From Thiohalocapsa sp. (GTDB taxonomy: Bacteria > Pseudomonadota > Gammaproteobacteria > Chromatiales > Chromatiaceae): a DNA stretch of 64,000 nt. Where the stretch lies: NCBI GenBank assembly GCA_021736785.1, contig JAIPFF010000006.1:62001-126000 (forward strand), in the 5' to 3' direction. The notes below the pieces were generated by a model that saw nothing but the letters and a program-made list of their open reading frames with translations, did not search any database and was not told the origin of the DNA. Both the position numbers and the translations under genes were made by a program. Positions 1 to 64,000 of the stretch are shown here, one piece after another. Numbering within the stretch: the first letter of the stretch is position 1; the number at the start of each line of letters is the position of its first letter.

Positions 1-2
1 TG

Positions 3-122
3 GACCAAATCACGCTGGCGCAATTGGCTGCCGGCGAGCAGCGGACGGATGCGGCGAGCCCGGAACCCACCGAAACGCTCTCCGACTCGGATGCGCAGGC
101 CGGGACCGCGGGCGCCCGATAG
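3..122 (+). CDS. 3' end of an unidentified protein (partial)
   Basis: An open frame enters from the left edge and stops at TAG 120-122, giving a 39-residue hydrophilic C-terminus rich in Ala, Glu, Asp, Ser and Thr that ends in GTAGAR. It converges on rnhB with about 58 bases between the stops. No domain remains, so the protein cannot be named. It could also be a chance open frame in GC-rich DNA. The opposite strand shows no better candidate, and the dnaE gene often found after rnhB in gammaproteobacteria is not visible here. Confidence 0.4.
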   Translation, partial: DQITLAQLAAGEQRTDAASPEPTETLSDSDAQAGTAGAR

Positions 123-180
123 CCGACTCGACGCTCGCCGAGCCGCGGACCGCGCCGGGGCGAGCGATTGCCGACGGCGC

Positions 181-771
181 CTACCCGCGCATCTCCAACA
201 CCAGCCGCACCGGTTTGAAGCTTCGCCGGTGCGCCGGGCAGGGTCCGTGCAGTTGCAGCGCCTCGAGATGGGCCTTGGTGGGATAGCCCTTGTGCCGCGC
301 GAAGCCATAGCCGGGGTGGAGACGATCGAGACGCAACATCTCACGGTCACGCGCCACCTTGGCAAGAATCGACGCTGCCCCGATGACCGGCACCGAGCCG
401 TCGCCGCCGACCACGGCACACGCCGGGCACGGCAGCCCCGCCGGCAGACGGTTGCCGTCCACCAGCGCGGATGTCGGACAGCGCCGCAGCCCATCCACCG
501 CGCGCCGCATCGCAAGCAGCGAGGCGTGCAGGATATTGAGCCGATCGATTTCCTCGGCGCTGGCCCAGCCGAGGGCCCAGCAGTCCGCGGCGGCCTCGAT
601 CAGCGGTGCGAGACGCTCCCGCTGCACTTCCGAGAGTTTTTTCGAGTCGGCGATACCGTGCGGAATTTGGTGTGGAACGAGAATCACCGCGGCGGCGCAG
701 ACCGGCCCGGCAAGGGGGCCTCGCCCCGCCTCGTCGACGCCGGCAATCCATTCAACACTCATGCCCGTCAC
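181..771 (-). CDS. rnhB: ribonuclease HII
   Basis: RNase HII cuts the RNA strand of RNA/DNA hybrids and removes single ribonucleotides misincorporated in DNA, using divalent metal. The 196-residue product has the family length. The N-terminal [14 protein letters not shown] motif supplies the first acidic pair (Asp13, Glu14). A central LVDGN and the later AARDREM segment (as VARDREM) provide the other acidic ligands, with the HPGY-x8-GYPT segment near the end. The start is taken as GTG at 771, which overlaps the lpxB stop as GTGA and implies translational coupling; an ATG nine bases downstream (762) is the alternative. It is the last gene of the lipid A run, the usual gammaproteobacterial position. 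Confidence 0.96.
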
Positions 772-1922
772 CGCGCGTCCCGCTGCAGCAAAGCCATGAT
801 GGCCTGCGCCGCCTGTACCGCTGCGTCACGGCGCAACAGCGTGTGAATGCGGGCGTACTCGTCCACCACTGCCTGCCGACGCGCGGTGTCGTCGAGCAGG
901 GTGAGCAATGCCGGGCCCATCAGATCGGCCCTCGCCCGGTCCTGCAAGAACTCCGGGGCCAGTTCGCGACCGGCCAGCAGATTCGACATGGCCGCATACT
1001 TGACCTTGATCAGCCGCAGCGATGTCACGAGCCTGTAAGTGAGGGTATTGAGCCGATAGGCGACGACCATCGGGCGCTTCAACAGCAGGGTCTCGAGGGT
1101 GGCGGTGCCGGAGGCAGTCAGCACGCAGTCCGCCGCCGAGATCGCGACCCGGCTCTGGCCGTGCAGCATTGTCAGGTCGAGATCGGGCGCAATCTCCCGC
1201 CGCAGGGCATCGAACGTCGCGTGGATGCGCTCGGACACCAGCGGGACGACGAAGCGCAATCCGTCCCGCCGCCGATCGCACCAGAGCGCTGTCTCGAGCA
1301 TGGGCCGCGCCAGCCGCGTCACCTCACCCATGCGGCTACCCGGTAGGAGCGCGACGACGGTCCCTCCCGCCGGCAGCGACAACGTACGCCGGGCCTCATC
1401 ACCGTCCACGTGCATCGGGATGTCGTCCGCCAAGGGATGGCCGATGTATCGCGCCGGCACGCCATGAGCGCGCAAGAAGTCCTCTTCGAACGGGAAAATG
1501 CTGAGCAGCAGATCGACGGCCCGCCGCACCCCCTTCACCCGGCCGGCACGCCAGGCCCAAACCGTCGGGCTGACCAGGTGAACGGTCTTGATGCCGGCGC
1601 CGCGAAGGCGCGTTTCGAGACCGAGATTGAAGTCGGGCGCATCGACGCCGATGAAGACATCAGGGCGGTTGCGCTCGAAATAGCGTGCCAGGTCGCGGCG
1701 TGCCCGCAGCAGCTCGGGCAGTACTTTCAGTACCTCCACCAGGCCCATGACCGACAGACGCTCCATCGGCAACAGCGTCTCGCAGCCTTCGGCCAGCATG
1801 CGCGGACCGGCAACGCCGACGAAGCGGGCATCGGGAAGCACGGCCTTCAGCGCGCGGACCAGCGAGGCGCCGAGCACATCGCCCGAGGGCTCGTTGGCGA
1901 CGATCCCGATGACGCGGGTCAC
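768..1922 (-). CDS. lpxB: lipid-A-disaccharide synthase
   Basis: LpxB is a peripheral inner-membrane GT19 glycosyltransferase. It joins UDP-2,3-diacylglucosamine and 2,3-diacylglucosamine-1-phosphate into the lipid A disaccharide. The N-terminus carries a glycine-rich nucleotide-sugar segment ([15 protein letters not shown], where most homologues read GEASGD). [22 protein letters not shown]-like and [10 protein letters not shown] motifs follow in family order. The start is set at GTG 1922, giving 384 residues (family about 380) and a GTGA overlap with the lpxA stop. An upstream ATG at 1967 would add an arginine-rich stretch inside lpxA and is rejected. The gene is coupled at both ends. Confidence 0.96.
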
Positions 1923-2689
1923 CGCACGATGCTGCGGCTGCTGTCGGCGACGAAGTCGGCGAGACACCCGAGCTCCGGATGAGTCTTGGCGAGCACACGG
2001 ATTTCTTCGAGGGCTTCGCTGAGCTTCAAGCCCGACATGTAGAGCAGCCGGTAGGCGCGGCGAATGGCCGCGATCAGCTCTGCGGAGAAGTGCCTGCGGC
2101 GCAGGCCTTCGGCGTTGACGCCGCGCGGCACGGCGGGATGACCGCCGACGGTGACGAAGGGCGGCAGATCCTTGCCGATCACCGCGCCCATCGCGCTGAA
2201 GCTGTGCGCACCGATACGGCAGAACTGATGCACGATGGTAAAGCCGCCGAGGATGGCCCAGTCCGCGATCTCGACATGACCGCCGAGGGAGGCGGCGTTG
2301 GCCATAATGACATTGTTTCCGATCACGCAGTCGTGCGCGACGTGGGTGTAGGCCATGAACAGATTGTCGCTGCCGATGCGGGTCTCGGTCTTGTCCTGCA
2401 GAGTGCCGCGGTGGATGGTCGCCGATTCGCGCACGACGTTGCGATCGCCCATGACCAAGCGCGTGCGCTCGCCCGCGTACTTCTTGTCCTGGGGATCCTC
2501 GCCGATGGAGGCGAACTGGAAGATCCGGTTCTCCTCGCCGATCTCCGAGGGACCGCGGATCACCGTATGAGGGCCGATCCGACTCCCGCGTCCGATCGTC
2601 ACGTCCGGACCGATGACCGCGAACGGGCCGACCTCGACATCTGCCGCCAGCGAAGCGGACGGGTCGATGACCGCGCTTGGGTGGATCAC
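1919..2689 (-). CDS. lpxA: UDP-N-acetylglucosamine O-acyltransferase
   Basis: LpxA catalyses the first lipid A step, transferring a 3-hydroxyacyl chain from ACP to UDP-GlcNAc in the cytoplasm. The N-terminal two-thirds is a left-handed beta helix of hexapeptide repeats, and the C-terminus is helical. The catalytic His is in YTHVAHDC (His119 in this numbering). The start is set at GTG 2689, four bases after the fabZ stop. This gives 256 residues beginning VIHPSAVIDPSA, matching the family N-terminus; an upstream ATG at 2752 lies inside fabZ. The acyl ruler position reads Met (Met167 in AHSFSAMG), as in Pseudomonas LpxA, rather than the Gly of E. coli. That predicts transfer of a 10-carbon chain. 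Confidence 0.96.
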   Translation of the reverse strand: MIHPSAVIDPSASLAADVEVGPFAVIGPDVTIGRGSRIGPHTVIRGPSEIGEENRIFQFASIGEDPQDKKYAGERTRLVMGDRNVVRESATIHRGTLQDKTETRIGSDNLFMAYTHVAHDCVIGNNVIMANAASLGGHVEIADWAILGGFTIVHQFCRIGAHSFSAMGAVIGKDLPPFVTVGGHPAVPRGVNAEGLRRRHFSAELIAAIRRAYRLLYMSGLKLSEALEEIRVLAKTHPELGCLADFVADSSRSIVR

Positions 2690-2693
2690 AAGG

Positions 2694-3128
2694 CTAGAAG
2701 TCCCGGGCGGTGCACATGATGTCCGCCGTGGCAACGATTTTGTCGTCGACACGGGCCTCGCCGGCGAACTTCCAGATTCCGCGCTTGACGTTCAAAACGC
2801 TCACGTCGAGGAACAACTGGTCGCCGGGCTCCACCGGGCGCTTGAATCGCGCCTTGTCGATGCCGACGAAGTAGTACAGCGACTTCTCGCTTACCTCGTC
2901 CGGACGGGACTCCATGGCCAACAGCCCCGTGGCCTGCGCCATTGCCTCGATGATCAACACGCCCGGCATCACCGGACGGATCGGAAAATGGCCGACGAAG
3001 TAGGGTTCGTTGAAGGTCACGTTCTTCAGGCCCAGCAGGTGCCGGTCCGGCTCGAACTCCAGCACCTTGTCGATCAGCAAGAAAGGATAGCGGTGCGGCA
3101 GCAGGCTCAGCACCTTGTGAATATTCAT
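2694..3128 (-). CDS. fabZ: 3-hydroxyacyl-[ACP] dehydratase
   Basis: FabZ dehydrates 3-hydroxyacyl-ACP to trans-2-enoyl-ACP in fatty acid elongation, and so competes with LpxA and LpxD for the same substrate. It is a single hot-dog domain of 144 residues. The catalytic His lies in [15 protein letters not shown] and the catalytic Glu in the following LIIEAMAQ helix. The N-terminal [11 protein letters not shown] motif is standard. The start is ATG 3128 ([13 protein letters not shown]). Upstream in-frame sequence to 3368 is an open extension overlapping lpxD and is not conserved in the family. The 160 bases between lpxD and fabZ hold no further gene that I can see. Confidence 0.96.
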
Positions 3129-3288
3129 TGTCGTCAAAGCGACCTCCAACGACCCGGTCTTGTGACGGATCTTTTTGTCGATAGCATGCGCACCCGCGCG
3201 GAACCACCCGATGCCCCCGCCGCGCTCCGCGCCCGCAAAGACGCACGCGCCAGCGGTGCCGGCCGAAAAAGATGCGGCCCATGGATCA

Positions 3289-4353
3289 TCAATCCTTGGG
3301 TGCTCCGGAAGGTGCAGGTTCTTGTTCGAGCTTGTCTTCGAGCCGTTTGACTCGCTTCGCCAATTCATCCAAATGCCGGAACCGGGCGACGTTGCGCCGC
3401 CATTCCGTGCTCGGCATTACCGGAATACCGCTGCTGTAGGAACCGGCGTCGGGAAACGACCGCGTCACCATCGCCATGCCGGTGAAGTGCACGTCGTCGC
3501 CGATCTCCAAGTGCCCTGCAATGCCGACAGCGCCCGCAATGGTGCAGTTTTGTCCGATCCGGGTCGATCCCGCGATGCCGGAGCAGGCCGCCATCGCCGT
3601 ATTGCGGCCAATGCTGACATTGTGTGCGATCTGGATCAGGTTATCGATCTTGACGCCGTCGGCGATGACCGTATCGTCGAGCGCGCCGCGGTCGATGGTC
3701 GTATTCGCGCCGATTTCCACATCATTGCCGAGCCGCACGCTGCCGAGTTGGGGGATTCGGACCCATTGCTCGCCGTCCTTCGCGAAGCCGAAGCCGTCGC
3801 GCCCGATCACTGCCCCGGGATGCAGCAGCACCCGCTCGCCGATCGAACAGCGCTCGCAAACAGTCACTCGGGCAACCAGCCGGCTGCCCGCGCCGATCTC
3901 ACTCCCCGCTCGCACGATGCAGCCGGGACCGAGCTCGACGCCGGGCCCGATAACGACCCCCGATTCGACGATGCACAGCGCCCCGATCGACGCGGAAGGA
4001 TCGATATCCGCATCGGCGGCGACGACCGCGCTGGCGTCGACACCCGCGGCGGGCGCCTGGCGCGGATGCAGCAACACGGCGGCACGGGCGAAACCGAGGT
4101 ACGGATTCTCGGTGACCAGCGCGGTACAGGGCGCATCGGCGAGATCCTTGGAGGCGACGATGACGGCCCCCGCGGCGGTCGTTCGCAGCATCGGCGTGTA
4201 TTGCCGCGCGGCCATGAAGCTCAGACTTTCCGAATCGGCGCCGGCCAGTGTCGCGACACGGGACAAGGGGCAGTCGTCGCCGACCAGTTCGGCACCGATC
4301 AGCGCGGCAATATTGCTTGCGGAAATAGCCAAAATTGGTTTACCGGCTGCCAA
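3289..4353 (-). CDS. lpxD: UDP-3-O-acylglucosamine N-acyltransferase
   Basis: LpxD adds the second 3-hydroxyacyl chain, to the 2-amino group of UDP-3-O-acylglucosamine, the third step of lipid A synthesis. The 354 residues comprise an N-terminal uridine-binding domain (about 1-100), a hexapeptide-repeat beta helix (about 105-315) and a C-terminal helix, here a charged coiled segment ([15 protein letters not shown]). The catalytic His is in [10 protein letters not shown]. The [20 protein letters not shown] segment is the usual acyl-pocket and C-terminal motif. It lies 13 bases after the skp stop and is part of the envelope operon. Confidence 0.97.
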
Positions 4354-4366
4354 GTGAGCCCGGAAA

Positions 4367-4885
4367 TTATCGTTTTTCGAACTCGTCCTTCAAGCGATCG
4401 ATCACTTCGCCGGAAATATCCACACGTTGGCTGAAATACACCAGGCCTTCGCTAAGGATGAGGTCGATTTCCTTTTCGCGGGCGATTTGCTGAACCACCT
4501 CCTCGACCTGCTTGACGAGCTTCGTACGCAACTCCGTTTGCCGCAGCGCGAAGTCCTCCTGAAGCTCTGCTTTCGCATAGCGCAGTCGGCGCTTGCGGGC
4601 ACGGATGTCGTTCTGCAGCCGGTTCATCTCCTGCTCGCTCATCAGCGCACCGTCGCGCTCGAGCTTGTCGCTGAGCTCGTCGACCGCCTCCTGCTGCTCC
4701 AACAGCTCCGACTCACGCTCCCTGACCTCGGCGCTGAGCACGTTGCGCGCCTCCTCGTACTGCGGCGATTCCTCGACAACGCGGTTGGGATCGATCACGG
4801 CGATTCGGTACTCGGCCCCGGCACAGACACCGGAGACGGTCGTCATCGCCAGCGTCAGCGACAGCAGCAGTCGAAGCTTTAACAT
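4367..4885 (-). CDS. skp: periplasmic chaperone Skp/OmpH
   Basis: Skp holds unfolded outer-membrane proteins in the periplasm on their way to the BAM complex. The 172-residue product starts at ATG 4885 with a clear signal peptide (MLKLRLLLSLTLAMTTVSGVCA, cleavage near CAGA). A short beta segment (YRIAVIDPNRV) follows, then a long charged coiled-coil (about residues 45-140) that forms the tentacles of the trimer, and a closing strand with FSQRVDISGEVIDRL. It begins ten bases downstream of the bamA stop, and bamA-skp-lpxD is the classic order. An ATG at 4954 would add an arginine-rich segment inside bamA and was rejected. Confidence 0.93.
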   Translation of the reverse strand: MLKLRLLLSLTLAMTTVSGVCAGAEYRIAVIDPNRVVEESPQYEEARNVLSAEVRERESELLEQQEAVDELSDKLERDGALMSEQEMNRLQNDIRARKRRLRYAKAELQEDFALRQTELRTKLVKQVEEVVQQIAREKEIDLILSEGLVYFSQRVDISGEVIDRLKDEFEKR

Positions 4886-4895
4886 TGATCGTGGT

Positions 4896-7235
4896 TCAGA
4901 AATTCTGCCCGAACGAGAATTGGAAGATCTGCTCTTCGTCGTCTTCCTCGGCATTCAGCGGGTAGGCCACACTGAGCGACAGCGCCCCGATGGGCGACAG
5001 CCAAGCCATGGACAGGCCCGCAGAGTAGCGCAGCTCGCCGAGGTCGAAGCCCGTCGGCTCCACAAGCCCGTCGGCCTCTTCGGTCCACCAGACATTGCCG
5101 AAATCGAGGAAAGCGCCGAGCCGCAGCGTGTTCTCGAATCTGCCTCCCACCGGCGGTGGCGCGAACAGTTCGAGGCCCCCGGTCAACTTGACGTTACCGC
5201 CGACCGGATCATCGTCGATGGATGTTTCGCGCGGACCGAGGGAATTCGCCCTGAAGCCACGCACGGTGTTGGGCCCGCCGGCAAAGAAATTCTCGAAGAA
5301 CGGCATCGCATCGGTATCACCGTAGGCATTGCCGTAGCCGAGATCGCCCTTCATTGCCAGAGTAAAGCGTCTCGTCAGCGGCACGTAGTGGCGGCCGCGG
5401 TAGCTGAGGCGGAAATATTCGAGGTCACTGCCGGGAATGGCAAATTCGCCGAACAGCGACTGCAGCGTGCCCTCGGACGGGAAGATGGCGGAGTCGCGAG
5501 AGTCGTTGACATAGCTGGCAGTCAGGAAGAAATCGTTGAATTGATCCCCGTTGTCGGCCACGAAGTCCTGCGCCAGCGGCGACCTTTCACCGGCGAAGAA
5601 GCGGGTGTTCTGATAGTAAAAGCCCAGACCGGCCCGCGAAGTATCGGACAGCGGCAGGCTGAAGTTCACCGCGGCGCGGCCCACATCGGTGGAAAAATCG
5701 GCGCCGATCAACCGATCGAAATCGGTGGTGCGATAGCTGAGGTCGAAGCCCCGGCTGATGCCGTCGATGGTGTAGTACGGGTTGGTGTAGGCAAGCTGGT
5801 AGAACTGATTCGTCCGGCTCGAATTGAACGCGAAGGCTACCCGCTTGCCGGTACCGAGAAAGTTGTTCTGGCTGATGCTGGTGTTGAAGATCAAGCCTTG
5901 GTCCTGGGAGAAGCCGACACCGGCCATCAGATTGCCGGACGGTTTTTCCTTGACCGTCACATCCACGTCCACTTGGTCCGCGGAGCCCGGCACCGCCGGC
6001 GTTTCGATGTTGACGTCTTCGAAGTAGCCCAGGCGCTGCAGTCGCTCGCGCGAGCGCTTGACGAGCTCGGTCGAGAACCAGGCCGTTTCCAGCTGACGCA
6101 TTTCGCGCCGCAATACCTCGTCGCGGGTGCGCGTGTTGCCGCGCATGTTGACGCGCCGCACGTAGACGCGCTTCCCGGGGTCGATGAAGAACGTGACGGC
6201 CACCGTCTTCGCCTCTTCGTCGATCTCGGGCACGGTGTTGACGTTGGCGAATGCGTAGCCCTCGTTGCCGAGGAGAGCGGAGACGCGCTCGGCGCTCTCC
6301 GTCGCCCTTTTGCGCGAGAACACGTCGCCGCGACGCATTTCGATAAGCGGGAACAATTGCGCCGCCGGCACCGACGGCTCTCCGGCCAACTGGATATCGC
6401 TGATGCGATAGACGCTGCCTTCGTCGACGCCGATGGTCAAGTAGATGTCCTTCTTGTCGGGACTGATCGAGACCTGCGTCGAGGTAATCTGGAAATTGAT
6501 ATAGCCGCGGTCGAGGTAGTAGGAGCGCAGAGACTCGAGGTCGCCGGACAGTTTCTGCTTCGAGTACTGATCGTTCTTGCTGTAGAACGAGAGCCAGTCG
6601 GTCTTGCCGAGCTCGAACTGTTTCAGCAGCTGCTTGTCGGTAAAGGCCTCGTTGCCGATGATGTTGATCTGCTTCAGGCGCGCCGTCAGCCCTTCGTTGA
6701 TCTCGATGCGCACGGCGACACGGTTGCGCTCGAGCGGAGACACCGTGGATTCGATGCCGACACCGTACTTGCCGGACGAGAAGTATTGACGCTGCAGTTC
6801 CTGCTCGATGCGATCGAGCACCGCGCGGTTGAAGACCTGGCCTTCCGCCAAGCCGACTTCCGCCAGCCCTTCCTTCAGCACCTCGGTGTCCAGGGACTTG
6901 TTTCCGACAATGTCGATCTGCGCGACGGCCGGGCGCTCGCGCACGGCGATGACGAGGATATTGCCATCGCGCTCCACCGTCACATCATCGAAAAAGCCGG
7001 TCCCGTAAAGGGTGCGGATGATGTCCGCCGTGATGCCTTCCCCGGCGACTTCGCCGACCTGCACCGGCAAGTAGTTGAAAACCGTGCCGGCCGCAATTCG
7101 CTGGAGCCCTTCGACGCGAATGTCGGCGACTTGGAAATCCTCGGCGAGCGCCGCGAACGAAACCCCCAGCAGCATACTTGCCGCCGCGGCACGCCCGAGC
7201 GAGCCCCCCCGACCGAAACATGGAATCAGTGACAC
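4896..7235 (-). CDS. bamA: outer membrane protein assembly factor BamA
   Basis: BamA is the central Omp85-family channel that folds beta-barrel proteins into the outer membrane. The 779-residue precursor starts at GTG 7235. It has a signal peptide ending ALA before Glu (about residues 1-31) and five POTRA domains (about 32-430). The C-terminal 16-strand barrel carries the conserved VRGF loop motif (PNTVRGFRANSLGPRE) and ends FSFGQNF, an outer-membrane protein C-terminus with terminal Phe. A clear promoter lies in the 77-base gap after rseP. An ATG at 7221 is out of frame. Confidence 0.97.
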   Translation of the reverse strand: MSLIPCFGRGGSLGRAAAASMLLGVSFAALAEDFQVADIRVEGLQRIAAGTVFNYLPVQVGEVAGEGITADIIRTLYGTGFFDDVTVERDGNILVIAVRERPAVAQIDIVGNKSLDTEVLKEGLAEVGLAEGQVFNRAVLDRIEQELQRQYFSSGKYGVGIESTVSPLERNRVAVRIEINEGLTARLKQINIIGNEAFTDKQLLKQFELGKTDWLSFYSKNDQYSKQKLSGDLESLRSYYLDRGYINFQITSTQVSISPDKKDIYLTIGVDEGSVYRISDIQLAGEPSVPAAQLFPLIEMRRGDVFSRKRATESAERVSALLGNEGYAFANVNTVPEIDEEAKTVAVTFFIDPGKRVYVRRVNMRGNTRTRDEVLRREMRQLETAWFSTELVKRSRERLQRLGYFEDVNIETPAVPGSADQVDVDVTVKEKPSGNLMAGVGFSQDQGLIFNTSISQNNFLGTGKRVAFAFNSSRTNQFYQLAYTNPYYTIDGISRGFDLSYRTTDFDRLIGADFSTDVGRAAVNFSLPLSDTSRAGLGFYYQNTRFFAGERSPLAQDFVADNGDQFNDFFLTASYVNDSRDSAIFPSEGTLQSLFGEFAIPGSDLEYFRLSYRGRHYVPLTRRFTLAMKGDLGYGNAYGDTDAMPFFENFFAGGPNTVRGFRANSLGPRETSIDDDPVGGNVKLTGGLELFAPPPVGGRFENTLRLGAFLDFGNVWWTEEADGLVEPTGFDLGELRYSAGLSMAWLSPIGALSLSVAYPLNAEEDDEEQIFQFSFGQNF

Positions 7236-7291
7236 CGAACCCCCGCACGCCGATATCGGCGATTACCCTTCCGGAGTAACGAAAGCGAGAG

Positions 7292-7320
7292 ATTATACGG
7301 GATCGTACGTAACTAACCCA
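7292..7320 (-). promoter_or_regulatory. probable bamA promoter
   Basis: On the minus strand a perfect TATAAT (complement at 7292-7297) lies 18 bases downstream of TTGGGT, in the gap between rseP and bamA and about 57 bases before the bamA GTG. The -35 box is weak (3 of 6). It would let bamA-skp-lpx be transcribed apart from the rpsB-rseP block. No sigmaE-type GAACTT box was recognised at a sensible spacing. Confidence 0.55.
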
Positions 7321-8680
7321 ACATGCGGGCAATGTCGACGTAGAAAGCGAGTGTCATCAAAGAAAGAATCATGGCGAGGCCGATGCGCTGCCCGAACGCC
7401 TGGGCCGCCTCGGACAAGGGCTTGCCGGTGACGCCCTCGATGGCGAAGTACAGCAAATGCCCGCCGTCGAGCACCGGAATCGGCAACAGATTCAACAGCC
7501 CGAGGCTGATGCTGAGCAGGGCGAGAAACTTGACGAACGGCTCTACCCCAAAGCTGGCGGTCTTACCCGCGGTGTCGGCGATACCGATCGGACTGCTCAG
7601 GTTTTCCACCGATGCCGCGCCGATGAGCATGCGGCCGATGATGCGCAACGTCAGCACCGATAGATCGCCGACACGATAAAGCGACTCGCCGAGCGCCTCG
7701 AGGGGTCCGTAGACGACGGTGATGCGATACGGCTCGAACAAGGCATCCGGCACCGCCGGCCCGGCGCCAATGCGCCCGACCGCTTGGTCTTGATCGCCCA
7801 TCAGGGATGCCGGCGTCACCGCCAGTTCCAAGTCCTCGGCGCCGCGCTCGAGGGAGAACGACAGCGTTTCGCCGGGGTGCGCTTGAACCGCCTCGACCAG
7901 CGACGACCATTCTTCGATCGGCTTCCCGTCGATCGCGATGATACGGTCTCCCTCGCGCAGGCCGGCAGCCGCCGCGGGCTCACCGTCGACGATCTGACCG
8001 ATGACCGGCGGTACCACGGGCGATGCGGACCGAAGACCGACTTCGCCGAGGAACCCGCGCCCCGGGTCCAAAGCAGCGAGCCGCTCGCCGGAAACGATGC
8101 GCAGGGCCGAGTCGCCGTCCGCGGTGCGCACGGCGACCGGGACATCGTCTCCGTCCAAGGATGCGGAGAGCAGCGCGAACCAGAAACCGCCCCAGGTCGG
8201 CGTTTCGCGGCCATCGACGCTCTGCACCATATCCCCGGGGCGGAATTCGGCCTCGGCGGCGATGGATTCCGGCGCCACGGTGCCGACTTCGGGCCGGATA
8301 CCGGACTCGCCCGCCACGAGAATGCCCCAGTAGACGAGGATGGCGAACAGGAAATTGGCCAGCGGCCCCGCGGCGACGATCGCGCTGCGCTTCCAAAGCT
8401 TCTGGTTGTTGAAAGCCAGATGTCGCTGCGCCGGCTCGACTTCCTCCTCGCGCTCGTCGAGCATCTTCACGTAGCCGCCGAGCGGAATCGCGGCGAGCAT
8501 GTATTCGGTGTCGTCCGACTTGGGTCGCCAGGTCAGCAACGGGCGTCCGAAGCCGATCGAAAAGCGCAGCACCTTGACGCCGAGCTTTCGGGCGACCCAG
8601 AAGTGCCCGTACTCGTGAATCGTCACGAGGACCAAGATGGCGGCCAGGAAGGCGCCGAGTTTGATGGCGAGGTCGATCAT
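7313..8680 (-). CDS. rseP: site-2 protease RseP
   Basis: RseP is an intramembrane zinc metalloprotease. It cuts anti-sigma factor RseA after DegS to release sigmaE, and also clears signal-peptide remnants. The 455 residues match the family (E. coli 450). HEYGH at residues 22-26 in the first membrane segment supplies two His ligands and the catalytic Glu. NLLPIPVLDGGH in the C-terminal half supplies the Asp ligand. Two PDZ domains lie between (about 125-290), and there are four membrane segments in all. It starts six bases downstream of dxr, and dxr-rseP-bamA is a conserved trio. Confidence 0.97.
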   Translation of the reverse strand: MIDLAIKLGAFLAAILVLVTIHEYGHFWVARKLGVKVLRFSIGFGRPLLTWRPKSDDTEYMLAAIPLGGYVKMLDEREEEVEPAQRHLAFNNQKLWKRSAIVAAGPLANFLFAILVYWGILVAGESGIRPEVGTVAPESIAAEAEFRPGDMVQSVDGRETPTWGGFWFALLSASLDGDDVPVAVRTADGDSALRIVSGERLAALDPGRGFLGEVGLRSASPVVPPVIGQIVDGEPAAAAGLREGDRIIAIDGKPIEEWSSLVEAVQAHPGETLSFSLERGAEDLELAVTPASLMGDQDQAVGRIGAGPAVPDALFEPYRITVVYGPLEALGESLYRVGDLSVLTLRIIGRMLIGAASVENLSSPIGIADTAGKTASFGVEPFVKFLALLSISLGLLNLLPIPVLDGGHLLYFAIEGVTGKPLSEAAQAFGQRIGLAMILSLMTLAFYVDIARMLG

Positions 8681-8686
8681 AGCGTT

Positions 8687-9874
8687 TTATGCGACCGCGG
8701 CGGCGGTGGTTTGTTCCGCAATCGCGCGGGCGCGCCGATCCACATCGAGCACATGCTCGAGGCCGGACAGGTCGACGGACTCGGCCGGCAGCGCATCCAT
8801 GGTGCGCTCGACGATGCTGCCGATGTCGTTGAAGGCGATGCGCCGATCGAGAAACGATGCGACGGCCACTTCGTTGGCGGCATTCATCACGACCGGTGCC
8901 GTGCCGCCTTCGCTCGCGGCGCGATAGGCCAGACGCAGGCAGGGAAAACGTTCCGGCGCCGGCGGCTCGAAGTCCAGACGCGCGATCTCGAACAGATTCA
9001 GCGGCTCGACGCCCGCGCTGATGCGGTCCGGCCAGGCCAGCGCATGCGCGATCGGCGTGCGCATGTCGGGGTTGCCGAGTTGGGCCAGCACCGAGCCGTC
9101 GGCGTACTGCACCATGGAGTGGATGACGCTCTGCGGATGCACCACAACCTGAATGCGCTCCGGCGTCGTGTCGAACAGCCAGCAGGCTTCGATGATCTCC
9201 AGCCCCTTGTTCATCATGGTCGCGGAGTCCACGGAGATCTTTCGCCCCATGCTCCAGTTGGGGTGGGCGCAGGCCTGCTCGGGCGTGACCGCGGAAAGCG
9301 CCTCCGCGGTGGCCTGTCGAAACGGCCCTCCCGAAGCGGTGAGCAGAATGCGCTCGACGCCGCCGCGGGCGAGCCCGGCCGCGTGATCCGGCGGCAAGCA
9401 TTGGAAGATCGCGTTGTGCTCGCTGTCGATGGGCAGCAGCGTCGCACCGTTGTCGGCGGCCGCGCGCATCAGGATCGCGCCGGCGACAACCAGCGCCTCC
9501 TTGTTGGCCAGCAGCAGGCGCTTGCCGGCACGCGCGGCGGCGAGACTCGACATCAGACCGGCCGCGCCGACGATGGCCGCCATCACGTAGTCCACATCCG
9601 GCAGGGCGGCGACCACGTTCAGGCCCTCGTGGCCCGCCAGCACTTCCGGCGGAGCAGGCATGTCGGAGAGCTCGTCGCGCAGCGCCGCGGCGGCGCCGGC
9701 GTCGGCCATCACCGCGTACGACGGCCGCGTCAGGCGGCACTGTTCGGCCATCCGTGCGACGTTGCGATTCGCCGTCAACGCGACGACGCGAAATCGGTCC
9801 GGGTGGCGCATCACGACGTCGAGGGTGCTGACGCCGATAGAACCGGTGGACCCGAGCACTGCAATGCCCTTCAT
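8687..9874 (-). CDS. dxr: 1-deoxy-D-xylulose-5-phosphate reductoisomerase
   Basis: Dxr converts DXP to 2-C-methylerythritol 4-phosphate with NADPH, the committed step of the MEP isoprenoid pathway that feeds UppS next door. From ATG 9874 the product is 395 residues. It has the NADPH Rossmann motif GSTGSIG near the N-terminus, a [11 protein letters not shown] segment, the metal and substrate motif [13 protein letters not shown], and the ASGGPFR loop. The start overlaps the cdsA stop as ATGA. An upstream in-frame ATG at 10060 lies wholly within cdsA and is rejected. Confidence 0.97.
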
Positions 9875-10734
9875 AGCGCATTCTCCAGCCAGAGCAAGCC
9901 GATCGCGAACAGGGGCGCCGCGGCGGTCATGCTGTCGATCCGGTCGAGGACGCCGCCGTGCCCCGGCAGCAGCGAGCCCGCGTCCTTGAGGCCGCGCTGT
10001 CGCTTCAGCAGGCTCTCGAACAGATCCCCGGCCACCGACAGCACCGCGGTCATCGCGCACAGCAGAAGTAAAAACAGGCTCTTACCCGGCGGCAGACCCA
10101 ACGCGGCAACCAGCACGGCACCCCAAAGTGCCGCCGCGACGACACCGCCATAGACGCCGGCCCATGTCTTGCCCGGACTCACGGCCTGCGCGAGCTTGCG
10201 CGTCCCCCACCGGCGCCCGGCAAAATAAGCGGCCGAGTCGGCGATCCAGATGAGGACCATCAGCGCCAATACCAGCGATGGTCCGAGCTCGGCGACACCG
10301 TGCAGGGCGACCAGCGCGACCCATGGGATCACCAGCACGATCAAGCCTACCGCGATCAGCGCCGGCGCGAGCCCGGACTTTGCCTCCACCCGACGCACCT
10401 GCGCCAATGCGAGCACGACCGCAGCCCACCAAAAAACGGCAAAACCCAGCAGGTACGGAGCCCATCCGCGCGGGGCGAACTGCCACTGCAGGAGCATGCA
10501 CAGCGCCACCAGCGTCACGTAGGCGGCCCGACCACGCCAGGCATGCAATCCTACGAAGCGAGCCCACTCCCAGGCGCCGATACAAACCACCGCGCCCATC
10601 AGGACGGCAAAGTAAGAGGTTGGCAGAAACAGGACCGCGGAGACGATGACCGGTATCAAGATCGCGGCGGTCGCCAGCCGCTGTTTCAGCGCTTCGGGGA
10701 TCGACAACGGCTGCGGTTCCCTAGGTGGCGACAC
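9871..10734 (-). CDS. cdsA: phosphatidate cytidylyltransferase
   Basis: CdsA makes CDP-diacylglycerol from CTP and phosphatidic acid, the precursor of all phospholipids, at the inner membrane. The product has about eight membrane segments and ends with the family signature (around [31 protein letters not shown], conserved S-x8-KR-x3-KD-x5-PGHGG-x2-DR-x-D). The start is uncertain. GTG 10734 gives 287 residues and overlaps uppS by 14 bases. TTG 10707 gives 278 residues and has a better ribosome site (AGGGA ten bases upstream). ATG 10785 is inside uppS and unlikely. Confidence 0.93.
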
Positions 10735-11491
10735 GGGAGGCGATTTGCTCGCCGGTGAGACCGAAGCGGCGCTGCCGGCGGGCAAAGTCGCTCAGCGCGG
10801 CATTGAACGCGTCGGTATCGAACTCCGGCCACATCAGATCGGAGAAATAAAGCTCGGCGTAGGCGGACTGCCAGAGCAGGAAGTTACTGATCCGTTTCTC
10901 GCCGCCGGTGCGGATGAACAGATCCGGGTCGGGCGCATCGGGAAACGAAAGACGGGCCGAGATCGCAGTCTCGTCGATGTCGTCGACCCGCATGCGCCCT
11001 TCGGCAACCTCGACTGCGATGGCTCGGGTCGCTTGAGTAATGTCCCAACGGCCGCCGTAATTGGCCGCCACCTGGAGGATCAGACGACTGTTGTGCTCGG
11101 TGGCACGTTGAGCGTCCATGAATTGCCCCTGAAGCCGCGGCGAAAACGCGGACATATCGCCGATGATGCGCAGGCGCACGTCGTGCTCGACCAAACGCTT
11201 CACCTCGGCCTGCAATGTGCTCATGAACAGTTCCATCAGCACGTTGACTTCGCTCGGCGGGCGGCGCCAATTCTCGCTGCTGAACGCGAACAGCGTCAGG
11301 ACGCCGACGCCGCAGCGCAGACTTTCCTCCACGACAGCGCGCACACTCTTGGCTCCGGCGCGATGGCCGGCGCTGCGCGGCAGGCCGCGCTGGCGCGCCC
11401 AACGCCCGTTGCCGTCCATGATGATGGCCACGTGCTCGGGCATGCCTGGCGGGGTCTCTGCGTCGTCGATGCCCGAAATGCTACTGGTCAC
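10721..11491 (-). CDS. uppS: undecaprenyl diphosphate synthase (cis-prenyltransferase)
   Basis: UppS condenses isopentenyl diphosphate onto farnesyl diphosphate to give C55 undecaprenyl diphosphate, the lipid carrier for peptidoglycan and O-antigen. At 256 residues it has the family length. The conserved MDGNGRWA motif carries the catalytic Asp26. FAFSSENWRRP and the C-terminal DLFIRTGGEKRISNFLLWQ are also intact. It sits between frr and cdsA, 34 bases after the frr stop, the common proteobacterial arrangement. Confidence 0.97.
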   Translation of the reverse strand: MTSSISGIDDAETPPGMPEHVAIIMDGNGRWARQRGLPRSAGHRAGAKSVRAVVEESLRCGVGVLTLFAFSSENWRRPPSEVNVLMELFMSTLQAEVKRLVEHDVRLRIIGDMSAFSPRLQGQFMDAQRATEHNSRLILQVAANYGGRWDITQATRAIAVEVAEGRMRVDDIDETAISARLSFPDAPDPDLFIRTGGEKRISNFLLWQSAYAELYFSDLMWPEFDTDAFNAALSDFARRQRRFGLTGEQIASRVAT

Positions 11492-11525
11492 TTTATAGTC
11501 GATCCGTGTGCTGCACCGAAACGGA

Positions 11526-12083
11526 TCAGATGGACATCAGGTCCGCTTCTTTCTCTTCCAGGATCTGATCGACCTCTTTGACGAACTGATCGGTGAGCTT
11601 CTGCACGATTTCCTGCCCGCGGCGCTCGTCGTCCTCGGAAATCAGCTTTTCCTTCACCAGCTCTTTCAGTTCCTGATTTGCATCGCGCCGGATATTGCGC
11701 ACGGCGACCCTTGCCTGTTCCGCCTCATGGCGGGCGATACGTTGCAGGTCGCGGCGCCGCTCCTCCGTGAGAGGAGGCATCGGCACCCGGATCACGGTGC
11801 CGGCGGTATTCGGATTGATACCGAGATCTGACTGTATGATTGCCTTCTCGACGGCCTGCACCATGGTGCGCTCCCATGGTGTGACGGTCAGCGTGCGAGC
11901 GTCCTCGACCGCGACATTGGCCACCTGATTCACCGGCACATCGCTGCCGTAGTAGGAGACCTTGACGTGATCAAGCAAAGAGGGATGGGCGCGGCCGGTG
12001 CGGATTTTGGCCAGCTCATGACGCAGTGCTTCGGCGCTCTTGGCCATCCGATCGGCCGCGTCTTTCTTGATGTCGTCGATCAT
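11526..12083 (-). CDS. frr: ribosome recycling factor
   Basis: RRF acts with EF-G to split post-termination ribosomes. Starting at ATG 12083 it is 185 residues, the usual length. It begins [16 protein letters not shown] and has the conserved [23 protein letters not shown] region. The [16 protein letters not shown] segment lies in the hinge/domain II area. The long C-terminal helix of domain I ends with [16 protein letters not shown] ribosome site (GGAAG) precedes the start, and the gene begins just two bases after the pyrH stop, so translational coupling is likely. Confidence 0.97.
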
Positions 12084-12085
12084 CG

Positions 12086-12808
12086 TTACTTCCCGGGCTC
12101 CACCAAAGAGCCGATGTCCTCGCCCGCGGCGGCGCGGGCCAGCGCGCCGGGCTCGTAGATGTTCATCACGCGCAACGGTATCTCGTTGTCTCGGCACAGC
12201 ACGATCGCTGTCGTGTCCATGACGCCGAGCCGCTCGCTGATCACTTGATCGTAGTTGAGGTGCTTGTAGAAGTCAGCAGCCGGATTCTTCACCGGATCGT
12301 CCGAGTAGATGCCGTCGACCTTCGTGGCCTTGATCAGCAGATCGGCGCCGATCTCGACGGCGCGCAGGCTGGCCGCCGAGTCGGTGGTGAAGAACGGATT
12401 GCCCGTACCGGCGGCGAACAGCACGACCCGCCCCTGCTCCAGGTGGCGAACGGCTTCGTCGCGGGCGAAATGCTCGCAGATCGGACCCATCGCGATCGCC
12501 GACATGACCCGGGCCTGCACGCCGGCGCGCTCGAGCGCATCGCGCATCGCGAGTGCGTTCATCACCGTCGCGAGCATGCCCATGTGGTCGCCGGTCACCC
12601 GATCCATGCCCCGCGCCGCCAGGCCGGCGCCGCGGAAGATATTGCCGCCGCCGAGCACCAGCGCGATCTGCGCGCCGGCAGCCGCGCATTCGGCCACATC
12701 GCCGGCCAACCGGTCCAGCAAGTCGGGGTCGATGCCGCACGCGGCGTTGCCGAGCAGCGCCTCGCCGCTCATCTTGATCAAAAGCCGACGGTGCACGGGT
12801 ACGTTCAC
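12086..12808 (-). CDS. pyrH: uridylate kinase
   Basis: PyrH phosphorylates UMP to UDP, using the amino acid kinase fold typical of bacterial hexameric UMP kinases. The 240-residue protein has KMSGEALLG at the N-terminus, the [14 protein letters not shown] phosphate loop, and [15 protein letters not shown] followed by [12 protein letters not shown] for nucleotide binding. It lies between tsf and frr in the standard order. The 196 bases separating it from tsf hold no convincing promoter or terminator. Confidence 0.97.
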
Positions 12809-13004
12809 GGAGTCGCTTGCCTCGCTTCAGTCGTGTCGGTTAACGGCATCGTGGCGCGCCCGCTACCGGCGCATCCTCGAACTGCACCGCCTATCGTGCA
12901 TCCGTCGGCGACACATGTCGACGCCGAGCGAACCCCCTTGTCGGCATTTGGCGGATTCGGCCAGTCGCCGGAACACCGGAGGCCGCCGACGACGCCCTCG
13001 ACGC

Positions 13005-13895
13005 TCAATCGGCCTGGCGGGCCTGCGCTTGGACCTCTTCGGCGAAGTTCTCGGTTTTCTTTTCGATGCCTTCGCCGACTTCCAGGCGCGCAAAGCGTAC
13101 CACGGTGGCTTCGGCCTGTTTCAGCAGTTTGCCGACCTGCGTATCGGGATCTTTGACGAAGGCTTGGCCGAGCAGCGTCACCTCTTCGAGGTACTTACGC
13201 ATGCGCCCTTCGATAATTTTATCGACGATTTCCGCGGGTTTTCCGCTGTCGAGCGCTTGTGCGCGGAAGATCTCGCGCTCCTTATCCAAGACCTCCGCCG
13301 GCACTTGGTCTGCATCCACGCAGAGCGGGTTGGTGGCGGCAATGTGCATGGCGATACCGCGCCCGAGCTCATCGTCGCCGCCGATCATGTCGACGACCAC
13401 GGCGATGCGCACGCCGTGGCGATAGCTGTGCAAGCGGCCCTCGGCGGCATCGAAGCGCACCAGCCGACGCACCTGAACGTTCTCGCCCACCTTGGCCACG
13501 AGCGCCTCGCGCGCATCGTTGACGCTGGTGCTCTCGCCGGTCTTCAGCGGCGCCTGCGCGAGTGCCTCGGCGTCGGCCGCGTCATTGGCCAGGGCGCTGT
13601 CGGCGACTGCGCCGGCGAAGCTCGCGAAATTCTCGTCCTTGGCAACGAAATCGGTCTCGCTGTTGATCTCGACGATGACACCGCGCCGGGCGTCGTCGGA
13701 CAGGCGCACCTCGAGCACGCCGTCCGCGGCGACGCGGCCGGCCTTCTTCGCGGCTTTTGCCTGTCCCGACTTGCGCATGGCCTCGATGGCCGCCTCGATA
13801 TTGCCGTCGGTTTCGACCAGCGCCTTCTTGCACTCCATCATGCCGGCGCCGGTGCGCTCGCGCAGCTCCTTGACCAGGGAGGCTGAAATCGCCAT
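13005..13895 (-). CDS. tsf: elongation factor Ts
   Basis: EF-Ts is the guanine nucleotide exchange factor for EF-Tu. The 296-residue product has the N-terminal UBA-like domain (LVKELRERTGAGMMECKKAL). The core TDFVAKDENF motif inserts into the EF-Tu Mg site. The repeated core subdomains and the coiled-coil follow, with the C-terminal module ending LLKQAEATVVRFARLEVGEGIEKK. It lies 265 bases after rpsB, a spacing like that of the E. coli rpsB-tsf operon. Confidence 0.97.
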   Translation of the reverse strand: MAISASLVKELRERTGAGMMECKKALVETDGNIEAAIEAMRKSGQAKAAKKAGRVAADGVLEVRLSDDARRGVIVEINSETDFVAKDENFASFAGAVADSALANDAADAEALAQAPLKTGESTSVNDAREALVAKVGENVQVRRLVRFDAAEGRLHSYRHGVRIAVVVDMIGGDDELGRGIAMHIAATNPLCVDADQVPAEVLDKEREIFRAQALDSGKPAEIVDKIIEGRMRKYLEEVTLLGQAFVKDPDTQVGKLLKQAEATVVRFARLEVGEGIEKKTENFAEEVQAQARQAD

Positions 13896-14134
13896 GACTC
13901 ACTCCACTACTAGATTGATTCGATTGACTGGATGGGATTCGACATCGCGCAACGCGGCACGGCGCAAAGCAGGTTGCGGCCGACTGCCGACGGCGCGAGC
14001 CAGAGCGACGGATCGCCGGACCGCGGTGTTCGGGCGCCGTAAGCCCCTGGATCGCTTTGCAGCGGGCCGCGCCCGGGCATCACCCGGCACACTCGCCCGG
14101 TTGGCCGGCGGCCGCGCGCTGCCGAAGGTCCGAC

Positions 14135-14156
14135 GGCCGGGGCATGCGCCCCGGCC
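14135..14156 (-). terminator. strong rpsB-tsf intergenic hairpin
   Basis: Directly after the rpsB stop lies a perfect inverted repeat, GGCCGGGGC then a four-base loop then GCCCCGGCC. This is a nine-pair, nearly all G-C stem with no T-run after it. It is therefore not a full intrinsic terminator, but it could attenuate transcription into tsf, mark a processing site, or protect the rpsB 3' end. The remaining intergenic sequence to 13896 shows nothing else clear. Confidence 0.5.
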
Positions 14157-14160
14157 GCGC

Positions 14161-14931
14161 TCAGGAGGCCTCGCCCTCGGCGGTCTCCATCGCGGGCTGC
14201 TCCGGATTCCCGGCCAGCTCGGGCTCCGAGCGGCCGGCCATCGCCGCCGCGGTCTGCCGGCCGTCGAGGATTGCCGAGGCCGCGCCCTCGATGTAAAGCG
14301 AGACGGCGCGGATCGCGTCGTCGTTACCGGGGATGACGTAGTCGATGCGGCTCGGATCGTTGTTGGTGTCGACGACGCCGACGACCGGGATACCGAGCTT
14401 GTTGGCCTCGGTCACGGCGATATGCTCGTGGCCGACATCGACGACGAACATCGCGTCCGGCGGCGCGTCCATGTTCTTGATGCCACCGAGACTGCGCTCG
14501 AGCTTCTCGCGCTCGCGGCTCAGCGTCAGCTGCTCTTTCTTGCCGAAGCGCTCGATGGTGCCCTCTTCGAACATGGCCTCGAGCTCCTTCAGGCGCTGGA
14601 TCGACTGGCGCACGGTCTTGAAGTTGGTCAGCATGCCGCCGAGCCAACGATGATTGACGTAGGGCATGCCGCAGCGCGTCGCCTGCTCGCGCACGGCGTC
14701 CTGTGCGGCGCGCTTGGTGCCGACGAACAGGATGCGCCCGCCGTTGGCGGCCAGCTTGCCGAGATAGTTCGTCGCCTCCTGATACAGGGGCAGCGACTTC
14801 TCGAGATTGATGATGTGAATCTTGTTGCGCTGGCCGAAGATGTAAGCGGCCATCTTCGGGTTCCAGTAACGGGTCTGGTGTCCGAAATGGACACCGGCCT
14901 GCAGCATCTGCCGCATGGATACGTCGGACAT
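14161..14931 (-). CDS. rpsB: 30S ribosomal protein S2
   Basis: S2 is a late-assembling small-subunit protein needed to bind S1. From ATG 14931 ([20 protein letters not shown]) it is 256 residues, with a GAGGAAG ribosome site just upstream. The family hallmarks are [32 protein letters not shown], the [14 protein letters not shown] segment and [27 protein letters not shown]. The C-terminal tail (about 25 residues, Glu- and Ala-rich) is longer than in E. coli. It is divergent from map. An ATG at 14973 would add 14 residues and lies in the leader structure. Confidence 0.97.
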
Positions 14932-14970
14932 GATTTTCTTCCTCGTGTCGGGTTGGACCTCCACGCGCCC

Positions 14971-15006
14971 CATGATGCAACCCCCGAGGGGGCACCCGGC
15001 ATCATG
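14971..15006 (-). promoter_or_regulatory. structured leader of rpsB, candidate S2 autoregulatory element
   Basis: In the 5' untranslated region, 40 bases before the rpsB start, an eight-base perfect inverted repeat (CATGATGC at 14971-14978, GCATCATG at 14999-15006) encloses an inner CCCC-CGAG-GGGG hairpin (14982-14991 region). S2 is known to repress rpsB-tsf through the rpsB leader in gammaproteobacteria. Position and structure fit that role. The assignment is by inference, not by sequence match. Confidence 0.5.
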
Positions 15007-15268
15007 TGTCGGCGCGTGTGTGGCGTTGGTTTTTCGACGACTTTACGGAGCCGGCCCGGGTAGGACGGTCCCACGCTGCGGCGGGCGGATTGCGAGCATT
15101 TCGCGGCGCGCGGTCCCCAATAGACGAAACCGGCGGCGGCGTCGCGGTCGGCCTTCCGCATGAGGGTGCGAAGGCGGCACGACAGGAGTTGCAACCGGTG
15201 GGTTTCGTCGGCAGATTCTGGACTGCGGCGCGCAAAGCACAACGAGCATTTGCCCGACCACGCCGCGT

Positions 15269-15297
15269 TTTATACCATGGCGGGTCTTCTCCGGCAA
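15269..15297 (-). promoter_or_regulatory. rpsB promoter
   Basis: On the minus strand TTGCCG (15292-15297) and TATAAA (15269-15274) are separated by exactly 17 bases, a good sigma70 match (4/6 and 5/6). The start site would fall near 15262, giving a leader of about 330 bases that contains the hairpin at 14971-15006. It likely drives rpsB-tsf and, by read-through, the envelope block. Confidence 0.7.
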
Positions 15298-15389
15298 TCT
15301 CGAGCCGCCCCCCCGGACCCGCCGGAATCCGAAAACAGCCGCGCCTTCACGAGAAGGCCAGCCTCGACGTGGACGCCGCCGAACGACTC

Positions 15390-16172
15390 ATGAGCGTGAC
15401 CATCAAAACTGCAGCAGAGATCGAGAAGATGCGCGTCGCCGGGCGCTTGGCCGCCCAGGTGTTGGAGATGGTCGGGCAGCACGTGAAGCCCGGCGCGACG
15501 ACCGACGAGCTCGACCGACTCTGTCACGACTTCATCGTTCACGAGCAGAAAGCCATCCCTGCACCGCTCGACTACCGCGGCTTCCCGCGCTCGATCTGCA
15601 CCTCGGTCAACAATCAGGTCTGCCACGGCATCCCCGGCAACAAGCGCCTGAAAAAAGGCGACATCATCAACATCGATGTCACCGTTATCAAAGACGGCTT
15701 CCACGGCGACACCAGCAAAATGTTCTTTATCGGCGAGCCGTCGGTGCTGGCAAAGCGGCTGGTGGCGATCACGCAGCAGGCGATGCGTATCGGCATCGGG
15801 CAGGTGCGTCCGGGGGCGACGATCGGCGACATCGGCCACGCTATCCAGACTTTCGTCGAGGACAACAATTATTCGGTGGTGCGCGAGTACTGCGGCCACG
15901 GCATCGGCCGCGAATTTCACGAGGAGCCCCAGATTCTCCACTACGGCAATCCGGGCGAGGGAACGGTGTTGGAGCCCGGCATGTGCTTCACGATCGAGCC
16001 CATGGTCAATGCGGGCAAGCGGCATGTGAAGCTGCTGCCGGACGGCTGGACCGTGGTCACCAAGGACCGCAGCCTGTCGGCTCAATGGGAGCACACCATC
16101 CTCGTGACCGAAGATGGCCGCGAGATTCTCACCCTTCGCGACGAAGAGCGGGAGACGCCCGCAGCCTCATGA
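15390..16172 (+). CDS. map: methionine aminopeptidase, type I
   Basis: MetAP removes the initiator Met co-translationally. The 260-residue product begins MSVTIKTAAEIEKMRVAGR. Metal ligands of the pita-bread fold are in INIDVTVIKDGFHGDTSKMF (two Asp), the GHGIGREFHEEP segment (His), FTIEPMV (Glu) and the SAQWEHT segment (Glu). No strong ribosome site is visible. Its stop overlaps the glnD start as ATGA, so glnD is probably translationally coupled. Confidence 0.97.
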   Translation: MSVTIKTAAEIEKMRVAGRLAAQVLEMVGQHVKPGATTDELDRLCHDFIVHEQKAIPAPLDYRGFPRSICTSVNNQVCHGIPGNKRLKKGDIINIDVTVIKDGFHGDTSKMFFIGEPSVLAKRLVAITQQAMRIGIGQVRPGATIGDIGHAIQTFVEDNNYSVVREYCGHGIGREFHEEPQILHYGNPGEGTVLEPGMCFTIEPMVNAGKRHVKLLPDGWTVVTKDRSLSAQWEHTILVTEDGREILTLRDEERETPAAS

Positions 16173-18910
16173 GCGCCGTCATCAGCGATAGGCCCGCGGC
16201 CGAGCTACCGGCCGAAATGCGGCGGCTGATCGAAGTCGACGACGCCGACGCGGTGAAAACGTTCAAAGACACCCTGCATGCGGCAAAGCGCCGGCTTTTC
16301 GAGCGCTACGAGCAGGGTGTGCCGGTGACCGAGCTGGTCGCCGAGCACAGCCGGCTGGTGGATCTGCTGGTGGAAAGCGCCTGGCGGCGATTCCTGCCGG
16401 GCACGGTGCCCGACCCGGCCGCCGGGCCCGCGGCGCACGAAGAGGCCGCGGAAAGCGGCGGAACCCGCGCCGAGCTCCGCGCGGCGCTGGTCGCGGTCGG
16501 CGGCTACGGACGCCAGGAACTGCACCCGGCCTCGGACATCGATCTGCTGATCTTGATCGACGAAGACGGTCTCGAGCGCATGGGAGAGACCATCGGCGCG
16601 CTGGTGATCTTCCTTTGGGATATCGGCCTCGAGATCGGCCACTCGGTACGCACGGTGCGGGAGTGCCGCGAAGAGGCAGGCGGCGATGTTACCGTCATCA
16701 CGAACCTGATCGAGTCTCGCCGCATTACCGGAAGCCCCGTTCTCTACGAGCAGATGCGCGACGCGATCGCGCCGGACAGCGTCTGGCCGAGCGAAGCCTT
16801 TTTCGAGGCCAAGTGCAAGGAGCAGCTCGCACGCTGGCACAAGTACGGCGATACGGCCTACAACCTGGAGCCCAACATCAAGGAGAACCCGGGCGGCCTG
16901 CGCGACATTCAGATGATCGGCTGGGTGGCCAAGCGCCACTTCGATGCCGATTCGCTGCACGACCTGGTCGCCCACGACTTCCTGACCGAAACGGAATACC
17001 TGGCGCTGATCGACGGCCAATCCTTGCTGTGGCGCATCCGCTTCGCACTGCATCGGCTCACCGGGCGGCGCGAAGACCGTCTGCTGTTCGACTACCAGCG
17101 CACGCTCGCGAACGAATTCGGCTTCACCGACGAGGGCGGCAACCTGGCCGTCGAGCAATTCATGCAGCAGTATTACCGTGCTGTCGTCGAGCTGAACCGT
17201 CTCAACGAGATGCTGATGCAGCTATTCCAGGAAGCCATCCTGCTGCATGATCAAATCGGCCCGCCCCAGCCGATCAATAAGCGCTTCCAGAGCCGAAGCG
17301 GTTACCTGGAAGTGACCCACGAACGGGTCTTCGAGCGCTGGCCTATCGCGCTGCTGGAGATTTTCCACGTACTGCAGCAGCGCCCGGAGCTCAAGGGAAT
17401 ACGCGCCAGCAGCATTCGGCTGATCCGCGAGAACCGCCATCGCATCGACGACGATTTCCGTGAAGACGTGCGTGCGCGCAGCCTGTTCATGGAGATTCTG
17501 CGCTACCCGACGGGTGTCACTCACGCGCTTCGACGCATGAACCGCTACGGCGTGCTGGCCGCATACATCCCGGCCTTCGCGAACATCGTCGGGCGCATGC
17601 AGTACGACCTGTTCCACGTGTACACCGTCGACGAGCATACGCTGCGACTGCTGCGCAACCTGCGCCGGTTTATGGTGCCCGCGCACAACGGCGAGTTCCC
17701 GCTGTGCAGCTCCATTGCCCAGCATGTGCCGAAGATCGAGCTGCTGTACATCGCCGGACTCTTTCACGACATCGCCAAGGGACGCGGCGGCGATCACTCC
17801 TTGCTCGGCGCCCGCGATGCCTGGGACTTCTGCCAGCTGCATTATCTGAGCGAGTTCGACAGCCGCTTGGTGGCCTGGCTGGTGGAGCAGCACCTGCTGA
17901 TGTCCATGACCGCCCAGCGCAAGGATATTTCGGACCCGGTCGTCATCCAGGCCTTTGCCGAGCAGGTCGGCGACACCAACCGGCTCGACTATCTCTATCT
18001 GCTGACGGTCGCCGATGCCAGGGCCACCAACCCCAAACGCTGGAGCTCCTGGAGCAATGCCCTGCTGCGCGACCTCTACCATGCCGCCCGCCGGGCACTG
18101 ACCCGCGGACTCGACAATCCGCAGGCCCAGGACGAGCTGGTAGAGCAAAAACAGCGCGAGGCGATGCGCATCCTGGCTCAGGAAGGTATCGAGGCCGAAG
18201 ATTGCCGCGGGCTGTGGAGTCGTTTCGGGATCGAGTTCTTCACGCCCAGCTCTCCGGACGAGATCGCCTGGCAGACCAAGCAAATGCTCTCCGCCAGCGC
18301 CGAAACGCTGCCGATCGTACTGGTCCGCCCGGTGGCCACGCGCGGCTGCAGCGAGGTCTTTATCTACACGCAAGACGAGAAGAACCTGTTCGTGCGTATC
18401 ACCGCGCTGCTCGACCAGCGGGCGCTGAACATCATGGATGCCCGCATCACGACCACCGACGACGGTTTCGCGGTCAACGCCTTTCAAGTGCTGGGCCCGG
18501 ACCGCAAGCCGGTCGATCCCGGCAACGAAAGCGACGAAATTCGGGCGCTGCTGCTGGCCGAGCTGCGCACGCCGCAGGAAAAAGGCCTGCGCGTGACCCG
18601 ACGCCTGCCGCGGCAGCATCGTCACTTTCCCACCGAGACACGGGTCAGTTTCGCCGAGGACGGCAGCAACGAGCGAACGATGATGCGGCTCACGACCCTC
18701 GACCGCCCGGGCCTGCTCGCGGAGATCGGCGCCGTCTTCGAGGAATGCGATATCCGGCTGCAAAGCGCGAAGATCGCAACCGTCGGGGCGGAAGTGGACG
18801 ACGTCTTCTTCATCACCACCCAGGACGCGACGCCGATCACCTGCGAAACCGCGCTCAGTTGCCTGCGGCGCGAGATCCACAGTCGGCTCGAGCGCTCGCG
18901 GCCCGCCTGA
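16169..18910 (+). CDS. glnD: bifunctional PII uridylyltransferase / uridylyl-removing enzyme
   Basis: GlnD senses glutamine and adds or removes UMP on PII proteins, controlling glutamine synthetase adenylylation and NtrBC. The product is 913 residues (E. coli 890). The N-terminal nucleotidyltransferase has GGYGRQELHPASDIDLLIL (about residues 110-130). A central HD hydrolase domain has FHDIAKGRGGDHSLLGA. Two C-terminal ACT domains bind glutamine (VRITALLDQRALNIMDARI and LTTLDRPGLLAEIGAVF). The start is ATG 16169, overlapping map. Open frame upstream to 15983 is within map. Confidence 0.96.
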   Translation: MSAVISDRPAAELPAEMRRLIEVDDADAVKTFKDTLHAAKRRLFERYEQGVPVTELVAEHSRLVDLLVESAWRRFLPGTVPDPAAGPAAHEEAAESGGTRAELRAALVAVGGYGRQELHPASDIDLLILIDEDGLERMGETIGALVIFLWDIGLEIGHSVRTVRECREEAGGDVTVITNLIESRRITGSPVLYEQMRDAIAPDSVWPSEAFFEAKCKEQLARWHKYGDTAYNLEPNIKENPGGLRDIQMIGWVAKRHFDADSLHDLVAHDFLTETEYLALIDGQSLLWRIRFALHRLTGRREDRLLFDYQRTLANEFGFTDEGGNLAVEQFMQQYYRAVVELNRLNEMLMQLFQEAILLHDQIGPPQPINKRFQSRSGYLEVTHERVFERWPIALLEIFHVLQQRPELKGIRASSIRLIRENRHRIDDDFREDVRARSLFMEILRYPTGVTHALRRMNRYGVLAAYIPAFANIVGRMQYDLFHVYTVDEHTLRLLRNLRRFMVPAHNGEFPLCSSIAQHVPKIELLYIAGLFHDIAKGRGGDHSLLGARDAWDFCQLHYLSEFDSRLVAWLVEQHLLMSMTAQRKDISDPVVIQAFAEQVGDTNRLDYLYLLTVADARATNPKRWSSWSNALLRDLYHAARRALTRGLDNPQAQDELVEQKQREAMRILAQEGIEAEDCRGLWSRFGIEFFTPSSPDEIAWQTKQMLSASAETLPIVLVRPVATRGCSEVFIYTQDEKNLFVRITALLDQRALNIMDARITTTDDGFAVNAFQVLGPDRKPVDPGNESDEIRALLLAELRTPQEKGLRVTRRLPRQHRHFPTETRVSFAEDGSNERTMMRLTTLDRPGLLAEIGAVFEECDIRLQSAKIATVGAEVDDVFFITTQDATPITCETALSCLRREIHSRLERSRPA

Positions 18911-19022
18911 GATAGCCGTTACGGCCCGGCCTCTGATCCCCGTCCTCCGCCCGCCGCGGCGACGCAATGGCTCGCCGCAAGTGTCATGACCCGACGCAGG
19001 TCAGGAAACCCCGTGTCGAGTA

Positions 19023-19051
19023 TTGACGGTGCGCCGTGACTATCCTAGAAC
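19023..19051 (+). promoter_or_regulatory. probable promoter of the exported protein gene at 19092
   Basis: TTGACG (19023-19028) and TAGAAC (19046-19051) are separated by exactly 17 bases, giving 5/6 and 4/6 matches to sigma70. Transcription would begin about 30 bases before ATG 19092. It lies after glnD, so the small gene probably has its own transcript. Confidence 0.6.
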
Positions 19052-19091
19052 AAACGATCAGCAGATACTTATTTACATTGGATCGGCAGTC

Positions 19092-19571
19092 ATGGGCCGA
19101 AAGCTGTCACAACTGATACTCCTGTTTGCCCTCGCCGGCACGGTGTTCGCCGCCAACGGGCAAGCAAGCATTGCGCTGAGCGCCTCGGCAGCCGGCGGCG
19201 ACGCGTCGCAACCGCTCGGCGACGCGGCGCCGACCCGTTGGCTCGACGAGGTCCGCGCCCAGCGCCGGGCACTGACACAACAGCGTCGGGCACAAATCGA
19301 GGCTCGCCGTCGCGCGCTCGATCCGCTGGGTACCGCACAGCAGGATGCGCGTGAAGAGGCCTTTCATCGCAGGCGCAACGAAATTCGCGAAATGTTCGAA
19401 TGGGATCGGCAACTGTTTCTTAACCAAAGCCCTTGGTTCCGGCCGCTGCGGCCGCTGCCGAGCCCCCAACCCGGACCGGTTCCCTTGCCGGACACCGATT
19501 CCGAGCACCCGGCCCCCAAAGACTGGGCCCCGAAAGACTGGAACAACGGCTGGTATTACCGCGGCTGGTAA
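19092..19571 (+). CDS. small exported protein of unknown function
   Basis: The 159-residue product begins with a signal peptide (MGRKLSQLILLFALAGTVFA, cleavage near the following AANG). A strongly basic Arg/Gln-rich helical stretch follows (about residues 50-95, repeated RAQRRALTQQRRAQIEARRR-type sequence). The tail is Pro/Trp-rich and ends WNNGWYYRGW. I recognise no domain. The start at 19092 is chosen because it begins the signal peptide; the frame opens earlier at a GTG at 19029 and an ATG at 19023-region, inside the promoter. It may be a periplasmic or cell-surface protein; the Arg-rich part suggests binding to a polyanion, but that is inference. Confidence 0.7.
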   Translation: MGRKLSQLILLFALAGTVFAANGQASIALSASAAGGDASQPLGDAAPTRWLDEVRAQRRALTQQRRAQIEARRRALDPLGTAQQDAREEAFHRRRNEIREMFEWDRQLFLNQSPWFRPLRPLPSPQPGPVPLPDTDSEHPAPKDWAPKDWNNGWYYRGW

Positions 19572-19623
19572 CCGCGGCCGCTGGCCGGCCACGGCCGCGG
19601 GCATGTGCCGGTTCATGCGTCGT

Positions 19624-20016
19624 TCAGGCCGCCCCGCGGCCCGGCGGACCCTCGACGAACTCCAGCGCATTCGCATCCGGATCCCGACAGAAAAGAGCCC
19701 GCCGCCCGGAACGGCTCAGCGTGTAGCCGATCCCGGCTTGATCGAGAACCGTGATCAGCGCGTCCAGATTCGCCACCGACAGCGCCACGTGCCGATCTCT
19801 GCCGCCATGCGCCGGCCGGCCTTCGACGGGATCCGGATTGGCAAGCTCGAGCAAATGAATCTGCAGGGAGCCCAGTTGCAGCCACGCGCCGGGATAGCCC
19901 AGATCGGGGCGTTCGCCGTCGACGCTCAAGCCCAGCAGATCCCGATAGAACGCCAATGCCCGCGCGGTGTCGGACACAATGAGACTCACGTGATGGAGCC
20001 CGGTTACCATTCCCAT
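19624..20016 (-). CDS. VOC-family (glyoxalase/dioxygenase fold) protein
   Basis: A 130-residue single-domain member of the vicinal oxygen chelate superfamily, with two beta-alpha-beta-beta-beta modules. The four usual metal-ligand positions are filled: His in GLHHVSLIV, Glu in IHLLELANP, His in DRHVALSVA and Glu in ALEFVEG. These include the FYRDLLGL and FCRDPDANALEFVE signatures typical of VOC dioxygenase- or lyase-like proteins. The substrate is unknown. The start is ATG 20016 with GGGAG upstream; ATG 20010 is possible. It is divergent from dapC and not obviously linked to it. Confidence 0.85.
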   Translation of the reverse strand: MGMVTGLHHVSLIVSDTARALAFYRDLLGLSVDGERPDLGYPGAWLQLGSLQIHLLELANPDPVEGRPAHGGRDRHVALSVANLDALITVLDQAGIGYTLSRSGRRALFCRDPDANALEFVEGPPGRGAA

Positions 20017-20035
20017 CGCCACTCTCCCGATCCGT

Positions 20036-20064
20036 TTGGACGCCCGTGCCGGTTCACATATACT
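20036..20064 (+). promoter_or_regulatory. probable dapC promoter
   Basis: TTGGAC (20036-20041), a 17-base spacer and TATACT (20059-20064) lie in the divergent gap between the VOC gene and dapC. The -10 matches 5/6; the -35 is weaker. The leader would be about 105 bases and shows no clear structure. Confidence 0.5.
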
Positions 20065-20175
20065 GGCGGTTTTGGCCGCTATTTCGAGGGCCAGGCAACG
20101 AAGAGGTCTGCGCCGGCACCGCGGCGGCTTCGGATGCGGCCTCGACCGCGGCCCGGTCCCCATGCCCGGTGAGCG

Positions 20176-21372
20176 ATGAACCCGAATCTGGCAAAACTCC
20201 AGCCCTACCCGTTCGAAAAGCTCGCCGAGCTCAAGCGGGGCGTCGAGCCAACGGCGGATCGCCCTCATATCGCGCTCTCCATCGGCGAGCCGAAGCATCC
20301 CACACCGACCATCATCGGCGAGGCGCTGCTCGCGCACCTGCACCAGTTGTCGGTCTACCCGAGCACCCGCGGCATGCCCGAACTGCGCGAAGTCATCGCG
20401 CGGTGGCTCTGCAAACGGTTCGCATTGCCCGCCGGCATGCTGGATCCGGATCGGCACGTGTTACCGGTCAACGGCACGCGCGAAGCACTGTTCGCGTTCG
20501 CCCAGGCCGCGGTCGACCCGTCCTCGGATGGGCTTGTTCTGATGCCGAACCCGTTCTATCAAATCTACGAGGGCGCGGCACTACTTGCCGGAGCGACGCC
20601 CCATTATCTGCCGTGCCGGGCCGAAAACGGATTCGTGCCAAACTTCGACGCCGTCGACCCCGCTACTTGGCGGCGTTGCCGGCTGCTCTACCTGTGCTCC
20701 CCGGGAAACCCGACCGGTGCCGTCGTCGATGGCGACAGGTTGGCCCGGCTGATCACGCTCGCCGACGAGCACGACTTCATCATCGCGGCCGACGAGTGTT
20801 ACTCGGAAATCTACCTGCAAGAAGACGCACCGCCGACCGGCCTGCTGCAGGCCGCGGCAGCCATCGGCCGCGACGATTTCCGCCGCTGCGTGGTCTTCCA
20901 CAGCCTCTCCAAGCGCTCCAACGCCCCCGGCCTGCGCTCCGGCTTTGTCGCGGGTGACGCCGCCATCCTCGCGCGCTTCTTCGCCTATCGGACCTACCAC
21001 GGCTGTGCGATGCCGCTGCCGAGCCAACACGCCAGCGCCGTTGCATGGTCGGACGAGGCGCACGTGATCGAGAACCGACGCCTGTATCGGGAGAAGTTCG
21101 ACGCCGTGCTCGACATCCTCGACGGCGTCCTCGAGGTCCGCCGCCCGGCTGCGGGTTTCTATCTCTGGCCGCGCACGCCGATCTCCGATACCGAGTTCGC
21201 CCGCGGCCTCTACGCCGCGCAGCACGTCACCGTGCTGCCGGGAAGCTTTCTGTCGCGCCCGGCGCCCGGCGGCGACCCCGGCGCACACCACGTGCGCATG
21301 GCGCTGGTAGCACCCATCGACGACTGCATCGATGCCGCCGAGCGCATCCGAGCCTACTGCGCCGCCCTGTAA
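20176..21372 (+). CDS. dapC: succinyldiaminopimelate aminotransferase (DapC type)
   Basis: A class I/II PLP aminotransferase that converts N-succinyl-2-amino-6-ketopimelate and glutamate to N-succinyl-diaminopimelate. The 398 residues include PNPFYQIYEGAAL (PLP ring pocket), LYLCSPGNPTGAV, AADECYSEIY (Asp to the pyridine nitrogen), SLSKRSNAPGLRSG (Schiff-base Lys) and a C-terminal Arg in HHVRMALVA. The DapC assignment rests on the next genes, dapD and dapE, which flank this step in the succinylase pathway. Other aminotransferases of the family are similar in sequence. Confidence 0.93.
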   Translation: MNPNLAKLQPYPFEKLAELKRGVEPTADRPHIALSIGEPKHPTPTIIGEALLAHLHQLSVYPSTRGMPELREVIARWLCKRFALPAGMLDPDRHVLPVNGTREALFAFAQAAVDPSSDGLVLMPNPFYQIYEGAALLAGATPHYLPCRAENGFVPNFDAVDPATWRRCRLLYLCSPGNPTGAVVDGDRLARLITLADEHDFIIAADECYSEIYLQEDAPPTGLLQAAAAIGRDDFRRCVVFHSLSKRSNAPGLRSGFVAGDAAILARFFAYRTYHGCAMPLPSQHASAVAWSDEAHVIENRRLYREKFDAVLDILDGVLEVRRPAAGFYLWPRTPISDTEFARGLYAAQHVTVLPGSFLSRPAPGGDPGAHHVRMALVAPIDDCIDAAERIRAYCAAL

Positions 21373-21438
21373 CCGCACCGGCGCCGATTCCCGCCCGAAT
21401 CAAACAAGCCCGCACTTACATCCAGAACGGAGCCGACC

Positions 21439-22260
21439 ATGTCCGACAATCAAGCCATCATCGAAAAAGCCTTCGAGCGCCGGGGCGACATCACGCCACG
21501 CAACGTCGAGACGCTGCTGCGCGACGCGGTGCTCGACACCATCGAGCGCCTGGACCGGGGCGAGCTGCGTGTCGCCGAGAGGCGCGACGGCGAATGGATC
21601 GTCCACGACTGGATCAAAAAGGCGGTACTGCTGTCTTTCCGCATCGAGGACAACCAGTTCATCAAGGGCGGGTTCACCAATTACTACGACAAGGTGCCGT
21701 CGAAATATGCCGACGCCAACTCGCGCGACTTCCGCGACGGCGGCGTTCGCATCGTCCCGCCGGCCACTGCCCGTCGCGGCTCCTACATCGCGCCGAGCTG
21801 CGTGCTGATGCCCTCCTACGTCAACATCGGCGCCTATGTCGACTCCGGCACCATGGTGGATACCTGGGCCACCGTCGGTTCCTGCGCGCAGATCGGAAAG
21901 AACGTGCACCTGTCCGGCGGCGTCGGCATCGGCGGCGTGCTGGAGCCGGTGCAGGCGGCGCCCACTATTATCGAGGACGACTGCTTTATCGGCGCCCGCT
22001 CCGAGATCGTCGAAGGCGTCATCGTCGAACAGGGCGCGGTCATTTCGATGGGCGTCTACATCGGCCAGAGCACGAAGATCTACAATCGCGAAACCGCCGA
22101 GGTGCTCTACGGCCGCGTTCCCGCGGGCTCCGTCGTCGTGCCCGGCAACCTGCCCTCGAAGGACGGCAGCCACAGCCTGTACTGTGCCGTCATCATCAAG
22201 CAGGTGGACGAGAAGACGCGCGGAAAGGTGGGCTTGAACGAATTGTTGCGCGACATCTGA
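21439..22260 (+). CDS. dapD: tetrahydrodipicolinate N-succinyltransferase
   Basis: DapD succinylates tetrahydrodipicolinate from succinyl-CoA, the first step of the succinylase branch of lysine and meso-DAP synthesis. The 273-residue protein has the N-terminal helical domain, then a left-handed beta helix starting near residue 105 ([22 protein letters not shown]). The conserved [17 protein letters not shown] and [14 protein letters not shown] motifs at the active site follow. The length equals the E. coli protein. It lies 66 bases after dapC. Confidence 0.97.
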
Positions 22261-22383
22261 TCGGCACCGGATCGGCGTAGGCCACCGAGGCCCGGCCCGG
22301 ATGAGTGCCGGGCCCGCATGCCTCACGCCTGCGACACCCCGGGGCACGCGAGCGCGCCGGGACACACCGCGAGCCCGACAGCA

Positions 22384-23882
<1,499 letters not shown>

Positions 23883-23960
23883 GGCACTGTGCCCATGCAT
23901 TGCGGAGCGCCCGCGCCCCGCCGACCCCGGCCGGGCGACGGCGCGGCGCATCGGGGCGAC

Positions 23961-24230
23961 TCAGGTGCGTCCCGCGGCGTCCGGCAGCACGATGTTCAGC
24001 TCGAGGATCTCCTGGCTGTCCTCTTGCTCGTAATTCACCGAGACGGCATTCATGTCGACGTCCACATACTTGCGGATCACGGCCAGGATCTCTTGCTGTA
24101 GCTTCGGCAGGTAAGAGGGCCGATCGCGCGCTGCCCGGTCGTGGGCGACCAGGATTTGCAGTCGCTCCTTGGCCACCGAAGCCGAGCCGCGATTGCGGCC
24201 GCTGTTACGGAAGTAGTCGAGCAACCCCAC
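23961..24230 (-). CDS. minE: cell division topological specificity factor MinE
   Basis: MinE displaces MinC from MinD and stimulates the MinD ATPase, producing pole-to-pole oscillation. The 89-residue product has the membrane-binding N-terminus (MGLLDYFRN). The anti-MinCD segment contains SASVAKERLQILVAHDRA, and the C-terminal dimer region follows. It starts at GTG 24230, three bases after minD, and is the last gene of minCDE. Confidence 0.96.
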   Translation of the reverse strand: MGLLDYFRNSGRNRGSASVAKERLQILVAHDRAARDRPSYLPKLQQEILAVIRKYVDVDMNAVSVNYEQEDSQEILELNIVLPDAAGRT

Positions 24231-24233
24231 TGA

Positions 24234-25043
24234 TCACCCCCCGAAAATTCGGCTGAACAGACCCTTCTTCCCTGCCTCCAGGAAACGCATCGGCACGTCT
24301 TCGCCCAGGAAGCGCGAGACCATGTCTCCGTACGCCTGCCCGGCGTCGCTGTCCGACGACAAAATCACCGGTACGCCCGCGTTGGACGCATTCAGTACCG
24401 CCTGCGACTCGGGAATCACCCCGAGGAGATTCAGCGACAGGATCTCCTGCACGTCCTCCAGGCTCAGCATCTCGCCGCGCGCCACTCGCTCCGGCGAATA
24501 GCGCGTCAGCAACAGATGCTCACGGATCGGCTCCTCGTTGCTCTCGGCGCGCCGCGATTTGCTCGACAAGATGCCCAGCATGCGATCGGAATCGCGAACG
24601 GACGAGACCTCCGGGTTGGTGACGACGACGGCGTCGTCGGCGAAATACATCGCCATGGTCGCGCCATGCTCGATGCCCGCCGGCGAGTCGCAGACTATGT
24701 AGTCATGGCTCTTACCCAAGTCTTCAAGGACCTGCCCTACACCTTCGACGGTCAGGGCATCCTTGTCGCGGGTCTGAGATGCCGGCAGCACATAGAGCCC
24801 GTCGCAGCGCTTATCGCGAATCAGGGCCTGATTCAGATTGGCCTCGCCGTTGATCACGTTGACGAAATCGTAGACGACGCGGCGCTCGCAGCCCATGATC
24901 AGATCAAGATTGCGCAGACCGACATCGAAGTCGATGACCACCGTCCGATTGCCGCGCTGCGCCAGCCCCATGGCCATCGCGGCCGCCGTGGTGGTCTTGC
25001 CCACCCCCCCTTTGCCCGAAGTGATGACGATGACTCTGGCCAA
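24234..25043 (-). CDS. minD: septum site-determining protein MinD
   Basis: MinD is a ParA/Mrp-type ATPase that binds the membrane when ATP-bound and recruits MinC. The 269 residues include the deviant Walker A (SGKGGVGKTT, about 9-18). DFDVGLRNLDLIMGCE and CDSPAGIEHGA are the switch and Walker B regions. The C-terminal amphipathic membrane-targeting helix ends KKGLFSRIFGG. The start is TTG 25043, preceded by GGGGGA; no ATG gives the family N-terminus MARVIVITSGKG. Confidence 0.97.
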   Translation of the reverse strand: MARVIVITSGKGGVGKTTTAAAMAMGLAQRGNRTVVIDFDVGLRNLDLIMGCERRVVYDFVNVINGEANLNQALIRDKRCDGLYVLPASQTRDKDALTVEGVGQVLEDLGKSHDYIVCDSPAGIEHGATMAMYFADDAVVVTNPEVSSVRDSDRMLGILSSKSRRAESNEEPIREHLLLTRYSPERVARGEMLSLEDVQEILSLNLLGVIPESQAVLNASNAGVPVILSSDSDAGQAYGDMVSRFLGEDVPMRFLEAGKKGLFSRIFGG

Positions 25044-25198
25044 AGCCTGTTTCCCCCAAACCGTCCAATGATCGAAAGAGTGCCGCGTTTACCGGCTCGG
25101 CGGCAGCGGCCCCCGATTGTCTCGCCGCCTGCGCGTGTCGCCGGGCACTCGCCGGCCCGTCTGGCAAGCGGTCGATGCCCGCACCCCCGCGCAGGCGC

Positions 25199-26017
25199 TC
25201 AGAGTGGCTCGATACGCAACACCGCGTGATCGAGAAACACCTGCACCCGCCTGCCCTTGAGCTCGGCGGGAATATTCTCGCTGACCCGGTAGTGGCCGGC
25301 GATCGAAATCAGCTCGGCCTGCAGATCCTGGCAAAAGATACGCGCGCCCTCGTTGCCCTTCAGCCCGGCCATGACGCGGCCGCGTAGCGGTGCGTAGACA
25401 TGGATATTGCCGTCGGCCATCAATTCGGCCCCCGAGCTGACGGCACCGATGACGGTGAGATCGCCGCCCGCGGCATACACCCGCTGACCCGAGCGCACCG
25501 GACGCTCGATCAGCGTCGAGCCGGTGTCGACGCCGATCACCGGCGCGTCGGTCTGCGCGGCGACGATGGGCTGCGCCTTGGCGCCCGCGGCACTGTTGGC
25601 CCGGGCCGCTTTGGACGGCTCCGCCGCGGCGGCTTCCGCGCGCTTCGGCTTCACCGAGTCGCCGAGGATCGCGAGCTCCATCGCCTGGGCTGCCTCGTTC
25701 TGGCCGGCGCTTCCGCCGCGCACGCCAACCGGAATCATACCGAGCCCCCGCAGCAGGCCGACCAGCTGCGGAAAGCCCACGTCGGCGTCGCTGGCCGACA
25801 ACTCGCCCAAATCGATGACGACCGGCGTATTGCGGAAGAAGCCCGGCGCCTGCTCCACCTTCGGCGCCAACTGGGCCTCGACGGCGTCCATGTCCAGGCA
25901 CAGCAGGCGAATGACCGGCAGCGTGAACGCCGCGGCCTTCAGCTCGAACGCCAGGTCACCCTTAGCGCCATTGGCACCGGGCTGTCCGGCAGCGGATGAG
26001 ATCGATTGAGAGACCAT
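25199..26017 (-). CDS. minC: septum site-determining protein MinC
   Basis: MinC inhibits FtsZ ring formation away from midcell when bound to MinD. The 272-residue product starts at ATG 26017. Its N-terminal FtsZ-inhibiting domain begins at about residue 20 (FELKAAAFTLPVIRLL). A variable Ala-rich linker covers about 130-175. The C-terminal beta-helix MinD-binding domain contains RSGQRVYAAGGDLTVIGAVSSGAE and AELISIAGHYRVSE. A 155-base gap to minD holds nothing recognised. A perfect palindrome lies upstream. Confidence 0.96.
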   Translation of the reverse strand: MVSQSISSAAGQPGANGAKGDLAFELKAAAFTLPVIRLLCLDMDAVEAQLAPKVEQAPGFFRNTPVVIDLGELSASDADVGFPQLVGLLRGLGMIPVGVRGGSAGQNEAAQAMELAILGDSVKPKRAEAAAAEPSKAARANSAAGAKAQPIVAAQTDAPVIGVDTGSTLIERPVRSGQRVYAAGGDLTVIGAVSSGAELMADGNIHVYAPLRGRVMAGLKGNEGARIFCQDLQAELISIAGHYRVSENIPAELKGRRVQVFLDHAVLRIEPL

Positions 26018-26050
26018 GGACGATTGAGAGCAGCTACGGCTATTTGGCGA

Positions 26051-26069
26051 CGGATCGCGGCGCGATCCG
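26051..26069. promoter_or_regulatory. 19-base perfect palindrome upstream of minC
   Basis: CGGATCGCG, one central G, CGCGATCCG. It lies 34 bases upstream of the minC ATG, in the 157-base gap after the HIT gene. Nine perfect arms around one base suggest an operator or a stable leader hairpin in the min transcript. No clear -10/-35 pair was found around it. Confidence 0.5.
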
Positions 26070-26174
26070 CGCATGCTAACGTTTCGGACTACGAGCGAAA
26101 AGACTTCGAGCCATTAAAGTCCGCCGAATGCGGCACCGGGGCCGGCGAACGGCGCACAACGGCACGATACCGGC

Positions 26175-26519
26175 TCAACCCGGCGGCCACTGCATGGGCC
26201 GGCCGCCGATCACATGCAAATGCAAGTGGTACACGGTCTGGCCCGCGCCGGCATTGCAATTGATCACCGTGCGATAGCCCTCCGCGGCGATCCCTTCCTG
26301 TTCGGCGATCTTCGCCGCGGCAAGCATCAGCCGGCCGAGCAGCTCCGCGTCCTCCGGCCCGGCATCGTTCAGCGTCGGGATCGGTTTGCGCGGGATGACC
26401 AGCACATGGGTCGGCGCCTGGGGGTTGAGGTCGCGGAAGGCGACGACATGCTCGTCCCGGTAGACGATATCGGCCGGGATCTCCCCGGCGGCGATCTTGG
26501 CGAAAATCGTGTCGGACAA
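26175..26519 (-). CDS. HIT-family nucleotide hydrolase (HinT type)
   Basis: A 114-residue histidine-triad protein of the HinT branch, which hydrolyses AMP-lysine and other phosphoramidates. The N-terminal FAKIAAGEIPADIVYRDE and the catalytic HLHLHVIGGR motif are present. The start is TTG 26519, with AGGAGA eight bases upstream; no nearby ATG gives the family N-terminus (MSDTIFAKI). It lies between minC and recR on the same strand, with 94 bases to recR that hold nothing recognised. Confidence 0.93.
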   Translation of the reverse strand: MSDTIFAKIAAGEIPADIVYRDEHVVAFRDLNPQAPTHVLVIPRKPIPTLNDAGPEDAELLGRLMLAAAKIAEQEGIAAEGYRTVINCNAGAGQTVYHLHLHVIGGRPMQWPPG

Positions 26520-26613
26520 GACGTCGAATCTCCTGTTCGGGATTGGACCTGAGTGCGAGCCGCCGCGGATCGAAGCCGATCGGGGCGGATCGATTCAAGC
26601 TGCCTGCGCCGCG

Positions 26614-27210
26614 CTAGAGCCCCTGCCGCCCCGCGAACGCATGCGCCAAAGTGCCGCCGTCGACCAGCTCCAGCTCGCCGCCGAGCGGCACGCCATGGGC
26701 AATACGGGTCATCCGAATACCGCTGTCGCGGGCGATCTCGGCGATATAGTGGGCGGTGGCGGCCCCCTCCACGGTCGGGCTGATGGCCAGAATCGCCTCG
26801 ACTATGCCGCCCGCATGCAGGCGCTGCTCCAGCCGGTCGAGGCCGAGCTCTTCGGGCCCGATACCATCGAGGGGCGACAACCGCCCGCCGAGCACGAAAT
26901 ACAGCCCGCGGTAATCGGTCGCCTGCTCGATGGCGACGATGTCGGACGGCTGCTCCACGATACACAAAAGGGAACGCTCGCGGTTCGGGCTTGCACAGAG
27001 CTCGCACAAATCGCGCTCGCTCAGTGTCCGGCAGTCACGACAGCGCCCGATCCGCTCCATGGCGTCGGACATCACCTGCGCCAGCCGGCGCCCCGCGTCC
27101 CGGTCGCGCTCGAGCAAGTAGAAGGCCATGCGCTGAGCCGATTTCGGCCCGACGCCCGGCAGACAGCGCAGCGCGTCGATCAATTGGTTCAGCAGACTGC
27201 GCCCGGACAC
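26614..27210 (-). CDS. recR: recombination mediator protein RecR
   Basis: RecR works with RecO and RecF to load RecA on gapped DNA. The 198 residues contain the N-terminal helix-hairpin-helix ([17 protein letters not shown]) and a four-Cys zinc finger ([16 protein letters not shown]). The Toprim domain has [15 protein letters not shown] and [13 protein letters not shown]. The start is GTG 27210. The order dnaX-ybaB-recR is almost universal, and the three are probably one operon. Confidence 0.97.
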
Positions 27211-27224
27211 CGCGCGATCGTCGG

Positions 27225-27548
27225 TCAGAAGGGCAGCTTCATGCCGGGCGGCAACGGCAGCCCGGCGGTGAGATCGGCCATCTGCGTCTGCATCTTTTCG
27301 GTGACGCGGTGCACCGCATCGTTGACGGCTGCGGCGATCAGATCCTCGAGCATCTCCTTGTCGTCGGCCAGCAGGGACGGATCGATTTCGACCCGGCGCA
27401 CCTCGTGGCGGCCTGTCATGGTGACACGCACCATGCCACCGCCGGACTCGCCGGTAAGCTCCTCCTTGGCCATGCGCTCCTGCGCGTTCTTGAGCTCTTC
27501 CTGCATCTTCTGAGCCTGCTTCAGCATGCTGCCTAATCCGCCTTTCAT
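27225..27548 (-). CDS. ybaB: nucleoid-associated YbaB/EbfC-family protein
   Basis: A 107-residue dimeric DNA-binding protein, often encoded between dnaX and recR. It begins [19 protein letters not shown] (helical N-terminus), then a beta sheet with [21 protein letters not shown], and ends GMKLPF, all family hallmarks. The start is ATG 27548 with GAGGTG five bases upstream; a GTG one codon earlier is the alternative. Confidence 0.95.
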
Positions 27549-27623
27549 CACATCACCTCTTCGTTGTGGCCTTTCGGCGCGTCGGCATCCGGCGCATCTG
27601 CCGGCGGCCTATGCGCGGGCCGG

Positions 27624-29480
27624 TCAATCGGCCGGACGAATGCTGTCCGGTACCCACTGCGCATCCAAACGCGACTGCAACTCGCGCGCAAGCGCGTCGT
27701 CGCGCAGCAGCGCCTCGGCCTCGGCCTGACGTGCCGCGTCATCGCGGGCTCGGCGCCGGGCCGGCGTCTCCGCGGGCGGGTGGCCGGTTTCGATTTCCAG
27801 CGCCACTTCGCGTCCCGTGGCGGCGGCCAGGGCCGCGCCGAGGCGCTGCTCGGCACCCGCCACGCGAAGATTACTCAGTGCCGGGTCCAGCGCAAGCCGC
27901 AAGCGCTTGCCGTCCCATTCGACGAACGCACAGTGATTGGCGAGCTCTTTCGCAAAGCCGCCGAGATCGAGCCGGCCCACCAGCGAGAGCCAGTCCCCGG
28001 CGTTGTCCAGGGCGCTGCCGGGGGCGCTTTCCGGGGCGCTTTCCGGGGCGCTGTCCGGCGGCACCGGCACCGCGGCCGGCGCTGGCTGCCGAGCGGGCGC
28101 CCGAGCCTGGTCGTCCGGCGGCACTCCATCGCCCGGCAAGGTGTCGGCGCTCGGCAGCGGAGCCGATGCCGGCCCGTCGAGGGCCCTGCGCACGGCGGCC
28201 GCGGGGCCGGCAGGTGCGGCGTCGGTCCGCCGAGCCGTACCGCCTGCGCCGACGCCCGGCGGCGCCTGGCGACTGCCCGCTGCCGAAGCACCGTCACCGG
28301 CCGCACGTGAGCCCGAGCCCGATCCCGAACCGGGCGCTGCACCGGCGGCCGGAGCGTTGTTGCCCGGCGCCGGCGCGGCTGTCTGCGGCTCGAGCGGCTC
28401 GGGCCGAAACGCCAAGGCGCGCAGCAGCAGCATTTCCAGCCCGGTACGCGGGTCAGGCGCCAGCGCCAATTCGTGCTGACCGGCGAGCAAAATCTGATAG
28501 TACAGTTGCAGGTCTTCGGGCGGCACACGCGCGGCGAGCGCCAGCATCCGCTCGCGGTCGGGATCGTCGTCGGCCAGCGTCGCCGGAACCTGCTGCGCCA
28601 GCGCCAAGTCGTGCAGCAGTGCAATCAAGTCTTTCAGCACGCCGGCGAAATCCGGCGTCAGCTCCGCGATGCGCCCGACCTCCACCAGCGCGCGGGCGGC
28701 GTCCGCGCCGGCCAGGGCATCGAGCAAATCCAAGCTCAGGTCGCCGGCGCGCGTGCCCAGCATCGCCCGCGTGTCATCGGCCGTCACGCTTCCCCCGCCG
28801 AAGGCAATGGCCTGATCGAGCAGGCTCAAGCCGTCGCGCATACTGCCGTCCGCGGCGCGTGCCAGCAGCAGCAGGGCTTGGTCTTCGAACGCTACGGATT
28901 CAGCGGACAGGACATAGCGGAAACGCTCGGCGATTTGCTCCGGCAGCAATCTTTTCAGATTGAACTGCAGGCAGCGCGAGAGCACGGTCGCGGGCAGTTT
29001 CTGCGGGTCGGTGGTCGCGAGGACGAACTTCACATGCTCCGGCGGCTCTTCGAGCGTCTTCAGCAGCGCGTTGAAGCTGCTGGCGGAGAACATGTGCACC
29101 TCGTCGATCAAGTAGACCTTGTAGCGCCCGCGCACGGGCGCGAACGGTACGTTGTCCAACAGCTCGCGGGTCTGGTCCACTTTGGTGCGCGAGGCGGCAT
29201 CCACCTCGATCAGGTCCACGAAGCGGCCTTCGTCGATCTCGGTGCAACTTGCGCATGTGCCGCACGGGGTGGCGCCGACGCCCTGCTCGCAGTTCAGGGT
29301 CTTGGCAAGGATGCGCGCCAGCGTCGTCTTGCCGACGCCGCGGGTGCCTGTAAACAGGTAGGCGTGATGCAGTTGTCCGCGCTCGAGCGCGTTGACCAGC
29401 GCGCGTACCACGTGCTCCTGGCCGACCAGATCGGCGAAGGTGCCGGGCCGCCACTTTCGTGCCAGCACTTGATAGCTCAT
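27624..29480 (-). CDS. dnaX: DNA polymerase III subunit tau (gamma/tau)
   Basis: DnaX is the AAA+ clamp-loader subunit that also tethers the polymerase and helicase. The 618-residue product has Walker A GTRGVGKTT (about 45-53), a four-Cys zinc module (CEQG-x5-CGTCASC), Walker B LIDEVHM, and sensor motifs. A Pro/Ala/Gly-rich linker spans about 365-510, and a conserved tau C-terminal polymerase-binding domain begins near residue 520. The linker holds a four-residue tandem repeat (APES). I find no A-rich slippery heptamer where E. coli makes gamma, so only tau may be made. Confidence 0.95.
   Translation of the reverse strand: MSYQVLARKWRPGTFADLVGQEHVVRALVNALERGQLHHAYLFTGTRGVGKTTLARILAKTLNCEQGVGATPCGTCASCTEIDEGRFVDLIEVDAASRTKVDQTRELLDNVPFAPVRGRYKVYLIDEVHMFSASSFNALLKTLEEPPEHVKFVLATTDPQKLPATVLSRCLQFNLKRLLPEQIAERFRYVLSAESVAFEDQALLLLARAADGSMRDGLSLLDQAIAFGGGSVTADDTRAMLGTRAGDLSLDLLDALAGADAARALVEVGRIAELTPDFAGVLKDLIALLHDLALAQQVPATLADDDPDRERMLALAARVPPEDLQLYYQILLAGQHELALAPDPRTGLEMLLLRALAFRPEPLEPQTAAPAPGNNAPAAGAAPGSGSGSGSRAAGDGASAAGSRQAPPGVGAGGTARRTDAAPAGPAAAVRRALDGPASAPLPSADTLPGDGVPPDDQARAPARQPAPAAVPVPPDSAPESAPESAPGSALDNAGDWLSLVGRLDLGGFAKELANHCAFVEWDGKRLRLALDPALSNLRVAGAEQRLGAALAAATGREVALEIETGHPPAETPARRRARDDAARQAEAEALLRDDALARELQSRLDAQWVPDSIRPAD
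28021..28056. repeat. three tandem 12-base repeats in dnaX
   Basis: GGGGCGCTTTCC occurs twice and then as GGGGCGCTGTCC, at 28021, 28033 and 28045. On the dnaX strand they encode APES-type units in the flexible linker. Their length keeps the frame, so copy number may vary without breaking the gene. Confidence 0.85.
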
Positions 29481-29585
29481 CGCGGGCTCGCTGACTGTGT
29501 CATCGCAGAAAAAACCGCAGGGCGTTGCAAGTGAGCCATCGGCAACAGGGCTGGCTGCTTCGCGACAATGGCGGCGCGGTGCTGC

Positions 29586-29616
29586 CGCCTAGCGCGCTCC
29601 GGGATCGCGCTAGGCG
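29586..29616 (-). terminator. strong hairpin downstream of the SRP RNA
   Basis: Perfect eleven-base arms, CGCCTAGCGCG (29586-29596) and CGCGCTAGGCG (29606-29616), enclose a nine-base loop. It lies 18 bases beyond the RNA 3' end. No T-run follows on either strand, so it may be a Rho-assisted stop or a processing barrier rather than a classic intrinsic terminator. Confidence 0.5.
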
Positions 29617-29633
29617 CCGGCAGGAAGTCGGGC

Positions 29634-29745
29634 GGCGAGCCTCGCCAGCCACACCCCGGCACCCGCATCCGCCGCTGCGGCTGCTCCCTTCCGGGCCTGA
29701 CCGGGTTCACGGCTTCGCGTTGCGAGGGGACCGGCGCGGCCCACC
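29634..29745 (-). ncRNA. ffs: 4.5S signal recognition particle RNA
   Basis: The minus strand carries the SRP RNA core. The apical loop domain reads GTCAGGCCCGGAAGGGAGCAGC, close to the E. coli GGTCAGGTCCGGAAGGAAGC type. It is preceded by CCCCTCGCAACG and followed by GCCGGGGTGTGGCTGGCG, both matching conserved 4.5S flanks. The termini pair: 5' GGUGGGCCGCGCCGG with 3' CUGGCGAGGCUCGCC (one mismatch plus G-U pairs). This sets the ends at about 29745 and 29634, giving 112 nt. It scaffolds Ffh and directs membrane-protein targeting. Its place beside dnaX is common in gammaproteobacteria. Confidence 0.93.
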
Positions 29746-29956
29746 ATTGCGGGTTGGCATCGGCGAACCGAGACCAAGCCGGCAAGGTACCAGACCGCTC
29801 CGGGTCCGGCAAGCCGCGCCGCGCAGGCGGCCGCGCCGATGCGCGGTGCACCCGCGGCAGCCGACGCCGACCCCGGCCCGACACCGCCGGCGGATGCCCA
29901 TTCGCGTTAGAATCCTGGCCCGACAACGCAAAACCGTCCTTACCGAGAGCCCGTCC

Positions 29957-31321
29957 ATGATGTCTGCAAGGCTTTGCCCGATCCTGCTGCTGGCCGGCGT
30001 CTGCGCCGCCGCGGCCGAGCCCGCCGCGCAGGCCTCGAGCGACGCATCCGAAGCCGCGTCGAGTCCGCCCCCGGCAACGGATTCGGCGCCGCCCTCCCCA
30101 AGCGCCGTCTCCGAGCAAGCCGCGGAGCTCTGGCAGCTTTCGGAGGATGGCGCGCGCACGCTCTGGGAGCGCTCGCGAGAGGCCACCGGCGACTGGTGGC
30201 AGTGGTCGCGGGACACCACACGCGATGCCTGGGAAGAAGCACGCGCATCGTTGAGCAGCGAGGCCCCCGACACGTTCGCCGAGGTCTGGAGCGGGACGCT
30301 GCCGCGGCTGGAAGAGACACTCGCGCTCGAAGAGGCACAGCGCGACCTGCCGGACAAGGCCTGGTTCCGGCGCGACAAGGCCGACGCCCAAACCGAGATC
30401 AACGCGCTGCTCGACGAGACGGTCTCGATCCTGACCACATCCAACGTGCAGCAGTACCGCACGCGCATCCAGCAGCTTCAGGCCGAGATCGCCGACGCCT
30501 TGGCGGATATCGACGACTACCGCAAGGCGCGGGTCGCCGCGCCCGCCAAATCCCTGGTGGAAAAGACCGTCGACGACTACGACGCCCTGATCGCGCAGCG
30601 CAAGGCGGACATCGAGCGCCATCGCGACGAGCTCGAGGCCATCAAACGGGAGTTCGCCGGCGAGCTGCGGGCCATGGGACTCGAGCTCAGCGACGAGCAA
30701 GTGGAGTTTTTGCTCTCGACCGTGGTCGGCGACAATATCGTCGACCTCGGCATCGTCTTCGACAACGTCAAGGCCATCACGGTGCAGCTCGAAGACCTAG
30801 TGCGCGAGAGCGGCGAGGATCTGCAAAGTGCTCGCCGCTACTACGGCATGTATGTCGTGTTGCTGCGCGCACTGGAGCGCATGCATGTAGACGTGGAGCA
30901 GGCCATCGAGCAGCGCTACATTCCTCAAATCAACGACATCAGCGAGCGCGCGCGGTCTCTGACGCAGGAGACGCGCGCACTGCAGCGCGAGCATCCGGAA
31001 AAGGCCGAGCTACTGCGCGCCAACCTCGACGCTCAGGCCCTGACGTTGCGCGCCGCCGATGTCTACCGCGATTATCTCAAGCAGCAGGCGGAGCAGGTCC
31101 GCGCGGCGCGCGGCGCACTCGAGGAAGATATCAGCACGGCCTGGAACACCTACGAGACGGTTCGCGTCTCCGGCGAGTTGGTGGATCTGGTGAAATCGAG
31201 CCAGCAATTGCTGGAAGGGCTGCTCGACCGCCAGGTGCCCGCGCTGCGCCCGTTCGAGAACCTGGAGATGCAGCGCGAGTTGGCCAAGCTGACCGATCAG
31301 CTGCGCACGGCGCGCGAATGA
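29957..31321 (+). CDS. exported helical / coiled-coil protein of unknown function
   Basis: The 454-residue product starts MMSARLCPILLLAGVCAAAA, a signal peptide probably cut near residues 20-24. A Ser/Ala/Pro-rich spacer (about 22-55) follows, then a long, charged, almost entirely helical body with heptad-like stretches (about 130-300 and 330-440). I recognise no named domain. The first half contains Trp-rich motifs (ELWQLSEDGARTLWERS, TGDWWQWSRDT), like repeated WxxS/T helices. There is no second membrane segment, so it is predicted periplasmic or, given the short leader, possibly lipid-free and soluble. A zinc-ribbon gene follows on the same strand. The frame opens further upstream, but nothing precedes this signal peptide. 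Confidence 0.75.
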   Translation: MMSARLCPILLLAGVCAAAAEPAAQASSDASEAASSPPPATDSAPPSPSAVSEQAAELWQLSEDGARTLWERSREATGDWWQWSRDTTRDAWEEARASLSSEAPDTFAEVWSGTLPRLEETLALEEAQRDLPDKAWFRRDKADAQTEINALLDETVSILTTSNVQQYRTRIQQLQAEIADALADIDDYRKARVAAPAKSLVEKTVDDYDALIAQRKADIERHRDELEAIKREFAGELRAMGLELSDEQVEFLLSTVVGDNIVDLGIVFDNVKAITVQLEDLVRESGEDLQSARRYYGMYVVLLRALERMHVDVEQAIEQRYIPQINDISERARSLTQETRALQREHPEKAELLRANLDAQALTLRAADVYRDYLKQQAEQVRAARGALEEDISTAWNTYETVRVSGELVDLVKSSQQLLEGLLDRQVPALRPFENLEMQRELAKLTDQLRTARE

Positions 31322-31534
31322 TGGGCGGCGATGCCGGCGACAGGCCGCCGGGCGGGCTTGCGTGGTCCGAACCGGCCGGGGCCTTGATTGCGGATCCGGC
31401 TATTTCGGAGCCGGCTTTTCCGGATTGGGCTTTTTCAGATCCAGGCCGGCCGCGCCGCATGCCGTCGAACACCCGCGTATCGCGCCGGCCCCGCACGCGG
31501 AGCCGCGCCTGCGCGTCGAAATAGGGGGTAAGCC

Positions 31535-31831
31535 ATGAACGCCGATATCGTCGGCCACTGCTGGCACTGCGGCGCCGATCTGCGTGCAGAAGATCTCGGC
31601 CGGGAACAGACCTGCCTCGGCTGCGGAAAACCCACCCGATGCTGCCGCAACTGCCGCTTTTACCGACCGGGGCGGCCGAACGACTGCATCGAGCCGATGG
31701 CCGAGGAGGTGCACGACAAGCAGCGGGCCAATTTTTGCGGCTGGTTCGAGCCCGATCCGGAGCGAGGCGCGAGCGCAGACGGCGCGCCGTCGGATGCCCT
31801 GAAGCAGGCCGCCGAGGATTTGTTCAAATAG
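31535..31831 (+). CDS. small zinc-ribbon protein of unknown function
   Basis: The 98-residue cytoplasmic protein has CWHCG (about residues 9-13), CLGCGKPTRCCRNCRFY (about 27-43) and later DCIEP and FCGWF, so up to nine Cys, arranged as one or two zinc ribbons. The C-terminal third is acidic and helical (SDALKQAAEDLFK). A good ribosome site (GGGGGTAAG) precedes ATG 31535. It follows the exported helical gene by 213 bases on the same strand, which suggests linked use. Function not recognised. Confidence 0.8.
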   Translation: MNADIVGHCWHCGADLRAEDLGREQTCLGCGKPTRCCRNCRFYRPGRPNDCIEPMAEEVHDKQRANFCGWFEPDPERGASADGAPSDALKQAAEDLFK

Positions 31832-32009
31832 CCCACCGAGTCCGCGCCGCCGGGCCCGCGCGCGCCCGGTACCGCGCGTCGGGTTGTGCTTGTTGCGCGG
31901 GGCGTGCCGCCCCCGCACACAGACGCCTGCACCCGTCGCCGACGCCGCCAGCAGCTACGGCACAGGATCCCACGCCTGTTGATCGGGCCGATTCCCGGTC
32001 GAACAGCGC

Positions 32010-32054
32010 TTGCAGAGCCGCACACCCTGCCGCCATAGTCGCAACAGGCGGCAG
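32010..32054 (+). promoter_or_regulatory. possible pcm promoter with overlapping hairpin
   Basis: TTGCAG (32010-32015), an 18-base spacer and CATAGT (32034-32039) precede pcm. The eight-base arms CTGCCGCC (32027-32034) and GGCGGCAG (32047-32054) flank the -10. The promoter match is modest and the hairpin may be coincidental in such GC-rich DNA. Confidence 0.3.
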
Positions 32055-32106
32055 CCTGCATCGACGCCGCCGGCCCGATAACCGCAGCAGCGACTCGGAG
32101 CAAGCC

Positions 32107-32922
32107 ATGGCCAAATCACTTCCCTTCGTCCCCGGTCGGCGCAACCTGCTCCGCGCCGCGCCGACGGCGGTTCTGCCGATGCTCTTGCCCGGCCTGCTCG
32201 CCGTCCTGCCCGCGCGCCGCGTAGCCGCCGCCGGCAGAGCGCCGGACACCCGGGACTCTCGGGCCGAGCGGGCGGCGCTGGCAGCTTCCATCGCCCGCGA
32301 CGTGGAGCGCAACAGCGCGCTTCTCGGCATCGAGCGACTCGATGAATCGGTCCTCGACGCGATACGGCAAGTACCGCGGGAACTGTTCGTGCCCGCGCCG
32401 CTGCGGGACTTGGCCTACATCGATCAGCCGCTGCCGATCGGTCACGGTCAGACCATCTCCCAGCCTTTCATCGTCGCCTTGATGACCCAACTTTCCGGCG
32501 CCGGCCCGGGCCGGCGTATCTATGAATTGGGCACCGGCTCCGGCTATCAGGCCGCCGTTTTGGGGGCAATGGGCGCCGAGGTCTACAGTGTCGAAATCGT
32601 GCCGGAGCTGGCGGCACGCGCGGCGGAGGTGCTGGATACATTGGATTACGACAGGGTGCATGTGCGGGCCGGCGACGGTTATCTCGGCTGGCCTTCAGCG
32701 GCACCGTTCGACGCCATCGTGGTCACGGCCGCGCACCCGCGCATTCCGCAGCCGCTGGTCGATCAGCTCGAAGTCGGCGGGCGCCTCGTGATGCCCATCG
32801 GCGAAAGCGACGGCGTCCAACAGCTCGCGTTGCTGACCAAGCAGGCCGACGGCAGCCTGAGCCGGCGCGACGTGATTCCGGTGCGCTTCGTGCCGGTAAC
32901 CGGCGATGCGGCGGGAGAGTGA
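32107..32922 (+). CDS. pcm: protein-L-isoaspartate O-methyltransferase with Tat-like signal
   Basis: PIMT methylates isoaspartyl and D-aspartyl residues with S-adenosylmethionine to start their repair. The catalytic domain spans about residues 65-265. It has the substrate motif GHGQTISQPFIVALM, the SAM-binding YELGTGSGYQAAVLG, VEIVPELA, and DAIVVTAAHPRIPQPLVDQL. The 271-residue product has an extra N-terminus, FVPGRRNLLRAAPTAVLPML, that looks like a twin-arginine signal (RR-x-L-L, hydrophobic core, Ala-rich cleavage region near residue 40). This implies export to the periplasm. The start is ATG 32107. manA follows after three bases, so the two form an operon. Confidence 0.92.
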   Translation: MAKSLPFVPGRRNLLRAAPTAVLPMLLPGLLAVLPARRVAAAGRAPDTRDSRAERAALAASIARDVERNSALLGIERLDESVLDAIRQVPRELFVPAPLRDLAYIDQPLPIGHGQTISQPFIVALMTQLSGAGPGRRIYELGTGSGYQAAVLGAMGAEVYSVEIVPELAARAAEVLDTLDYDRVHVRAGDGYLGWPSAAPFDAIVVTAAHPRIPQPLVDQLEVGGRLVMPIGESDGVQQLALLTKQADGSLSRRDVIPVRFVPVTGDAAGE

Positions 32923-32925
32923 GCG

Positions 32926-34239
32926 ATGGATGCGACGGCGCGGTTACCGAGTCATGGCCGCGATGCCGAACAGGCGGCCATCGAGCAAACCATCGCCGCG
33001 TTCGCCCGACGGCCGCGCCCCGTGGCGCTGCGCTGCGGAGTCCAACATTACCAGTGGGGCGATACAAGATACATCCCGGCGCTGATCGGTGAGCCCCATC
33101 CCGACGGCCGCCCGTTCGCCGAGCTCTGGATCGGCGCCCACCCGGATATGCCCGCGCACGCCCTGATCTCGGGCACGGCCGTTCCCCTGGATCGTCTGAT
33201 CGCCGACGCCCCGGAGCAACTGCTCGGACGGGCCGCCCCCGTCGGCGCAAAGCCCGGGCTACCGTTCCTGTTCAAGGTGCTCGCTGCCGATCAGCCCCTG
33301 TCGATCCAAGTCCACCCGAATGCGCAACAGGCAGCGGCCGGCTTCGATCGCGAAACCGCGGCCGGCGTGCCGCCCGATGATCCGAGCCGAAACTATCGCG
33401 ACCGTAACCACAAACCGGAACTGCTCGTGGCGCTGACCGACTTCTACGCACTGCGCGGGTTCAAGCCACTGCCCCGAATCGGCGAGACCCTCAACGCAAT
33501 CCCGGAATTGGCATCGATCGCGCGCGAGTTCGAGCACAGCCCCGCCGGCTTGGAGAACCTTTACCGGCGCCTGATGCGGCTCGCGCAAGCGCAGGTCGAT
33601 GCGCTGCTCGGACCGCTGATGGAACGCCTCGCCGCCGAGCATGCCCGCAAGCCGTTCGTCGTCGACGACTACCGCTACTGGATGCTGTGCGCCGATGAGC
33701 TGTTCTCGCATCCCGGGCAGCGCGACCGCGGATTATTCTCCATCCTGCTGCTGAACCTGATTCACCTGCGGCCGGGTCAGGGGATCTACCTGCCTGCCGG
33801 CGAGTTGCATAGCTACCTGCGGGGCGCGGGCGTCGAACTGATGGCCAACTCGAACAACGTACTGCGCGGCGGCCTGACGCCGAAGCACATCGATGTGGAG
33901 GAACTGTTGCGGGTGGTGCGGTTCGAAGCGGGACCGCCGGCCGTCATCGAGGCGGACGGCGGTGGCGCCAGCGGCACCTATCGGACGCCGGCCAGAGAAT
34001 TCGTGCTCGAGCGGCGCCGAATCGCCCGCGGAGGCAGGCTGCGGCTCGACCTCGGTAGCGTCGCGCTGGGGCTGGTATTGAAGGGTGCGCTGACGGCGGC
34101 GACGGCCAAACGCGAGCCTGTCGGCGAGCGCCTGCACCTCGGGCGCGGGCAGTGCTTCTTGGTGCCCGGCGCGTGCACCGCCGAATTTCGCTGCAGTGCC
34201 GACGCCGAGGTTTATCTCGCGCGCGCGCCGGTGGGCTGA
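32926..34239 (+). CDS. manA: mannose-6-phosphate isomerase, class I
   Basis: ManA interconverts mannose-6-phosphate and fructose-6-phosphate with zinc, feeding GDP-mannose synthesis for polysaccharides. The 437-residue product has the cupin core with the zinc ligands: Gln and His in LSIQVHPN, Glu in NHKPELLVAL and His in PAGELHSYLRG. It also has NSNNVLRGGLTPKHIDVEELL. The first 30 residues precede the conserved VQHYQWGD segment and look like a low-conservation N-terminal extension. It begins three bases after pcm. That isomerase partner is unusual, and no other mannose genes are in view. Confidence 0.92.
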   Translation: MDATARLPSHGRDAEQAAIEQTIAAFARRPRPVALRCGVQHYQWGDTRYIPALIGEPHPDGRPFAELWIGAHPDMPAHALISGTAVPLDRLIADAPEQLLGRAAPVGAKPGLPFLFKVLAADQPLSIQVHPNAQQAAAGFDRETAAGVPPDDPSRNYRDRNHKPELLVALTDFYALRGFKPLPRIGETLNAIPELASIAREFEHSPAGLENLYRRLMRLAQAQVDALLGPLMERLAAEHARKPFVVDDYRYWMLCADELFSHPGQRDRGLFSILLLNLIHLRPGQGIYLPAGELHSYLRGAGVELMANSNNVLRGGLTPKHIDVEELLRVVRFEAGPPAVIEADGGGASGTYRTPAREFVLERRRIARGGRLRLDLGSVALGLVLKGALTAATAKREPVGERLHLGRGQCFLVPGACTAEFRCSADAEVYLARAPVG

Positions 34240-34248
34240 GGCCGGACG

Positions 34249-36648
34249 CTAGAACAATTCGTCCATGACCCGCGGCGCCGTGCGCTTCGGGGGCCCCTGT
34301 CCGCCGGAGCGCTTGGGCGGGCCCGCGTATTGGACCGGATCCGGACCGAGCGTCATCAGTTGATACTCTTCGCGGATGTATTCCACAACGCCGCCGCGCT
34401 TCGTAGCCACGCCGCTGTTTGCGTCCACGCGCACGGCCACCATGCCGTCGGGACGCTTGATCTGCGCGTCCGGCACGTCAGCGAGCGCGTCGGCCATGAA
34501 ATCCGTCCACATGCCCAACGCCGCTGTGCCGCCCCACTCCCCGCGCCCGAGCGGGCGGTTGTCGTCCATGCCCATCCAGGCCACGGCCACCAGCTCGGGC
34601 TGGTAGCCGACGAACCACGAATCGCGGCTGTCGTTGGTTGTACCGGTCTTGCCGGCAATATCGCTGCGCCCGAGCCGTTTGGCGCGCGCGGCTGTGCCAT
34701 CGCTGACCACATCCTTCAACATGGAGTCCATGTTATAGGCGACGCGCGGGTCGAGCACCCGTTCGGCATAGGGATCATCGGAGGCGCCGTCCGCGAGGAT
34801 CTCGGCTTCGTCGTTCGGTGTTTCCAGCCAGCAACCGGTGCAGGCGCGCCGAGGCTCGGCGTCGAACAACAGATTGCCCGCGGCATCTTCGATACGCCGG
34901 ATAAAGTACGGCTCCACCCGGTAGCCGCCGTTGGCGAACACCGCAAATGCGCCCGCCACCTGCAAAGGCGTCGCCGAGCCCGAGCCCAGGGCCAGCGCAT
35001 AGTCACGCGGCATGTCCTCGTCGCTGAAGCCGAAGCGCTTGATGAATTCCACCGTGTAGTCGATACCCATCCGGTCGATCAGGTTGATGATCGCGAGGTT
35101 GCGCGACTTGGCCAGCGCCACGCGCATCCGGATCGGGCCCATGTACTTGCCATCCGCATTCCTTGGCTTCCAGCCGTGGATCTCGATCTTTTCGTCCTTG
35201 ACCAGGCTCGCGGGCGTGTAGCCCTTTTCCAATGCCGCGGCGAAGACGAATGGCTTGAACGTGGAGCCCGGCTGGCGCCTGGCGTCCATGGCCCGGTTGA
35301 ACTTGGACCACTCGAAGGCATAACCGCCGGACAGCGCGCGGATGGCTCCGTCCTGCGGCGACATCGCCACCATCGCGCCGCCGATTTTGGGTACCTGCGC
35401 CAGCAGCCAATTGCCTTTGCCGTCGTCGCGCAGGCGGATGACATCGCCGGTGGCGACGGCATCGGTGACCCGCGTCGGCTTCGGCCCGCGCCAATCTTCG
35501 GTTTTGTAGCGCCGGGCCCAGTTCACCTGCCAGAGCGCGAGCTTTTCGGTGCGCCCGCCGCCCAGATAGACGTCGGCCGCCGAGGCGCTCGCGGCCGTCA
35601 CGACGCCGGCAGGCAAGCCGGGCACGCGGGGACGCTCTTGCAGGTAGGCATCGAGCTGCTCGGGTGTCGACTGCTCCACGTTTTCGACCCGCGCCTCCGG
35701 GCCATGGTAGCCGTGGCGGCGATTGTAGGCCGTCAACGCCCGGCGCAGCGAGCGGTCCACCTCGGTCTGCAGCTCTTCATCGAGCGTCGTCGTCACCTTC
35801 AGTCCCAGGCTGTAGGCGCCATCCTCGCCGTAACGGCGAACCATCTCCTGACGCACCATCTCGGCCATGTAGCCGGCCCGGTACTCGATCGGCGCAACAT
35901 AGGCGGTTGCGGTCAGCGGCGCGGCCTGCGCGGCGTCTCGCTCGGCCGCCCCGATGAAGTTCAGCTCGACCATGCGATCGAGGATGTAGTCACGTCGTTC
36001 GCGGGCGCGCGGCGGATTGGTCAACGGATTGTTCGCCGAAGGCGCCTTCGGCAAACCCGCCAACATGGCCATCTCGGCCAGCGTGAGCTGATCCAGCGTT
36101 TTGCTGTAGTAGAACTCGGCGGCCGCGGAGATCCCGTAGGCGCGATGGCCGAAAAAGATCTTGTTGAGATAGAGCTCGAGGATCTCGTTCTTGGTCAAGG
36201 CCTGCTCGACCTTCATGGCCAACAGGATTTCGGAGAGCTTGCGCTCGATCGTTTTTTCCGGGGTCAGGAAGAAATTGCGCGCCACCTGCATGGTGATGGT
36301 GCTGCCGCCCTGGCTGGCGGAACCGGTCTTGACGACACTGGTAGCGGCGCGCAGGAGGCCGATCCAGTCGAAGCCGACGTGGTCGTAGAAGCGGTTGTCC
36401 TCGGTGGCGATAAAGGCCTCGACCAGCTGCGGCGGGATCTCCTCGAAGTCAACCGCACGCCGGCGCTGGACGCCGAACTCCGCCATCAGCGAGCCGTCGG
36501 CCGTGTACACGCGCAGCGGCTCTTCGAACTTGACTTCCAGCAGGGCGTCGACCTCGGGCAAGTCTTCGGAGATCGCCAGCAGCAACAGCGCGGCGCCCGC
36601 GGCACCGATCAGGGCGAGATCCATGGGAATCGCAAGCGGTGCGGCCAC
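34249..36648 (-). CDS. mrcA: penicillin-binding protein 1A (bifunctional transglycosylase/transpeptidase)
   Basis: PBP1A polymerises and crosslinks peptidoglycan. After an N-terminal membrane anchor (around LALIGAAGAALLLLAI), the GT51 domain has EDNRFYDHVG, QGGSTITMQVARN and RKLSEILLAMKVEQALTK. A PBP1A-type OB insert follows. The transpeptidase has PGSTFKPFVFAAAL (Ser-x-x-Lys), KSRNLAIINL and AGKTGTTNDSRDSWFVGY. The start is unclear. GTG 36648 gives 799 residues, ATG 36624 gives 791, and neither has a good ribosome site. The frame stays open to 37044 with basic and Gly-Ala-Ser repeats. The gene is divergent from tetR, with palindromes between. Confidence 0.94.
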   Translation of the reverse strand: MAAPLAIPMDLALIGAAGAALLLLAISEDLPEVDALLEVKFEEPLRVYTADGSLMAEFGVQRRRAVDFEEIPPQLVEAFIATEDNRFYDHVGFDWIGLLRAATSVVKTGSASQGGSTITMQVARNFFLTPEKTIERKLSEILLAMKVEQALTKNEILELYLNKIFFGHRAYGISAAAEFYYSKTLDQLTLAEMAMLAGLPKAPSANNPLTNPPRARERRDYILDRMVELNFIGAAERDAAQAAPLTATAYVAPIEYRAGYMAEMVRQEMVRRYGEDGAYSLGLKVTTTLDEELQTEVDRSLRRALTAYNRRHGYHGPEARVENVEQSTPEQLDAYLQERPRVPGLPAGVVTAASASAADVYLGGGRTEKLALWQVNWARRYKTEDWRGPKPTRVTDAVATGDVIRLRDDGKGNWLLAQVPKIGGAMVAMSPQDGAIRALSGGYAFEWSKFNRAMDARRQPGSTFKPFVFAAALEKGYTPASLVKDEKIEIHGWKPRNADGKYMGPIRMRVALAKSRNLAIINLIDRMGIDYTVEFIKRFGFSDEDMPRDYALALGSGSATPLQVAGAFAVFANGGYRVEPYFIRRIEDAAGNLLFDAEPRRACTGCWLETPNDEAEILADGASDDPYAERVLDPRVAYNMDSMLKDVVSDGTAARAKRLGRSDIAGKTGTTNDSRDSWFVGYQPELVAVAWMGMDDNRPLGRGEWGGTAALGMWTDFMADALADVPDAQIKRPDGMVAVRVDANSGVATKRGGVVEYIREEYQLMTLGPDPVQYAGPPKRSGGQGPPKRTAPRVMDELF

Positions 36649-36701
36649 CAGCCGCGAAAACCATGTAACGATCGAGAAACCCGCCCACGGCCGCCCGGGC
36701 G

Positions 36702-36728
36702 CCCCGGAGGCCCCGGAGGCCCCGGAGG
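36702..36728. repeat. three tandem 9-base repeats upstream of mrcA
   Basis: CCCCGGAGG occurs at 36702, 36711 and 36720, followed by CCCC. If the mrcA frame extends this far it would encode Gly-Ala-Ser repeats in a cytoplasmic N-terminus; otherwise it lies in the leader. Confidence 0.85.
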
Positions 36729-36950
36729 CCCCATGGCGCGCAGCGCGGTGCGATTGTCCTCGACCGGACTTCGCCGGCGCGAGAGCACCCCCCCTGCCGC
36801 GGCTCGCGCCCGGCTTTTCGTCGTCGGTTCGGTTTTGCAAAGTTGGATCAACCCGCGCGTGCAAGGCCGCGCCTGTGCGCAAAGCTATCGAAGCGGCGAC
36901 ATGCACCGCAGCATTCGACCGGCCGCAACCGGCGGCGATCATGACCGCGC

Positions 36951-36978
36951 ATTCTACAACATCACGGCACTGTCTCCA
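36951..36978 (-). promoter_or_regulatory. candidate mrcA promoter
   Basis: The minus strand reads TAGAAT (complement at 36951-36956, 5/6) with TGGAGA (36973-36978, 4/6) at a 16-base spacing. The start site would be near 36945, leaving a leader of about 300 bases if the protein starts at 36648, or nearly none if it starts at ATG 36942. Confidence 0.45.
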
Positions 36979-36983
36979 GTGCC
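36966..36983. promoter_or_regulatory. 18-base palindrome over the mrcA promoter
   Basis: GGCACTG, four bases, CAGTGCC, a perfect seven-base-arm inverted repeat. It covers the mrcA -35 area and spacer and lies about 117 bases from the tetR start. The size suits a dimeric TetR-family operator. Confidence 0.5.
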
Positions 36984-37013
36984 GGAGGCCGCGGCGGCTT
37001 CGGCGATATTTCC

Positions 37014-37026
37014 ACGTGCGGCACGT
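37014..37026. promoter_or_regulatory. 13-base palindrome, candidate TetR operator
   Basis: ACGTGC, one G, GCACGT, a perfect palindrome 74 bases upstream of the tetR TTG and on the other side of the mrcA promoter from the coding region. It may be a second operator. No clear tetR promoter was recognised, so autoregulation is inference. Confidence 0.45.
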
Positions 37027-37099
37027 ACTTGGTTCCGTCGGCACAGGCTGCCAACATTTGTTTTAAACTGATGCCACACCCGGTTGGGAAGGAACGCAA

Positions 37100-37825
37100 T
37101 TGATAGATCGCGCCACTGCCAACAGTACCCGCGAGCGCCTGCTCCAGGCCGCCCTGCAAGTGTTCGCCGAGCACGGCTACGAGGCCGCCACCATCCGCGA
37201 GATCTGCGGTCGGGCCGAGGCGAATGTCGCCGCCGTGCACTATCACTTCGGCGATAAGCGCAAGCTGTATCAAGCCATCTTCGGCACGCTTTTCGAGACG
37301 CTGCGCGAGCGGCGCACCGCCTTCCTGCCGTCCGATGCGCCCGCGGAGGAACGTCTTCGCGTCTATATCCGCGCCCTGTTCGAAGAAATCTTCTGCTGCA
37401 ACGGCGACCCCGAGCGCCAGGTTCAGCTCAGCACCATTTATCTGTCGGAGATGGCCCACCCGACCGAGGTACTCGACCGCATCGTCGAGGAGCACTTGGA
37501 GCCGGACGCCCGCGAGCTCTACAGCATCGTCGCGGAGTTGCTCGGCGGCGCGGCGCACGAGAGCCTGATCGTCGACTGCGCCGCGGGCGTCGTTGGCCAG
37601 ATCCTGTACTACTACCATGCCGGCCCCATTATTTCGCGCCTGCACCCCGAGCAAGCGCCGGTCTCGCAGCGCATCGACGCCTTGGTGCAGCAGGTGTGGC
37701 AATTTTCCCTCGGCGGCATCGATCGCGCCGCACCGGGTACCGCAAGAGACCGAGCCGGCGCAGACATCGTAGACCCGAATCCGGCGGAGCAACCGTCGGA
37801 CGATATCTCGGATCAAGGCTGCTGA
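37100..37825 (+). CDS. TetR-family transcriptional regulator (CerR/CecR type)
   Basis: A 241-residue one-component repressor. The N-terminal helix-turn-helix covers about residues 10-55 (STRERLLQAALQVFAEHGYEAATIREICGRAEANVAAVHYHFGDKRKLYQAI, given here only as its boundaries' sequence class). The C-terminal ligand and dimer domain resembles the DUF1956 type found in CecR/CerR regulators, which usually control adjacent efflux pumps. The start is TTG 37100 with AAGGA six bases before it. The membrane fusion protein starts five bases after its stop, so this is one operon with an RND pump. Confidence 0.9.
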   Translation: MIDRATANSTRERLLQAALQVFAEHGYEAATIREICGRAEANVAAVHYHFGDKRKLYQAIFGTLFETLRERRTAFLPSDAPAEERLRVYIRALFEEIFCCNGDPERQVQLSTIYLSEMAHPTEVLDRIVEEHLEPDARELYSIVAELLGGAAHESLIVDCAAGVVGQILYYYHAGPIISRLHPEQAPVSQRIDALVQQVWQFSLGGIDRAAPGTARDRAGADIVDPNPAEQPSDDISDQGC

Positions 37826-37830
37826 CGCCG

Positions 37831-38889
37831 ATGACGGCAGCAGCCTCCCGGATCCGGCGCATTCGCGCCATAGGCGCCGTCGGCGCCGTCGGCTGCTTGG
37901 CCCTGTGCCTGCTCTCCGGCTCCGCCATCGCCGTCGCGGCGGAGAACGAAGACATCGTCGCGGCAAGGCCCGCCGAGCGCGAAATCGAGCTCAGTGGCTT
38001 TACCCGCGCGCGTGCCCGCTTGCCGCTGGTCTCGGAGACGCAGGGGCGGGTCGAGTCGGTGTTCTACGACATCGGCGAGCGCATCGGCGAGGACGGCGTC
38101 TTCGCGCGCATCGACGACACTTTCGTCAAGCTCGAGCTGGAAGAAGTGCTGGTGCGCAGGGAGCAACTGCGCTCGCAGATCGACTACGACGCGCGCGAGG
38201 TATCCCGCTACGAGCGCCTCGCGCAACAAAACAATGCGGCAGCGGCGCAGCTCGACACCTTCGAGCAGACCCTGCGCAACAACCGCCACGAGCTGCGCCA
38301 GCTCGGCGTCCAAGAGCGGGTATTGCAAGAACGGCTGGAGCGCAAGCAAGTGCCGGCGCCGGTCGGCTGGCGCGTCATCGCGCGCACGGTGGAGCCCGGC
38401 CAATGGGTCAATGCCGGCGAGCGCATCGGAGAAGTCGCCGACTTCTCCTCGCTGGTGATCCCCTTCGCACTGACGCCGAGCCAGTTTCGCGCCCTGAACG
38501 CGCGGGCGGATCAGCGCAGCGGCCTCGAGCTGCTGCTGCCCGATCTGGATCGCAGCGTGCCGGCGTCGCTGTACCGAAGCAATCCGGGATTCGATGCCGA
38601 GACGCGCAAAATCGCGGTGGAGCTGAAGCTCGATGAGCCGCTGGTACCCCAGCGCGGAGGGCTGCGGGCGCTGCTGAGGCTGTCGCAGCCCGAGCGCAGC
38701 GGCGCTGTGTTGCTGCCCGCGCGCGCGGTGCGCCATAGCTATGAGGAGTATTGGGTCGAGCCCGTCGACGGAGCACCGATCCGCGTGCTCCTGCTCGGAC
38801 GCGCGAAGGCCGACAGCGGCGACCTGTTGCGTGTCTCGAGTCCGGACATCGTCCCGGGAGACCGCTTCCGGCTGCAGAGCGCCGAGTAA
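37831..38889 (+). CDS. RND efflux membrane fusion protein (periplasmic adaptor)
   Basis: A 352-residue HlyD/AcrA-type adaptor. The signal or anchor segment is residues 1-35 (LALCLLSGSAIAVAAE). Lipoyl halves are at LVSETQGRVESVFYDIGERIGEDG and ARTVEPGQWVNAGERIGEV. A coiled-coil hairpin lies between them (about 100-170), followed by beta-barrel and membrane-proximal domains. No lipobox Cys precedes the mature part (no L-x-G-C), so it is anchored by the N-terminal helix or periplasmic. It follows tetR and precedes the pump; there is no TolC gene. Confidence 0.9.
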   Translation: MTAAASRIRRIRAIGAVGAVGCLALCLLSGSAIAVAAENEDIVAARPAEREIELSGFTRARARLPLVSETQGRVESVFYDIGERIGEDGVFARIDDTFVKLELEEVLVRREQLRSQIDYDAREVSRYERLAQQNNAAAAQLDTFEQTLRNNRHELRQLGVQERVLQERLERKQVPAPVGWRVIARTVEPGQWVNAGERIGEVADFSSLVIPFALTPSQFRALNARADQRSGLELLLPDLDRSVPASLYRSNPGFDAETRKIAVELKLDEPLVPQRGGLRALLRLSQPERSGAVLLPARAVRHSYEEYWVEPVDGAPIRVLLLGRAKADSGDLLRVSSPDIVPGDRFRLQSAE

Positions 38890-38999
38890 GCGCATGTCCA
38901 TGACCGCACGGGCTCGGCGGCGCGCTGCCTGCGCGCCGCCGAGCGTTTTCCGTCCAAGGCCTTAGCCGATCTCTCCCGGCGAACATCCCCGAGCCCGCC

Positions 39000-41900
39000 A
39001 TGCACTCCGTCGTCCGCTTCACGCTGCGCCAACAGGTCCTGTTCAATCTGATCTTCGTCGTGATGATCGTCGTCGGATCATTCGTCGTCGGCGGTCTCGC
39101 GGTGGAGCGCTATCCGGAGGTCAACTTCGGCAAAGCCATCATCACCACCTTCTATCCGGGCGCCTCCCCCCGCGATGTGGAAGCGCTGGTGACGTCGAAG
39201 CTCGAGGACGCCATCGACGGACTCGAGGAGGTGGAGTTCGTGCGCGCGAGCTCGGTGCGCGAGCGCTCCACGATCACCGTCAAGTTCCGCGACGACACCG
39301 ACTACGACCGCCTCTACGACGAGTTGCGCTTTCGGGTGCTGAGCGCGATCGACGAGCTGCCGGCGGACGTGGAACCGCCGGCCTTCAATCTCATCGACAC
39401 GTCGTTCTGGCTGCCGGTGGTCTCCGTGAATCTGGTCGGCGAGCGCTCTAACCGGGCGCTGACGCTCATCGCCGAGGAGCTGAAGACCCCACTCTCACGC
39501 ATTGCCGGGGTAGATGAAGCCGCCATCGTCGGCGAGCGTACGCGCCGCTTCGACGTTGCCCTCGACCCGGGCAAGCTCGCGGACTACGGCGTGACGTTCG
39601 ACGAGGTATCCCGCGCCCTGCGCGACGCGAACCTCGTGATCCCGGCCGGCGACTATACGGATGCCTCCGGTGAGTACGTGATCCGCGTCGACGAGCGTTT
39701 TCGCTCCCGCGCTCAAATCGTCGAGACCATCGTCAGGCGCGACGGCGACGGCTCCTTCGTCCGCGTCGGCGATCTGATTACGTCGGCCGCGCTCGGCTAT
39801 CGCGACCCGCACGTGATCAACAGCGTCAACGGGCTCGAGACCGTGGCGGTGCAGGTCAAAAAAGGCCGGGGCGGCAACGCGCTCGACATCATGCGCGAAG
39901 TACGGGCCATCGTCGACGATTTCGCGCCGGTACTGCAGCAGGAAGGGGTCCAGGTCGTGCTGACCCAGGATTCGACCACCTATATCGAAGAATCGGTCGG
40001 AACCCTCGGTTGGAACATGATCGTCGGCATTTGCCTGGTCGGGCTGATCCTCTGGTATTACATGGGTCCGCGCAATGCGGGGCTGGTCAGCGTCGGTATC
40101 CCGTTCGCTTTCCTGGTGACCATGATCATGATGTGGATGACCGGCAACTCGCTGAACGAGATCACGTTGTTCTCGTTCGTGCTGGTCTCGGGCATCGTCG
40201 TCGACGACGCTATCGTCGTGACCGAAAACATCTACCGCCATGTGCAGGATGGCGAGCCCCTGCATGAGGCCATCGTCAACGGCACCGCCGAGGTCATGCT
40301 GCCGGTGATCTCGGCGACGGCGACGACGGTGGCCGCGTTCCTGCCCATGCTGCTGATGACCGGGTCAACCGGCGAGTTCTTTGCGCTGATCCCGAAGGCG
40401 GTGACCTTCGCGATCGTCGCCTCGCTGTTCGAATGCCTGCTGATCCTGCCGCTGCACTATCTCCACTTCGGCCCGCGCCCCGGACCGCGCAAAGAGGAGC
40501 ACCAGCGCGATGATTTGACGCTGCGGCTGCTGCGCCGCATGACCCGGCGCGTGGTCGGCTGGACGCTGCACTATCGCTGGACCACCCTGTCCATGGTCGG
40601 CATCGCCTTTGTCGCATCGGTGTCGATCCTGGCGGTCTCCGTCGCGGGCGTCGCACCGCTGATACGCATCAAGTTCTTCCCGGACGACTACAACATCTAC
40701 TACGTGTTCGTCGAAGGCCCCGCCGACACCGCCCTGGAGGCCGTCGACGAGCGCGTGCGCGCCATCTCCGAAGCAGTGATGGCCGACGGCGCCGGTTACG
40801 CACGCTCGGCGGCCGGCTTTGCCGGGTTCGTCGTCAACGAAGACTACGAGCAGGAGTTCGGGCATAACCTCGGCACGGTGATGGTGGCGCTGCCGGCCAA
40901 GGACGAGCGTGCATTCGACGATCCGATCACCCATCTCGACGACATCCGCGTGCGCATGACCGAGGCGTTCGCCGACGCGCGCTTCGACATCCGGGTGCGC
41001 GCGGAAAAAGACGGCCCCCCGTCGGGCAAAGACGTCAGCATTCAGATTATCGGCAACGACGAGGCCGCAGTCGCCGGCCTTGCCGACGCCCTCTCCGCGG
41101 CCATGCGGGCCGACCCGGTGCTGTCGACGGAACTGGTCCAACTCGACGACGGCCGCTCGCTGCCGGCGCGGGTGCTCTCGCTCGACGTGGACGAGCCGCG
41201 GGCGCTGGAGTCGGGACTGACCAAGGGGCAGGCGGCGACCTTGGCGGCCGCTGTCCTCGATGGCCGCTATGTCGGGGAATATCGCCTCAGCGACGAGGAG
41301 GTGGATCTGTATCTGCGCTTGGACCCCGCGTTTCTGGACACGCCGGAACGGGCACTGGAGATTCCGGTCCTGCAGCATCCGGCGGGACCCGTTCTGCTCG
41401 GCGATATTGTTCGGCCGCGTCCGCAGATCCAGCCGAGCGAGCTCAAGCGGTATCGCGGCCAGCGCAGCCGCACCATCACCGCGAATATCCGTGCGGGTGC
41501 GAACAGTTCGCCGGCCTCGGTGGCCGCCTTCACTCGCGAGCAATACCGGGCGCTGCGCACGCGCTATCCCGGCGCGACGCTGGTGTTTAGCGGCGAGTTC
41601 GAGGAGACGCAACGCTCCTTCCGCAGTCTGTTCCAGGCGTTCGGGCTCGCGATTCTGATCATTTACGTGATCCTGGCCGCCCAGTTCAAGTCTTACGCCC
41701 AGCCGGTGGTCGTGCTGTCGGCCGTCATGTTCTCGATCATCGGCGTCGTTCTGGGCAAGTTCATGACGCAATCGCTGTTCACGGCGAACAGCTTCATTGC
41801 CGTGGTCGGCGTCACCGGCGTCGTCGTCAACGATTCGCTGTTACTGATCGACTTCATCAACCGAGGCTACCGAGAGGGACTGGAGCGAGGCGCAGCCATC

Positions 41901-42164
41901 CGCCGCGGTATCGAATTGCGGCTGCGGCCGATCTTTCTGACCACGCTGACGACTACGCTCGGGCTGCTGCCGATGGCACTCGGTATCCCGAGCTACTCCG
42001 TGATCTGGGGGTCCATGGCCTCCACCTTCGTCACCGGCCTCGCCACCGCGACGCTGCTGACGCTGTTCGTCGTGCCCGTGGGCTGGGACTTGCTGATGGA
42101 GCGCCGCGAACGGCGCGCGAGCCGGCCGCGCAGGCCGGACACCGCCGAGCAGGAGCGGGCTTGA
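39000..42164 (+). CDS. RND-family efflux transporter permease
   Basis: A 1054-residue inner-membrane proton-coupled antiporter. It has twelve membrane helices in two halves, each followed by a large periplasmic domain. TM4 holds the proton-relay motif GIVVDDAIVVTENIYRH (adjacent Asp pair, the AcrB Asp407/408 equivalents). The second-half counterpart is GVVVNDSLLLIDFINRG. The N-terminal first helix begins MHSVVRFTLRQQVLFNLIFVV. It belongs to the HAE1/heavy-metal-like efflux branch, with substrate unknown. It is 110 bases after the adaptor and presumably uses a distant outer-membrane channel. Confidence 0.93.
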   Translation: MHSVVRFTLRQQVLFNLIFVVMIVVGSFVVGGLAVERYPEVNFGKAIITTFYPGASPRDVEALVTSKLEDAIDGLEEVEFVRASSVRERSTITVKFRDDTDYDRLYDELRFRVLSAIDELPADVEPPAFNLIDTSFWLPVVSVNLVGERSNRALTLIAEELKTPLSRIAGVDEAAIVGERTRRFDVALDPGKLADYGVTFDEVSRALRDANLVIPAGDYTDASGEYVIRVDERFRSRAQIVETIVRRDGDGSFVRVGDLITSAALGYRDPHVINSVNGLETVAVQVKKGRGGNALDIMREVRAIVDDFAPVLQQEGVQVVLTQDSTTYIEESVGTLGWNMIVGICLVGLILWYYMGPRNAGLVSVGIPFAFLVTMIMMWMTGNSLNEITLFSFVLVSGIVVDDAIVVTENIYRHVQDGEPLHEAIVNGTAEVMLPVISATATTVAAFLPMLLMTGSTGEFFALIPKAVTFAIVASLFECLLILPLHYLHFGPRPGPRKEEHQRDDLTLRLLRRMTRRVVGWTLHYRWTTLSMVGIAFVASVSILAVSVAGVAPLIRIKFFPDDYNIYYVFVEGPADTALEAVDERVRAISEAVMADGAGYARSAAGFAGFVVNEDYEQEFGHNLGTVMVALPAKDERAFDDPITHLDDIRVRMTEAFADARFDIRVRAEKDGPPSGKDVSIQIIGNDEAAVAGLADALSAAMRADPVLSTELVQLDDGRSLPARVLSLDVDEPRALESGLTKGQAATLAAAVLDGRYVGEYRLSDEEVDLYLRLDPAFLDTPERALEIPVLQHPAGPVLLGDIVRPRPQIQPSELKRYRGQRSRTITANIRAGANSSPASVAAFTREQYRALRTRYPGATLVFSGEFEETQRSFRSLFQAFGLAILIIYVILAAQFKSYAQPVVVLSAVMFSIIGVVLGKFMTQSLFTANSFIAVVGVTGVVVNDSLLLIDFINRGYREGLERGAAIRRGIELRLRPIFLTTLTTTLGLLPMALGIPSYSVIWGSMASTFVTGLATATLLTLFVVPVGWDLLMERRERRASRPRRPDTAEQERA

Positions 42165-42232
42165 GCAGCGGCCGGACGCCGTTGCCGCCGAGCAGGCATC
42201 GCAACCCGGGCGGACAGGAAACAGACTTCGGC

Positions 42233-42278
42233 GCGTGAACCGCCGTGGAGCGTAAACCGCCGTGGAGCGTGAACCGGG
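42233..42278. repeat. short tandem 17-base direct repeat between RND and pnp
   Basis: GCGTGAACCGCCGTGGA (42233-42249) is followed by a one-base variant (42250-42266) and then by a partial third copy (42267-42278). It lies in the 246-base gap between the RND stop and the pnp stop (convergent). No terminator with a T-run was recognised here. Confidence 0.8.
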
Positions 42279-42410
42279 GTGTCGCACGAACCGGGGCCGC
42301 GCTCGCGAAGCGCTCGGAAGGTGCCGAGCGATGGCGCGACCGCCGCCCCGGGCGCAGGGTCCGACGCGGCGGTCGCGGGGATGGCGGGGTGGCGGGAGCC
42401 CCCCCGGGGG

Positions 42411-44510
42411 TCAGCCCTCTGCCTTTTCCTCGTCGGTGATGGCCTTCATGCTGAGCCGGATACGGCCCTGCTTGTCGACCTCGAGCACCTTGACCTTGAC
42501 CACATCGCCTTCGCTCAGCTTGTCGCTGACGCTCTGCACCCGCTCTTCGCAGATCTGGCTGATATGCACCAAGCCGTCGCGGCCGGGAAGGATAGTGACG
42601 AAGGCGCCGAAATCCATCAGCCGGGCGACCTTACCCTCGTAGATCTTGCCGACTTCGACGTCGGCCGTGATCAGGCGGATGCGCTTTTTCGCCTCTTCTC
42701 CGGCGCTCTTCTGCACGGAGAAGATCTTGACCACGCCGTCGTCGTTGATGTCGATAGTGGCGCCGGTCTCTTCGGTGATGGAGCGGATGGTCGAGCCGCC
42801 CTTGCCGATGACATCACGGATCTTCTCCGGATGGATCTTGAACTCGATAATGCGCGGGGCGTAGTCGGACATTTCGACCCGATGGCTCTCGATGACCTTG
42901 TTCATCTCCTCGAGGATATGCATGCGGCCGTTTCTGGCCTGGGCCAGGGCCGTCTCCATGATCTCCTTGGTGATGCCTTCGATCTTGATGTCCATCTGCA
43001 AGGCGTTGATGCCCGCGGCGGTGCCGGCAACCTTGAAATCCATGTCGCCGAGGTGATCCTCGTCGCCCATGATGTCGGTCAGCACGGCAAAGCCGTCCCC
43101 CTCCTTGATCAGGCCCATGGCCACGCCGGCTACCGGCGACTTCACCGGCACGCCCGCGTCCATCAGCGACAGGCTCGTGCCGCAGACGCTGGCCATCGAG
43201 CTGGAGCCGTTCGATTCGGTGATCTCCGAGACCACGCGCACGGAGTACGGGAACTCGTCGAGCCCCGGCATCGCAGCCAGAACGCCGCGCTTGGCAAGGC
43301 GGCCATGACCGATCTCGCGGCGCTTCGGACTGCCGACGCGGCCCAGCTCGCCGACGCAGAAGGGCGGAAAGTTGTAATGCAGCATGAAGGGCTCGCGGCG
43401 CTCGCCCTCCAGCGCGTCGATGATCTGGGAGTCGCGCTCGGTGCCGAGGGTGGTCACCACCAGGGCCTGCGTCTCGCCGCGGGTGAACAGCGCGGAGCCA
43501 TGGGCGCGGGGCAGCACACCGGTGCGGATGGTGATCGGACGAACGGTCTCGGTGTCGCGACCGTCGATGCGCGGCTCTCCGGAGAGGATGCGTCCGCGCA
43601 CGATCGTCTTCTCGAGCTTCTCCACCGCGCCGTAGACGCGCTGCTGCGGCCACGGGGAGCCTTCGCCGGACAGCTGCTCGAAGATCTCGCCGCGGATTGC
43701 GTCCAGCGCCTTGTAGCGGGCCATCTTCTCGGCGATGCGGTAGGCCTCGCCGAGACGCTCGGCATAGGCGGCAACGGCGGAATCAAGCTCCGGGTCGGCC
43801 TCGGGCGGCGTCCACTGCAACGGCTCCTTGCCGACGTCCGCGGCCAGCTCTTTGATGGCCTGGATGGCGACCTGCATCTGCTCGTGGCCGAAAAGCACGG
43901 CGCCGAGCATGACCTCTTCGGACAGGCCGCGCGCTTCGGATTCGACCATCAGTACCGCGTTCTCGGTACCGGCCACGATCAGATCGAGGTCACTATCGGG
44001 GTTCAAACCGACGACTGCGGGATTGAGCAGGTACTGTCCGTTCTTGTAGCCGACCCGGGCGGCGCCGATCGGTCCGTTGAACGGAACGCCGGCGATGGCC
44101 AGCGCCGCGGAGGTGCCGATCAGTGCCGGCACTTCGGGGTTGACGGCCGGATTGAGTGATTTCACGGTCGCGATCACCTGCACTTCGCGGCCGAAGCCAT
44201 CGGCGAAGAGCGGGCGGATCGGTCGGTCGATCAGCCTCGAGGTGAGGATCTCGGACTCGCTCGGGCGTCCCTCGCGGCGAAAAAAGCCGCCCGGGATGCG
44301 GCCGGCGGCGTAAGTCTTTTCCTGGTAGTCGACGGTGAGAGGCAGGAAGTCCTTCATCTCCGTCGCGCGCTTGTCGACGACGACTGTGACCAGGACGACG
44401 GTATCGTCCACGTTGATGACCACGGCGCCATCGGCTTGGCGCGCGATTTCACCGGTCTCCAGCGTCACCGTATGGTCGCCGTATTGGAAGGTCTTGCGAA
44501 TGGGAGTCAC
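42411..44510 (-). CDS. pnp: polyribonucleotide nucleotidyltransferase (PNPase)
   Basis: PNPase is a 3'-to-5' phosphorolytic exoribonuclease and part of the RNA degradosome. The 699 residues comprise two RNase PH domains ([25 protein letters not shown], and [18 protein letters not shown] with the following [13 protein letters not shown] motifs), a helical domain, KH (around [21 protein letters not shown]) and S1 ([19 protein letters not shown]). The start is GTG 44510 with GAGGA upstream. It is downstream of rpsO, as in E. coli. The 220-base gap between them is GC-rich and would hold the PNPase autoregulatory hairpin; I cannot define it. Confidence 0.97.
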
Positions 44511-44730
44511 TGGGTGGGTCCTCTGAAATGGGTCGTCGAGGCAAGCTCGCCGCCGGCCGAGTCAGCCGGATAGACGCTGCCGGAAGGTGAGCCGCAGCAG
44601 CGGCACGGCGTGATCGAGTTCGTACCGGCGGCCGCGCCCGCGACACCGCGCGGAGCCAACGGCCAAGAGAGGGCGCGGCGGCGCGGCGGCAAGCCGCGCA
44701 CGCTCGCGCCGGGATGGCGGCAACGCGCAA

Positions 44731-45000
44731 TCAGCGCCGCAAGCCGAGCTTCTGGATCAGCGCGCGATAGCGGTCGAGATCCTTCTTCTTCAGATAGTCG
44801 AGCAGCTTGCGCCGCGAGCTCACCATGCGCACCAGACCGCGGCGGGAGTGGTGATCCTGCTTATGCTCGGTGAAGTGCCCGGTGAGCTGCTTGATGCGAG
44901 CGGTCAGCAGGGCCACCTGCACCTCCGGGGAGCCCGTGTCGTTCGGGCCGCGGCCATGCTCCTCGATGATCTGTCGCTTCTCTTCTGCGGTCATTGTCAT
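44731..45000 (-). CDS. rpsO: 30S ribosomal protein S15
   Basis: S15 is a primary rRNA-binding protein of the 30S platform. The 89-residue product matches the family length. It has the [20 protein letters not shown] and [25 protein letters not shown] motifs and ends [11 protein letters not shown] 45000 has an AGGAGA ribosome site six bases upstream. A probable promoter (45148-45176) lies in the gap after truB, so rpsO-pnp can be transcribed alone. Confidence 0.97.
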
Positions 45001-45147
45001 TGGCTTTCTCCTGTGTGGCGCGGCTTCGGGCCGCGCGTCTCGCTAAGGTCCATACCGGCTCGAGGCCGGCTGACGCCCCCGACAATGACTTCAGGGTGCG
45101 GCGGACCGATCGTTCTTTTCGCCGGGTCAATCCGGCTAAATGGCTAA

Positions 45148-45176
45148 TTTTACGGGGTCGCGACCAGGTTTTGAAC
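45148..45176 (-). promoter_or_regulatory. probable rpsO promoter
   Basis: On the minus strand TTCAAA (complement at 45171-45176), a 17-base spacer and TAAAAT (45148-45153). The -10 matches 5/6. The leader before rpsO is about 140 bases, leaving room for S15 autoregulation. Confidence 0.6.
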
Positions 45177-45234
45177 CTTTGATTGGCACAACCGGCGCAA
45201 GGGCGCGGCGTCGACAAACCCCGTCATACCGGCC

Positions 45235-46149
45235 TCAGACCAGCCGCTTGGGCTGCACCCGCCCGTCGTCGAGGATGACGCCGACGCCGACGAATGCCCT
45301 GGAGGGATCGTAGAGCCGCACCGTGCCCTCGGTCGGCGACTGCGGCACCAGCACGGGCTGCCCTTGCCGCAGGTAGAAAGCAGCGTCCGCCGACAGGCGC
45401 AGCGCCGGACAATGATCCAGGGCGGTATCGAGCGGCAGCAGCATCCGGTCGAGGGCCTCGGGGCCTTCCTCGGCCGCCGCATCGACATCGTCCATGGTGA
45501 CGAATCGGGTCTCGCCCTCGACGTAGGGACCGACGCCGGTGCGCCGAAGCGCCGAGACGTGGCCGCCGCAGCCAAGTTTGGTGCCGATGTCTTCGGCCAG
45601 GGTGCGCACGTAGGTGCCCTTCGAACAGTGCACGTCGAGCTCGACCTCGGGCAGCTCGAAACGCAACAGCTCGAGGGAGTGAATGCGAATCGTGCGCGGC
45701 GTGCGCTCGACTTCCTTGCCTTCTCGGGCCAGCTTGTACAGACGCTCGCCCTGATGCTTGACCGCCGAGTACATGGGCGGCAATTGCTCGATGCTGCCGA
45801 CGAAACCGCTCAGAATCTCCCGCACCGCGGACTCTGTCACGTGGGCAGTGTCCGCGGTCGCGACGATCGCGCCTTCGGCATCGGCGGTCGTGGTGCTGAC
45901 GCCGAGCCGGATCGTCACGCGGTAACGCTTATCCGCATCCAGCAGAAACGCCGAGAACTTGGTGGTGTAGCCGAGGCAAAGCGGCAACAGCCCCGTCGCC
46001 AGCGGATCGAGGCTGCCGGTATGCCCCGCCTTCGCCGCGTTGAACAGCCGCTTGACCCGCTGCAGGGCATGATTGGAGGAAATTCCGCCGGGCTTATCGA
46101 GCAGCAGGATGCCGTCGACGTTTCGGCCTTGTTTGCGTCGCCGTGCCAT
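45235..46149 (-). CDS. truB: tRNA pseudouridine(55) synthase
   Basis: TruB makes the T-loop pseudouridine 55 in nearly all tRNAs. The 304-residue protein has the [15 protein letters not shown] segment, the catalytic Asp in [16 protein letters not shown], the [10 protein letters not shown] motif and the C-terminal PUA-like domain. It lies 18 bases after rbfA and 234 bases before rpsO, in the usual rbfA-truB-rpsO-pnp order. Confidence 0.97.
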
Positions 46150-46167
46150 GGTGCGCGTCCTTAAAAC

Positions 46168-46560
46168 TCAGTCTTGCCGCGCGTTGTCGGCGTCGTCGTC
46201 GCCGACGGCTTGCTCGATCAGCGCGGACAGCCGCTCGCCGCCGCGCACCGACTCGTCATGCACGAAGTGCAACTGCGGCACCGTACGCAGGCGCACGCGC
46301 CGGGCAAGCTCACTGCGCAGAAAGCCCGCCAGCGCACCGTTCAGCAGCTTCGTCTGGCTGTCGGCGCAGTCGTCGGTCGGGAAGCAGGTGAAGAAAACCT
46401 TTGCGTGGGCGAGATCGCGCCCGACGCGCACCTCCTGCAGCGTGATCTCCGCAAGACGGGGATCTTTCACGGCACCCCGGAGGATCTGCGTTAGCTCGCG
46501 CAACAGTTCGGCACCGACCCGGTCGCTGCGGTCGAATTCACGGACCGTCCCGCGGCTCAA
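46168..46560 (-). CDS. rbfA: 30S ribosome-binding factor RbfA
   Basis: RbfA assists maturation of 16S rRNA 5' end and cold-shock growth. The 130-residue product has the KH-like fold with the ILRGAVKDPRLAEITLQEVRVG and GFLRSELARRVRLRTVPQLHFVHD signatures. The start is TTG 46560, preceded by GAGGA at about nine bases; no ATG gives a complete N-terminus. It is between infB and truB. The 49 bases before it hold nothing recognised. Confidence 0.94.
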   Translation of the reverse strand: MSRGTVREFDRSDRVGAELLRELTQILRGAVKDPRLAEITLQEVRVGRDLAHAKVFFTCFPTDDCADSQTKLLNGALAGFLRSELARRVRLRTVPQLHFVHDESVRGGERLSALIEQAVGDDDADNARQD

Positions 46561-46609
46561 CGGAGACGGTCCTCGCCGGCGCGAACGGCATCATGCCTGT
46601 CCCGGCCCA

Positions 46610-49369
<2,760 letters not shown>

Positions 49370-49384
49370 TGAAACCTCCGCAAG

Positions 49385-50890
49385 CTAGTCCCCTTCCGAC
49401 TCGGCGAACCAGGGCTCGCGCGCTTTCATAATCAACCGGGCCGCCCGCGCTTCGTCCAGATCTCCGACGCCCACCAGTTCGTCCACGGACTGCTCGGCGA
49501 GATCGTCGACGGTGACGATCCCCCGCTGCGCCAGGGTGTGGGCGAGCGCTTCGTCCATCCCTTCCATTGCCAGCAGTTCTTCGGACGGCTCGGTGTCGAA
49601 GACCGGTTCGTCCTCTGCGCCGGCCTTGGCGATCAGCACGTCCTGCGCACGCTGGCGAAGAATCTCGATCAACTCATCGTCGAACTCCGCGATCGCCTGT
49701 AACTCGTCGACGGGGACGTAGGCGACTTCGTCGATGGTGGTGAAGCCTTCTTCCACCAGCACCGCGGCGACATTTTCGTCGACCTGTAGCTGTTCCATGA
49801 ACGCGGTCGCGATCCGCCGGCCTTCCTCTTCGCTCTTGGCCGCCGCATCTTCCTCGCTCATGACGTTGAGCTCCCAGCCGGTCAGTTGACTGGCGAGACG
49901 GACATTCTGGCCGCCACGGCCGATGGCCTGAGACAGGTTCTCTTCCTTGACGGCGACGTCCATGCTGCGGGCGTCTTCGTCGATAACGATCGAGACGACG
50001 TCCGCGGGGGACATGGCGTTGATGACGAACTGGGCCGGGTTCTCGTCCCACTGAATGATGTCGACGCGCTCGCCGTTGAGCTCGTTGGAAACGGCCTGCA
50101 CGCGCGAGCCGCGCATGCCGACACAGGCGCCGACTGGATCGATGCGCGGATCTTTGGTGCGCACGGCGATCTTCGCGCGCAGACCCGGGTCGCGGGCGGC
50201 GGCGAGAATTTCGATGGTGCCCTCGCCGACCTCCGGGACCTCGAGCTTGAACAGCTCGATCAGCAATTCCGGGGCCGTACGGCTGACGAACAGCTGCGGC
50301 CCTTTCGGCTCGGAGCGTACCTCGTAGAGCAAGCCGCGCAGGCGATCTCCGGGACGCACGTTCTCGCGCGGAATGACTTGATCGCGGGGCACCAGCGCTT
50401 CGGCGTTACCGCCGAGGTCGATGGCGATGGTGCCGCGCTCGGCCTTCTTGACGATGCCGGTAATCAGGTCGCCCTCGCGCTCTTTGAACATCTCCACGAT
50501 CTTCGCGCGCTCGGCTTCGCGCACCTTCTGCACGATGACCTGCTTTGCCGTCTGCGCCGCAATGCGGCCGAAAAGGACCGACTCTATCTCTTCCTCGACG
50601 TAGTCGCCGAGGTCGAGCGAAGGATCGAGCTCCTTTGCAGCGGACAACGTGATCATCCGTTCCGGGGCCTCGAGCGGCTCGCCGTCCTGATCCTCCACGA
50701 CCTCCCAGCGGCGGAACGTATCGTAGTCGCCGCTCTCGCGGTCAATGGCTACCCGGGCCTCGATGTCGCCGCCATGCTTCTTGCGGGTAGCGGACGCGAG
50801 CGCGGCTTCCATCGCCTCGAAAATGATGTCCTTCGGGACATCCTTTTCGTTGGCGACGGCCTCGACCACTTGGAGGATTTCTTTACTCAT
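49385..50890 (-). CDS. nusA: transcription termination/antitermination protein NusA
   Basis: NusA binds RNA polymerase and modulates pausing, termination and antitermination. It comprises the N-terminal polymerase-binding domain ([19 protein letters not shown]), an S1 domain (about 135-200), two KH domains (about 200-345) and two acidic repeats at the C-terminus (AR1/AR2-like, about 370-500; CTD ends [10 protein letters not shown]). The 501 residues are close to E. coli (495). It is 15 bases after rimP. NusA controls rho-independent terminators, so it may regulate its own leader (see 51452-51473 and 51385-51405). Confidence 0.97.
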
Positions 50891-50905
50891 GTATCAAACC
50901 TGCGA

Positions 50906-51364
50906 TCAGAATTCCGGCACCAGCCGAGCGCTGTCGATCAGATCGAACGGCAGTTCCACGCGCTCGCCGTCCACATCCATAAGCACGGTGGGGCCATCCA
51001 CGCCGGCCAGAGTTCCTCGGTAGTTGCGACGCCCCAGCAACTTCGCGGCGAGCTTCACGCGTGCTTCGCTGCCGCGGAAGCGCTCGAACTGCTGCAACGT
51101 AAACAGCGGCCGATCCAGTCCCGGCGAGGACACTTCGAGATCGTAGTTGTCGCTGATGGGATCTTCGACATCGAAAACCCCGCTCAGTTGACGGCTGACC
51201 GTCTCGCAGTCCTCCAGCGTGATGCCCCGTTCATGGTCGATGTAGACACGCAGAACAGTTGCACCCGCACCGGGCTGGACGAGCTCGACGCCCACGAGCT
51301 CGTAGCCCATGGGCTCGACCACGCTTTCGACTAGTAATGTCAACGACGGATTGGCCGTTCGCAT
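50906..51364 (-). CDS. rimP: ribosome maturation factor RimP
   Basis: RimP assists 30S assembly. The 152-residue protein begins MRTANPSLTLLVESVVEPMGYELVGVEL. It has the conserved LRVYIDHERGITLEDCETVSRQLSG and NYDLEVSSPGLDRPLF segments, then the C-terminal SH3-like domain. It is first of the rimP-nusA-infB operon. An intrinsic terminator lies only about 20 bases upstream of its ATG, so expression requires read-through. Confidence 0.96.
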   Translation of the reverse strand: MRTANPSLTLLVESVVEPMGYELVGVELVQPGAGATVLRVYIDHERGITLEDCETVSRQLSGVFDVEDPISDNYDLEVSSPGLDRPLFTLQQFERFRGSEARVKLAAKLLGRRNYRGTLAGVDGPTVLMDVDGERVELPFDLIDSARLVPEF

Positions 51365-51384
51365 CGCGATCTGGCTTCAGAAAC

Positions 51385-51405
51385 AAAAAATGGGCCAGCG
51401 GCCCA
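51385..51405 (-). terminator. intrinsic terminator immediately upstream of rimP
   Basis: Minus-strand stem TGGGCC, loop GCT, GGCCCA, then TTTTTT (complement at 51385-51390). It lies about 20 bases before the rimP ATG and points into rimP. A terminator placed between promoter and first gene is the form of an attenuator. A rimP leader with such an element is a known gammaproteobacterial motif. Confidence 0.85.
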
Positions 51406-51451
51406 ATCACTCGAAACGGCAATTGACCTCTACGGCCAACCGCAGATGACT

Positions 51452-51473
51452 AAAAAAAACCCCGTCATCGGGG
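51452..51473 (-). terminator. first intrinsic terminator in the rimP leader
   Basis: Minus-strand stem CCCCG, loop ATGA, CGGGG, then eight T (complement at 51452-51459). It ends a transcript about 70 bases from the predicted start near 51522, upstream of the second terminator. It could release a small RNA or act as a first attenuation stage. Confidence 0.85.
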
Positions 51474-51482
51474 CCTTACCGC

Positions 51483-51506
51483 TCAAGCCGGAGTCATGGT
51501 CCACAT
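51483..51506 (-). CDS. possible seven-codon leader peptide
   Basis: The minus strand reads ATG to TGA as MWTMTPA, starting about 16 bases after the predicted transcription start and ending ten bases before the first terminator stem. The upstream AGG is a weak ribosome site. Short ORFs before attenuators can couple translation to termination, but a random occurrence is quite possible. Confidence 0.3.
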   Translation of the reverse strand: MWTMTPA

Positions 51507-51511
51507 TGGAG

Positions 51512-51527
51512 CCTAGATAAGCCTAGG
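51512..51527 (-). promoter_or_regulatory. small inverted repeat at the 5' end of the rimP leader
   Basis: CCTAG, six bases, CTAGG. It sits just after the -10 box, over the predicted start, so it may be a 5' hairpin or operator. Five-base arms are modest evidence. Confidence 0.35.
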
Positions 51528-51528
51528 G

Positions 51529-51557
51529 ACTATAGCGGCCGGGAGGACTTCTTGCAA
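51529..51557 (-). promoter_or_regulatory. promoter of the rimP-nusA-infB operon
   Basis: On the minus strand TTGCAA (51552-51557), 17 bases, TATAGT (51529-51534): 4/6 and 5/6 sigma70 matches at ideal spacing. The predicted start is near 51522, giving a leader of about 160 bases that carries both terminators. Confidence 0.7.
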
Positions 51558-51871
51558 GCGGACGTCCGACACGCCAACTTGTCAAAGCGCCATCACCGCC
51601 ACATCCGCTCGGCAAGCACGCTATCGGGGCTGCAGTCACAGGGCCGCCGGCGCTAAGCTTGCTCCGACGCTAGGCGCAACGCCCCCGCCGCGGCACCGCC
51701 CCCATTTGCCGACCGATCGTGTGCCGATGCGCCGGAACGGAGCGAAGGTCGCCGTGCAGGGCGGCCCGGTCCCGCACCCCTTGCACGAAGCATGCGAACG
51801 CGCACCGGTCCCGCTGCCGCGAGCACGCGCCCGCTCCCCGGCAAGCCGAGAATCATCAGAGAGTCGAGATC

Positions 51872-52432
51872 ATGGCCGACGAGGCGGACACCACCGATCA
51901 CGCGAACAACACCCCAGCGCTGATGCGCCAGGCGCATGCGTGCACGCTTGCGTTCCTCGAGCGAGCCCGGCAAGTGACCGGCCACCCCTTGCCCTGCCCC
52001 GTTATCCGCTTCGATCTGCGCGGGCGCAGCGCCGGGCAAGTGCGCATAGCGCGTGACGGCACTTGCACGATCCGCTACAACGCTCGGCTTCTCGAGCGCC
52101 ATCCGGAGGACTTCCTGCACACCACCGTCGCGCATGAGGTCGCGCATTACGCGGCCTACGCGCATTACGGGGGGAATATCCGCCCCCACGGTCCGCAGTG
52201 GCAGGACATCATGCGCGCGCTCGGCGCCGACCCGAGCCGTTGTCATGACTACGACACCGAAGGCCTCGACACACGCCGGCTGCGCCGCCACGTCTACCAC
52301 TGCGCATGCGGCGAGCACTTGCTGACCAGCATTCGACACAACCGCGTACGCCGGGGGACACGCTATTTTTGCCGGCGATGCGGCGAAGCGCTGCGCCCCG
52401 AAGCCGGCGATCGGACCGGCCGCACCCGATGA
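51872..52432 (+). CDS. SprT-like zinc metalloprotease-fold protein
   Basis: The 186-residue product has the SprT family core: HEVAHYAAYAHYGG (HExxH at residues 88-92, with a downstream His in the PHGPQW segment). A C-terminal zinc ribbon has HCACG and FCRRCG. The family includes SprT and the SPRTN proteases; bacterial SprT members are little characterised. The start is ATG 51872; the frame opens earlier but the upstream segment looks non-coding. It stands alone on the plus strand. Confidence 0.85.
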   Translation: MADEADTTDHANNTPALMRQAHACTLAFLERARQVTGHPLPCPVIRFDLRGRSAGQVRIARDGTCTIRYNARLLERHPEDFLHTTVAHEVAHYAAYAHYGGNIRPHGPQWQDIMRALGADPSRCHDYDTEGLDTRRLRRHVYHCACGEHLLTSIRHNRVRRGTRYFCRRCGEALRPEAGDRTGRTR

Positions 52433-52594
52433 GCCGCAACGCGGTGCTGCAACGATCGCACGTCACGCCCCGCCCCGAAGCGAGCAAAGCGCCGAGCGCA
52501 TCGGGGCCGCGCGGCGGCTAATCCGCTCCGTACGCCGCCTTGCCTAAACGCATCGGCGCCCGCCGTGGTGAAAAACAACGCGGCGCGGACGATC

Positions 52595-53545
52595 CTAGTA
52601 TCGGTACATCGGCGTCGGGTACGGGTACGGCGGCTGCGCGCTCGCGGGATATCCAAAAAACGAGGGCGGAGGCGCAACCGGGAAATGCGGCGGCCGGAGC
52701 GGCTGTTGCCAGCGCCGCTGTGCCGCCTCGATGGCTTGAAGTCGGCGGGCGTGATAGGCATCGAGCATCGCGTCCGCCGGTACATCGCCCGCCGCGGTGC
52801 GCTGGGGCATCTCTGCCGCGGGCGGCGCTTGCGCGGGCGGCGCGCCCGCACCCACAGCAGCCGGCGATCCGGCGTCGGCTCCCCCAGCGGCCCCGTCTGC
52901 GGATGCCAAGCCGGACGGCGCCGCTCCGTCCCCCGCGGGGTCATCGCGAGCGGAACCTCCCTCGGCATGCGCACCGACCGACGACTCGGGCTCCTCAGCC
53001 CCGGGCTGGTCCATGACCGAGCGCGCAAACGCCTTGGCCTCTTCGCGGGCGATGGCCCGCGCATCCGCGCTGTCGGCCGCCTGCTCCGCCACGGCAGGCG
53101 CCGGACTGCTGTCGGCGGCATCGGACACAGAATCGGGCGTCGGCCCGGGCGCTTTGCCGCTTGCGGCCTCCTGCACTGCGCCGCGGCCTTCGTCGGAGCC
53201 CGCCGTGGCGGCTTGGACCAAGTCAGGCGCCGGAGACACCGAGGCAATCGGAGCCGCTACCTGCGACGTGGCGACAGGCGTGCCGGCAGCGGTGTCGTCG
53301 GGACTCGGGGCCGGGGCCGGGGCCGGGGAAGCGGCCTCGTGGCTAGCTTGACCGCCGCCGAAACGCTGCAGCAGCCCGGCAAGCCCGGACTGCTCGCCGC
53401 CGGCACCGTCCTGTTCGCCGCGCTCGAGCGAGCCCAAATATAAATAAGCAAACAGGAGCACCAAGCCCCACAAAATCAGTTTCGGCAGAAACCCGAGTCG
53501 AGCGCTCTTCTCGGTATCGGCGTCGGCATTCTCGACGTCTGTCAT
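52595..53545 (-). CDS. membrane-anchored Ala/Pro-rich protein of unknown function
   Basis: The 316-residue product has an acidic cytoplasmic N-terminus and one membrane segment at about 18-38 (LPKLILWGLVLLFAYLYL). A long, disordered Ala/Pro/Ser/Gly-rich acidic region covers about 60-230. An Ala/Arg/Gln helix follows, then a Pro/Tyr/Phe-rich tail ending PTPMYRY. No domain is recognised. Bitopic proteins with low-complexity periplasmic parts can span the wall, but no LysM or SPOR module is seen. The start is ATG 53545. It lies 122 bases after the mtnP stop, on the same strand. Confidence 0.65.
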   Translation of the reverse strand: MTDVENADADTEKSARLGFLPKLILWGLVLLFAYLYLGSLERGEQDGAGGEQSGLAGLLQRFGGGQASHEAASPAPAPAPSPDDTAAGTPVATSQVAAPIASVSPAPDLVQAATAGSDEGRGAVQEAASGKAPGPTPDSVSDAADSSPAPAVAEQAADSADARAIAREEAKAFARSVMDQPGAEEPESSVGAHAEGGSARDDPAGDGAAPSGLASADGAAGGADAGSPAAVGAGAPPAQAPPAAEMPQRTAAGDVPADAMLDAYHARRLQAIEAAQRRWQQPLRPPHFPVAPPPSFFGYPASAQPPYPYPTPMYRY

Positions 53546-53666
53546 AACGAATCACCCCGGTTGAATAATTCTAAAGCGGCGCGTCGCTCGCATGCCGCCG
53601 CGATGCGGTCGGTTTCGCGCCCGAGCCTGCGCCGCCGGGCGGATGATCAGGCCGGCCCGCCGAGCC

Positions 53667-54422
53667 TTAATCCGCGGAAGAGCCGGCGGCGGCCACAAGC
53701 AGCCGGCGAACCTGTGTCTGACAGCGGTCGAGGTTTTCCCTGATCTCGTCCATGCCGATCTCGCCTTCGCCCTTACCGGCCGCCCAGTTGACGACGAATG
53801 CGAGGCAGCCGTAAGCGATACCCCGCTCGCGGGCCAGCGCCGCCTCCGGCATCAGCGTCATACCGACGATGTCGCAGCCGTCGCGCTCGAGCCGGTTGAT
53901 CTCTGCCGCTGTCTCCAGCCTCGGCCCCTGGGTAACCGCGTAGGTCGCGCCGTCCGTCACCGGGATGTCGGCCGCGCGCCCCGCGTCCAGCAACAGACCG
54001 CGAAGCGACGCGCTGAATGGATAGCTGAAGTCGATGTGCACGACCTCTCCGCCGTCGTCGCCACCGTCGTGGAAGCTCGACTCGCGGCCGTGGGTGTAGT
54101 CGACGATTTGGTCGGGTACGCAGAGGGCAAGCGGGCCGAAGCCATCGCTTATGCCCCCGACCGCCGCGAGCGCGATGATCCGGTCGACACCGGCGTCGCT
54201 CAAGGCCTGGATGTTGGCGCGATAGTTGACCTTGTGCGGGGGAAGGCGGTGTCCGTCTCCGTGGCGCGCAAGAAACACCACGGACCGATCGGCCAAGCGG
54301 CCCTGCACAAGCGCCGCGGACGGCGTACCGTAGGCAGTTTGCACCGCCTTATGAGCGTCGACCTCGAGCTCAGGCAGCGCAGCTGCGAAGCCCGAACCCC
54401 CGATGATGGCCATCTGGCCCAT
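53667..54422 (-). CDS. mtnP: S-methyl-5'-thioinosine phosphorylase (MTAP/MTIP family)
   Basis: A purine nucleoside phosphorylase that cleaves methylthioinosine (or methylthioadenosine) with phosphate, salvaging the purine and the methylthioribose of polyamine and AHL metabolism. The 251 residues include AIIGGSGF, VFLARHGDGHRLPPHKVNYRANI, TQGPRLETAAEI and GMTLMPEAALARE. The close resemblance in order and motif to the Pseudomonas MTIP favours thioinosine over thioadenosine. The start is ATG 54422. hpt, which salvages hypoxanthine, is nearby. Confidence 0.9.
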   Translation of the reverse strand: MGQMAIIGGSGFAAALPELEVDAHKAVQTAYGTPSAALVQGRLADRSVVFLARHGDGHRLPPHKVNYRANIQALSDAGVDRIIALAAVGGISDGFGPLALCVPDQIVDYTHGRESSFHDGGDDGGEVVHIDFSYPFSASLRGLLLDAGRAADIPVTDGATYAVTQGPRLETAAEINRLERDGCDIVGMTLMPEAALARERGIAYGCLAFVVNWAAGKGEGEIGMDEIRENLDRCQTQVRRLLVAAAGSSAD

Positions 54423-54914
54423 GACTGACTCCGAGTGTTGATCACGGCGCGCCGCGCACGCCGCTGGCGGCGGACCGGCGAGTTACGGCGCAGCCCGCGA
54501 CGCAGGCGAGTGAGCGGGCTCTCGCCCGACCAGCAGTCCGGGCAACAAACCACGCGATCCGATGGTCCGCTCACGCACCGCCGCACCGAGCACAATGCCG
54601 AGCCCGTCGCGCAAGCATCACGGGCGAGTTTACTGGAGCGACGCGGGGGAGTGAAATGCCGGCGGCAGGGCTCAGCCGGGGCGGGAGAGGAGGCGGGAGA
54701 GAAGGAAGACGAGCCAAAGCTCGGAAAAAACACGCGAGCGCAGGTGTTTTTCCCAAAGCTTTCAATATATTATGGCCAGACCGCCCCGCACCTTCCGCCG
54801 CTCCCGATACGGGCGGCGGCGGTGTTTCGCAGTCTGCTGACGATCGGGAAAATGACTACCGGGAATAAACCGCGCCGCGCGCGCCGGCTCGGACATCCCG
54901 GATTTTCGGCAGCC
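54423..54914. other. region between mtnP and the hemerythrin gene
   Basis: 492 bases without a convincing gene. The upper part is AT-rich for this genome (around 54720-54800) and contains a hairpin, GGAAAAAACAC at 54723-54733 and GTGTTTTTCC at 54744-54753, a terminator-like structure with T/A runs on both sides. It may end the hemerythrin transcript. A purine-rich stretch (about 54655-54720) precedes it. No clear promoter for mtnP was found. Confidence 0.6.
54723..54753 (-). terminator. terminator-like hairpin after the hemerythrin gene
   Basis: Near-perfect inverted repeat with a ten-base loop and an A/T-rich stem (one bulge). On the minus strand the arm ends in T residues. It could be a bidirectional intrinsic terminator, about 160 bases beyond the hemerythrin stop. 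Confidence 0.45.
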
Positions 54915-55358
54915 TCAAGCCCGCTGCTCGGCGAACATGCCGATCTCGACCAGCTTCGGGAACAGAACCTGCTCCTCGCGATCGATCCGATAAGTGAGCA
55001 TATCGAAAATCTCACGGGTTTCTTCGAGGAACTCAGCGGTGAAGTTGAAATCGCAGTCTTTCAGCCACTTTTTGTAGTACTCGTCGAAGGTACGCCGCAA
55101 CGGCTTCTCGCCGCTGATGAAGCCCCAGGCGATCGACTTCACTTTCGGGTCTTCGTGAATCAAAAGGTTTGGATAGAGCTGCTTGTCTTCGTCGGACAAG
55201 TGCCCTTTCACCTTTTGTGCGAGCTCGCACATCAGTGAGTATGCTGTCTTTGCATTCGGCCGGATCTTGAGCTGCTCTACGGTCATGATCGAGCGCAAGT
55301 CGTCGATCATCTGTCGCAGTTCGGCATGGCTGCTACGGTAGCCATCGAGTGTTTTCAT
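54915..55358 (-). CDS. hemerythrin-like (HHE-domain) protein
   Basis: A 147-residue four-helix-bundle protein of the HHE cation-binding type, which in the family binds a di-iron site and oxygen or nitric oxide. The start is ATG 55358 (MKTLDGYRSSHAEL). Visible ligand candidates are His11 and His53 with Glu57 (HLSDED), plus the DREEQVLFPKL motif in helix 4. The usual His before that motif is Arg here. GC content is near 50 percent, against about two-thirds around it. The longer ORF start at 55481 is rejected. The gene lies between hpt and mtnP. Confidence 0.75.
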   Translation of the reverse strand: MKTLDGYRSSHAELRQMIDDLRSIMTVEQLKIRPNAKTAYSLMCELAQKVKGHLSDEDKQLYPNLLIHEDPKVKSIAWGFISGEKPLRRTFDEYYKKWLKDCDFNFTAEFLEETREIFDMLTYRIDREEQVLFPKLVEIGMFAEQRA

Positions 55359-55484
55359 GGACCATCCTCCTCGTTGACTGTATCGGGTCGTGAAAAGCCG
55401 CAGGCGAGCATTTGGCGGGACAAGCTGCGGCATAGGCGACGCGACCCTCGCGAGACGGGCAATTGCCCGCACCGCACTCACTAC

Positions 55485-55513
55485 CGTTTAAACCATGCCG
55501 ATGAAAATGTCAA
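55485..55513 (-). promoter_or_regulatory. probable promoter of the hemerythrin gene
   Basis: A perfect TTGACA (minus strand, complement at 55508-55513), 17 bases, and TAAACG (55485-55490, 3/6). The start site would be about 120 bases upstream of ATG 55358. A perfect TATAAT (55524-55529) further upstream has no -35 that I can see. Confidence 0.5.
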
Positions 55514-55565
55514 AAAGCCCTTCATTATATTAGCTTTTTCGCAACCCATCGAACAACGACCGCAG

Positions 55566-56129
55566 TCATCGAACATCGGCATCCGCGGCAGCATAGATGC
55601 CGGGCATATTGCGAAAATAACTCTTGTAGTCGAGACCGTATCCCATCACGTAGCGATCCGGCACCTGCAGCCCGATAATGTCGGGGCGATAGTCGGTGCT
55701 GCGTTCGCGCTCCTTCTCCACCAGCACGACACTGTGCACGCTGGCGGCGCCGTCCTCGCGGCAGGCGGCGACGATCTCAGCCATCGTGATGCCCTCGTCG
55801 AAGATGTCGTCGACCACCAGCACGTGCTCGCCGCGAATCGCCTCGCTCGGACGATGGCGCCATTCCAGACTGCCCCCGCTGGTATTGCCGCGGTAGCGCG
55901 TCGCGTGCAGGTAGTCGAGCCGCAGCGCGAAGTCGAGCCGCGGCAGCAGTATGCCGGCAGTGACGATGCCGCCGGTCACGACGCACAGCACCAGCGGGTC
56001 TTTATCCGCGAAATCGCGGTTGATCTCGGCGGCAATGCGATCGAACGCGGCTTCGACCGCGTCTCGGCTGACCAGTCGGTCGGCACGCTCGAGCACGCCG
56101 CGGTAGTGGTCCGAGGTCATTTTGTTCAT
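55566..56129 (-). CDS. hpt: hypoxanthine phosphoribosyltransferase
   Basis: Hpt converts hypoxanthine (or guanine) and PRPP to IMP (or GMP). The 187-residue product starts at ATG 56129 after a GAGCAAGAG site. The 13-residue PRPP loop is VLVVDDIFDEGIT. Other PRTase elements are LCVVTGGIVTAGILL and the YVMGYGLDYKSYFRNMPGIY segment near the C-terminus. It lies 58 bases after nagZ. The phosphorylase mtnP downstream yields hypoxanthine, so the pair can recycle purine. Confidence 0.94.
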   Translation of the reverse strand: MNKMTSDHYRGVLERADRLVSRDAVEAAFDRIAAEINRDFADKDPLVLCVVTGGIVTAGILLPRLDFALRLDYLHATRYRGNTSGGSLEWRHRPSEAIRGEHVLVVDDIFDEGITMAEIVAACREDGAASVHSVVLVEKERERSTDYRPDIIGLQVPDRYVMGYGLDYKSYFRNMPGIYAAADADVR

Positions 56130-56187
56130 CTCTTGCTCCGGTCGGCTTGCGCGGCGCGCACCCCCGGGGGGCCGCTCGCCGCAGCGC

Positions 56188-57213
56188 TCAAGTGGATTGC
56201 AGTCGGTCGAGGACCGCCAGCGCCGCGGATCGCCGCGCACCGTCGTCGGCCCCCGGGGAGGATCGCGCCCGCATGCGCGCGACGCGCGCCGCAAGACGCG
56301 GGTTTTGGTGGCGCTCGGAGAGGGCGGTGACGACCTCCGCCGCGCCGGGCCTGTTGTTGCAGACTACGGCCATGTCGCAGCCCGCCTCGAGCGCGGCGCG
56401 CGCCCGCTCGGCGAAGCCGCCGCCGGCCGCGGCCGCGGCCATGTTCAAATCGTCGCTGAAAATCATGCCGTCGAAGCCCAATCGCCCGCGCAGCACTTGG
56501 CGCAGCCAAAACGGCGAGAAGCCGGCGCAGCGCGGATCGATGCGGCGATACACGACGTGGGCCGGCATCAAGGCCTCGAGGCCGCAGCGGATCAAACGAG
56601 AGAACGGCAGCAGATCGCAGCCCTCGAGCGCGGCGAGCGGACGATCGTCCACCGGAAGCTGCAGGTGAGAGTCCGCCTCGACCGCGCCGTGCCCCGGAAA
56701 ATGCTTGCCGCAGGCGGCCATGCCGGCCGCGTGCACGCCGCCGACCCAGGCTGCAGCCAGCTCGGCGACGACCTCCGGCGAGCTCGAGAAGGCACGGTCG
56801 CCGATGACTCGGCTGATGCCGCGCTCCACGTCGAGCACGGGCGCGAAACTGAAGTCGACGCCGGCGGCAAGCAGCTCCGCGGCCATGAGCCAGCCGATGT
56901 CGGCCGCGGCGCGCCGAGCCGCCGCCGGCTGGCGATCATGCAGCTGGCCGAAGGCCGAGACGGGAGGCAGCCGTGTGAAGCCGGTGCGAAACCGCTGCAC
57001 GCGTCCGCCTTCCTGATCGACGGCGATCAGCAGCGGCGGCTCGCGCAGCGCGGCGATGGATCCGGTCAGTGCGCGCAGCTGCGCGGGATCGGCGTAGTTC
57101 CTCGCGAACAGGATCACGCCGCCAACCGCAGGGTGACGCAATATCTCTCGGTCCTCGGCGTCCAGCTCGACACCGGCGATGTCGAGCATGACCGGACCCG
57201 GCTCGAGACTCAT
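56188..57213 (-). CDS. nagZ: beta-N-acetylhexosaminidase NagZ
   Basis: NagZ removes N-acetylglucosamine from anhydromuropeptides in the cytoplasm during peptidoglycan recycling. The GH3 (beta/alpha) barrel has [11 protein letters not shown] and the [14 protein letters not shown] segment. The catalytic loop KHFPGHG-x5-SH carries the His/Asp pair, and SDDLNM supplies the nucleophile Asp. From ATG 57213 it is 341 residues, equal to E. coli; ATG 57252 would add 13. It leads hpt. Recycling fits the permeases and YkuD enzyme upstream. Confidence 0.94.
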
Positions 57214-57323
57214 GGACACGGCGGTTGCATCCGCCCGCGGGGCTGCGTGCATTGACTCATGCTCGGCCTTTTACCACAGCCTGCCCCGGGTGTCCCAACG
57301 TGGACGCCCCGCGGAGCGGGCGC

Positions 57324-58142
57324 TCATCGCTCGGCGCGCACATCGAGCCGGTCACGCAAGCGGTCGCCGAGCAGGTTGACGGCCAGCACCACAAGCAGCA
57401 TTGCCACGCCGGGCGCGAGAACCAAGTGCGGCGCCACCAGCATGTAGGCAACGCCATCTCGGATCATACTGCCCCAGGATGCCGCCGGCGGCTGCACGCC
57501 GAGGCCGAGAAAGGATAGCCCCGCCTCGGCGATGACCGCGGCGGCAATGCCGAACGTCGCCTCGACGATCAGCGGCGCCGCGGCCAGCGGCAGCAAATGG
57601 CGCATCAGCACCCGCGGTGCACGGGCACCGAGCGCACGTGCCGCGAGCACGTGCTCGCGCTGCTTCAGCGACAACACCTGCGCCCGTGCGAGCCGCGCAT
57701 AACCGACCCACCCGACCGCGGCCAACGCGATGATCACGTTGCCGAGACCGGGCCCCAGAATGCCGGCCAGTGCGATGGCCAGCAGGATACCGGGAAAGGC
57801 GAGGAAAACATCGATCAGGCGCACCACCAGAAGATCCACCCAGCCGCCGGACAGCCCTGCCATCGCGCCGATCAGCGCGCCCAGCGACAAGGAGACCGCG
57901 ACCACGCCGAGGCCGACCAGAAACGACGTGCGCGCGCCGACGACGAGGCGATCGAGCACCGGTCGGCCGAGATCATCGGCTCCCAACGGCAGCGTCCATG
58001 AGGGCGGCGCGAGGATCTGCGCCAGCGCGATGCGATCGGGCGCCAGCGACAACAGCGGATGCGCAACCGCCGCCACGGCCCAAATCAGGACGATGGCCAG
58101 CGGCAACTGCCGCATGAAGCGCCCCGGCATCCGCATGCGCAT
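57324..58142 (-). CDS. peptide-type ABC transporter permease (DppC/OppC family)
   Basis: The 272-residue inner-membrane permease has about six helices, with the first being LAIVLIWAVAAVAHPLL. The binding-protein-dependent EAA-like motif is in the loop around EHVLAARALGARAPRVLMRHLLP. The GADDLGRPVLDRLVVGARTS segment is typical of DppC. Starts at 58142, 58136 and 58130 are close; 58142 was chosen. It lies four bases after the partner permease. No ATPase or binding protein is nearby. Confidence 0.9.
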   Translation of the reverse strand: MRMRMPGRFMRQLPLAIVLIWAVAAVAHPLLSLAPDRIALAQILAPPSWTLPLGADDLGRPVLDRLVVGARTSFLVGLGVVAVSLSLGALIGAMAGLSGGWVDLLVVRLIDVFLAFPGILLAIALAGILGPGLGNVIIALAAVGWVGYARLARAQVLSLKQREHVLAARALGARAPRVLMRHLLPLAAAPLIVEATFGIAAAVIAEAGLSFLGLGVQPPAASWGSMIRDGVAYMLVAPHLVLAPGVAMLLVVLAVNLLGDRLRDRLDVRAER

Positions 58143-58146
58143 GATG

Positions 58147-59067
58147 TCAGCGCCGGGCCACGCGCGGGTCGACCCACGCGTAGGCGAGATCGGTGAGTGT
58201 GTTGACCGCCACATAAATCAGGCTGATCAGCAAGACGCAGCCCTGCACCACCGGGAAGTCGCGCGCCTGAATCGATTCGACCAGGAGACTGCCGACCCCG
58301 GGCCACGCGAAAACCGTCTCGGTGATCACCGCTCCGCCCAGCAAGCCGCCGAGTTGCAGCCCGATCAGCGTCAGCACCGGCAGCCATGCGTTGCGCATCG
58401 CGTGCCGCCATAGGATGCGCAACTCCGAGACTCCCTTGGCGCGCGCGGTCCGCACATAGTCCTCCGCCAGCACCTCCAGCACGCTCGCGCGCACCATGCG
58501 CGCCAGGATCGCCGCCATCGCGGTGCCGAGCGTGAGCGCGGGCAGTACGAGCCCGAAAGCGGATTCGTTTCCGCTGACCGGCGTCCAGCCGAGCCAGAGC
58601 GAAAAAACGAGAATCAACAGCGGCCCGAGCCAGAAGTTCGGTATCGAGATACCGATCAGCGAAAAAGCCATGGCGCCGCTGTCGAGCGGACCGCCGCGGC
58701 GCAGGGCGGCGAGCATCCCCAGCGGCAGCGCCAGCAGCAGCGCGAGCAACAGCGCAGCCCCGGCCAACTGTGCGGTGGCCGGCAGCCGCTCGGCGAGAAT
58801 CGCGGACACCGGCCGGCCGTCGAGGAAGGAATGCCCTAAATCCAGGCGCAGAAGCCCGGCCATGTAGCGCCGATACTGCTCGCCCAGCGAGAGATTCAGC
58901 CCCAGCGCCTCGCGCAGGGCGTCACGGTCGGCCGGGCGCGCGGTCTCGCCCAGCATTGCTTCTACCGGGTCGCCCGGGATCAGGTGAATCAGCGCGAAGA
59001 CCAATGTACAGACGCCGAGCACGACGACCGCGGCGGCACCGATGCGACTGCTCACTTGTCCAAGCAT
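58147..59067 (-). CDS. peptide-type ABC transporter permease (DppB/OppB family)
   Basis: The 306-residue permease has about six helices. The IHLIPGDPVEAML segment is characteristic of the DppB N-terminal region, and the EAA motif is around EDYVRTARAKGVSELRILWRHAMRN. It starts at ATG 59067, just 13 bases after the YkuD stop, so it probably shares a transcript with the YkuD gene and dppC. The substrate is presumably a peptide; murein peptide is suggested by neighbours. The ATP-binding subunits must be encoded elsewhere. Confidence 0.9.
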   Translation of the reverse strand: MLGQVSSRIGAAAVVVLGVCTLVFALIHLIPGDPVEAMLGETARPADRDALREALGLNLSLGEQYRRYMAGLLRLDLGHSFLDGRPVSAILAERLPATAQLAGAALLLALLLALPLGMLAALRRGGPLDSGAMAFSLIGISIPNFWLGPLLILVFSLWLGWTPVSGNESAFGLVLPALTLGTAMAAILARMVRASVLEVLAEDYVRTARAKGVSELRILWRHAMRNAWLPVLTLIGLQLGGLLGGAVITETVFAWPGVGSLLVESIQARDFPVVQGCVLLISLIYVAVNTLTDLAYAWVDPRVARR

Positions 59068-59080
59068 GGGCGCATTCGAA

Positions 59081-59563
59081 TCAGCGGATCTCGACCAGGC
59101 TGCCCACGGGCGTGAGAGCGAACAGCTCGAGCAAGTCGGCATCGCGCATGCGGATGCAGCCGTGGGAGCGCGGAACGCCCATGGGCTCGCAGGGCGGGCA
59201 GCCGTGCACGTATATGAAGCGGCGCAAGGTATCGACGTCGCCGCCGCGGTTGCGTCCGCGCTCGAGCCCGGACAGCCAGAGAATACGGCTCAATATCCAG
59301 TCGCGGTCGGGATGGCGGGCGGCCAGATCCTCGCTGTAGATCTCCCCGGTCCAGCGCCGGCCGCGAAACACGGCGCCCGGTGCGCAGCCGTCGCCGATCT
59401 TGGCGCGGACCCGATGCATGCCCCTTGGCGTGCAGCCGCTGCCGAGCCGCTCACCGGCACCGTTCGCGGCCGTCGAGACGGCGTAGCAGCGCGTCGCGAT
59501 GCGCTCGCCGAAAAGGTAAAGCCGCTGCTCGTCGAGAACGATGAGAATCCGCGGGTCGGACAT
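59081..59563 (-). CDS. cytoplasmic YkuD-family L,D-carboxypeptidase/transpeptidase
   Basis: The 160-residue product is a bare YkuD domain with the catalytic SHGCIRM motif (Cys136, His134), a second conserved His in FIYVHG (His120), and CTPRGMHRVRAKIG plus FRGRRWTGEIY typical of the short subfamily. No signal peptide precedes it (MSDPRILIVLDEQ), so it should be cytosolic. Cytosolic YkuD L,D-carboxypeptidases such as Acinetobacter ElsL cut tetrapeptides in murein recycling. The HGCPPC segment has two unusual extra Cys (Cys122, Cys125). The start is ATG 59563. Confidence 0.85.
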   Translation of the reverse strand: MSDPRILIVLDEQRLYLFGERIATRCYAVSTAANGAGERLGSGCTPRGMHRVRAKIGDGCAPGAVFRGRRWTGEIYSEDLAARHPDRDWILSRILWLSGLERGRNRGGDVDTLRRFIYVHGCPPCEPMGVPRSHGCIRMRDADLLELFALTPVGSLVEIR

Positions 59564-59754
59564 GACGATGACCATCGCGCACGGAGCCCGGTCGTCGTCG
59601 CACGGCGGGGCGCGCGCGGCGCGGCCTAGCTCGCTTAAAATAGGGGATTCGGCATCGAGTCCTCGCGCCGGCGCTCTCGCCCCGGCGGCCAACCCCGACG
59701 CACGGCCGACGTTCGCGCATCGACATCGACGTTCCCCGCAGGAGACAACGACGC

Positions 59755-60237
59755 ATGATACCGCTTCGCTTCATCACGGCAATCGCCATTCTTGCCCTGA
59801 TCACCACCGGCGCCGCAGCGCTCGGCGCCGGAGATCCGCTACCCCGGCTGGTACTGGCGGATCAGCAGGAGCGCCCGCATCGCCTCGGCCCCGACACCCG
59901 CGCGGTGGTGTTCTCGGCCGACCGCCCGGGCTCGAAGGTAGCGGAGGCCGCGCTGGCCGGCTGGAACGGCGCACGCATGCAACAGTCCGGTCTCTACTAT
60001 GTGGCCGACATCAGCGGTATGCCGCGGATGATCACGCGTATGCTCGCGCTGCCGGCGATGCGCGATCTACCCTATCCGGTGCTGCTCGCGCAGGATCCCG
60101 CGGAGACCGCGGCGCTACCGCGCCGGACCAATCATGCGACCCTGCTCAGGGTTCAGCACGGCCGGATAGAAGCCGTCGATCATTTCGACGACAGCGCGGC
60201 ACTCTCCGCCGCGCTCGAGGCGCTGGCGGCACGCTGA
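59755..60237 (+). CDS. small exported protein, possible thioredoxin-like fold
   Basis: The 160-residue product has a signal peptide (PLRFITAIAILALITTGAAALGAG, cut around residues 22-24). A compact domain follows: an N-terminal PLPRLVLADQQERPHRLG segment as in thioredoxin-like folds, then strand-helix segments. There is no Cys at all, so no redox activity is expected. Function not recognised. The start is ATG 59755 with GGAG upstream. Confidence 0.7.
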   Translation: MIPLRFITAIAILALITTGAAALGAGDPLPRLVLADQQERPHRLGPDTRAVVFSADRPGSKVAEAALAGWNGARMQQSGLYYVADISGMPRMITRMLALPAMRDLPYPVLLAQDPAETAALPRRTNHATLLRVQHGRIEAVDHFDDSAALSAALEALAAR

Positions 60238-60247
60238 GCTGCCCCGG

Positions 60248-60673
60248 TCAGCCGGCGGCTTTTTTTGCTTGGCAGGCGGGACAAACGCCGTAAATGACCA
60301 GGGAATGGTCTTCGATCGTATAGCCGTGGGACTTTGCGATTGCGCGCTGGCGCTCCTCGATCACCTCTTCGACAAATTCCACCACCGCCCCGCATTTCAC
60401 GCAGACGAGGTGATCATGGTGGCCGCCGCGGTTCAGCTCGAACACCGACTGGCCGCCCTCGAAATGGTGGCGAACCACCAGCCCGGCTCCCTCGAACTGA
60501 GTCAGCACCCGATAAACCGTGGCCAAGCCGATCTCTTCATCCGCGGCCAGCAGTTCCTTGTAGACGTCTTCGGCGCTGAGGTGGCGCAGGCCGCTGTTCT
60601 CGAGGATGTTGAGTATCTTGACCCGCGGCAGCGTGACCTTGAGGCCAGCCTGTTTGATCTGCTGGTTTTCCAT
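60248..60673 (-). CDS. fur: ferric uptake regulator Fur
   Basis: Fur represses iron-uptake genes when bound to Fe2+. The 141-residue product starts at ATG 60673 with AGGAGG upstream. It has the winged helix (AGLKVTLPRVKILNILENSG), GLATVYRVLTQFEGAGLV, the HHDHLVCVKCGAVVEF metal motif and the C-terminal CPACQAKK Cys pair. It is divergent from bamE, the classic gammaproteobacterial arrangement. I see no perfect 19-base Fur box in the 239-base gap. Confidence 0.97.
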   Translation of the reverse strand: MENQQIKQAGLKVTLPRVKILNILENSGLRHLSAEDVYKELLAADEEIGLATVYRVLTQFEGAGLVVRHHFEGGQSVFELNRGGHHDHLVCVKCGAVVEFVEEVIEERQRAIAKSHGYTIEDHSLVIYGVCPACQAKKAAG

Positions 60674-60912
60674 CGCTGCTCGATACCTCCTAAACTGATT
60701 CGCAAGCGTCGACTGCGGTAAACTACGGCGTCGTCGATCCACGGGGACCGATGCCGGCGCCGCGGCACCGGGTCACGATATGGAGGCAGCTCGGCGCATT
60801 GGCATCGGGAGACCTCCGACAACGGCGATCCGACCGCCCGCCCCTTCAGGCCATGCAGAGGCCACTGTTCGGCGCACCCAACATTGCACGTCCATCCTGC
60901 CGTTACAAAGCA

Positions 60913-61404
60913 ATGCGAAAGCTTCCTATTCTACTGATCGCCCTTGTCGTCGTCGCCTCCGTCGCCGGCTGCGCCCGCGAGAAAAAGCAACCGGAGTATC
61001 GGGGCTCGGTGCTTTCCGAGCTGCCGTTCGTCTACAAGATGACCGTTCAACAGGGGAATATCATCAACGAGGCAATGGTCGACCAGTTACAGATCGGCAT
61101 GACCAAGGCCCAAGTGCGCTTTGTGCTCGGCACGCCGCTCCTGACCGATATGTTCCACACCGACCGCTGGGACTACACCTACACCATTCGCCGCGGTCAC
61201 GCCCCTATGGAGACGAAGCGTCTGACGCTATTCTTCGAGGACGATCTCCTGAGCCGTATCGACGGGGCCATGCAGCCCGATCCCAATCGCCTGATCGCCG
61301 CCGAGGACGAGCGCGAGATCGTCGTCAAGGTACCCGATTGGCAAGACAACCGTGGCCTCATCAACAAGGCGCTGAACACCGTCGGCGTGGAGACTCGGGA
61401 CTGA
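60913..61404 (+). CDS. bamE: outer membrane assembly lipoprotein BamE (SmpA/OmlA)
   Basis: BamE is a small lipoprotein of the BAM complex. The 163-residue precursor has a lipobox (VASVAGC, lipid on Cys20). The SmpA domain has GMTKAQVRFVLGTPLLTDMFHTDRWDYTY, then a longer C-terminal extension (about 120-163). The start is ATG 60913. It is divergent from fur. The frame is open further upstream, but the lipobox fixes the start. Confidence 0.94.
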   Translation: MRKLPILLIALVVVASVAGCAREKKQPEYRGSVLSELPFVYKMTVQQGNIINEAMVDQLQIGMTKAQVRFVLGTPLLTDMFHTDRWDYTYTIRRGHAPMETKRLTLFFEDDLLSRIDGAMQPDPNRLIAAEDEREIVVKVPDWQDNRGLINKALNTVGVETRD

Positions 61405-61581
61405 CGCCTCGGCAGCGCCGAATCCGCGGGCCGCATTTCGTCTCAATACCCCGGGCGTGGGTACTCGCGATGCCATTGCCCCGCGGCACAGCCCCGCTGC
61501 AACAAGGCCGTCCGCAGTATGGCGACCGGCGCCTGCAGTGCGACTGCGGACCGTGACTACCTAGGTTTCCGCGTCCGCTGC

Positions 61582-61938
61582 CTACTCGGATGCCTCTTTC
61601 GGGCCGCTCCCCCGCGGCGCCGCCCCTTGTTGCGGACGCCGTGCCGCGGCCTTGCCCTCGTCGGCCCGCGTCTTGCGCGCCTGCTTCGGATCGGCGATCA
61701 GCGGCGGATAGATCTCCACCCGGTCGCCCGCCTGCAGTGGCTGGGACAAAGTCGTGGCCTTGCCGAAAATGCCGACCTTATTGACGCCGAGATCGATCTC
61801 CGGAAAACGATCGAGGATGCCGGAGCGCTCGATCGCCTCGGCAACGGTCAATCCGGCCGCCCCCTTCACCGACAACAGCGCCTGCGACTGCCGGCGCGCG
61901 TAAGCCACTTCCACATCGATTTGCTGATCAGTCACCAT
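61582..61938 (-). CDS. rnfH: RnfH-family ubiquitin-like protein
   Basis: A 118-residue beta-grasp protein. The core (IDVEVAYAR, LTVAEAIERSGI, DRFPEIDLGVNKVGIFGK, LQAGDRVEIYPPLIADPKQARK) is the family signature. The last 30 residues are a basic, low-complexity extension. The start is uncertain: ATG 61938, GTG 61935 (GAGG at six bases) or ATG 61947. It overlaps ratA by 11 bases. The rnfH/ratA pair is a conserved toxin-like neighbourhood. Confidence 0.88.
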   Translation of the reverse strand: MVTDQQIDVEVAYARRQSQALLSVKGAAGLTVAEAIERSGILDRFPEIDLGVNKVGIFGKATTLSQPLQAGDRVEIYPPLIADPKQARKTRADEGKAAARRPQQGAAPRGSGPKEASE

Positions 61939-62362
61939 AAACCTCATCCGCGCGTTTGCAGAACGCGTCTACCAGCGAGTTGGCAATCTGCCCGAACACG
62001 CCGCCGAAGGCCTTGTCGATCAGACGCCCGGAAAACTCGAAGTCGAGCTCCAGTTCCACCTTGCACGCGTCTTCACGCAAGGGCTTGAAGGTCCACGCCC
62101 CGGTGAGTTTCCGGAACGGACCGTCCATCAGGTCGATCTGCATCCGGTGCGGCGGGTCGATGCGGTTGCAGGTCGAGAACACTTGATGCACGCCGAGTCG
62201 CGAGACCTCGATGCGCCCGCACAGCTGCTCGTCGCTGCGCGAAAGCAGCTCGGTCGCATTGCACCAGGGCAGAAACTTGGGATAACCCTCGACGTCGGCC
62301 ACGAGCTGGAACATTTGCTCGGCCGAATGCCGTACCAGGGCGCTCTTTTTGACGACAGGCAC
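61928..62362 (-). CDS. ratA: RatA-type START-domain protein (type II toxin-antitoxin RatA family)
   Basis: The 144-residue START-like protein resembles E. coli RatA, which binds 50S and blocks subunit joining, and mitochondrial Coq10. It has KSALVRHSAEQMFQLVADVEGYPKFLPWC, WTFKPL and LDFEFSGRLIDKAFGGVFGQIA. The start is GTG 62362, one base after the transporter stop (TGA, A, GTG), so coupling is strong. In many relatives smpB is divergent here; it is not in this window. Confidence 0.92.
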   Translation of the reverse strand: MPVVKKSALVRHSAEQMFQLVADVEGYPKFLPWCNATELLSRSDEQLCGRIEVSRLGVHQVFSTCNRIDPPHRMQIDLMDGPFRKLTGAWTFKPLREDACKVELELDFEFSGRLIDKAFGGVFGQIANSLVDAFCKRADEVYGD

Positions 62363-62363
62363 T

Positions 62364-63731
62364 TCAGATCAATCCAATAGCATTCAAAAGCACGATCACG
62401 ACGCAGATCGGGGCGACGTATCGTATCAACAATCGCCAGGCCCCGTAGGCGATAGAGGTTTCGCCCATCGCGAGCTCGTCCCGCGACGAGGCTCGGCGCA
62501 TGATCCAGCCGGCGAACACCGCGATCAGAACACCGCCCAGAGGCAGCAGCACGTTGGCCGTGACATAGTCGAACAGGTCGAGGATGCCTTTGCCGAAAAT
62601 CGTGAATCCGGCCCAGACGTTCAGCGACAGCAGGCAGGCGATGCCGAGCAGCCAAACCGCGCTGCCGGCGATCACCGTCGCCCGAACTCGGCTGAAACCG
62701 CGATTCTCCACCAGCCAAGTGACTACCGGCTCCAGCAGCGAAATGGCCGAGGTCCATGCGGCGAACACCAAGAGCACGAAGAACACGACCCCCACCAGTT
62801 GCCCGCCCGCCATCTGGCCGAAAGCGATCGGCAGCGTCTGGAAGATCAGGCCCGGTCCGCTGTCCGGGGACAGACCGTTGGCGAAAACGATCGGAAAGAT
62901 CGCAAGACCCGCGAGCAGGGCCACCGTCGTATCCAGGGACGCGATGATGACGGCATTGCGGCCAATGGAGGCGCTGCTGTTCAGGTAAGAGCCGTAGATC
63001 ATGATGGCACCCATGCCCAGGCTAAGGCTGAAGAATGCCTGGCCCATCGCGCTCAGTATCGCCTCGCCGGCATGCTCGCCCAATTTCGCGAAATCCGGTT
63101 TGAACAAGTAGGCGAGCGCCGCCTGAAAATCGCCGGCTTGTGCCGCGTACAGCACCATCCCGATCAACAAGACGAATAACGCGGGCATCAGGAAGCGCAC
63201 CGCCTTCTCCAGACCGCTGGCGACGCCGCGGGCGACGACCATGACGGTCATGACCATGAAGATGGTGTGCCAGGCGAGCAGCCGCTCGGGGTCCGACACC
63301 AGCGCGCCGAACATCGACTCGGCGCCGGCCGCGTCGATGCCGCCGAATTGTCCGCCGAAGGCGCGCGTCACATAGGCCATCGTCCAGCCCGCGATGACGC
63401 TGTAGAACGATAGGATCAGCAGCCCGGAAACAATCCCCATCCAGCCGAGTAACTGCCACGCACCGTGAGCACCCTCTTGGCCGGCGAGGCTGCGCATGGT
63501 GTTTACCGGACTCTGCCGCCCGCGCCGCCCGAGCATGATCTCGGCCATCATGATCGGGATACCGATGCCGGCGACACAAATGAGGTAAATCAGCACGAAT
63601 GCCCCGCCGCCATACTCGCCGGCGGTATAGGGAAATCGCCAGATGTTGCCGAGCCCTACGGCGGAGCCGGTCGCGGCAAGGATGAATGCCAGCCGCGAAG
63701 ACCACATACCGTGCACGGACATCGTTGACAT
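62364..63731 (-). CDS. sodium-dependent transporter, NSS/SNF family
   Basis: The 455-residue product has about eleven helices and the LeuT fold. TM1 has the unwound AATGSAVGLGNIWRFPYTAGEYGGGAF motif (Na and substrate site), TM6 has the GMGAIMIYGSY segment, and later helices follow. These transporters take up amino acids or related compounds with Na+. The start is ATG 63731, preceded by AAGGAG at seven bases. It is co-transcribed with ratA and rnfH. Confidence 0.94.
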   Translation of the reverse strand: MSTMSVHGMWSSRLAFILAATGSAVGLGNIWRFPYTAGEYGGGAFVLIYLICVAGIGIPIMMAEIMLGRRGRQSPVNTMRSLAGQEGAHGAWQLLGWMGIVSGLLILSFYSVIAGWTMAYVTRAFGGQFGGIDAAGAESMFGALVSDPERLLAWHTIFMVMTVMVVARGVASGLEKAVRFLMPALFVLLIGMVLYAAQAGDFQAALAYLFKPDFAKLGEHAGEAILSAMGQAFFSLSLGMGAIMIYGSYLNSSASIGRNAVIIASLDTTVALLAGLAIFPIVFANGLSPDSGPGLIFQTLPIAFGQMAGGQLVGVVFFVLLVFAAWTSAISLLEPVVTWLVENRGFSRVRATVIAGSAVWLLGIACLLSLNVWAGFTIFGKGILDLFDYVTANVLLPLGGVLIAVFAGWIMRRASSRDELAMGETSIAYGAWRLLIRYVAPICVVIVLLNAIGLI

Positions 63732-63873
63732 CGTTGGCTCCTTCTGGAGGGCGATTCGGGATCTGTCGGTGATCGACCGCGGAACGAAACTCGTCGTTAG
63801 CGCGGCCGGTGCAGGAGCGATGGGCGCGAGTCAGTTGCCCGCCCACGCGGCGTGGGATAAAGCGGGGGGCGCT

Positions 63874-64000
63874 TCAAGCCGCGGTCGCCGCGCGCACCAC
63901 TTCCGCCAGTGCCTCGGACAGACGTTGCACCTGCGCAGCATCGATCCCCTCGACCATCACGCGCACGACCGGCTCCGTGCCCGATGGGCGCAGCAGCACC
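63874..64000 (-). CDS. glmM: 3' end of phosphoglucosamine mutase (partial)
   Basis: The last 41 codons of a minus-strand gene enter from the right edge. The [18 protein letters not shown] motif is the C-terminal phosphate-binding loop of the alpha-D-phosphohexomutase family, and this spacing fits GlmM (glucosamine-6-phosphate to glucosamine-1-phosphate). Other phosphohexomutases share it, so the name rests mainly on the sequence form. The stop is TGA 63874-63876. Confidence 0.85.

Follow-up and report, generated by a model that had tools for sequence, protein, structure and literature searches.

Layout of the rimP locus

The stretch of DNA analysed here, referred to as the window, covers 64,000 nucleotides of a Thiohalocapsa genome, and its minus strand carries the genes rimP, nusA and infB in this order, downstream of a promoter-like site and two putative intrinsic terminators, T1 and T2 (Table 1). 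The rimP gene was named from its translation and its place, and a homologue was found in 35 of 38 relatives; the next two open reading frames, which we take to be nusA and infB, were named from their translations. The nearest named genomes are those of Thiohalocapsa, with 86% identity to the NusA of T. marina. The promoter-like site, both hairpins with their T-runs and the distance of about 20 bases to the rimP ATG, all proposed in the initial annotation of this DNA, are present on the minus strand at the positions listed in Table 1. Exactly 20 bases (51384-51365) separate the T-run of T2 from the ATG at 51364, a stretch that, by our reasoning, leaves no room for a promoter, and transcription is expected to start near 51522. 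Within the window, no gene lies between T1 and T2, and no tRNA gene was found in the full 64 kb.

Table 1. Features of the minus-strand rimP locus and further RNAs of the window (window coordinates).
Feature	Positions	Strand	Remarks
Promoter-like site TTGCAA-17-TATAGT	51557-51529	-	TTGCAA 51557-51552, TATAGT 51534-51529
Untranslated leader 5' of T1	51522-51478	-	About 45-50 nt; conserved fold not found
T1, intrinsic terminator CCCCG-ATGA-CGGGG + T8	51473-51452	-	Stem-loop 51473-51460, T8 51459-51452
T1-T2 spacer	51451-51406	-	Promoter not detected; predicted 10-pair hairpin
T2, rimP-leader terminator TGGGCC-GCT-GGCCCA + T6	51405-51385	-	Stem-loop 51405-51391, T6 51390-51385
rimP	51364-50906	-	Named from translation and place
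nusA (presumed)	50890-49385	-	Named from translation
infB (presumed)	49369-46610	-	Named from translation
t44 RNA (Rfam RF00127)	14952-15040	-	76.1 bits
Bacterial small SRP RNA (RF00169)	29640-29736	-	67.2 bits

A loose terminator scan of positions 50000-53500 returned 6 sites against 2.8 expected (sd 1.9), and by itself it is not convincing. Under a strict definition, drawn up after T1 and T2 were already known and demanding a perfect stem of at least 5 pairs with at least 4 G-C, a loop of 3-6 and at least 6 T, exactly two terminators were returned from the 64-kb window, namely T1 and T2, and 60 dinucleotide shuffles of the window yielded a mean of 0.017 strict terminators and no tandem pair. 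Across the 5.2-Mb assembly, the T2-like pattern occurs 4 times against once for its reversed-pattern control, and the T1-like pattern twice against none. A single sigma-70-like site was found in positions 50000-53500, the one listed in Table 1, where 0.5 were expected. Scored with an approximate promoter weight table, which also served for the T1-T2 stretch and for the relatives, it had no equal when the 150 nt 5' of T1 were block-shuffled 50 times. No promoter was detected in the T1-T2 spacer of the window, where the best score had a p of 0.92.

Relation to the known rimP leader

Serial terminators before rimP have been described in other bacteria, and neither the tandem nor the idea of control by NusA is new in view of these earlier published accounts. 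Naville & Gautheret 2010 (PMC2965389) describe a tandem in which the general rimP-leader, GGGc..gCCC, is preceded by a CCCg..cGGG terminator; they call this leader the most ubiquitous transcription attenuator and name NusA as probably the best candidate for its regulator. In Escherichia coli, t1 and t2 lie upstream of rimP together with the promoters P-1, P0 and P2, and NusA has a role in regulating the rimP-nusA-infB operon (PMC6511841). For Streptococcus agalactiae, it is reported that transcription of the rimP-operon leader ends early at a predicted intrinsic terminator, and NusA feedback has been suggested (PMC4448216). A literature search of limited reach, covering few subscription papers, returned no account of the rimP leader in Chromatiaceae.

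The window shares the order of the 2010 tandem, CCCg..cGGG followed by GGGc..gCCC, with both elements before rimP. Between metY and rimP, E. coli K-12 carries GCCCCGATTTATCGGGG, followed by six T, and further downstream GGGCTTTAGGCCC, followed by seven T, and the window likewise has a CCCC..GGGG terminator followed by a GGGC..GCCC terminator directly before rimP. The two loci differ in that E. coli has metY upstream and three promoters, whereas the window has one detected promoter and lacks an initiator tRNA gene ahead of rimP in the transcription unit, and in that the spacer between the terminators is longer in the window. It had been proposed at first that the second hairpin resembles the known rimP attenuator. 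T2 does match, but the resemblance is not confined to it, as Rfam RF01770, the 2010 tandem and E. coli t1/t2 all include both hairpins.

No match to Rfam was obtained at the rimP leader of the window at the gathering threshold. With a relaxed threshold, positions 1-102 of the RF01770 model aligned end to end with 51508-51385 of the minus strand, both hairpins being in order and in register, the first as T1 and the second as T2; the score was 28.0 bits against a gathering cut-off of 47, with an E of 0.013 for 401 bases. In this covariance comparison, a check suggested in the initial annotation, the leader agrees with the model in architecture and falls short in score. The agreement extends to both hairpins and the order in which they stand, to the GC-rich letters of the cores, to the T-runs and to the place before rimP; the window departs from the model by an insertion of 27 bases that separates the hairpins further and by a 5' part that fits only loosely. 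In its own genome, the rimP leader is the better of two matches at E<=1 (0.0396 against 0.531). At the same level, RF01770 also matches 8 of 14 control genomes, one of them an archaeon, and under stricter filters a match at E<=0.05 was found in 128 of 274 genomes of the class, many of which carry several matches near 28-30 bits. The gathering cut-off was reached by none of the 274 class genomes and by one of the 14 controls. Since weak matches are so common in control and class genomes, the RF01770 match alone is weak evidence, and its E-value was rejected as a sole argument; the identification as a rimP leader is carried by position and order rather than by score. The leader of the window is, in this respect, largely ordinary, a divergent copy of the rimP control leader known from E. 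coli and its relatives. No new kind of system is revealed; the data from Chromatiaceae extend the tandem rimP leader beyond the reach of the Rfam cut-off.

Conservation in Chromatiaceae and the origin of T1

A RimP match was present in 184 genomes of the family, of which 120 were examined; one (L102), with 28 nt upstream, was dropped, leaving 119 loci with rimP upstream regions of at least 150 nt, with tRNA-Met calls referring to the stretch scanned. The labels T1 and T2 were assigned within 450 nt with regular expressions and a score cut of 10; the label patterns require GGGC and GCCC, and the 100% conservation of these letters is therefore built in. The named loci L033-L057 were assessed by visual inspection alone, and no rimP was obtained at L055. 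T1 followed by T2 is found in 105 of the 119 loci (95 without and 10 with a tRNA-Met call), T2 only in 10, T1 only in 3, and neither in 1. The share of tRNA-less loci reflects an uneven sample, as the last 20 loci were picked mostly from tRNA-less groups; among the first 99, the corresponding counts are 77 with both terminators and no tRNA, 10 with both and a tRNA, 8 with T2 only, 3 with T1 only and 1 with neither. The T2 label is assigned in 115 of 119 loci, and at L015, among the other four, a T2-like hairpin was missed by the pattern, and the tRNA is present in truncated form and was not called by ARAGORN. The spacing between T1 and T2 runs from 12 to 214 nt among the first 99 loci. Outside the family, ten loci of the class gave both labels in 4, T2 only in 4, T1 only in 1 and neither in 1. 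At L031, from another family, rimP is directly preceded, at the place of T2, by a hairpin, GGCCCACG..CGTGGG, and a long T-run.

The loci with a tRNA bear on the probable origin of T1. Of the 10 family loci that have a tRNA, seven place T1 6-11 nt 3' of the initiator tRNA, and in the remaining three (L099, L077, L078) the tRNA stands at least 150 nt before T1. Among the 95 tRNA-less loci, a sequence resembling a tRNA 3' end precedes T1 in seven, as counted with a short pattern and without a shuffle control; five of these seven belong to one genus, and some of the calls may be due to chance. The remnant-like sequence at L079, one of the seven, is a 13-base match, GCCCCCGCTACCA. The only initiator-tRNA match in the assembly of the window (L148, G000:C65:46711-46787) is on another contig and is followed by a terminator-like GCCGCT..AGCGGC hairpin and T-run that differs from T1. 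T1 is probably the former terminator of a lost initiator-tRNA (metY-like) gene. On the simplest reading of these sequences, the tRNA would have been deleted between its own promoter and its own terminator, the direction of change presumably being loss of the tRNA with T1 kept.

T1 is absent from one clade within the genus of the window. Seven other Thiohalocapsa (L005-L009, L011, L012) have T2 and no T1-like site within 600 nt, and they group together, with a support of 100/99, in a tree built from 12 NusA sequences. The window, T. marina and a Lamprobacter/Halochromatium pair, all of which have T1, fall outside this group. A single loss of T1 is the simplest reading of this tree, in which 6 of 9 inner branches are left open and the root is a midpoint root only. 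Retention of T2 without T1 in these seven genomes means that T1 is dispensable.

Promoter-like sites were scanned 5' of T1 in 86 family loci, those without both terminators and one with less than 100 nt before T1 being left out, and between T1 and T2 in 80, six with a T1-T2 stretch of less than 35 nt being omitted. At p<=0.1, a site lies 5' of T1 in 63 of 86 loci, mostly of the form TTGnnn with a 17-nt spacer, and no clear promoter was seen there in the other 23. Between T1 and T2, a site at the same level was detected in only 4 of 80, and the mean score was no higher than that of shuffles.

These observations also bear on an unlikely alternative, in which T1 is the leftover terminator of a vanished tRNA unit, or the end of a separate small RNA, and T2 alone regulates the operon. 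The position of T1 right behind the initiator tRNA and the well-supported Thiohalocapsa group that keeps T2 without it are both what a leftover would produce, and the listing of the rimP leader among ProQ-associated RNAs derived from attenuators favours a separate small RNA. In our judgement, though, the presence of T1 in 95 tRNA-less loci is more than a relic would predict, and the scarcity of promoters between T1 and T2 means that T1 has to be traversed by any transcript starting at the detected promoter. What argues against a small RNA, including the stand-alone RNA of about 70 nt considered in the initial annotation, is the leader 5' of T1 itself, which aligns between genera only in patches and shows little mean excess structure in the folding described below.

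Leader folding and control of the operon

Among 93 loci that have both terminators and no tRNA, 49 have a promoter-like site 44-60 nt 5' of T1; these reduced to 37 non-redundant leaders, of which 34 were folded, three (L062, L064, L132) being left out for reasons unrelated to the results. Against 100 mononucleotide shuffles per leader, the region 5' of T1 has a mean z of -0.51 in the 34 leaders (range about -3.9 to +1.6); in the window, z is -0.13 for this region and -1.20 when T1 is included. T1 is intact in the minimum-energy fold of all 34 Chromatiaceae leaders, and pairing its 5' arm with upstream sequence gains at most 3.6 kcal/mol. No antiterminator competing with T1 was found in the 34 leaders folded, the gain in the window itself being 0.0 kcal/mol, which differs from the 2010 tandem, for which a clear potential antiterminator is reported (PMC2965389). 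A search for a conserved leader fold with RNAalifold in 25 hand-chosen sequences returned only a three-pair stem inside T1. Because T1 stays intact throughout, the gain from upstream pairing is small and the leaders have little excess structure, a ligand-type switch at T1 is unlikely under these folding models, and control by termination factors would fit better. In the spacer and T2 of the window (51451-51384), z is -2.53, with 3 of 200 shuffles as good and T2 intact; the hairpin predicted in the spacer has 10 pairs.

The proximity of T2 to rimP raises a further alternative, namely that T2 and its U-rich tail are mainly a translation or mRNA-stability element near the rimP start rather than a terminator. 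In 78 of 95 loci no more than 57 nt separate T2 from the rimP start, the T-rich stretch after it is strongly conserved, and no strong Shine-Dalgarno sequence is apparent by eye in the 20 bases 5' of the rimP ATG of the window, all of which would suit such an element. In the seven T1-less Thiohalocapsa, however, 109-261 nt lie between the end of the T2 stem and the rimP start, and the core and tail of T2 are nearly identical in flanks that look unlike; T2 thus need not be near the ATG. A T-run follows T2 in every labelled locus, as expected of a terminator, though detection required it. Taken with the rest, this alternative is very improbable.

The reading we prefer, with a probability of roughly 0.7, is that the locus represents the form which the known rimP leader of gammaproteobacteria takes in Chromatiaceae, with serial readthrough of T1 and T2, control of the NusA type, and a T1 derived from a lost tRNA. 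One promoter would drive a short untranslated leader, in which RNA polymerase would encounter T1 first and T2 second, and rimP-nusA-infB and the genes behind would be transcribed only by those polymerases that read through both. Termination in the cell and its efficiency are what we infer from the form of these sequences, and a short RNA ending at T1 is expected. Two-stage attenuation of the operon, as the initial annotation had envisaged with two terminators in series and no gene between them, is likely on sequence grounds; nested attenuation is the best reading since the window has one promoter-like site, neither a gene nor a detectable promoter separates T1 from T2, and the pair recurs in 105 of 119 loci. 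As transcripts from the detected promoter must pass both terminators, the readthrough fractions of T1 and T2 should multiply.

Readthrough would probably be set by general termination factors, NusA foremost, which would place the operon under negative feedback; by analogy with E. coli, such feedback of NusA on rimP-nusA-infB is plausible. Cold-shock proteins would be a second candidate; for CspA, CspC and CspE, a lowering of termination has been reported at a terminator that lies inside the metY-rpsO operon (PMC9765468). After the loss of the metY-like gene, its terminator T1 may have become the first attenuator stage. What these loci add is that the tandem persists where no tRNA adjoins it and where T1 has no obvious antiterminator. 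A more far-reaching version remains speculative: many Chromatiaceae would have recruited the terminator of a deleted initiator tRNA gene as the first stage of two attenuators in series, both served by a single promoter, with no antiterminator for T1 and with NusA acting twice, making the feedback steeper than with one terminator. If this serial take-over is true, the T1-less Thiohalocapsa clade would offer a natural single-stage comparison. Sister lineages, some with one terminator and some with both, make the idea of NusA feedback easier to test.

Two minor features of the leaders were noted in subgroups. By eye, a possible GGA..GGCGG / CGCC.UCC leader hairpin can be made out in one subgroup. 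A CTTAAGGA-like stretch recurs in a subgroup of the tRNA-less Chromatiaceae (L089, L093, L111, L114, L115, L122 and similar loci) at the expected transcript start, just 3' of the -10 box, where the window has GGCTTATC.
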